DNA from: an uncultured Alphaproteobacteria bacterium
Lineage (GTDB): Bacteria > Pseudomonadota > Alphaproteobacteria > UBA7985 > CAJQQZ01
Assembly (NCBI GenBank): GCA_905480575.1
Contig: CAJQQZ010000073.1
Location: 1 to 32,564, forward strand
Direction: 5' to 3'
DNA: 32,564 bases
How positions within the stretch are numbered: the stretch's first letter is position 1; every line of letters begins with the position of its first letter. The translations under genes and the position numbers were made by a program. Shown piece after piece: positions 1 through 32,564 of this stretch. The notes below the pieces were generated by a model that saw only the letters and a list, made by a program, of their open reading frames with translations, was not told the DNA's origin and ran no database searches.

Positions 1-68
1 ATGTTGCGGAAGAACGCCATTTGAGACAATGATAGAGGGCAAAGAAATCTGGAAGGCCAAGTTCATAA

Positions 69-824
69 ACTGAATTTGATCCGACAGACACCGCATCAAA
101 ATCCGGAAACTGTCAGATCAGGTCTGAACTTCTACAGTTCAAGCCTCTTGTGGTTGGTGTGACTTGGCCGTCCGCTTGGTTTTCGGCTTCAAAACTTCCT
201 TCGATCGATTTTGCCGGTCACATTCTTAGTGTAGGCAACAAGGCGAATGACGCAGACGAGATTGGCTTTCTCTATGGTAACATGATTGTCAATGACATCA
301 TTCCCAAAGCGAATGTTAACCGTCTTCCGTTGATTGTACTAGGGCATAGTTTTGGCACCCAACTAGCAGGAAGGGCCGTTTTCAGCAAGCCTGTGCTTAA
401 GACTTCCTCAAATTCGACAGCACAAAACCCTGACCTACTAATTGGTCTTCAACCAGCTCATAGTATCTATCGGTTTACAAAGAAAGTTGGATTAGAAGGC
501 CATCCATTCACACCTGATCCTAACCTCCGAACCAAAGTTGTTATCACGTCTTCTCGCTTCGATGAAGCGAACCCATTTGCGTTTTGGAGTAAATACGCCG
601 GTGGTAAAACAGGCCTTAAGAAAGCTAGGGAAAGTAAGCATGAAGGTGACTTTGACGTGACAAGCAGTGATACCACCGTTGAAACGGTTCCCCACAAACC
701 TGAACTAGAGAAAGTTCTGTTGATTGACAGTGAACAATTCATCTTTGATCACAACGATATAATGAACAAACAAGTCGGGCAACTAATAGCCAAACTTATT
801 AGACAGTATGCATCTGGCGAGTAG
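69..824 (+). pseudogene. Alpha/beta hydrolase-fold protein with disrupted 5' end
   Basis: The reading frame is open from 69, after a stop at 66-68, but its first possible start is GTG at 150 (224 residues). The residues just before that GTG (FKPLV) join VGVTWPS to form what looks like a normal hydrolase core strand, so GTG150 probably lies inside the domain. From GTG150, the nucleophile elbow GHSFG is at residues 65-69 (Ser67). A late DHND at 200-203 is the likely catalytic His (His201), and an acidic residue in SRFDEAN could complete the triad. The oxyanion-loop region expected upstream is absent from this frame. Frame 2 (from base 2) is open and codes through to a stop at 71-73, which suggests a frameshift near 62-72. 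No substrate can be assigned. It could instead be a shortened functional gene starting at GTG150, but I consider decay more likely. Confidence 0.55.
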
Positions 825-859
825 AAGTATCTCTTTTTGATCCTGGTTTGTGTTTTCCA

Positions 860-2173
860 TCATCGGAGCTTTATAAACGGGTCAAATTTAACAAATAGGG
901 GCGAGAATTTAATTTCCGGATTGCCGGATGACTGATGTTCTGCTGCGGTGAGCCTTTTTCGTTTACGGACAAATTGACAATGGTTGGTTGGTTTCTCAGT
1001 TTCAGCATCAGCCACCAACTCATCAAAGATGCGAAGAGTTCGATTATGAGCGTCATAGATTGGTGGGTTCAAGTTCACTGGGTCATTTTCCCCAGTGTTC
1101 TTTTGAATCTTTGTCTTATTGTCGTCCCAGTGTATTGGGAAAACGCGAGAGGCCTGCGTCACACCAACAGTATTGTGCCAATAGGCTTGAACCTCCTCAT
1201 CCAGTTGGAAACCAAGGCCGCCGACCCCAAGGAAAAGGACATCAGCTTTCAGTTCCTCCGCACAGAATTCAGTCTTGATTTTGCCTGAAGTCGGGACAAT
1301 CAACATTGTCTTTCCTCGGTGTTCAATGTGAACAGAAACAGAGGCCCCTGCCCGCATATTCAAGACCGAAAGGGGGAAAGTTTCTTTTTCAAATGGCCAA
1401 TTCTCGATGAGGCTGAGAGAGGGATTCTCGTTGTGCTTTGTCCTAACAAGAGTGATCTTAAAATCTCGAAAGTTCCTTGTGGCGATCGTATCTTTGTTTG
1501 AATCAAACCAACGATCGCGCCGCACTGCACCCCAATTCAAATCATATCCAATCTTGTCGAAATGAATCTTAGAAGCATTGATGATCTCTTCCAGGCTGGT
1601 ACCTCGTCCATCGTCACTGTCATCGCTCAAATCAGCAATTTCTGTCTCTGCCCAAGCCGCTATGAATGGAGCGTCCAACGCATGGTCATAATGCCCATGA
1701 ACCGGGAGAACCAAAGAAAGCCCTTTAGTTTTGCCACTGCATGTTTCAGAAAGGGTTTGCTTATCGGCGGCTTGAGCGTGTTGACAGATTCCAAATTCTG
1801 CAAGGACCTTTTTTATCTCGCCCGGTGAAGGAGAAAACGTCCCAAACGGGGCATTCTTCGGCCTCGAGAAAAAGCCGTCAATTAGTATCTGATCCTTGTC
1901 ATCTTCAATCAGGAAACTGCTGGTGCCGAAATAGGTAACATTTAGTTAGCCAGCTTTCTGTGTGTCCGAAACCTCCAAGACTTCCGACTGAGATCGACTG
2001 ACAATCTGGTTAGAGCAAGCGGTTAAAATGGCCAGACACCAAAGGCAAGTTAAGGCAACAATTCGATTAGAGAACCGCGAAACTGGCTTTCCTCCTCTCG
2101 CTAAGAGGGTAGATTCTGGCTTAGTCGAGTGACAAGGCAGCATTTTGAAATCGATCATATTTGTCACCTGCAC
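860..2173 (-). pseudogene. Metallo-beta-lactamase-fold lipoprotein, interrupted by an in-frame TAA
   Basis: Two open stretches in one minus-strand frame belong to one gene. The first (2173 to 1949) has an N-terminal signal ending in a lipobox, ILTAC, followed by SNQ. After a TAA at 1948-1946 the same frame continues without a start codon into a classic MBL-fold beginning: VTYFGTSSFLI, then LIDGFFSRP. It then reaches the metal-binding motif HGHYDH at about base 1700, GGLGF, and a later FPIHWDD. The tail to 860 fits a full MBL domain. A full-length product would be an exported lipoprotein metallohydrolase of about 430 residues. One base change (for example CAA to TAA) explains the break. The TTG at 1714 would start after the beta-strands that shape the active site, so a functional shorter product is unlikely. 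The substrate is unknown. It converges with the disrupted hydrolase next to it. Confidence 0.75.
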
Positions 2174-2339
2174 AATCTCAGAGCTTTTTATTCACTTTAT
2201 CTCTTGCCATAAAACCATTCTTTGATCCAGTGGGCTCTTAAGCGTTTCCTAAATTGAAAGTCGAGAACGCATGGACAGCACCTTTGAAATGGAGTCGCTA
2301 CGGAGTCGCCGCCCGATTCGACTAACTCATTGATTTTGC

Positions 2340-2368
2340 TTGATTTTTCGATTCTAAACTTTTATCTT
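2340..2368 (+). promoter_or_regulatory. Possible sigma70-type promoter upstream of the propeller lipoprotein
   Basis: TTGATT at 2340-2345 and TATCTT at 2363-2368 are separated by 17 bases. They lie 56 bases before the start codon in an AT-rich stretch. This is only a visual match. A direct repeat GGAGTCGC at about 2291 and 2302 lies just upstream. Confidence 0.25.
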
Positions 2369-2423
2369 AAGAACATTACATAAGAGCTTATTTTCATTCG
2401 ACATTTTATTTAAGAGCAAGATC

Positions 2424-3659
2424 ATGAAGGCACTATTTTTGCCTGTTATCGGCCTAACGGCGCTGTCTGTGGCTGCCTGCACCTCTACACATCCCAATTA
2501 CGGTGATTTGAAACCCGTGAACCTGCTGATAGAAGAGCAAATTGATGGTTCGCCTGTTGGTGTGACTGGCAAGGCCAAGGTTAGAGACGAACTCGGCTTC
2601 GCTTCCTATACCCCTAGCCCCGTCACTTTTGCCAATGGTGAAGTTGCCGTTTTTGGAAGTGAGTATCAGTATCCCATGATCGCGGGTTCAGTGGCTCTGT
2701 TTAATCCTGATTTGCAGCTCATCTGGCGCAATATTTTCCCTCTTGGACCAACTGCAACAGTGACTGCAGTAACTGAAGGCGATGATGGCTATATCTATGC
2801 TGCGGGTCAATCCAAGCAGCTCGGCGATAAGCCTGCAAAAACCTGGGTGATCAAGTTAGACCGCACCGGCCGTAAACTCTGGCATTGTTCTGTTGGTAAA
2901 GTAAATGTTGTTCCAGCTGCGATCCGGTCCCTTCCGGATGGTTCCGTTGTGGTTGTTGGAACGAAACCCCGCCCTGAACATGGCCACCACGTTTGGTTTG
3001 CTAAAGTGAAACGCAACGGTGCGCTTGCACGCCAGACAACGTTGACAGAAACCCACGCGAAGAGCATTGCCAAGGTATCCCAAAGCGGCAACGACACTTT
3101 TGTTGCCTGGGAGACAGCAACCGGCCAGCGCAGCCACATGACCCGCATCAACCGTCGCGGCAAGCACGTCAAAACCACGCTGCTCACCAACTTCAAGGCC
3201 CCACTTTCGATCCGATCCATGGATACGATCCCTGATCGCGGCATGCTTGGTGCCTTCAAATCGACCGATGGTGGGTTGATGATTGGTCGCTATGACCTTG
3301 ATGGCAACTGGGCTTGGGAAACCAATCATGCTGTTCCAATTCAATGGAGCCATGCTGCAACTCTGGTCACCAGCCATGGCAACAACATCGTTGCTTTGCA
3401 TGAGCCGGTTGGCAGCACTGTTTGGCTCGCTGGATTTGACACTCGTGGAGAAATGCTGTGGCAGAAGACCGTCGACAAAGGTTTGAGGGCACCTGTCTTG
3501 TCGCTGGTCCAGGGGTGGCGCAACCACTTCTCTCTTGTCGTTGCCGACATGGACTTCGGAACAGAAGTGCCTAACGTCAAACGCTTCGATTTCCTTCCCG
3601 ATGGCCGTGAGTATGATACGGTAGTGAGTAACTCATTCCGAGTGGTCGATAGCTACTAG
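2424..3659 (+). CDS. Beta-propeller (PQQ-like repeat) lipoprotein
   Basis: This 411-residue protein has a lipoprotein signal: a short basic start (MK), a hydrophobic core, and a lipobox VAAC with the lipidated Cys at residue 19. Thr follows rather than Asp, which favours outer-membrane placement. The mature part contains recurring strand patterns of the form W-x-x-K-x-D-R-x-G-x-x-x-W (for example IKLDRTGRKLW, then FAKVKRNGAL, then RYDLDGNWAWE, then GFDTRGEMLWQ). These are typical of PQQ-like/Delta_60 propeller blades that pack as a 6- to 8-bladed wheel. Such proteins often act as scaffolds, but no partner (for example BamB in a BAM locus) is nearby, so no role is assigned. A GAG-containing ribosome site lies just before ATG2424. 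The gene is monocistronic and convergent with the membrane protein at 3760-4527. Confidence 0.75.
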   Translation: MKALFLPVIGLTALSVAACTSTHPNYGDLKPVNLLIEEQIDGSPVGVTGKAKVRDELGFASYTPSPVTFANGEVAVFGSEYQYPMIAGSVALFNPDLQLIWRNIFPLGPTATVTAVTEGDDGYIYAAGQSKQLGDKPAKTWVIKLDRTGRKLWHCSVGKVNVVPAAIRSLPDGSVVVVGTKPRPEHGHHVWFAKVKRNGALARQTTLTETHAKSIAKVSQSGNDTFVAWETATGQRSHMTRINRRGKHVKTTLLTNFKAPLSIRSMDTIPDRGMLGAFKSTDGGLMIGRYDLDGNWAWETNHAVPIQWSHAATLVTSHGNNIVALHEPVGSTVWLAGFDTRGEMLWQKTVDKGLRAPVLSLVQGWRNHFSLVVADMDFGTEVPNVKRFDFLPDGREYDTVVSNSFRVVDSY

Positions 3660-3759
3660 GAGACCTTCTGTTCCGTTTGATAACCAAAGAGTTTTCCAAA
3701 CAGCGCATTGGGCCAATCAACGGCGCAATGCACTCACATCTTTACGCCCGTCGCAAAGG

Positions 3760-4527
3760 CTACTGAACCCAGTCCGGCTTCTCATCTAACTGCCCATAGA
3801 TCCATGACAGAGCGGATGTTCCCATGGCCGCAAAAAATAAGGTCAGGAACGGCAGCATTATCGCAATGACAATAATGCCGACTTTTAGCCCACCTACCCC
3901 AAAAGCCACGCTAGCGATAAGAAAGTAAACGATAATGTTGATCAATCCCATGATGAGGAAGAGACAAACATGGCACCAAAAAAGAGACCAAGCAGCTTGC
4001 CTTGTCGCCGCCCAAGAAGAGGCTAGAGTGAAAGAACCATGGCCTATCGCCGCAGCCGGTAAAGCTAGAGACAAACGGGCGTACAAATAAACTGCTATAA
4101 CTGCACCGATGGCAAAGCCTAGAAAGCCAAATCCCATCAAGCCATTCTGAGCGCCGAAGAATGCAAGAGACCAAACAAGAAGCAACATGGGGACAAAGGC
4201 CGCTAAAAATACTAATATAAAACGCCACAGATATAGAGCCTCATTCCACCCGAAGAAAAACCCCAGACCTGTCCTTGGGCTGCCATGGCCCAAAAGTGTG
4301 CTGCGATGCCATGAAGCTGCAAAAGCAACAGAGACAAGTAAACTGACAATGTTGCCGACGGATGAAAACATCGGGTTAAGAATGAAAAAAATTATTGCAA
4401 CCGCCGCTAAGTTGATCAAAGCAGGAATTAGAGCAGCTTTGATCAGGGCCGGGATTGATCCGAAGACGAAACTAAAAGCACCATGAATGACGCTAGAAAT
4501 TGAGATCCCACTGACAGGTTGATTCAT
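3760..4527 (-). CDS. Multi-pass membrane protein, unknown function
   Basis: This 255-residue protein is dominated by hydrophobic segments. About six membrane spans are visible, at roughly residues 25-50, 55-72, 98-122, 126-150, 180-208 and 215-240. A GSFTLASSWAATRQAAW stretch lies between spans 4 and 5. The short C-terminal tail (YGQLDEKPDWVQ) is polar. The overall pattern resembles the small YciC/DUF-type alphaproteobacterial membrane proteins with no known activity. No transporter signature, catalytic motif or binding motif is evident. It stands alone on the minus strand between a convergent lipoprotein gene and the palindrome array, so the neighbourhood gives no clue. Confidence 0.7.
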   Translation of the reverse strand: MNQPVSGISISSVIHGAFSFVFGSIPALIKAALIPALINLAAVAIIFFILNPMFSSVGNIVSLLVSVAFAASWHRSTLLGHGSPRTGLGFFFGWNEALYLWRFILVFLAAFVPMLLLVWSLAFFGAQNGLMGFGFLGFAIGAVIAVYLYARLSLALPAAAIGHGSFTLASSWAATRQAAWSLFWCHVCLFLIMGLINIIVYFLIASVAFGVGGLKVGIIVIAIMLPFLTLFFAAMGTSALSWIYGQLDEKPDWVQ

Positions 4528-4598
4528 GACGTAACGCCTCTGTAAAATAATTTTGCAGACTCAAATTTAGATTGTAGATCTCTAAGGGTTAAGTTGCC

Positions 4599-4713
4599 AT
4601 CCCTAGAAGGAGTGAAACGACTGAAGCGTGTGTTGGGCATTCCGGGTTTTCAATCAGGAGAGCGCTCCTTCAGACAGATCCTTCGGGCACGACGTGCCCT
4701 CTAGGAATAGGGG
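4599..4713. repeat. Long imperfect palindromic repeat, unit A
   Basis: The left arm (CATCCCTAGAAGGAG, then ACTGAAG) and the right arm (CTCCTTCAG through CTCTAGGAATAGGGG) are imperfect reverse complements. The right arm also carries a perfect hairpin, GGGCACGACGTGCCC, at 4685-4699. A spacer at 4714-4782 (AATTGGTAAAGA, later GCCGACACTGAGCGCCTCC) links it to unit B, and that spacer is itself repeated. Confidence 0.8.
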
Positions 4714-4782
4714 GAATTGGTAAAGATCCGTCCCCAGGGCCACCCTTGGGCCGCCGACACTGAGCGCCTCCTCCCTCAGCCT

Positions 4783-4902
4783 CCTATCCCCAGAAGGAGC
4801 GGAGCGACTGAAGCGTGTGTTGGACAATTTGGTCTCTGCCGCAGAAGGAGCGCTCCTTCAAACAGATCCTTCAGGCACGATGTGCCCTCTAGGAATAGGG
4901 GG
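4783..4902. repeat. Long imperfect palindromic repeat, unit B
   Basis: Same organisation as unit A, starting about 184 bases downstream. It contains a perfect 14-base palindrome, AAGGAGCGCTCCTT, at 4845-4858. The conserved hairpin is weakened by one change (GGCAC/GTGCC at 4874-4886). The spacer at 4903-4960 repeats the A-B spacer with small changes. Confidence 0.8.
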
Positions 4903-4960
4903 AATTGGTAGAGAACTGTCCCCCGGGCCCGCCGACACTGAGCACCTCCTCCCCCAGCCT

Positions 4961-5072
4961 CCTATCCCTAGAAGGAGCGAAGCGACTGAAGGGTCTGCTG
5001 AACAATTGGACACCGCTGTAAAAAGAGCGCTCCTTCAGACAGATCCTTCGGGCACGATGTGCCCTCTAGGAA
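4961..5072. repeat. Long imperfect palindromic repeat, unit C (right end cut)
   Basis: Same arms as units A and B, about 179 bases after B. The hairpin GGGCACGATGTGCCC is at 5050-5064. The right end stops matching after CTCTAGGAAT at about 5072, where the other units continue AGGGGG. That point marks one edge of the nuclease-bearing segment. Confidence 0.8.
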
Positions 5073-5150
5073 TGAGTGGCAAATAGTAAGGGATGCGTTT
5101 AGGTTAAACGAAAATTTGTTTCACTCTTTAATATTGCACTCCCCTTGCCA

Positions 5151-5453
5151 ATGCCCCCAGAATATTTTGCTGTCTATATTCTCGCCAACAAAAACAACAC
5201 TTCGATCTACGTAGGCCAAACGAGTGACCTCATGCGGCGTTACTTTGAGCACAAACAAGGCCTGATCAAAGGACATACCAGCAAATACAACATCAACAAA
5301 CTCGTCCATTATGAGCTGGTTGAAGAACGCGCCGCCGCAGTGAAGCGTGAGGCTCAGTTGAAGGGTTGGCTGCGAATGAAGAAAGACAGGTTGATTGAAG
5401 AAGCGAATCCAAACTGGCTTGATTTGGGTGAAGAGCTTTTCATATCACAATGA
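5151..5453 (+). CDS. GIY-YIG family nuclease-like protein
   Basis: This 100-residue single-domain protein is of the YhbQ/UvrC-type GIY-YIG class. The paired motif reads VYI (residues 8-10) and YVG (20-22), followed by QTSDLMRRYFEHK with the conserved Arg and His. Later it has REAQLKGW and the closing NPNWLDL that are usual for the family, including the conserved Glu of the metal site. The domain is complete with no extra DNA-binding module, as is normal for this group. I chose ATG5151; TTG5145 in frame would add two residues. The gene is flanked on both sides by the palindromic repeats (units A-C before, D-E after) and is the only gene inside the array. Family members are structure-specific nucleases of mostly unknown role. 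An association with the repeats is inferred from position only. Confidence 0.85.
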   Translation: MPPEYFAVYILANKNNTSIYVGQTSDLMRRYFEHKQGLIKGHTSKYNINKLVHYELVEERAAAVKREAQLKGWLRMKKDRLIEEANPNWLDLGEELFISQ

Positions 5454-5467
5454 TTTTTCTCTGTCTT

Positions 5468-5536
5468 CCTATCCCTAAAAGGAGCATTCCTTCGAACAGA
5501 TCCTTCGGGCACGATGTGCCCTCTAGGAATAGGGGG
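5468..5536. repeat. Palindromic repeat, unit D (internally deleted)
   Basis: The left arm (TCCTATCCCTAAAAGGAGC) runs almost directly into the right arm (ATCCTTCGGGCAC onward), so the central 40-50 bases of units A-C are missing. The hairpin GGGCACGATGTGCCC is intact at 5507-5521. A spacer at 5537-5591 matches the A-B and B-C spacers. Confidence 0.75.
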
Positions 5537-5591
5537 GATTTGGTAAAGACCCGTCCCCTGGGCCGCCGACACTGAGCGCTTCTTCCCCAAA

Positions 5592-5628
5592 CTCCTATCC
5601 CTAAAAGGAGCGGAGTGACTGAAGGGTG
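5592..5628. repeat. Palindromic repeat, unit E (left arm only)
   Basis: TCCTATCCCTAAAAGGAG, then CGGAGTGACTGAAGGG, matches the left arm of the other units. No matching right arm follows before trmFO, so this is the truncated end of the array. Confidence 0.65.
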
Positions 5629-5718
5629 TGTTTGACGTATTAACTCGACAATCAAACAGCGGCCCATCTAGGTTATGACCTCTAGCTCCACGCCTTCTTC
5701 TCTGCTAGAAGCCGCGCT

Positions 5719-7089
5719 ATGATGACTCATAGTAAAAAAGTACATGTCGTTGGCGGCGGTCTCGCTGGTTCTGAAGCAACCTGGCAGTTGGCAAAAGCTG
5801 GCATTCCCGTGATCCTGCACGAGATGCGTCCTGTGCGTGAAACAGAGGCCCACATCACTGCCAACCTGGCTGAGTTGGTTTGTTCCAACTCTTTCCGCTC
5901 TGATGACCACGAGGCCAACGCGGTTGGTGTCTTGCATGAAGAAATGCGCCGCATGGGTTCGATCATAATGTCATCGGCTGATGCCAATTCTGTTCCTGCA
6001 GGCGGAGCCTTAGCGGTTGATCGCCATGGCTACAGCGCCGCGGTCGAGAAAACGCTTGAAGATCACCCGTTGGTCGAGATTCAACGTGAAGAAATCACCA
6101 GTTTGGATCAGCTTGGTGGCGGTCTTTCCATCATTGCATCGGGGCCTCTCACCGCTCCCGATCTTTCAAACCAGATCCAGGGGTTGGCCGACGAAGACTC
6201 CTTGGCCTTCTTCGACGCCATCGCGCCAATCCTACACAAAGACTCAATCGACTTTGACAAAGTTTGGTACCAATCCCGCTACGACAAGGGCGATGGCCAG
6301 GACTACATCAACTGCCCGCTCGACGAAGAGCAATACAACGCCTTCATCGACGCGCTGATTGCAGGTGATAAAACTGAATTCAAAGACTGGGAAAAAGACA
6401 CACAATACTTCGAAGGCTGTTTACCCATCGAAGTGATGGCGGAGCGTGGTCGCGAAACTTTACGCTTTGGCCCTATGAAGCCGGTAGGTTTGACCAACCC
6501 CCACAACCCAACTGTCAAAGCCCACGCGATTATTCAGCTGCGTCAGGACAATGCACTGGGCACACTCTACAATCTCGTCGGATTCCAAACGAAACTGAGG
6601 TACGGCGCGCAGGTCGAGATCTTCCGCACGATCCCTGGCCTTGAGAAAGCTGAGTTCGCTCGCCTCGGTGGTATTCACCGTAATACTTTCATGAACTCTC
6701 CACGTTTGTTGGATAAGACACTGCGCCATAAGTCAAAACCGAACCTACGTTTTGCCGGCCAAATGACAGGCGTTGAAGGCTATATAGAGAGTGCGGCTTG
6801 TGGTCTGCTCGCGGCAACCTTCACCATTGCTGAACTGCAAGGCAAAGAGATCCCTGCTCCACCGATCACGACTTCGCTCGGCGCGCTGCTCAACCATATT
6901 ACTGAAGAAGCCAATGCAGAGACTTTTCAACCGATGAACGTCAACTTCGGCCTGATGCCACCACCCCCCATTCAGAAAACGGCCAATGGCAAGAATCGCA
7001 AGCTCAAAGGCCGTGATCGCAAGGCCTGGATGGCGGCAAGAGCGCTAGAAGACCATGGAAAATGGCTAGCCGGATTAGATCTAGAATAG
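5719..7089 (+). CDS. trmFO: Methylenetetrahydrofolate--tRNA-(uracil-5-)-methyltransferase TrmFO
   Basis: TrmFO makes 5-methyluridine at position 54 of the tRNA T-loop, using 5,10-methylene-tetrahydrofolate as carbon donor and reduced FAD. The 456-residue length is normal. The FAD-binding GGGLAGSEA is at residues 12-20. The signature [10 protein letters not shown] carries the first conserved Cys (Cys55), and [14 protein letters not shown] carries the second (Cys234). [20 protein letters not shown] and [19 protein letters not shown] follow as in the family. AGAAG lies 7 bases before the tandem ATG ATG start at 5719; 5722 is also possible. The 3' end overlaps the convergent permease gene by 9 bases. 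The palindrome array lies immediately upstream, so any promoter must be in or next to unit E. Confidence 0.95.
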
Positions 7090-7809
7090 AGCTGGTACGA
7101 TCAGGCTGAAACCTGACAGAAACAAGAAGCAGAGTACTAGGATGCGAAAGGCCTCGTTGTTCATTCTGCCATAGAGTTTGACACCCGCGGTAACCGCCGC
7201 AATCGTCGCTGGTAGGGTCAAAAAACAAAGCAGCAAAATTTTTAGGTCCACTAACCCGGCCAAGGTTGCCCCGATGAAGGCGGCGACCCCCATCACAAAG
7301 TTGAAAGGCTGGTAAACGGACCGCTGTTGATCTTTGCCCCATCCTCTGAGCGTACACCAAAGCGTCACGGGCGCACCAAAGAGCCCGGCGAAACCGCCCA
7401 TCACACCGCCGATGGCTCCGGCCACAGGATCAAGAAAGCGCAATCCTTCGAACCTCACCTTTCCGGCCAACAACATGGCAGAGGTGAAGAAAACCAGGAA
7501 GAAACCAATGGTGATTTTGAAAATGGACGGATCGAACTGAACGAGAAGCCAAGTGCCAACAGGAATGAAAAGCAAGCCTGGAAGCACATATGGCAAAGAA
7601 CGCCTCACATCCATCGCCTTTCGAAGCATGAGCATCGATACGATTTGACCAACGATTGAACACCAAATAACCAATACAGCCGCTGTCTTTGCCGGCACAA
7701 CATGGAGCCAAATTCCAAATGCGATCATCCCAGTCCCGAAGCCAGTAAGACCTGAAAAAAAGCCAGCAGCGAAGGCTCCGGCGACGACGACCATCACGAT
7801 GGGCAACAT
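7081..7809 (-). CDS. TauE/SafE family sulfite exporter-like permease
   Basis: This 242-residue membrane protein of the TauE/SafE (DUF81) family is predicted to have seven or eight spans. The N-terminal repeat half shows [19 protein letters not shown], and the second half repeats it with [18 protein letters not shown]. These glycine-rich turns after the first span of each half are the family hallmark. Members export sulfite, sulfoacetate or other small organic anions, and the substrate here is unknown. No sulfur-metabolism genes are near. The gene is convergent with trmFO (9-base overlap) and divergent from the superoxide dismutase gene, with a shared upstream region of 94 bases. Confidence 0.85.
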
Positions 7810-7903
7810 TTATTCGACTTAGTACTTGAGGGTTACAGCAACTTGCCTTATCTCAACTGGCAGACAAGAATGCAAATCCGAACTTTATTTGAGGAGACCT
7901 ACC

Positions 7904-8512
7904 ATGAGTGGACCGTTCCAACTCCCTGATCTGCCATATGCCTACGATGCTTTGGCACCAGTAATCTCATCCGACACCGTCACACTGCACCACGACAAGC
8001 ACCACGCTGCTTACTACAATGCTTTGAACGGCTTGGTTGAGGGCACAGCAATGGCTGAAATGACTTTGGAAGAAGTCGTTGTAAAGTCAGGCAACGATGC
8101 ATCACTCGCCAAAATGTTCAACCAAGCCGGTCAGGCCTGGAACCATATCATTTATTGGGAGCAGATGGCTCCTGGTGGCGCGTCTACTCCTTCTGGCAAA
8201 TTAGCAGAGATGATTGACCGTGACTTCGGTTCTTTCGACGAGATGAAGGCACAGTTCGTGCAAACGGCTGTTACAACATTTGGCGCTGGCTGGGCATGGC
8301 TCGCTATGGATGGCGGCAAGCTTGAGCTGATCTCTAGCTCAAACGCTGGCAACCCACTTGCTATGGGCAAGACAACACTTTGTGGTGTTGATGTTTGGGA
8401 ACACGCCTACTACCTCGACTACCAAAACCGTCGCCCTGACCACGTGAAAGCAGTGCTCGATAGCGCTGTTAACTGGTCATACGTTGGTGAGCGCCTAGAA
8501 GACGCGCTTTAA
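7904..8512 (+). CDS. sodB: Superoxide dismutase, iron type
   Basis: This enzyme converts superoxide to oxygen and hydrogen peroxide in the cytoplasm. It is 202 residues long, with the Fe/Mn fold complete. Metal ligands are His29 in LHHDKHH, the His in AWNHIIYW, and the Asp and His in DVWEHAYYLDY. The Gln in NQAGQAWNH and the SSSNAGNPL segment are arranged as in iron enzymes rather than manganese enzymes, but metal use cannot be proved from sequence. ATG7904 is chosen because GAGGAG lies at 7891-7896 and the protein then begins at the family N-terminus. The open frame extends to 7826, but that stretch does not look like coding sequence. A strong terminator follows at 8636. Confidence 0.95.
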   Translation: MSGPFQLPDLPYAYDALAPVISSDTVTLHHDKHHAAYYNALNGLVEGTAMAEMTLEEVVVKSGNDASLAKMFNQAGQAWNHIIYWEQMAPGGASTPSGKLAEMIDRDFGSFDEMKAQFVQTAVTTFGAGWAWLAMDGGKLELISSSNAGNPLAMGKTTLCGVDVWEHAYYLDYQNRRPDHVKAVLDSAVNWSYVGERLEDAL

Positions 8513-8533
8513 GACAGAGCACCAAAATACAAC

Positions 8534-8616
8534 GACATCCTGGAATCCTCAATGAGGAGATCCTGGATCTCTTACCAAACGACCAAAGAGCGAGAGACCC
8601 TGGATTGAATCCAGGG
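8534..8616. repeat. Palindromic intergenic repeats (REP-like)
   Basis: GACATCCTGGAATCCTC with TCCTC-AAT-GAGGA (8546-8558) is followed by ATCCTGGATCTC. Then comes a near-perfect palindrome, CCCTGGATT-G-AATCCAGGG, at 8598-8616, ending in GTGACG. This form (CTGGAT near GGGTGACG) is the common alphaproteobacterial extragenic palindrome type and differs from the array at 4599-5628. Confidence 0.65.
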
Positions 8617-8635
8617 TGACGTTTTAAGAAAAATT

Positions 8636-8661
8636 GGGGTGGCTTCGGCTGCCCCTTTTTT
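8636..8661. terminator. Rho-independent terminator after sodB
   Basis: The stem GGGGTGGC / GCTGCCCC has a stable TTCG loop, followed by six T residues at 8656-8661. Orientation fits transcription of sodB on the plus strand. Confidence 0.85.
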
Positions 8662-8676
8662 GTGACAATCTACTGT

Positions 8677-8964
8677 TCAACGCCGCTTTGACCTTGCCGT
8701 CTTGGTGCCATCATAGAATTCGGGTGGTTTTTTACGGACCCATTTGACGAAGTTTTGAATATCTTCGTTCTCCAACAAAGCCTCGACTGTGTTGAGATTT
8801 CCTGCCAGTTCTTTCTCGGTGAAAAGACTGTGGATCTTGCGATGGCAAACGCGATGCAAAAGAGTTGTTTCTTTGCCTTTGCGGGATTTAGGCACGAGAT
8901 GATGTTTGTCGACCGAGGGGCCTGGGATCAATTCCCGTCCGCAAAGAGGGCAAATTTCATCCAT
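8677..8964 (-). CDS. HNH endonuclease-type protein
   Basis: This 95-residue protein has an N-terminal CPLC knuckle (Cys5, Cys8) and the core DKHHLVPKSRKG with the catalytic His pair at 21-22. HRVCHRKIH supplies the remaining Cys and His ligands of the beta-beta-alpha metal fold. The C-terminal half (FVKWVRKKPPEF, then a basic TKTARSKRR tail) may contact nucleic acid. This is a minimal HNH nuclease with no toxin partner or phage context visible. It starts only 3 bases after the stop of the phytoene-synthase-like gene, so it is probably the last gene of the secDF transcript. The link may be positional rather than functional. Confidence 0.8.
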   Translation of the reverse strand: MDEICPLCGRELIPGPSVDKHHLVPKSRKGKETTLLHRVCHRKIHSLFTEKELAGNLNTVEALLENEDIQNFVKWVRKKPPEFYDGTKTARSKRR

Positions 8965-8967
8965 TCT

Positions 8968-9759
8968 TCACCGACCAGTCATCCGGTACCATGTCAGCCG
9001 CAAGGCAGCACCTTGCTGCGCGAGTTTGGAGAGTTCTCTCGGCAAGGCTTCCGCCTGGTCGCTTCTCACTAGTTTCAAGCAGCTTTGGTTGGCCAAAGAA
9101 CGCCCGAACACTGGGGCTAACTTATTCGGAGCTTTAGCCAAACCCAATGGCTCCTCAAGGAGACGCGTCTTCAAGAAATCGGGCAGAACCTGAAAGTTGC
9201 CCTCCAATTGCTCCCCGCCCTCAATCACCACGAGCCGCTGGTCTTTAGGTTGGTTCGCCGCAACCAGTTGTGCCAGCAGGTTCAAGCTTCCCCAAGTTGC
9301 CCCAACGTTGCGCGCTTGAGCAATCAAGTGCTTATCGGCATCGGGCCTAAGTGTCAGTAGCAAAATGTGGTGAAAACCACCAAACACTTGATCGAAGTAA
9401 TCGGTAATGACGACAGAAGAGGCTTTGTCCTCTGGCTCCAATTCCCACTCGCGGTGCTGGAGGTAGAGGTCGAATAGCTCTTTCGGCAAATCTCTAGAGC
9501 AGACCGTTTCGGCCAGAGCCTCGACCACCGGATGCTTACGGGGAGTGCCGCCGTAGATCTCATCAATAGCGTCTTGCCACCATTGTAGGCGGATTAAACC
9601 TGTGATCGATTCCGATGTCACCAGCGGAATTTTGGCAACCTCTTGATCAAAAGCAAAAAGCGAGAACAGAGCTTCCTGATCTTTGCTCCCGGCAAAAAGG
9701 CAAAGTTGGAAATCAAAACGATTGGCTTGTTTGACTTGGTTTGCGCAATAAGAGAGCAA
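8968..9759 (-). CDS. Squalene/phytoene synthase-like protein (NDUFAF6 type)
   Basis: This 263-residue member of the trans-isoprenyl diphosphate synthase fold shows FDFQLCLFAGSKDQEALFSLFAFDQEVAKIP and RLQWWQDAIDEIYGG, followed by a helical middle domain. True phytoene or squalene synthases carry two clear DxxxD diphosphate-binding motifs. Here neither is complete, as in the mitochondrial complex I assembly factor NDUFAF6 and its alphaproteobacterial relatives. No carotenoid or hopanoid genes are near. The gene directly upstream is an NDUFAF3-type Mth938-domain gene, which supports a complex I assembly role over terpenoid synthesis. That role is inferred from homology and neighbours. The gene lies 10 bases after its neighbour and 3 before the HNH gene. 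Confidence 0.8.
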   Translation of the reverse strand: MLSYCANQVKQANRFDFQLCLFAGSKDQEALFSLFAFDQEVAKIPLVTSESITGLIRLQWWQDAIDEIYGGTPRKHPVVEALAETVCSRDLPKELFDLYLQHREWELEPEDKASSVVITDYFDQVFGGFHHILLLTLRPDADKHLIAQARNVGATWGSLNLLAQLVAANQPKDQRLVVIEGGEQLEGNFQVLPDFLKTRLLEEPLGLAKAPNKLAPVFGRSLANQSCLKLVRSDQAEALPRELSKLAQQGAALRLTWYRMTGR

Positions 9760-9769
9760 TGGCTTGCTC

Positions 9770-10144
9770 CTAGTTCACGGCCTTAAGGGCCACGGCAACA
9801 CGGCGATCTTCCGTTAGGAGAACGTTGTAAGTCCTGCACGCAGCGCCAGTATCCATGGGATCTGCCCCAATACCTAACTCGCGCAACTGATTCTTCACTG
9901 CAACCGGTATAGGCTCGAGTGATTGTCCGCAGCCCACAAGCAGGATATCAATTTCAACAGCGCAATCCAGGACAGGCTGCAAACTTTCCAGCGTTAAAGG
10001 CCCATCATCTGGCTCCCAGGGATAAACCGCTTCGTGGGTGATAATGATGGAACCTTCGATGCGTTTGCCAGCCACACGGAACCCGCCATCGCCATAAGTC
10101 TCTATGACCAGACTGCCAGCAGCAAGTGCGGGAGTGATATCCAT
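9770..10144 (-). CDS. Mth938-like domain protein (NDUFAF3 homologue)
   Basis: This 124-residue protein is a single Mth938 domain: ITPALAAGSLVIETYGDGGFRVAGKRIEGSIIIT, then an ILLVGCGQSLEPIP core strand and turn, then TGAACRTYNVLLTEDRRVAVALKAV. Eukaryotic homologues are NDUFAF3, an assembly factor of respiratory complex I. In alphaproteobacteria the gene commonly follows secDF, and that conserved order has been used to argue for a link with membrane insertion of complex I subunits. No catalytic residues are recognised. The gene is 23 bases from secF and 10 from the NDUFAF6-type gene, so the three are likely co-transcribed. Confidence 0.88.
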   Translation of the reverse strand: MDITPALAAGSLVIETYGDGGFRVAGKRIEGSIIITHEAVYPWEPDDGPLTLESLQPVLDCAVEIDILLVGCGQSLEPIPVAVKNQLRELGIGADPMDTGAACRTYNVLLTEDRRVAVALKAVN

Positions 10145-10167
10145 GAGCTAAACCCTAGCCGACTTCC

Positions 10168-11181
10168 TTAGCCTTGCTCTTCGTCTTCGTCGCCACGTTT
10201 GGACTTCATACGCTTTACGTAAGCTGCGGCACCATCTTCCTCATCGATCTCTGGCTTGTCAAAGACTGTCGCTTTGAGGCCGAGGATGAGAACTAGAGGT
10301 GTCGCCAAGAGAAGTGAAGAGTAAGTACCAATGATGACACCCCAGATCAAAGCGATTGAGAAGTCGCGGATAACCGGCCCACCGAAGATAAAGAGCGAAA
10401 GCAGGGCCAACAAGGTCGTGATCGACGTCATCGTCGTTCTGGTCAGCGTCGCATTCAGTGCCATGTTCAACAGCTCATAGACTGTCTTTTGCTTGTATTT
10501 GCGCAGGCTTTCACGAATGCGGTCAAAGACAACCACCGTATCGTTGATCGAATAACCGGCAATGGTCAGGATCGCGGCAACGGTCGCCAAATTGAACTCC
10601 AGCTGCAGAATTGCGAATAATCCTACCGTGGTGATAACATCGTGGGTCAAAGCAGCGAGAGCCGCCAACGCAAAGCGCCATTCGAAACGGATCGCAATGT
10701 AGAGTGCTATAGCACCGAGAGCTATGAGCGTTGCAAGTATGCCTGCCTCAATCAGTTCTGCTGACACCGTTGGACCAACAACTTCAGTGCGGCGATATTG
10801 ATCAACACGGTCATCTAACTGAGCCTTGATCCTCTCAATGGCCTCTTGTTGAGCCTTTTCTTCCTCTTCAGCCGTCTCTGCGACCTGGTATTGCACCAAA
10901 ATCAAAACATCTGTCGGCAGGCCAAACTCTTGAAGCCGGATTTCGCCGAGGTCAAGACTGTTGAGTTCTGAACGCAGCTCATCCATCTGGAATGCTTGTT
11001 TCATGCGAACTTCCAACAGGGAACCACCCCGGAAATCAACGCCGTAGTTTAAGCCCATTGTAAAGAAAGCGGCAATCGATCCGAGAACCAACAAGCCAGA
11101 GAACATCAACGACAAACGACGCAACGCCATGAAGTCGAAAGCGGAGTTGAAGCTAATTTTTTTGATAAGTGCAAAAGACAT
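10168..11181 (-). CDS. secF: Protein translocase subunit SecF
   Basis: SecF works with SecD and YajC to drive the late steps of Sec export, using the proton gradient. The protein has an N-terminal span, the periplasmic entry motif YGVDFRGGSLLEV, and a periplasmic domain with an unusually Glu-rich stretch (AETAEEEEKAQQEA). The conserved motif AGYSINDTVVVFDRIRE lies in the C-terminal membrane bundle of five spans. It ends in a charged cytoplasmic tail. ATG11181 is preferred because AAGGGG lies 9 bases upstream; ATG11187 would leave only 3 bases. Length (337 residues) is normal. It follows secD by a short gap and precedes the Mth938-domain gene. Confidence 0.95.
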   Translation of the reverse strand: MSFALIKKISFNSAFDFMALRRLSLMFSGLLVLGSIAAFFTMGLNYGVDFRGGSLLEVRMKQAFQMDELRSELNSLDLGEIRLQEFGLPTDVLILVQYQVAETAEEEEKAQQEAIERIKAQLDDRVDQYRRTEVVGPTVSAELIEAGILATLIALGAIALYIAIRFEWRFALAALAALTHDVITTVGLFAILQLEFNLATVAAILTIAGYSINDTVVVFDRIRESLRKYKQKTVYELLNMALNATLTRTTMTSITTLLALLSLFIFGGPVIRDFSIALIWGVIIGTYSSLLLATPLVLILGLKATVFDKPEIDEEDGAAAYVKRMKSKRGDEDEEQG

Positions 11182-11194
11182 GATCATTAGCCCC

Positions 11195-12754
11195 TTATAT
11201 TGGCAGCGTGTCGGATTTCTGGGGATTAACCCAGAAACCGATCAGCATACGTGTGAGCAACAAGGCCGTGAACATCGACGTGATAATACCGAGCCCCAAA
11301 GTAACTGCGAACCCTTGAACCGGACCCGAACCGAAGACAAACAATAGGATTGTTGCAATCAAGGTCGTGATGTTCGCGTCCAAAATGGTTGATAGCGCGT
11401 TGCTATAGCCATTTTTCACGGCTTGAGCCGCTTTCCCGAGCCGGATGTACTCTTCTCTTATGCGCTCAAACACCAGCACGTTGGCGTCAACCGCCATACC
11501 AACGGTCAAAACGATACCTGCGATACCTGGCAGAGTAAGCGTTGCTTGCAGAATAGAGAGCAAGCCCAAGATCAATACGAGGTTGGCTATCAAAGCAACA
11601 TTAGCAAACATGCCAAAGCTGCCGTACATCAGCGCCATAAAGATCAACACGAAGATAAAGCCAAGGATACAAGCGATTGTGCCGGCTTTGATTGAGTCAG
11701 CCCCAAGACCAGCGCCGACTGTTCTTTCTTCCAGCACAACAACCGGCGCGGGCAAGGAACCAGCGTTCATCAAAATAGCGAGATCTTTCGCGCCCTGAAT
11801 TGTGAACTGGCCCGTAATGATACCGGAACCGCCACAAATCGCGGATTGAATAACAGGTGCAGAGATGACACGAGAATCGAGAATGATCCCAAACCTCCGG
11901 TTCACACCGTTTCTCGTAGCCTTACAGAACTCACGGCCACCTTCGTTATTGAAGCGAAATGCCACAACAGGGCGACCTTCGTTGAAATCCTGGCGGGCGT
12001 CGACAAGCATTTCACCAATGATGATTTTTTCGTCTTCCACCAGATGTTTCTCAGGGTTTTGCGTCTCACCTTCTGAATAAGCCTCCATGACAGTATGGTT
12101 TCGCGGAATCACCGCCGCCGAGGCGCCAACGTTATCGTTTAAGAATGAGAACCAAAGCTCAGCTGTTTGGGTAATCAGCACTTTATCGGCTGTAGTATCT
12201 TCCACGCCAGGCAATTGGATCAACACACGGTCCTTACCTTGACGTTGAATAGAAATCTCGCGAACGCCATTTGGATCAAGACGTAAACGAACGGTCTCGA
12301 TCGTTTGAGCAATAATGTCCGTGATCAACGCTTCTTGCTGATCTTCTGGCATCTCAATGACAATCTGCTGATTGACTTCATCAATCGAAACAATAACATC
12401 GTTGGAGATACCGATAATGGCTCGACCAGCTTTGTCCAAATGACTTGGGTCACGCGGCTTTACGGTAATTCGTCCTGGCTCTTCGGTTGCAGGAAAGTAC
12501 TTCACTTTGGCATTTCTCAACGATTTAAGAGCGCCATCTCTTAGACCGTTCATATACTTTGCAACGGATTCATCCGTATCCACTTTGAGAAGAAGGTAGG
12601 CTCCCCCTCTCAGATCCAGGCCAAGGTTGACGGTTTGTCCTGGTACATAGCTGGTGCCATCTTCGCGAGAGCCAAAGTTGGGCGCCGCTAAAATAATCCC
12701 AAAGACAATCACGCCTAAAATCGCGATCGTTTGCCAGAGAGGAAGTCTTAACAT
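11195..12754 (-). CDS. secD: Protein translocase subunit SecD
   Basis: SecD is the larger partner of SecF in the proton-driven export complex. At 519 residues it has one N-terminal span (WQTIAILGVIVFGIILAAPNF) and the periplasmic motif LGLDLRGGAYLLLKVD. The large periplasmic P1 domain includes RQGKDRVLIQLPGVED. Five C-terminal spans contain the proton-path motif MAVDANVLVFERIREE. A segment of about residues 230-300 (DDNVGASAAVIPRN onward) is the usual head region. ATG12754 has AGGAAA about 6 bases upstream. The gene lies between yajC (33 bases) and secF (13 bases) and is clearly in the same transcript. Confidence 0.96.
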   Translation of the reverse strand: MLRLPLWQTIAILGVIVFGIILAAPNFGSREDGTSYVPGQTVNLGLDLRGGAYLLLKVDTDESVAKYMNGLRDGALKSLRNAKVKYFPATEEPGRITVKPRDPSHLDKAGRAIIGISNDVIVSIDEVNQQIVIEMPEDQQEALITDIIAQTIETVRLRLDPNGVREISIQRQGKDRVLIQLPGVEDTTADKVLITQTAELWFSFLNDNVGASAAVIPRNHTVMEAYSEGETQNPEKHLVEDEKIIIGEMLVDARQDFNEGRPVVAFRFNNEGGREFCKATRNGVNRRFGIILDSRVISAPVIQSAICGGSGIITGQFTIQGAKDLAILMNAGSLPAPVVVLEERTVGAGLGADSIKAGTIACILGFIFVLIFMALMYGSFGMFANVALIANLVLILGLLSILQATLTLPGIAGIVLTVGMAVDANVLVFERIREEYIRLGKAAQAVKNGYSNALSTILDANITTLIATILLFVFGSGPVQGFAVTLGLGIITSMFTALLLTRMLIGFWVNPQKSDTLPI

Positions 12755-12787
12755 GTGGATTTCCTAATGAAGGAGAAGAAGTTTTGG

Positions 12788-13090
12788 TTATTTCTTCTCA
12801 GTAACCTGAGAGACTGCATCGCGCAGCATTTTGACCTTGACGCCTTCGCCAATTTCAATCGTCAAACCGTCTTCTTCAACTTTGGAAACTGTGCCGAAAA
12901 AGCCAGAAGAAGTAATGATTTTGTCGCCTTTACCAATGGCTTCAACCATGGCTTTGTGCGCTTTCATTTTCTTCTGTTGAGGGCGAATCATAAGGAAATA
13001 GAAAATCGCCATGATCGCGACGATTGGAAGAAAAGTGGACAACATATCGCTGCCACCCATTTGTGCAAAAACAGGCATAGATAAAGACAT
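12788..13090 (-). CDS. yajC: Preprotein translocase subunit YajC
   Basis: YajC is the small accessory subunit of the SecDF complex. The 100-residue protein has a single N-terminal span (FLPIVAIMAIFYFLMIRPQ) followed by the family motif RPQQKKMKAHKAMVEAIGKGD and the beta-rich SGFFGTVSKVEEDGL domain in the cytoplasm. GGAG lies 8 bases before ATG13090. It is the first gene of the yajC-secD-secF-Mth938-NDUFAF6-HNH run. The 121 bases to the divergent DUF815 gene must hold its promoter. Confidence 0.95.
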   Translation of the reverse strand: MSLSMPVFAQMGGSDMLSTFLPIVAIMAIFYFLMIRPQQKKMKAHKAMVEAIGKGDKIITSSGFFGTVSKVEEDGLTIEIGEGVKVKMLRDAVSQVTEKK

Positions 13091-13211
13091 TCAGATCACT
13101 CCAGGTGCTAAAATTTGCGGCACTATACAGACCCACCCCATACTTGCCAATCGTGAGCTGCTAGGGTAGAGGCCTAAAACCCCACAAAAGATCGAGATTT
13201 CGAGAATAGAT

Positions 13212-14099
13212 ATGGTTGAAGTCACCACAGTACAAGCTTTGGAATTGATTGCGTCAAAATTAACTAACATCGAGGCCAGGCTAGCAGGCGTCGAAATGGC
13301 CGAAGTTGAGCTTGATATGAGCGCGGCCGATGCCTTTATTTGGCAACCCGAACACAACCGATTGAAGCCGGTTCCCCATGTTTCGCGGGTACCTCTGGCC
13401 CTGTTGCAAGGGATCGATCAGGTTCGTGAAATCATTGAAGATAACACCCGCCGTTTTGCCGCTGGATTACCTGCCAACAACGCCCTGCTTTGGGGCGCCA
13501 GAGGCATGGGGAAATCCTCCATTGTCAAAGCCTTGCACGCCTCTTTAGTTGAAGAAGGAAAGACTCAAGACTGGGCGCCATTGCTTTTGATTGAAATCCA
13601 ACGCGAGGACATTTCGACACTCGCCAAGCTTTTGGAAAAGCTCGATAAAATCGATGCGCGCTGTTTGCTCTTTTGTGATGACTTGAGTTTCGACCATGAC
13701 AATGAGGCTTACAAGTCTCTGAAAGCAGTCTTGGACGGAGGTATTGCTGGGCGGCCAGAGAACGTTCTATTTTATGCCACGTCAAACCGCCGCCACCTCA
13801 TGCCACGTGACATGATCGACAATGAACGATCAACGGCAATCAATCCCGGCGAAGCAGTTGAGGAGAAAGTATCGCTTAGTGACCGTTTTGGCCTTTGGCT
13901 TGGTTTCCACAAGTGTAACCAACAAGACTTTCTAACGATGGTTCGTACTTACGCAGATCACTTCGGCTTGCCGATCGAAGACGATCAGATAAGGGCCGAG
14001 GCGCTTGAATGGGCAACAACACGCGGGGGGAGATCTGGTCGTGTGGCCTGGCAATACATTCTCGATCTCGCGGGGAAGCAAGGTCGGTCGTTGGCCTAG
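13212..14099 (+). CDS. DUF815 family P-loop ATPase
   Basis: This 295-residue AAA-type ATPase has a Walker A of GARGMGKSS at residues 95-103, a Walker B of CLLFCDDLSF around 151-160, and a TSNRRHLMPRDM sensor-like segment. The C-terminal lid is DRFGLWLGFHKCNQQDFLTMV. An N-terminal helical region of about 60 residues precedes the domain. DUF815 proteins are widespread and nearly always linked to secDF/yajC or the nlpD-pcm-surE cluster in alphaproteobacteria, but their cellular role is unproven. This is the only plus-strand gene between 8677 and 27983. It is divergent from yajC and convergent with the LytM-factor gene, ending 18 bases from it. Confidence 0.9.
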   Translation: MVEVTTVQALELIASKLTNIEARLAGVEMAEVELDMSAADAFIWQPEHNRLKPVPHVSRVPLALLQGIDQVREIIEDNTRRFAAGLPANNALLWGARGMGKSSIVKALHASLVEEGKTQDWAPLLLIEIQREDISTLAKLLEKLDKIDARCLLFCDDLSFDHDNEAYKSLKAVLDGGIAGRPENVLFYATSNRRHLMPRDMIDNERSTAINPGEAVEEKVSLSDRFGLWLGFHKCNQQDFLTMVRTYADHFGLPIEDDQIRAEALEWATTRGGRSGRVAWQYILDLAGKQGRSLA

Positions 14100-14116
14100 T
14101 CAGAAACCAGATAGCG

Positions 14117-15295
14117 TTAACGGCTGAGATATTTGAGGGGGTCAACTGCTTTTCCCTTTTTGCGGACTTCGAAATGGAGCTGTGGTCTTGTCACACCACC
14201 GGTAGCTCCGGCCTGTGCGATGGCCTGACCGCGCTTCACCTTTTGGCCACGTTTGACTAACGCACGTTCGTTGTGCGCATAGGCCGTAACCCAATTGTCT
14301 GAGTGCTTTAGCAGGACAAGATTGCCGAAGCCTCGCAGTTCGTTGCCAACATAGACGACAACACCGTTGTCTGCTGCCTGAACCTTCGTGCCTGGCTTGG
14401 CTTGGATATTAATACCGTCGTTGTGCAGCCCGCCTTCTTTCGCACCGAAGTTTGAAATCAAACGGCCTCTAAGTGGCCACTGAAACTTATCACCGGCCCG
14501 CTTTACAGGGTCTGGCAGCATGATACGTTCTGTTGTGCCCGTACCCGTTGGCTTACGCTCATACTTCTGTGGCGTCTTCTTCAAAAGCGCGGAAGGTGTG
14601 AGCGGCTTGCGCTTCACTTCTGGCTTTTTGACGTTGGGCATAGTCGCAATAGCTTTTGTCCCGAGTGATGCGAGCTGAACAGGCTGATCTCCCGGTTTTG
14701 GCTGTGGCAATGGCACACGAAGCCAAGTGCCGGATTGGATCGTCGTGGTGTCCGCATAATTGCGTGCGGTTACCAGCTTCGTGGAATTCGACAGGTCACT
14801 TCCCAGCGTGGACTTGGCTTGTTGTACTTTTACAGCCTTTGATCCGTTCTTAAGTGGCAATGTCAATTTCTGGCCAATTTTCAGCAGAGCTTCATCGCTC
14901 AAACCATTATGCCGAGCAATCTGCATAGGCTTCAGGCCATAAGTTCTCGCCAGTGAATAGAGGGTCTCACCTTTCTTCACTGTATGCGTCTTCTTTGAAT
15001 GCGTTGCCGTGGATGAGGGCGTGTTTGTTACTGGAGAAAGAGTGGCCATCTTCTTTTTCTTAGAAGATGGCACTTTCAACTTCTGGCCAATTTTGACACG
15101 TGTCTGATTGCTCAGGCCATTGGCCTTTGCAAGTTTGTTCACGCCAACGGAGAAACGACGACTGATCGCGTAGAGCGTATCACCGCTTTTGACCGTATAG
15201 ATCTCAGCAGATCGTGCTTCGTTGATGTCCGCCGAAGCCATAAGCCCCAAGCAGAACACGCCAAATACCCAGCAGTTTGATTTCCAGTTTTTCAT
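14117..15295 (-). CDS. LysM/LytM-domain cell-wall hydrolase regulator (NlpD/DipM-like)
   Basis: This 392-residue exported protein has a signal sequence over residues 1-30. LysM 1 spans about 32-75 (YTVKSGDTLYAISRRF) and LysM 2 about 104-147 (HTVKKGETLYSLARTYG). A low-complexity linker with a third LysM-like remnant follows, then a C-terminal M23/LytM domain at about 270-390. The zinc site is degenerate: HNDGIN (291-296) replaces the HxxxD pattern, and QLH (372-374) replaces HxH. His341 remains. Degenerate LytM factors such as NlpD and DipM activate amidases rather than cut peptidoglycan themselves, so the same is likely here. ATG15295 is chosen because the signal peptide begins there; the open frame to 15406 adds an unlikely leader. 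It follows pcm after a 146-base gap. Confidence 0.88.
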   Translation of the reverse strand: MKNWKSNCWVFGVFCLGLMASADINEARSAEIYTVKSGDTLYAISRRFSVGVNKLAKANGLSNQTRVKIGQKLKVPSSKKKKMATLSPVTNTPSSTATHSKKTHTVKKGETLYSLARTYGLKPMQIARHNGLSDEALLKIGQKLTLPLKNGSKAVKVQQAKSTLGSDLSNSTKLVTARNYADTTTIQSGTWLRVPLPQPKPGDQPVQLASLGTKAIATMPNVKKPEVKRKPLTPSALLKKTPQKYERKPTGTGTTERIMLPDPVKRAGDKFQWPLRGRLISNFGAKEGGLHNDGINIQAKPGTKVQAADNGVVVYVGNELRGFGNLVLLKHSDNWVTAYAHNERALVKRGQKVKRGQAIAQAGATGGVTRPQLHFEVRKKGKAVDPLKYLSR

Positions 15296-15441
15296 AACAC
15301 TTCGGATGCGAGTTAAAATAACGTTCTCGCTAAACACATTAAAATAAGTCTGTAAGTAATTATTTTTATTAAATAATTCCCACAAGCTATGGAAAAAACG
15401 AATCATTTTCCAGCAGAAAAATTACTTTTTGGAGTCGACTG

Positions 15442-16095
15442 CTAATTCGAATCCGGCGACTCCTGAGCGACGCCAGTCAACATGGGTACAAACCGCACGG
15501 AACCAAGATCTGACTCGGAGAATCGGCCATTGTTGCGAGTGATTCGCATCAAACGCTGAGACTTGCCCTTTGGTCCAATTGGCAAAACCAGTCGTGCACC
15601 CTCGGCCATTTGAGTAGCTAGTTTGGTTGGCACCCTGTCCGGCGCGGCAGTGATCAGGATAGCGTCGAAAGGAGCATCCTCTGGCAACCCCTCAAAGCCG
15701 TCACCAAAGGTATAATGTACATTCTTAACGCCAGCTTTAGTCAGCCGCTTCTTCGCCAAAGTCGATAGTGGCTCATGACGCTCGATGGTGAAGACTTCTT
15801 TACAAAGCTTCGAGAGAATGAAAGTCTGGTAACCAGAACCGGTCCCAATCTCCAGAACGCGGTCTGTTTTCTTCAGCTCCAAAGCCTGGGTCATCATCCC
15901 AACCACATCGGGTGAGGACAGAGTTTGACCAAAGCCAATCGGTAACGTCGTTACTTCGTAGGCCCGTTCGGAAAGATGGCTAGGAACAAAAATCGATCTG
16001 TCGACGGCCTCAATCGCGTTCAGCGTTGACAGGTCCGTCACGCCAGCACCCCTCACTGCCATCAGCATAGAAAGCTTTCGGCGTGCGAACGGCAT
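15442..16095 (-). CDS. pcm: Protein-L-isoaspartate O-methyltransferase
   Basis: This SAM-dependent enzyme methylates isoaspartyl residues in aged proteins, starting their repair. The 217-residue protein shows the family entry motif (LPIGFGQTLSSPDVV), SAM motif I VLEIGTGSGYQT, an acidic ribose-binding residue in VFTIERHEPL, and PFDAILITAAPDRVP with GARLVLPIGPKG after it. All expected motifs are present at normal length. The start ATG16095 lies 3 bases after the surE stop, giving tight coupling in the order serS-surE-pcm. SurE and Pcm are commonly paired in stationary-phase survival loci. Confidence 0.95.
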   Translation of the reverse strand: MPFARRKLSMLMAVRGAGVTDLSTLNAIEAVDRSIFVPSHLSERAYEVTTLPIGFGQTLSSPDVVGMMTQALELKKTDRVLEIGTGSGYQTFILSKLCKEVFTIERHEPLSTLAKKRLTKAGVKNVHYTFGDGFEGLPEDAPFDAILITAAPDRVPTKLATQMAEGARLVLPIGPKGKSQRLMRITRNNGRFSESDLGSVRFVPMLTGVAQESPDSN

Positions 16096-16098
16096 GGA

Positions 16099-16875
16099 TC
16101 AACCGAGCTCTTGCTTTAGCTTGTTCAATGTCGCCAAATCGTTGTTGTCGGCTCGCAAAGGCGTCACAGCGATGAAATTGCGCGCAACTGCATGAAGATA
16201 TGTTTCCTCCGCCGTCGCGTCGTCATTTGAGAAGTTGGAAACGATGTACCAAGAGCGGCCCTTATATTGCCCCAAGTCGTGGAGCTCTACCTGACAAGAG
16301 CGTCGTCCCTGTGCACAAAGCTCAACACCTTGCACCTGATCAGTCCTGCAGTCAGGCAGGTTGACGTTAAACACCTGCCCTGGAGCCATCTCATAGTCTT
16401 TAAGGTCGTTTAGAAGCGACGGCACCCAAACCTCAGCCATTGACCAGTCGATATCACTTTCACCGTCTTCAGGCCTGACTTGGCTGAACGCAATGGCAGC
16501 AGCATCGATTTTGGCGGCCTCAAAGGCGGCACCTACTGTGCCTGAGTACCCGACATCCTCCGCCAGGTTACCACCCGAGTTCACGCCAGAGAGCACCAAG
16601 GTTGTTTTGCCATCCTGCGGCAACAACTTCATGAAAGCTAAAAGCGCACAATCAACAGGAGACCCACCAATCGCAAAGATGCGCTCGTCGCGCTTCTGCA
16701 CTTCGATTGGCTCGCGTAATGTCATCGACCTGGACTTCGCACTCTGGTTAGAGATTGGAGCCACCACCCAGACATCATCGCTGATGTCACGTGCCGCTTT
16801 CGCCAACACTGCTATGCCAGGGGCGTCAATACCATCGTCATTGATGATCAGCAAACGGCTGGTGGACAGCTTCAT
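16099..16875 (-). CDS. surE: 5'-nucleotidase SurE
   Basis: SurE is a metal-dependent nucleoside monophosphatase and exopolyphosphatase active in stress survival. At 258 residues it has the metal-binding start INDDGIDAPG, APISNQSAKSRSMTL, and the nucleophile-side loop VLSGVNSGGNLAEDVGYSGTVGAAFEA. These match the family well, though IINDDG is less common than the usual VTNDDG. The C-terminal swapped arm is present. The gene lies 4 bases after serS and 3 before pcm, so all three are one transcript. Confidence 0.95.
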   Translation of the reverse strand: MKLSTSRLLIINDDGIDAPGIAVLAKAARDISDDVWVVAPISNQSAKSRSMTLREPIEVQKRDERIFAIGGSPVDCALLAFMKLLPQDGKTTLVLSGVNSGGNLAEDVGYSGTVGAAFEAAKIDAAAIAFSQVRPEDGESDIDWSMAEVWVPSLLNDLKDYEMAPGQVFNVNLPDCRTDQVQGVELCAQGRRSCQVELHDLGQYKGRSWYIVSNFSNDDATAEETYLHAVARNFIAVTPLRADNNDLATLNKLKQELG

Positions 16876-16879
16876 CCTT

Positions 16880-18151
16880 TTAAACCCTGATTTCGGTCAT
16901 GCCGCCCATATAAGGCTGTAAAACTTCAGGAATAGCAATGGAGCCATCTTCGCGCTGGTAATTCTCCATAACAGCAATCAAACAGCGTCCTGTCGCCAAG
17001 CCAGAACCGTTGAGAGCGTGAACAAACTGTGTCTGTTTCTCGCCCGTAGGGCGGAATCTTGCCTTCATACGCCGCGCCTGAAAGTCCCCACAGTTAGAGC
17101 AAGAAGAAATTTCACGATAGTTCCCCTGGCCCGGTAACCAAACCTCAAGGTCATAGGTTTTACGCGCACCAAAGCCCATATCGCCACTGCAGAGCAGCAT
17201 GGCACGGTAATGAAGCCCAAGCCGTTGGAGAATTGTTTCAGCGCAAGACGTCATACGCTGATGCTCTTCCTCTGATTGATCCGGATGAGCGATCGAAACA
17301 AGCTCGACCTTGTGGAATTGATGCTGACGGAACATACCTCTTGTATCTTTACCCGCAGATCCCGCCTCTGATCTGAAACAAGGGGAGAAAGCCGTAAAGC
17401 GTAGAGGCAGCTTGCTTTCGTCCAGGATTTGCTCTCGTGCGAGGTTCGTCAGCGGAACCTCAGACGTCGGGATCAGCCAAAAGCCCTCTTCCGTGCGGAA
17501 CAAATCTTCCGCAAATTTCGGAAGCTGGCTCGTGCCATACAGCGCTTCATCACGAACCAAGTAAGGTGGGACGATTTCCGTGTAACCAAACTCTTCTGTA
17601 TGCGTGTTCAGCATGAATTGGATCAAAGCACGCTCGAGACGCGCTAGAGCACCGCGCAAGACAACAAAGCGAGCACCAGAAATCTTGCCCGCGATGTCGA
17701 AGTCCATCAATCCCAGCTGTTCACCGAGATCAAAGTGTTGTTTTGCTTCAAAATTTAACGTTGGTTTCTCGCCCCACTGGCGAACTTCCACATTATCTTC
17801 TTCATCAGCACCCGTTGGAACTTCGTCAAAAGGTAGATTCGGCAAAGCTGATAACTTGTCAGTCAAGTCAGCTGTCTGACGGCGTTCTTGATCTTCCAAC
17901 TCGCCAATACGGTCTTTGATTGAGGCCACTTCAGCCATCAAAGCATCAACATCACCGCCTTCACGTTTGACCTTACCGATTGACTTGGACGCGGCGTTGC
18001 GACGGTTTTGGAGTTCCTGTAATTCAGTCTGCGTCGACCGCAGCTGCTCATCCTGTGCCAAGATTTCAGAAGAAAGAGCGTCCAGCCCACGTTTAGCGAG
18101 GCCAGCGTCAAAAGCTTCAGGTTCTTGTCGGATAAGTCGTATATCGTGCAT
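16880..18151 (-). CDS. serS: Serine--tRNA ligase
   Basis: This class II synthetase charges tRNA-Ser. The 423-residue protein has the N-terminal coiled-coil arm (residues about 25-105, including [24 protein letters not shown]) that holds the long variable arm of the tRNA. Motif 2 is [26 protein letters not shown] and is complete. Motif 3 is [35 protein letters not shown] is the usual serine-pocket region. Nothing is missing. It is the first gene of the serS-surE-pcm group and is separated from tatC by 111 bases. Confidence 0.97.
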
Positions 18152-18262
18152 GATTGGGCACCAATTTATTTGGAATTTACAGGAGTCGTGTCGGCTTTAT
18201 AAGCTGACAGTCAAAAGAGGTCTAGTATTGAGGAGTATCGAAAGGGAGGAAGCGGTGAGAAG

Positions 18263-19165
18263 TTAGGACTTCTCGACCATTCCATCATCGTCTTCTTCGT
18301 CAAACTCGTCATCATCTTCACCCCAGATGCTCTCATCTTCATCATCGTCATCATCGTCATCCCATTCATCGTCGCCACGGGATTTTTCAATCATTTTGAC
18401 GAGGTAGATGGAAATCTCATAGAGAGCGATAATCGGAATTGCGAGAGAGAATTGAGAGATTGGATCCGGTGGTGTGAAGACCGCTGCTACGACGAACACG
18501 CCTAGAATAGCGTACTTACGTTTTGCGGCCAGACCCTTGGCACTGACCATACCCACACGAGCCATCAACGTCAAAAGAACGGGTAGCTGGAAACAAGCAC
18601 CAAAGGCCAACATCAGCCCCATCACAAGGCTTAAGTATTCACTAACCTTGGCTTCCAACTGAATGGGGAGACCACCGTTAGAAGGGTCCGTGATTTCGTA
18701 GCCTAGGAGGAACTTCCAGGCGAAAGGCATCATAATGTAGTAAACGAGCGCGGCACCGAGAGCGAAAAGAACGGGTGTTGCGATCAGGAACGGTGCGAAA
18801 GCTGATTTTTCATTGCGGTAAAGACCAGGAGCCACAAATTTCCAGATCTGCGCCAACAAGAATGGGCTTGTGACAGCCAAACCAAAGAAGAAACCGATCT
18901 TGATCTTGGTAATGAACCATTCCGCAACACCGGTAAAGATCATGCGGCGCGTACATTCGCCTTCTGCCTGATCTCCGCACAGCGCTTCATAAAGTGGCGC
19001 TGAGAGCCATTCATAGAGTGGTGTCGAGATAACAAAGCCGACAATCGTCGTTGCGACCAAAGCAAGCGCACAATAAAGCAAACGCTTGCGCAGCTCAGAG
19101 AGATGCTCATGCAAAGGCATCTGGCTGTCTTCGACTGCACTTTCTGTTGTATCGGCTTCGGTCAC
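18263..19165 (-). CDS. tatC: Sec-independent translocase protein TatC
   Basis: TatC recognises twin-arginine signal peptides and forms the core of the Tat pore. The 300-residue protein has six spans with the N-terminal MPLHEHLSELRKRLLYCALAL, the FEATURE-like IWKFVAPGLYRNEK and the helix pair ending in PIIALYEISIYLV. After the last span comes a very acidic cytoplasmic tail of about 45 residues (GDDEWDDDDDDDEDES, then EDDDEFDEEDDDG). Such a tail is far longer and more acidic than in E. coli TatC. The start is GTG19165, read as Met. The gene is third in tatA-tatB-tatC. See the finding on tail charge. Confidence 0.95.
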   Translation of the reverse strand: MTEADTTESAVEDSQMPLHEHLSELRKRLLYCALALVATTIVGFVISTPLYEWLSAPLYEALCGDQAEGECTRRMIFTGVAEWFITKIKIGFFFGLAVTSPFLLAQIWKFVAPGLYRNEKSAFAPFLIATPVLFALGAALVYYIMMPFAWKFLLGYEITDPSNGGLPIQLEAKVSEYLSLVMGLMLAFGACFQLPVLLTLMARVGMVSAKGLAAKRKYAILGVFVVAAVFTPPDPISQFSLAIPIIALYEISIYLVKMIEKSRGDDEWDDDDDDDEDESIWGEDDDEFDEEDDDGMVEKS

Positions 19166-19192
19166 TTGAATTCGGTCTCTTTTACCATTTCA

Positions 19193-19786
19193 CTAGCTCT
19201 TCTTCGTTGGCTTGCTAGCTGGTTTGGTTGTTTTTTTAGGTGCCGCCTTGGCGGTACTTGTTTTGGCTTTAGCCGGTGCCTTCTTCGCCGTCTCTTTTTT
19301 CACAGCTGCTTTTTTGGGTGCAGAGGTTTTAGCGCTGGCAGTTTTCGGCTTGGCAGAGGATTTTGCTTTAGACTTAGGTTTAGCTTCAGCCTTGCCGCCT
19401 TTTTTGGCTTTACTATCGTCATCGGCCTTAGCAGGTTCAGCGGCTTTCTTTGTCTCAGAACTCGCCATAAATGACGCCTTCTGATACTCGCCTTCTTGAG
19501 CGATTTCGTTCAAGTCTTGCTCAAGTTCACCCTTTGGATCGACGGTCTCACGGATAGATTTTTCGATCGATCCGCTGCTCACATTCTTCAGGATTTTCTT
19601 GGTGTCATCCAAATCGGCTTCCTTGACGAGATCATCCATGCCGGATTGGAACTCGCGCGCGAGGCCACGGACCTGTTTCATCCCGTCGCGAACCGTTTTT
19701 ATGACTTTAGGCAGGTCTTTCGGTCCGACGATCAACAAGGTGACCACGCCGACGATCAGCATTTCCTGCCATCCAATGTCAAACAT
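19193..19786 (-). CDS. tatB: Sec-independent translocase protein TatB
   Basis: TatB pairs with TatC to hold Tat substrates. At 197 residues it starts MFDIGWQEMLIVGVVTLLIVGPKDLP, the standard membrane span with the conserved Glu8 and GP hinge, followed by an amphipathic helix to about residue 60. The C-terminal half (from about residue 105) is low-complexity Lys/Ala/Ser/Thr (KAKKGGKAEAKPKSK, then KKAAVKKETAKKAPAK) and strongly basic. A basic tail is common in alphaproteobacterial TatB, but here it faces an equally extreme acidic TatC tail encoded next to it. The gene lies 36 bases after tatA. Confidence 0.93.
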   Translation of the reverse strand: MFDIGWQEMLIVGVVTLLIVGPKDLPKVIKTVRDGMKQVRGLAREFQSGMDDLVKEADLDDTKKILKNVSSGSIEKSIRETVDPKGELEQDLNEIAQEGEYQKASFMASSETKKAAEPAKADDDSKAKKGGKAEAKPKSKAKSSAKPKTASAKTSAPKKAAVKKETAKKAPAKAKTSTAKAAPKKTTKPASKPTKKS

Positions 19787-19821
19787 GAGAAGCTTTCGTT
19801 CTGAAAGGAGTATAAGTCAGC

Positions 19822-20055
19822 TTACTTATCTGCTGGTTTATCAGTAGCTTTGCCTTCAGGCTCTTCGATGACTTTGTTCTCATCTTCAGCACTGTCGTCT
19901 TTAAGACCTTTTTTGAACGAAGTGATGCCTTTGCCCAGATCTTTCATCAAGGCCGGAATCTTACCGCGGCCACCAAAGAGCAGCAGTGCAATCACCAATA
20001 CAATAGCCCAATGCCAGATGCTCGTAGCGCCAATTATCCCAAATGTATGCAACAC
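19822..20055 (-). CDS. tatA: Sec-independent translocase protein TatA
   Basis: TatA oligomers form the passage for folded Tat substrates. The 77-residue protein has the membrane span in [18 protein letters not shown], the hinge FGGRGKIP and the amphipathic helix [20 protein letters not shown], with a short charged tail. No ATG is near the start. AAGGAG lies 8 bases before GTG20055 but only 2 bases before GTG20061, so I choose GTG20055; GTG20061 would add two residues. First gene of tatABC; the promoter probably lies in 20062-20182. Confidence 0.92.
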
Positions 20056-20182
20056 AGTCACAGCTCCTTAGAAATAGAATTGTTAGCTTAGTCGAACCAA
20101 CTTTGAACGCCTTTTGCATCAAAGATTATAGGCCCGCAAGTCTTTGAACACGAAAGCGGCATTTTTACCGATTCCATCGCTT

Positions 20183-21253
20183 TTATGTGGTCGCACTTCG
20201 CTCAAATACAAAGGTTAACTCGTTATTAACGCCCAATCCGAACTTCTCGCCGATCTCTGGCAAGAAATTGCCCTGCACTCTGGCATGGATATGGATCGGA
20301 TGTTCTTCGTCTAACAGAGTCAAGTGCATCAGGCTAGACTTGCCCAGTAACCTAGACGTCTCGACCTCGGCCATCGGCATGCCTTCGAACAAGGTGTCAC
20401 AGGGGCAGAGGTGAATCGCTTCAGGCCTGATGAGGACATCAACCTCTGTATTATCGGGCAGTTCTGTCGAGCGAATTGCGCCGAGCGGCGTGATGATTTC
20501 ACCATCTTTAGCTTCACCCGGAACCATGTTGATTTCACCAAAGAATGAGGCTGCAAAAGGATTCTTCGGATTGAAATAAAGCTCTTGCGGCGTGCCCTCT
20601 TGCACGACCTGGCCCTTGTCCATCAGAACAATCCGGTCGCCCATGAACATCGCCTCTTCGGGGTCATGGGTCACCAGTACAGCCGCCGCTTGAGATTCCT
20701 TGATTAGGTGCAACGTGTCGTCCCGCATTTCAGCCCTGAGCGAGATATCCAACCCTGAGAAGGGTTCATCCAATAACAGAAGCTTAGGTTTTGTGACCAA
20801 CGCTCTGGCGAGCGCTACGCGTTGTTGCTGACCACCGGACAGCATATGGGGATAATGCTCTTCGTAGCCATCCATTGAGACGCGCTTTAAGGCAGCCCTT
20901 GCTGCTGGCAGACGCTCGGCTTTTGGCAAGGCCTTCAAACCAAAAGCTACATTCTTCAAAACGGTCAAATGGGGGAACAGCGCATAGTCCTGAAACATAA
21001 AAGCGACATTGCGTTTTTCCGGCGGCAGAAAGGTCTTCTGGTCTGTTACCACCTTTCCATCAATTCGAACTTCGCCGCTTTCGGGTTGTTCAAGACCAGC
21101 CGCCATGCGCAGGCTCGTTGTTTTGCCACAGCCGGACGGACCCAACAGGCAGACGACCTCGCCTGGCTCAAGCCGAAGACTCATACCATCCAGTGCTACA
21201 AAATTCTTGTAGGTCAGTCGAACATTGGCCAGTTCGAGGGCAGCTTCAGGCAT
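20183..21253 (-). CDS. ABC transporter ATP-binding protein (FbpC/PotA-like)
   Basis: This 356-residue ATPase subunit belongs to the importer class. It has Walker A GPSGCGKTT at 38-46, Q-loop FMFQDYALFPHL, signature LSGGQQQRVALARAL, Walker B LLLLDEPFSGLD and the H-loop in VLVTHDPEEAM. A C-terminal TOBE-like domain (VLIRPEAIHLCP onward) is present, as in iron(III), spermidine or thiosulfate uptake ATPases. ATG21253 is chosen because the protein then begins at the domain (MPEAALELANVRLTY) and overlaps the scpB stop by 8 bases. The open frame to 21298 adds an unlikely leader inside scpB. No permease or binding-protein gene is in the window, so its partners are elsewhere and the substrate is not known. 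Confidence 0.88.
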   Translation of the reverse strand: MPEAALELANVRLTYKNFVALDGMSLRLEPGEVVCLLGPSGCGKTTSLRMAAGLEQPESGEVRIDGKVVTDQKTFLPPEKRNVAFMFQDYALFPHLTVLKNVAFGLKALPKAERLPAARAALKRVSMDGYEEHYPHMLSGGQQQRVALARALVTKPKLLLLDEPFSGLDISLRAEMRDDTLHLIKESQAAAVLVTHDPEEAMFMGDRIVLMDKGQVVQEGTPQELYFNPKNPFAASFFGEINMVPGEAKDGEIITPLGAIRSTELPDNTEVDVLIRPEAIHLCPCDTLFEGMPMAEVETSRLLGKSSLMHLTLLDEEHPIHIHARVQGNFLPEIGEKFGLGVNNELTFVFERSATT

Positions 21254-21932
21254 CCTGGTCTTCCGCAGAAACGGTGTCATCCGCTTCGATATGGTCAATC
21301 GAAGTGTTTACTTCAACACCAGCCTCGCCTTCTTCTGAATCCAGAGGGCCTTGTTGGTCAACTTCCATTGATGCACCCATGGCTTCGCTCGCCAGGGAAG
21401 CACGACTGTCCAACAGACCTGACGCCTTCAATTCATCGATGCCGGGTAGGTCTTTCGTGGTTTCCAATCCAAACTGATCAAGAAAGGCAACTGTTGTGCC
21501 CCAAGTCGACGGACGTCCAGGGATCTGGCGACGGCCTTTCAGCTCGATCCAACCAAGTTCCAACAAGGTGTCGATTGTCCCCCTGGAGATTTGGACCCCG
21601 CGAATTTCTTCGATTTCAGGTCTGGTCACAGGTTGATGATAGGCAATAATTGACAGAGTCTCTAACGCCGCCCGAGACAGCCTGCGACGCACGGTTTTTT
21701 CAATCTTCAATTCTTCCGCGAGATCAGCCGCTGTTCTGAATGCCCAGGCCTTGTCAATTTTAAGCAGGTTCACCCCTCTATTCGAATAGAGGTCAGACAG
21801 CTCCAGCAATAAAGCCTCTGTGTCGGTGCCTTCTGGCATGTGATAGGAGAAATCTTTTGTTGTCACCGGATTGTCGCTTGCAAAGAGCAATGCTTCTAAC
21901 AACCTGATCTTGTCAAAATGATTCATTGTCAT
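21246..21932 (-). CDS. scpB: Segregation and condensation protein B
   Basis: ScpB is the winged-helix kleisin partner in the SMC-ScpA-ScpB condensin that organises the chromosome. The core reads LLEALLFASDNPV, then RRRLSRAALETLSIIAYHQPVTRPEIEEIRGV and GRPSTWGTTVAFLDQFGL; both winged-helix domains are intact. A C-terminal acidic tail of about 60 residues (SEEGEAGVEVNTS onward) is longer than in many homologues. ATG21932 is used, 10 bases after the scpA stop (228 residues). An in-frame ATG at 21992 would overlap scpA by 50 bases and is less likely. Overlap with the ABC gene is 8 bases. Confidence 0.92.
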   Translation of the reverse strand: MTMNHFDKIRLLEALLFASDNPVTTKDFSYHMPEGTDTEALLLELSDLYSNRGVNLLKIDKAWAFRTAADLAEELKIEKTVRRRLSRAALETLSIIAYHQPVTRPEIEEIRGVQISRGTIDTLLELGWIELKGRRQIPGRPSTWGTTVAFLDQFGLETTKDLPGIDELKASGLLDSRASLASEAMGASMEVDQQGPLDSEEGEAGVEVNTSIDHIEADDTVSAEDQDA

Positions 21933-21942
21933 AGGGTACGGA

Positions 21943-22752
21943 TCACTCTGTTTTACTTCTCGACTGATTATCCCGAATGTAAATTGGCCCAAACAGCTCG
22001 TCCTGCCTCAGGTCAAGTTGCCCAGTTCGTACCAATTCGAGCGAGGCCACGAAAAAAGACGCCTTAGCAGACTTCTGCTGCATCACACCACGCAGATCCG
22101 TTGGCATAAATTCTGACAAAACAGTCCATGAAGGAATTTTTGACGAGAACGACCTTAGTTTCTCGAGCGCAGCCTCATAGGTGTAGATCTCTGCACGTTC
22201 AAACGGCATGGCAACCTGCTCGGAACGGCGTTGCTGACGCCCATAGGCCTGTAAAAGGTCATAAAGATTGCAGTTGAGCTCAGAGTTCTTAACGACTTCA
22301 ATCTCTTGAGGCTCACCCCGCACAAAAAAGTGCGTGCCTAGTTGCGCGCGTTCCATCAGCTTAGCACTGGCTTCACGCATGGCCTGCAACCGTCGCAATT
22401 GAAAAGCCAATTCCGCCGCCATCTCAGCGCCACTAGGCTCATCTTCGCCTTTTGGTTCAGGGATCAAGAGCCTGGATTTGAGATAGGCCAACCAAGCGGC
22501 CATTACTAGGTAGTCAGCAGCCAATTCAAGATCGATACGTTGAGCTTTCCTGACGAAGACCAAATACTGCTCAACCAACTCCAGAATGGAGATCTGAACC
22601 AAGTCGATTTTCTTGTCACGCGCCAGCGACAACAATAAATCAATTGGCCCCTCAAAACCATTGAGTTGCAGCTGTAATCGTTCTCGGTCCGCGTCGACAT
22701 CGGGAAAGCCGGGGTCCTCTGACCATATGTCCGATGAATCTTGATCTGCCAC
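21943..22752 (-). CDS. scpA: Segregation and condensation protein A
   Basis: ScpA is the kleisin that bridges the SMC heads. The 269-residue protein opens with an acidic leader, then the characteristic LNGFEGPIDLLLSLARDKKIDLVQISILELVEQYL and AADYLVMAAWLAYLKSRLLIP. A charged middle region and a C-terminal winged helix (FFVASLELVRTGQLDLRQDELFGPIYI) follow. Length and order are normal. It is directly followed by scpB and preceded by a site-2 protease gene, where many relatives carry nagZ. Confidence 0.94.
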   Translation of the reverse strand: MADQDSSDIWSEDPGFPDVDADRERLQLQLNGFEGPIDLLLSLARDKKIDLVQISILELVEQYLVFVRKAQRIDLELAADYLVMAAWLAYLKSRLLIPEPKGEDEPSGAEMAAELAFQLRRLQAMREASAKLMERAQLGTHFFVRGEPQEIEVVKNSELNCNLYDLLQAYGRQQRRSEQVAMPFERAEIYTYEAALEKLRSFSSKIPSWTVLSEFMPTDLRGVMQQKSAKASFFVASLELVRTGQLDLRQDELFGPIYIRDNQSRSKTE

Positions 22753-22794
22753 GTTCTGAAGTACTGCCTTTGCCTGAATTTTGGATTTGGGCGA

Positions 22795-23484
22795 CTAACC
22801 GCCAATTAAAAATCGAAAGAAGGGTAGCACGAACTCAATCGGCTTCCAAACCAACCAATCAAATGGGTGGAAATTGATTCCTGCTCTTTCCAACAACATC
22901 GGCAGCAACAAGAAACCACCGATGATGATCATGAAGCCGTATTTTTCCAATCCCGCCAATGCTTTAGCGAATGGCATTGGTAACAATCCAACCGCAATTC
23001 GACCGCCATCCAAGGGGGGAATTGGTATCAAATTGAAGAATGCGAGTACCAAATTGAAGATAATCGCCGCCTCAAACATACTTGTGAGCCAAGTAGCAAT
23101 CGTCGAATCGGCAAACCCATTCACCACGCCATATCCAATTGCGGCGACCATCGCGAGAACGAAATTAACGGCTGGTCCGGCTGCAGCCACTAAAACCATA
23201 TCCCTCTTGGGATTGCGAAGTCGCCCGAAATGAACAGGAACAGGCTTCGCCCAACCAAATAAGAATCCGCCCGGCAACAAAATGCAGATAAGCGGGAACA
23301 GAATTGTCCCCATCGGGTCAACATGAACAAGCGGATTGAAGCTCACTCTCCCTAGTTTATAGGCCGTATCATCGCCTAACTTGTTGGCTGCCCAAGCATG
23401 AGCTGCTTCGTGCAATGTAATCGCAATCAACACAGGCAAGGCCCAAATCGAAATGCGTTCAGCGAGTTGAATTAGATCAGGCAT
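22795..23484 (-). CDS. Site-2 protease family (M50) membrane metalloprotease
   Basis: This 229-residue polytopic protein has the zinc motif HEAAH at residues 25-29 inside the first span. A second conserved motif, NLIPIPPLDGGRI, supplies the third ligand (Asp). This is the short M50 branch without PDZ domain, resembling archaeal and Bacillus SpoIVFB-type proteins rather than RseP. Such proteases cut within membrane spans, but the substrate here is unknown. ATG23484 is chosen because the open frame to 23520 adds only an unlikely leader. It lies between the SPOR-protein gene and scpA. In relatives the beta-hexosaminidase gene nagZ usually occupies this interval, and it is absent here. Confidence 0.88.
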   Translation of the reverse strand: MPDLIQLAERISIWALPVLIAITLHEAAHAWAANKLGDDTAYKLGRVSFNPLVHVDPMGTILFPLICILLPGGFLFGWAKPVPVHFGRLRNPKRDMVLVAAAGPAVNFVLAMVAAIGYGVVNGFADSTIATWLTSMFEAAIIFNLVLAFFNLIPIPPLDGGRIAVGLLPMPFAKALAGLEKYGFMIIIGGFLLLPMLLERAGINFHPFDWLVWKPIEFVLPFFRFLIGG

Positions 23485-23565
23485 AACGACTGCACCCAAA
23501 AAGAAAATAGGCGGACCCAATAGCCCGCCTGTCGTCAGAGTTCAATTAGGATCGTTAGATCGGCC

Positions 23566-25017
23566 TTACTTCTTAACTGGAATACAGTATTTCTCACCGC
23601 GCTTCAAAAGCTGAGAACAGAGATCCTGGGCCGTAATCTTGTTTGGGATCGGTCCAGCCTGTAGTCGGAACCACACGCCGCTGCTGATCTCTACACGCTG
23701 TACACGCAACACCATATCGCCCAACAGTTCTGGATGCTTGCGTTGCATGCGTTTCCATTCTGCCTTCGCGCTTTCTGGTTTGCGGAATGATGCTGTCTGA
23801 ATGCCGAAAGGACCTAGAACCTGGTTTGGTAACAGGGCCGGTGCTTGCGGCGTGCTCGGTACTGCCGGAGCGTCGCTCAGGGTTCCCGTGTCCAGCTGCA
23901 CCAATTGTACAACTGGCTCATTTAATCGCACAGGATCAACAGCCGCTGGGTCGTAGACCTTCGTGCCACCATTGTACAAACCAAGAAGAGCCGGTGCCTC
24001 TTGCACCACCGTTTCGTCGATAATGATCGGGCGTGAACCATCGAAACTAACACGGTCTGCAGCTAAATTTTCGATGCTTAATGTGCCTTCGCTGACGGCC
24101 CAGTTGGCTGACGACGCTGTAACAGCCGTTGGCAATTCGGGCGCTGGTACAAGCTTGTCTTCCAAAGGAGCGGCATCAAGACCGTTTAGAACCAGTTTGT
24201 CCTGGTCCGGCACTTTGATGCCCCCAGCGACTTCTGGTCTAGAACGCTCCGCAACTTCTGACACCTTGATTAACGGCACCGCTGCTTGGGCAACGGTGAC
24301 AGGCTTTGAAAATTCAATCGCCGCATAGCTGGCGGCAGTCAAAAAGGCAACGCAAGCCATCGCTACAAAAACCGGCACTCGGTATGTCTTCCAAGCAATC
24401 GGCAACCTAGAACGACCGCGGCGCTTTTCACCTTCAGCAAACGAATGCAAAGGCAAGTCATCTTGCTCTGCCGCAAAAGAAGATTGAAAATCATGCTGAC
24501 CAATCAAATTGGAGCGACGGTCGAAATCAAGGGGTTCATTTGCAACCTCTGCCGAGACTGAAAGGTGGTCGTCCCAATCTGGTTCGCCCAGCGGTGATTG
24601 GTTTTGCAAAGATTGGCTTCGCAAAAACTGATCCTGCTTTAGATCACTACGCGCTGAGTTACCTTCCGTAAACTCACGCACCTTGTCGACGCTACCATGG
24701 TCGAACCCACGACCGTGCAAACGATTTGACGGCACAGGTTCAGTCGGGTCGAAAGCAGCCTGACTGTTTACAGTCGGATTAGATGCTTCATCCAGAGCCT
24801 TCTGAAACTCTTCTGCAATACGTGGACTAGCCTCGCCCAACTGGTCAAGGTTATGCCAAAATGATGAAATCGGATCATTGAACTGGGAACTATTGCCAAC
24901 GATAGAATGATCGTCAACAGAGACTGCTTCATTTACGTCCGCCGTCTGCTCGTCTTTGTCCATGAACTCCCGATTTTGAGGGCCGTAATTTGCCCCGGGT
25001 GTTCTTCTAAAATGCAT
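23566..25017 (-). CDS. SPOR-domain membrane protein
   Basis: This 483-residue protein has a long acidic, low-complexity cytoplasmic N-terminus, one span near residues 207-230 (VPVFVAMACVAFLTAASYAAI) and a periplasmic Pro/Val-rich linker. The C-terminal SPOR domain (about 405-480) reads GPFGIQTASFRKPESAKAEW. SPOR domains bind denuded glycan strands at the division site, so a septal role is likely. ATG25017 overlaps the argS stop by one base (TAATG), a translational-coupling arrangement. The position between argS and scpA is typical of alphaproteobacteria. Confidence 0.88.
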   Translation of the reverse strand: MHFRRTPGANYGPQNREFMDKDEQTADVNEAVSVDDHSIVGNSSQFNDPISSFWHNLDQLGEASPRIAEEFQKALDEASNPTVNSQAAFDPTEPVPSNRLHGRGFDHGSVDKVREFTEGNSARSDLKQDQFLRSQSLQNQSPLGEPDWDDHLSVSAEVANEPLDFDRRSNLIGQHDFQSSFAAEQDDLPLHSFAEGEKRRGRSRLPIAWKTYRVPVFVAMACVAFLTAASYAAIEFSKPVTVAQAAVPLIKVSEVAERSRPEVAGGIKVPDQDKLVLNGLDAAPLEDKLVPAPELPTAVTASSANWAVSEGTLSIENLAADRVSFDGSRPIIIDETVVQEAPALLGLYNGGTKVYDPAAVDPVRLNEPVVQLVQLDTGTLSDAPAVPSTPQAPALLPNQVLGPFGIQTASFRKPESAKAEWKRMQRKHPELLGDMVLRVQRVEISSGVWFRLQAGPIPNKITAQDLCSQLLKRGEKYCIPVKK

Positions 25018-26765
25018 TAACGCATCTCCTTGAGCGGCTCGACCCCCATGATAGCTAAGCCCGATGCAATCACATGAGCTGTCGCTTTAGCTAGGGCCAA
25101 ACGCGCTTTTGTTAAATCTTCGTCCCCTTGAACAACGACCCTAAGCGTCGCATTCTTGTTTCCAGTGCTGTACCAACGTTGGAAAGCAGCGGAGACGTCA
25201 TTCAAATAGAATGCAATCCTGTGTGGCTCCCGAGCTTTTGCTGAACTCTCAACAACTCTAGGCCATGCCGTTAGTTGCTTAATGAGGCTCAGTTCTTCGG
25301 ATTCGCCAAGTAAATCCAGATTCGCACCAAGTAATTCTGTATCATTTATTTCGAGATCAGGCAATAAATCTCGAGTCATTTTGAATAATGCTTCTATTCT
25401 TGCATTTGCATAATGCAAATACCACACCGGATTATCGGGTGAAGACTGTATAACCAGATCCAAATCGAAGTCTAAAGGTGCATCCGGCTTTCTGGTTAAC
25501 ATCAAAAAGCGAACGATGTCTTTTCCGACTTCTTCCACCACCTCACTCAAAGTGATAAAGTTTCCAGACCGCTTTGACATCTTTACCTGCTCGCCACCTC
25601 TGGTCAATTTGACGAGGTTACACAGCAGAATATCGAGGCTGCCCTCTTTATCTGTCATTGCCTGAACGGCGGCTTTCATGCGCTTGACGTAGCCACCATG
25701 GTCAACACCGAAGATGTCAACCATCTCCACAAAACCACGCTCGTGCTTGTCGAAGTGATAGGCGACATCATTGGCAAAGTAAGTCCAGCTGCCGTCTGAT
25801 TTCTGAACAGGTCTATCGACATCATCACCAAAATCTGTCGCTTTGAAGAGCCATTGTTCTCTTGGCTCCCAGTCTTCCGGTGCTTTTCCTTTTGGTGGTT
25901 CAAGAGTGCCACGGTACATGACGCCTTTTTCATCCATCATCTGGAAGGCGCGCTCCACCGCACCACTTTTAACCAACGCTTTTTCGGAACTGAAAGTCTG
26001 AACAATATCAAGCTTTGCTAAATCTTCCTTAATTTTCACGACCATGGCGTCTGAAGCAAAATCGCGGACAACGGGCAACCATTCGGCTTCGTCTGCCTTT
26101 AGCCACTTGTCGCCGTCTCTGGCTTTCAGATTCTCGCCGACCTCTACCAAATAGTCTCCAGGATAGAAGCCCTCCGGGATTGAGATTTCCTCGCCGAAGG
26201 CTTCGCGGTAACGCAGGTATGATGACCGAGCCAATGTGTCGATCTGTGAACCTGCATCGTTGATGTAGTATTCTTTGGTGACATCGTATCCAGCTTTGGC
26301 AAGTAAGTTCGCCAAAGCATCACCGATCACAGCACCACGGGCATGCGCGATGTGCAGTGGTCCGGTTGGGTTAGCCGAGACATATTCGACATTGATTTTG
26401 GTCTGCTCGCCAATAGTGGAATCACCATAACCGCGCCCTTGGTCCAATATCTTACCTACTTGCGCTGTCCAAAAATCTTTGTTGAGCTTCATATTAATGA
26501 AACCAGGGCCAGCAACGTCGACTTCCGCCACTTCTGGCCAGAGCCTGATTTTCTCAGCGAGTTTTTCGGCTAAGTCCCTTGGCTTCAGACCAGCAGGCTT
26601 GGCGAGCACCATTGCTGCATTGGTGGCAACATCCCCGTGGCTTGCATCACGCGGAGGCTCAACGGCAACACGGCTCAAACTGATATCGGACGATAAATCG
26701 CCTGAAGTTTGCAACTGGTTCAATTCATTGAGCAGCAATTGCTGAAAATGCGCAAATAGGTTCAT
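25017..26765 (-). CDS. argS: Arginine--tRNA ligase
   Basis: This class I synthetase charges tRNA-Arg. The 582-residue protein begins with the arginyl-specific N-terminal domain and continues with NVEYVSANPTGPLHIAHARG (HIGH-type motif HIAH at 138-141). VKMSKRSGNFITL is the KMSKS-type loop, and the alpha-helical anticodon-binding domain forms the C-terminus (FYLNDVSAAFQRWYSTGNKN). All blocks are present. It lies 48 bases from dgt and directly abuts the SPOR gene. Confidence 0.97.
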   Translation of the reverse strand: MNLFAHFQQLLLNELNQLQTSGDLSSDISLSRVAVEPPRDASHGDVATNAAMVLAKPAGLKPRDLAEKLAEKIRLWPEVAEVDVAGPGFINMKLNKDFWTAQVGKILDQGRGYGDSTIGEQTKINVEYVSANPTGPLHIAHARGAVIGDALANLLAKAGYDVTKEYYINDAGSQIDTLARSSYLRYREAFGEEISIPEGFYPGDYLVEVGENLKARDGDKWLKADEAEWLPVVRDFASDAMVVKIKEDLAKLDIVQTFSSEKALVKSGAVERAFQMMDEKGVMYRGTLEPPKGKAPEDWEPREQWLFKATDFGDDVDRPVQKSDGSWTYFANDVAYHFDKHERGFVEMVDIFGVDHGGYVKRMKAAVQAMTDKEGSLDILLCNLVKLTRGGEQVKMSKRSGNFITLSEVVEEVGKDIVRFLMLTRKPDAPLDFDLDLVIQSSPDNPVWYLHYANARIEALFKMTRDLLPDLEINDTELLGANLDLLGESEELSLIKQLTAWPRVVESSAKAREPHRIAFYLNDVSAAFQRWYSTGNKNATLRVVVQGDEDLTKARLALAKATAHVIASGLAIMGVEPLKEMR

Positions 26766-26813
26766 GACTCTAGCTTTGGTAAATCGGTTAAAGTTGGTCT
26801 TAGCTATTCGAAC

Positions 26814-27983
26814 TTAAGTTCGGGAATAGACATCAAATAATCGGCGATGCTCTTCTAGTGCGAATCTGTCGGTCATACCAGCAATATAATCGCAGACCAG
26901 CCTTGCGCGTGCTTGCTCGTCACTCTTATCCCCCAGAAAGGTCCAATCTTGGGGCAAGTTCTGCGGCTCGTTCATGAAGTACTCAAACAGCTCTTTGGTG
27001 GCTGATTGCACTTGCGCCATCATTTTGTTTACTCTGTGATGACGATACATGCGCGTAAAGAGAAACTCTCGTAAGATCCGATCATTGTCCTTCATGGCGT
27101 CAGACATGGCAACGAATGTCACACCGGCAGAGCGAATGTCAGCAACTGATTGTGGCTCCCGCTCCTTCAACTTTGCCGTTGTGCAATCGACAACATCAGT
27201 GACCATATAATTGATCATCCTTCGGACCAACTCAAATGTCCGCCGCTCTGTTGCCAATCCGGGATACAATCCATCGACCTCGGCCAGAAGATCGGCAATT
27301 AGGGGGACGACCCGCAGTTCATCCAGCTCAAACAACCCTGCCCTCACACCATCATCGATATCATGATTGTTGTAGGCGATATCATCCGCCAAGGCCGCGA
27401 CTTGAGCCTCCAGCGATGAATGGCTGGTCAGTTCAAGCGGCCAATCTTCATCCAACCTGGCAATCGATGGTGGTGCCTGATGAAGCGGCCCGTTATGTTT
27501 GGCGATACCTTCAATCGCTTCCCAAGTCAGGTTTAATCCGTCATGGGCTCCATAGCGATGCTCAAGAAACGTCAGAATTCGAATGGCTTGTTCATTGTGA
27601 TCGAAACCTGTCTCAACACCTGAAGCCTTCATCATCTCGTCAAGAGAACGCTCCCCAGCGTGCCCGAACGGTGGATGGCCCAAATCGTGAGCCAGCGCTA
27701 AGGCCTCGCCCAAGTCTTCATTCAACTCGAGGGTTCTACAAAGAGATCGAGCAATCTGAGCAACTTCCAAAGAATGGGTCAGTCTTGTCCGAAAGTAATC
27801 ACCCTCATGGTAGACAAAGACTTGTGTTTTGAACTTCAGCTTCCGAAAGGCAGCAGAATGTATGATCCTGTCGCGGTCCCGTTGAAACGAGTTGCGGTCG
27901 GCGGAGCTTTCCTGTTCGTAGAAGCGGCCACGGCTTTGTTCTGGGTGAGAAGCGTAAGTTTTTAGCTCGAACGGATAGGTCAT
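26814..27983 (-). CDS. dgt: Deoxyguanosinetriphosphate triphosphohydrolase-like protein (HD domain)
   Basis: dGTPases of this family cut dNTPs to nucleoside and triphosphate, keeping precursor pools in check. The 389-residue protein has the signature KLKFKTQVFVYHEGDYFRTRLTHSLEVAQIARSL, then LALAHDLGHPPFGHAGE with the HD pair, and later ALADDIAYNNHDIDDG for the remaining metal ligand. This is the shorter, non-E. coli type usual in alphaproteobacteria, where substrate range is broader. It is divergent from erpA, with 85 bases between the starts, and upstream of argS, a conserved order (dgt-argS-SPOR). Confidence 0.94.
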   Translation of the reverse strand: MTYPFELKTYASHPEQSRGRFYEQESSADRNSFQRDRDRIIHSAAFRKLKFKTQVFVYHEGDYFRTRLTHSLEVAQIARSLCRTLELNEDLGEALALAHDLGHPPFGHAGERSLDEMMKASGVETGFDHNEQAIRILTFLEHRYGAHDGLNLTWEAIEGIAKHNGPLHQAPPSIARLDEDWPLELTSHSSLEAQVAALADDIAYNNHDIDDGVRAGLFELDELRVVPLIADLLAEVDGLYPGLATERRTFELVRRMINYMVTDVVDCTTAKLKEREPQSVADIRSAGVTFVAMSDAMKDNDRILREFLFTRMYRHHRVNKMMAQVQSATKELFEYFMNEPQNLPQDWTFLGDKSDEQARARLVCDYIAGMTDRFALEEHRRLFDVYSRT

Positions 27984-28068
27984 AAAATCTTATAACTTGG
28001 CAAGTCGACACTTAGACCCTACATCTTAGGTCAATCTCTTGCCCGGCTAACTATCATGAACCGTTAAG

Positions 28069-28407
28069 ATGACCCAAAGAAAAGTTACCCTATCCGAAAG
28101 CGCCGCTAAACGTGTGGCACACCTGCGCGCCTTAGAAGGCGACCCAACGCTCATGCTGCGGGTCGAAATCAACGGCGGCGGCTGCTCTGGTTTCCAGTAC
28201 AAGATCGATTTCGACAATCAAGTCAAAGAAGATGATCATAAGTTCGAGCGTGATGGTGTGTTCCTGCTGGTCGACGACGTCTCTTTAGATTTGATGAACG
28301 GTGCAGAAGTAGACTATGTTGAAGAACTGATTGGCTCATCCTTTCAGATCACCAATCCCAATGCCACGGCTTCCTGTGGCTGCGGCACCTCTTTCAACAT
28401 TATGTAA
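28069..28407 (+). CDS. erpA: Iron-sulfur cluster insertion protein ErpA (A-type carrier)
   Basis: A-type carriers pass Fe-S clusters to apo-enzymes. The 112-residue protein has the three invariant cysteines: Cys39 in GGGCSGF, and Cys103 and Cys105 in ASCGCGTSFNIM. The fold is complete. ErpA versus IscA cannot be decided from sequence alone, but the erpA/dgt/xthA neighbourhood is the standard alphaproteobacterial erpA setting. First gene of the plus-strand group erpA-xthA-rhomboid. ATG28069 has no clear Shine-Dalgarno sequence. Confidence 0.9.
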   Translation: MTQRKVTLSESAAKRVAHLRALEGDPTLMLRVEINGGGCSGFQYKIDFDNQVKEDDHKFERDGVFLLVDDVSLDLMNGAEVDYVEELIGSSFQITNPNATASCGCGTSFNIM

Positions 28408-28419
28408 GTCTGAGCTTTA

Positions 28420-29199
28420 ATGACAACGATTGCTACCTGGAACGTAAACTCTGTCCGCGCCCGTATCGAGAATATCAAGACTTGGCTAGAGAAAGCCAGC
28501 CCTGACATCTTGTTGATGCAGGAAATCAAATGTCAGGACGAGCAGTTTCCCGCTCACGAGTTTGAAGCCATGGGCTATCACTGTTTGATCAAAGGTCAAA
28601 AATCCTATCACGGTGTTGCTATTCTATCGAAGCAAGAACCCACGTTGATCATGAACCGCCTGCCAGGCGAAGACGAAGATGAGCAAGCCCGCTATCTAGA
28701 AGCCGACGTTGGCGGTATCAGAGCAGCCTGCCTCTACCTTCCAAATGGCAATCCCATCGCGACGGAGAAATATCCCTACAAGCTCCGTTGGATGGAACGT
28801 CTGCGCAAACGCATGAGCGATCTTCTGGCCGAGGAAATCCCAGCTGTCTTCGGTGGCGACTATAATGTTTGCCCCACTGACGATGACTGTTATGATCCAG
28901 TTGGTTTCTCAAACGATGCGCTGTGTCAGCCTGAAAGTCGTGCCGCATTCCGTTCAATGTTGAACCTCGGCATGACGGAAGCTTTCCGCACGGTCAACAA
29001 AACGCCTCACACCTATTCCTATTGGGATTATACCGGTGGTGCCTACCAAAAGGACCATGGTGTTAGAATTGACCACTTCCTGATGACACCCCAAGCCGCC
29101 GACATGATGGAAGATTGTGTTATCGACCGTGAGCCAAGAGCGCAGACCAAAGCGTCGGACCACACACCTGTCATTCTCACACTCAAAGACCCAGCCTAA
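28420..29199 (+). CDS. xthA: Exodeoxyribonuclease III
   Basis: This AP endonuclease and 3'-exonuclease repairs base-excision sites. At 259 residues it has WNVNSVRAR near the N-terminus, ILLMQEIKCQDEQFP with the metal-binding Glu, GGDYNVCPTDDD with the Asp/Asn pair, RIDHFLMT and the terminal catalytic SDHTPVILTL. All catalytic positions of the XthA family are intact. It lies 12 bases after erpA and 3 before the rhomboid gene, so the three are probably one transcript. Confidence 0.96.
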   Translation: MTTIATWNVNSVRARIENIKTWLEKASPDILLMQEIKCQDEQFPAHEFEAMGYHCLIKGQKSYHGVAILSKQEPTLIMNRLPGEDEDEQARYLEADVGGIRAACLYLPNGNPIATEKYPYKLRWMERLRKRMSDLLAEEIPAVFGGDYNVCPTDDDCYDPVGFSNDALCQPESRAAFRSMLNLGMTEAFRTVNKTPHTYSYWDYTGGAYQKDHGVRIDHFLMTPQAADMMEDCVIDREPRAQTKASDHTPVILTLKDPA

Positions 29200-29202
29200 G
29201 CC

Positions 29203-30069
29203 TTGTTCCTGGTCATCAACGATAGGAACCCGCGCAAGTTCGTTGATACGCCCTATGTGAACTGGGGCATTATCTTTGTCTGTGTCATGGTGGCGATTTG
29301 GCAGCTTGGCCTTTCGACGGGTGAAGAAAATCATATCATCCGAACCTATGGCCTGGTGCCAAAGGACTTGGTGGGTTTAGAGGTGTCAGCGATACTGGCT
29401 TTAGTCTCCTCTCAGTTTCTCCATGATGGTTTCATGCATCTCGCTTTCAATATGTGGTTCCTCCATACTTTTGGCGACAATATTGAAGACTCAATGGGCC
29501 ATGCCAAATATCTGGCTTTCTATCTCATCGGTGGCATTTTAGCAGCAATCGCTCATTTCCTTTCGGTTAGCCAATCCGGCATTCCGCTTATTGGTGCGAG
29601 TGGCGCGATTTCTGCGGTTGTGGGGGCCTACTTTGTTCTACACCCCCGCGCCCGTATTAGAGTCCTGATCGTCATAATCCCAATTTATTTATCCGCTCGA
29701 ATTCTCATCGGCGGCTGGTTCGCACTACAGCTTTTTTCTGCATTCGGAGACAGCTCGAGTTCAGGAGGTGTGGCTTTCTGGGCTCATGTTGGCGGCTTCA
29801 TTGCAGGCATGGCTTTGGTCAAATTTTTTGCCCGTCCAGAAATAAAACTTTGGCCCAGCAAGGAAGAAGACGAAGACCTTCGATCCTGGTTGGAATACAA
29901 GGGGCTGAAAAAGAAGAAACCTGAAATCATTCGCGCTCAAGGCCCCTGGCGCAAAGAGCCGGATGCCGTTGTCATAGAAGAAGGGCAAAGCCCGTGGATT
30001 ATTCCAAAACCTGATCCACGAGAACGCAATCGCCCCCGATCAATGTTGCCCGAGAACCCAAGAAAATAG
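29203..30069 (+). CDS. Rhomboid family intramembrane serine protease
   Basis: Rhomboids cut within membrane spans of their substrates. The 288-residue protein has the GxSG motif GASGAIS with Ser133, and FWAHVGGFIAGM with catalytic His195. The stabilising HLAFNMWFLHTFGDNIED is in the second span. Six core spans are followed by a hydrophilic C-terminal tail from about residue 215 with many Lys, Glu and Pro. The start is TTG29203: the N-terminus MFLVINDRNPRKFVDTPYVN matches the family start and no better start codon is present. The substrate is unknown. Confidence 0.93.
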   Translation: MFLVINDRNPRKFVDTPYVNWGIIFVCVMVAIWQLGLSTGEENHIIRTYGLVPKDLVGLEVSAILALVSSQFLHDGFMHLAFNMWFLHTFGDNIEDSMGHAKYLAFYLIGGILAAIAHFLSVSQSGIPLIGASGAISAVVGAYFVLHPRARIRVLIVIIPIYLSARILIGGWFALQLFSAFGDSSSSGGVAFWAHVGGFIAGMALVKFFARPEIKLWPSKEEDEDLRSWLEYKGLKKKKPEIIRAQGPWRKEPDAVVIEEGQSPWIIPKPDPRERNRPRSMLPENPRK

Positions 30070-30159
30070 ACAAATCTTTAGTTTAATATCTAAGAAAACA
30101 GAAATACTCGCGCGAATCGACAACAACTTTTGAGAGCAAAACCCCAACAAAAGACAACC

Positions 30160-30178
30160 GAGGCTACAGTATAGCCTC
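30160..30178. terminator. Hairpin between convergent rhomboid and DUF7768 genes
   Basis: GAGGCTA-CAGTA-TAGCCTC forms a 7-bp stem with a 5-base loop. It overlaps the stop codon of the minus-strand gene. The downstream T tract on the minus strand is interrupted, so a bidirectional terminator is possible but weakly supported. Confidence 0.4.
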
Positions 30179-30622
30179 CTGCTGGGAAAATTGGGCTGTC
30201 TGAAGAGAAACAGCCTGAGAGCCAGAAACATCAGCCTTCAACGATTGCAGTTCATCGCAAAGGTCAGGGTAGCTTTTGTCATCAAATGCCACGCGAACTG
30301 GTCCAATTTCGCTTTTCAATGAAATGATTTCAACCCGTGCTGAATGAGACATTGCCTTTTCAATATCAGCTTCCATTTCGGAAGACAGCCCCCGGTCTAC
30401 GAAGACAGTTACAACGTCAGCTTCCTTGATGTACTCTTCGTTGGCGTTAAACCGCATTTTGCGATCGCCAGGCACGCGATCATCCAAAACCTCGCCGTAT
30501 AGGAGCTGACCTACAAAAGGCGCCATCTCGCTTTCGAGACACCACCTCATCGCTTCTCTTGCGTAAGCCACGTCCAATTCCTTCTCCTCGGAAAAGGGGG
30601 AAATGATCAGCGCTCTCTTCAT
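30164..30622 (-). CDS. DUF7768 / nucleoside 2-deoxyribosyltransferase-like protein
   Basis: This 152-residue protein begins with LIISPFSEEKELDVAYAREAMRWCLESEMAPFVGQLLY, and EVLDDRVPGDRKMRFNANEEYIKEADVVTVFVDRGLSSEM follows. That pattern (SP at the nucleotide loop, VAYAR, APF..QLLY, VLDD) is typical of DUF7768/DUF4406 proteins in the nucleoside 2-deoxyribosyltransferase superfamily, which are common on phages and islands. The enzymatic activity of this branch is unproven. The last 30 residues are Ser/Gln-rich. It is divergent from luxR with 236 AT-rich bases between the two, which could hold regulatory sites for both. Confidence 0.72.
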   Translation of the reverse strand: MKRALIISPFSEEKELDVAYAREAMRWCLESEMAPFVGQLLYGEVLDDRVPGDRKMRFNANEEYIKEADVVTVFVDRGLSSEMEADIEKAMSHSARVEIISLKSEIGPVRVAFDDKSYPDLCDELQSLKADVSGSQAVSLQTAQFSQQEAIL

Positions 30623-30806
30623 AGTGAAAAACCTTCTCTTGGCAAAGAGTCATTGCTCAAAGCCGTAAAATCAACTGTATTCTCAAACACTGCCGTAAAA
30701 TAATCTTGAATTTTAATGTATTTTTGCGACTTCTTGAGCCACAGTCTTCCAATCGGCATTGCCCGTTTCCATTAACAAGGACTAAAATCAAATTTGTATA
30801 TTTTTG

Positions 30807-30822
30807 TGTAGTTTTTTCTACA
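30807..30822. promoter_or_regulatory. Dyad TGTAG-N6-CTACA upstream of luxR
   Basis: A perfect inverted repeat with 5-base arms lies just before a TAATAT box (30831-30836) and 37 bases before the luxR ATG. The size suits a dimeric regulator, and LuxR-type sites are similar dyads of 16-20 bases, so this is a candidate operator. No direct evidence identifies the binding protein. Confidence 0.4.
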
Positions 30823-30858
30823 TTTACTGATAATATTGCATAGAGATAGGATTTTGTC

Positions 30859-31539
30859 ATGCATTTTTCAGTAACAAATACAGTTGACCAGAATTTTAAA
30901 ATTTTGATTGATGGTTCCACAGAGTTGGGATGCCCCTATCAATCATATGGTTGTTTGACTGGCAACGTTGGAATTCCCGGTAAAACACCTGCCGTTTTAC
31001 TTAATTATCCAGCTGCTTGGACGCAAAGATACTTCGAAAAGGAGTACTTCGCCATCGATCCCGTCATTCAAATACCGCCCCATCGCACGACTTCATTCCT
31101 TTGGTCAGAAATGACAGGACTTACGAAAGACCAAGTAACCTTGATGAGGGACGCAAAAAGCCATGGCTTGAGCGAAGGATTAGCTATTCAGTTGTTTGGC
31201 CCTTCAAGGACTCGATTTGTTGTCGGCTTTGCAACGGACGACCCAATATCAAAGGAAGCAGTAGATCAACTCGTGTCTTTGGCAACATCATTCCACACGG
31301 CCGTATTGCCATCGCTTAAAGTCGAGGGCGATACTACGGGAATGATACTGAATGCTAGACAAACAGAAATGCTACATTTGCTGGCACAATCCCCTGGATT
31401 AAGCCATCAAGAAATGGCGAATCACTTAAATATTACATTAGGTGCTGTTTCTAAGCGTTTGGAAAAATTGAGAATAATGTTTGGCGTAACGAAAGATACT
31501 GCTTTAGTCTCACAAGCGTTAACCAAGGGATTTATTTAA
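30859..31539 (+). CDS. LuxR-family quorum-sensing transcriptional regulator
   Basis: This 226-residue regulator has an autoinducer-binding domain (about 1-155) and a C-terminal helix-turn-helix (about 165-226). Ligand-pocket residues match the family: Trp54, Tyr58, Asp67, Pro68, Trp82 and the Gly of SHGLSEG. The DNA-binding domain is divergent: LNARQTEMLHLL holds the usual Glu170 and Leu174, but the recognition helix reads ITLGAVSKRLEKLR instead of SxxTVxxHxxxI. AGAGATAGGA provides a ribosome site about 10 bases before ATG30859. The gene is co-oriented with luxI, 68 bases away, and so is probably its cognate receptor. AT-rich composition suggests acquisition. Confidence 0.9.
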   Translation: MHFSVTNTVDQNFKILIDGSTELGCPYQSYGCLTGNVGIPGKTPAVLLNYPAAWTQRYFEKEYFAIDPVIQIPPHRTTSFLWSEMTGLTKDQVTLMRDAKSHGLSEGLAIQLFGPSRTRFVVGFATDDPISKEAVDQLVSLATSFHTAVLPSLKVEGDTTGMILNARQTEMLHLLAQSPGLSHQEMANHLNITLGAVSKRLEKLRIMFGVTKDTALVSQALTKGFI

Positions 31540-31607
31540 TATCCTATAAGACTATTTAATAATTTATTTAGAAGGGCAGATCTCAATTTTCGGGATCGAG
31601 TACAATT

Positions 31608-32303
31608 ATGTTTGAAAAAGTTATTTCCTGGGCAGATGCCGTTGACGACGGTGATCTGTGGATTTCCATGCATCAATTACGCAAACAAGAGTTTGTAGAC
31701 AGATTAGGTTATGACGTGCCAGAGGACGATGGTCTGGAATATGATCAATACGATACTCCTGCTGCACGCTATGCAATCGCCTACAATGATGACAGACGAG
31801 TCATTGGCACCATGCGTTTGACGCCAACTCTTAAACCCTACATGCTGAAAGATCTTTGGCCTGAACTCCTTCCTCCTGCCTTCGTGCCAAACAAATCGAT
31901 CTGGGAAGCTTCCAGGATTGTAATTAACAAAACAGATAACATGGCAGTTCGTAAAGAAGCTTTGATGCGGGTTCTAACTGTTTCTCAAAAATTCGGTATT
32001 GACAACAACATCAGCTCATTTATTGGCGTTATGTACCCTGGCATTTGGAGAGCTGCAATTTTGAGGAATGGTTGCCCAGCCACGAAGATAGCACAAATCA
32101 AACAGGGGGACAAAACCCTGCAATCTGGCAGCGTTCCGGTCTCAGAAGAGGCCTACCGAACTATGAAAAATCGCATCACTGATTTTACATCGACAAACAA
32201 GTTTGCGATTCCGAGCAGAAATACATCTTTGGCCATCGAGCCCGCCTTTGTTGTTTCACAGGATGGTTTGCCTAAGACGCCAGTTTCATCCCAGTCCCGC
32301 TAA
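31608..32303 (+). CDS. Acyl-homoserine-lactone synthase (LuxI family)
   Basis: LuxI-type enzymes join an acyl group to SAM and release an acyl-homoserine lactone signal. The 231-residue protein has the invariant Arg25, Phe29, Asp46, Asp49, Arg70, Glu100 and Arg103 of the family (LRKQEFVDRLGYDVP, LEYDQYDTP, GTMRLTP, WEASRIVI). The usual Trp of LGWDVP is Tyr35 here. The C-terminal region that contacts the acyl chain (about 130-231) is present but divergent, so chain length cannot be predicted. A weak dyad CTCAAT-N7-ATCGAG at 31582-31600 lies just before the start. The gene is next to luxR and the likely producer of its signal. Confidence 0.93.
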   Translation: MFEKVISWADAVDDGDLWISMHQLRKQEFVDRLGYDVPEDDGLEYDQYDTPAARYAIAYNDDRRVIGTMRLTPTLKPYMLKDLWPELLPPAFVPNKSIWEASRIVINKTDNMAVRKEALMRVLTVSQKFGIDNNISSFIGVMYPGIWRAAILRNGCPATKIAQIKQGDKTLQSGSVPVSEEAYRTMKNRITDFTSTNKFAIPSRNTSLAIEPAFVVSQDGLPKTPVSSQSR

Positions 32304-32314
32304 CCCGCAAAAAC

Positions 32315-32353
32315 TTAGAGCAGTTCTGCCAGTCTCGGCTTGAGCTGCTCTAA
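32315..32353. repeat. Inverted repeat downstream of luxI
   Basis: TTAGAGCAG at 32315-32323 and CTGCTCTAA at 32345-32353 are perfect reverse complements around a 21-base loop. No T tract follows, so I do not call it a terminator, although it sits between convergent coding ends. Confidence 0.45.
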
Positions 32354-32366
32354 ATCTTCCCCCAAG

Positions 32367-32432
32367 CTAAGCAACCTTGACGATCTGCTTTCCGACGTTA
32401 TGGCCGCGCAACATACGTTCAAACGCTAAAGC
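32367..32432 (-). pseudogene. 3' tip of an NADP-dependent oxidoreductase (medium-chain dehydrogenase) cut by an insertion
   Basis: The minus strand from 32432 to the TAG at 32369-32367 codes ALAFERMLRGHNVGKQIVKVA. This is the typical C-terminus of zinc-free medium-chain dehydrogenase/quinone reductase proteins (the AFE.ML.G.N.GKQ.VKV pattern). Homology stops at 32432, where IS630-type sequence begins. The rest of the gene is outside the window or lost. Confidence 0.65.
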
Positions 32433-32441
32433 ATTTCGGTT

Positions 32442-32564
32442 TTAATTTGATTGATATCCAGCGGCTTTGAAATAGTTGAAACATTCATCTGGTTCGAACA
32501 TGTAGCAGATATCTCCAATTGCCTTGAAGACTTCGGTAAAAGTTCTTGCTCCAATTCTTCTCAG
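32442..32564 (-). mobile_element. IS630-family transposase, C-terminal end (partial)
   Basis: The minus strand from the window edge to the TAA at 32444-32442 codes about 40 residues including RTFTEVFKAIGDICYMFEPDE and NYFKAAGY. That is the characteristic C-terminus of IS630-type DDE transposases (IGDIC.LF.P.EC.NYF.AAGY). The element continues past the window. The sequence just outside the stop, running to a TA at about 32427-32428 (TAAAGCATTTCGGTTTTAA), is likely its terminal repeat with the TA target used by this family. Confidence 0.8.

Follow-up and report, generated by a model that had tools for sequence, protein, structure and literature searches.

The question raised by this locus is why a gene for a small, stand-alone GIY-YIG nuclease should occupy the place of a spacer in a palindromic repeat array. 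The locus lies within a 32,564-nucleotide stretch of DNA from an uncultured alphaproteobacterium (hereafter the window), corresponding to contig C73 in the draft genome G000 (4.03 Mb). A tandem array of approximately 180-bp units spans positions 4596-5632, with a 255-aa membrane-protein gene (3760-4527, minus strand) on one side and trmFO (5719-7089) on the other. Each unit is composed of an inverted pair of one 39-nt REP-like arm (consensus CCTAT[T/C]CCTAGA, a hairpin, GAAGG[A/G]TCTGTT), after which comes a 60-71-bp spacer. Left arms on the plus strand begin at 4596, 4783, 4961 and 5594, and right arms on the minus strand end at 4711, 4899, 5076 and 5533. Units A (4596-4711; arms 4596-4634 and 4673-4711), B (4783-4899; arms 4783-4821 and 4861-4899) and C (4961-5076; arms 4961-4999 and 5038-5076) are complete, while unit E is represented by its left arm (5594-5632). 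Unit D (5470-5533) is internally deleted: the inside of its left arm and the core are missing and the left-arm stub is fused to the right arm (5495-5533), a loss that, judging from the letters themselves, apparently arose by deletion between short direct repeats. The spacers A-B (4712-4782, 71 bp), B-C (4900-4960, 61 bp) and D-E (5534-5593, 60 bp) are alike.

The spacer between units C and D is replaced by a segment of approximately 395 bp (5073-5467), beside whose gene no significant trace of a spacer remnant was detected. The initial annotation had set the end of the match of unit C at 5072 and the start of unit D at 5468, with one complete GIY-YIG gene in between in place of the spacer, and it is confirmed on both counts: unit C agrees with its sister units up to and including CTCTAGGAAT, which ends at 5072-5073, the next unit resumes from 5468-5470, and the gene (5151-5453, plus strand) encodes a 100-aa product with a match to Pfam PF01541 (E 5.3e-15). 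Translation likely starts at ATG 5151 rather than at the in-frame TTG 5145, which would yield 102 aa. The Y/Y/R/E/N catalytic pattern is intact, residues Y11, Y22, G24, R32, E69 and N88 being invariant among 16 homologues, and the nearest folds of the structure model (pLDDT 87) are UPF0213, Slx1 and UvrC. The gene sits between repeat pairs, not inside one, and the tag of the upstream arm faces it. Far from the array, two adjacent open reading frames (30859-31539 and 31608-32303) resemble, by eye, a LuxR-type regulator and a LuxI-type autoinducer synthase.

At least 38 window-type arms, mostly as inverted pairs, were detected in G000 with an arm covariance model; this count is a lower bound because the best 150 candidates alone were scored. 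This number, together with array copies that share 74-82% identity over 110 nt, indicates that the array is not a product of chance. Among 37 distinct arms 83.6% of the cells pair, and seven of the 11 pairs show changes on both sides; double-changed cells numbered 41, versus 13.9 in shuffles, and the covariation score was reached by none of 500 shuffles and was lost when the partner was slid by one to three columns. When folded as single-stranded DNA, right arms are stable, and left arms are mismatched and fold poorly alone. Such stem covariation is also compatible with RNA, and the repeats are located no more than tens of bases from where the gene starts and stops, so they could be terminators or RNA-processing hairpins that control a gene whose protein does not act on them. 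We regard this as quite improbable, since the same repeats are dispersed away from any GIY-YIG gene and are absent at unrelated genes such as trmFO, and a search of positions 3600-5800 against Rfam returned no match.

The survey of homologues covered nearest homologues, draft genomes and one sister species: among 385 genomes of the class, 29 each contributed their nearest homologue, of which 28 had both flanks, and a locus was considered bracketed when upstream and downstream copies matched each other with a local score of at least 30. Matching repeats were found on both sides of 23 of the 28 homologues, versus none of 160 pseudo-gene positions drawn at random from those genomes (Fisher 5e-25), and none of 24 trmFO control loci was bracketed; therefore, the link between gene and repeat is not coincidental. 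The five loci below the threshold mostly carry, by eye, recognisable repeats that are diverged or one-sided. Typically, the gene lies inside and, in most loci, the tags point outward, with repeats that usually end less than approximately 120 nt from the gene. Inverted copies occur near both gene ends, of 82 nt at 98% identity at L108, of 121 nt at 93% at L109, and of 27-33 nt at 97-100% at L113, L104 and L118. Many of the bracketing repeats of class homologues fit the CGTC REP form GTCATYCC...GGRATCCA, and the two nearest homologues in other phyla display the same grammar, TGTCATYC...GAAGRATCTC. A contig search with a single protein returned two loci, both of them repeat-bracketed.

Repeat similarity tracks protein similarity (Mantel rho 0.18; 2/2000 permutations), and the three small GIY-YIG loci of G000 (C73, C161 and C182) all lie among repeats that belong to three different families, that of C161 beginning with TGTCAT. 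The initial annotation had proposed that the flanks of homologues would be enriched for the same repeats. Hairpin repeats are indeed enriched there, as the above counts demonstrate, whereas the notion of the same repeats is unsupported because each gene has its own repeat family. At L003 (G000:C161:3840-4616) two tandem small GIY-YIG genes alternate with TGTCATTCCGAG-type repeats, a layout suggestive of duplication of gene plus repeat as one unit. The 255-aa gene beside the window array, which has no Pfam match, has relatives at L085:6271-7092 and L003:2163-2747 (42% and 35% aa), which also adjoin REP or GIY-YIG loci.

To assess dispersal, nine repeat types and as many control pieces were joined into one query and searched against nine genomes. 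The matches of a given repeat type fall mainly in its own genome, with approximately 55 in G271, 31 in G279, approximately 7 in G248 and approximately 13 in G000 (C182 type), versus own loci and a few weak matches for the control pieces. Of the seven other genomes, three have the flanking repeat spread genome-wide, and in the remaining four (G290, G367, G233 and G013) few or no copies occur beyond the locus; thus in G000 and in several other genomes the cognate repeat is present both beside the gene and elsewhere in the same genome. The window-type repeat is represented by one pair (2 arms) in G001, the sole genome of the same genus, and by none in six more distant genomes (the same search, with the best 150 candidates scored), nor was any such arm found in 189 other genomes of the class. 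Within G000 all detected window-type arms reside on six of 189 contigs (C73, C59, C16, C182, C48 and C164), approximately 6% of the genome, a clustering that may reflect either local spread or contigs that are neighbours in the chromosome.

Co-occurrence at the level of whole genomes was assessed with a CGTC-type REP pattern, GTCATYCCN{5,14}GGRATCCA, which misses many repeat types including that of the window. At least five copies were present in 47 of 122 genomes that carry a GIY-YIG homologue (E up to 1e-12) versus 13 of 263 without (OR 12), and these 13 genomes without a close homologue are mostly relatives of gene-bearing ones. The reversed control pattern gave zero. When counted by taxonomic family, a grouping that corrects in part for phylogeny and whose total of 174 families derives from genome label numbering, the figures are 36/76 versus 4/98 (OR 21).

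The sister species G001, a genome 84% complete, carries a trmFO that is 95% identical to that of G000, and its orthologous intergenic region contains one repeat pair, without the GIY-YIG gene and without the 255-aa gene; three other small GIY-YIG genes are present in that genome. As G001 retains a pair at its trmFO site, the repeat was probably already there in the common ancestor of the two species, and it can persist at this site without a local copy of the gene. With regard to the empty sites whose search had been proposed initially, this G001 site lacks the gene and holds the repeat; the difference may stem from gain of gene and units in G000 or from loss in G001. It could be argued from the G001 trmFO site, where repeats exist without a local gene, and from the several kinds of extra sequence that have gathered at the window spot, including the 255-aa gene absent in G001, that gene and repeats merely accumulate in tolerant intergenic gaps and have no functional link. 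We consider this very improbable in view of 23 of 28 bracketed loci versus none of 160 random places, the match of every gene to its own repeat type, and a co-occurrence that persists by taxonomic family.

A further explanation is that the gene and its bracketing repeats constitute an autonomous minimal mobile element, of which the dispersed REPs are non-autonomous miniatures that the GIY-YIG protein mobilises, much as RAYTs have been proposed to do with GTAG REPs. The inverted copies found no more than tens of bases from either end of the gene at the five loci named above speak for it, as do the lineage specificity of the repeat families and a repeat pair at C59:25161 in G000 that is absent from the orthologous G001 site. 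On the other hand, at that mapped site outside the window only the repeat pair differs and not the gene, neither target-site duplication nor precise excision was observed, and we know of no strand transfer by GIY-YIG enzymes, so that we judge this explanation unlikely. RAYTs were also considered as the driver and rejected: the HuH tyrosine transposase (PF01797) is represented in G000 by one fragment with an 89-aa frame (L052) and in G001 by one copy with two stops (L051), neither having such repeats nearby. Two further features of G001 were recorded. At L125 (G001:C51, approximately 2781-3028), a site orthologous to a window-type pair, a CCCCGTCCTTCGACGGGGAAG repeat resembles the C182 family, which would fit insertion spots shared between repeat families; and two G001 contigs with different GIY-YIG genes (L015:1-140 and L019:1-140) have the same first approximately 140 bases.

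The reading that we favour, with confidence somewhat above even, is that the stand-alone GIY-YIG nuclease targets the imperfect hairpin repeats that surround it, and that the two together make up an inherited nuclease/REP module, of which the class holds many. Its support comprises the anatomy of the locus, the intact catalytic residues, the covarying stems, the bracketing of homologues, the dispersal of cognate repeats and the co-occurrence across genomes. Against it stand the sister pair without a gene, the 13 genomes rich in CGTC-type copies that have no close homologue, the four of seven genomes with few or no copies outside the locus, the poorly folding left arms, the absence of a CGTC tag and the position of the window gene between repeat pairs. 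Enzymes of the GIY-YIG kind cleave DNA strands by hydrolysis, and the substrates of Slx1 and UvrC are branched or distorted DNA. By analogy with TnpA-REP on GTAG REPs, the nuclease would bind and cut its own repeat in folded single-stranded form, which could be exposed on the lagging strand or in incoming DNA, each gene in the class being paired with its own repeat type. As GIY-YIG enzymes hydrolyse and are not expected to transfer strands, such cutting would act through repair, and breaks repaired from other REP copies would lead to gain, loss and spread of units by a homing-like route, while affecting recombination or DNA uptake nearby. Homing-like repair of this kind would account for a four-unit array and dispersed copies in the gene-bearing G000, and for one unit at the site in its gene-less sister. 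Cleavage, binding and the spread or mobility of the repeats are inferred by analogy.

REPs rank among the commonest chromosomal repeats of bacteria, and those of the GTAG type have RAYTs as partners. The controlled class-wide association presented here makes small GIY-YIG nucleases a candidate partner of CGTC REPs, and matched pairs of gene and repeat such as that of the window render the question testable in vitro. A more far-reaching proposal, possible rather than probable in our estimation, is that these nucleases are the missing dedicated partners of CGTC-type REPs in alphaproteobacteria and in other phyla, and define a second, transposase-free class of REPtrons, in which hydrolytic cutting of folded single-stranded repeats, followed by copying during repair, would drive their spread. 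The window locus would then be a lineage-specific, re-tagged example caught while expanding, with four units and the gene in G000 as against one unit and no gene in the sister. If true, this would assign a function to many small proteins that are annotated merely as 'GIY-YIG nuclease family'.

Di Nocera 2013 (PMC3733652) describes CGTC REPs as mainly alphaproteobacterial, as including the dRS3 of Neisseria, as forming inverted dimers and as repeats that 'apparently lack a dedicated transposase', in passages that make no link to GIY-YIG proteins. Like these REPs, the window repeat is short and imperfectly palindromic, has AT at its stem base and forms inverted dimers, whereas its arm opens with CCTAT where theirs has CGTCAT, and ends in a CTG tail in place of CCA; a CGTC, TGTC or CCTC end tag is absent from the window arms. 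RAYT genes lie between inverted REPs, and their occurrence goes with REP abundance (PMC2817692), and TnpA-REP processes single-stranded REP hairpins, with recognition of the imperfect palindrome, its bulge and its tag (PMC8266576). The initial annotation had likened the locus to RAYT/REP pairs, and the analogy fits in anatomy, cognate dispersed copies and genome-level co-occurrence, the best reading being a REPtron-like module of enzyme and repeats that has no RAYT. As in the REPtron and REPIN systems (PMC2817692, PMC8266576, PMC3116915), GIY-YIG genes of the class are in most homologues flanked by inverted REPs (in the window the gene lies between two repeat pairs), cognate copies are dispersed, gene presence tracks repeat abundance and enzyme and repeat apparently co-vary; unlike them, the enzyme is a GIY-YIG hydrolase and not a HuH tyrosine transposase, and the repeats have no GTAG tag.

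The window protein shares with UPF0213 (YhbQ-like), Slx1 and UvrC the fold and catalytic residues of the GIY-YIG domain, although in UvrC and Slx1 this is a domain within a larger repair protein, and to our knowledge none of the three has been linked to REPs. In the literature searched we found nothing relevant that couples GIY-YIG proteins with REP, RAYT or dRS3. A 2025 paper on the Ssn family reportedly describes site-specific, small GIY-YIG nucleases whose target in Neisseria is a repeated sequence, dRS3/CGTC-like, that they cut as single-stranded DNA, with thousands of homologues that have matching target sequences. This Ssn family we take to be the closest known kin of the window system, and, given it, the pairing of GIY-YIG nucleases with repeats seems not to be new. 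Both combine a small stand-alone GIY-YIG protein with a cognate repeat dispersed in its own genome, whereas the window repeat differs from the reported Ssn target in being lineage-specific, in its lack of a CGTC tag, in its heterodimeric pairs and in its tandem array. In conclusion, if Ssn nucleases are as reported, the general kind of system is known, and what the window adds is a lineage-specific repeat family that lacks the CGTC tag, its arrangement as a tandem array, and a nuclease gene placed in an inter-unit spacer.
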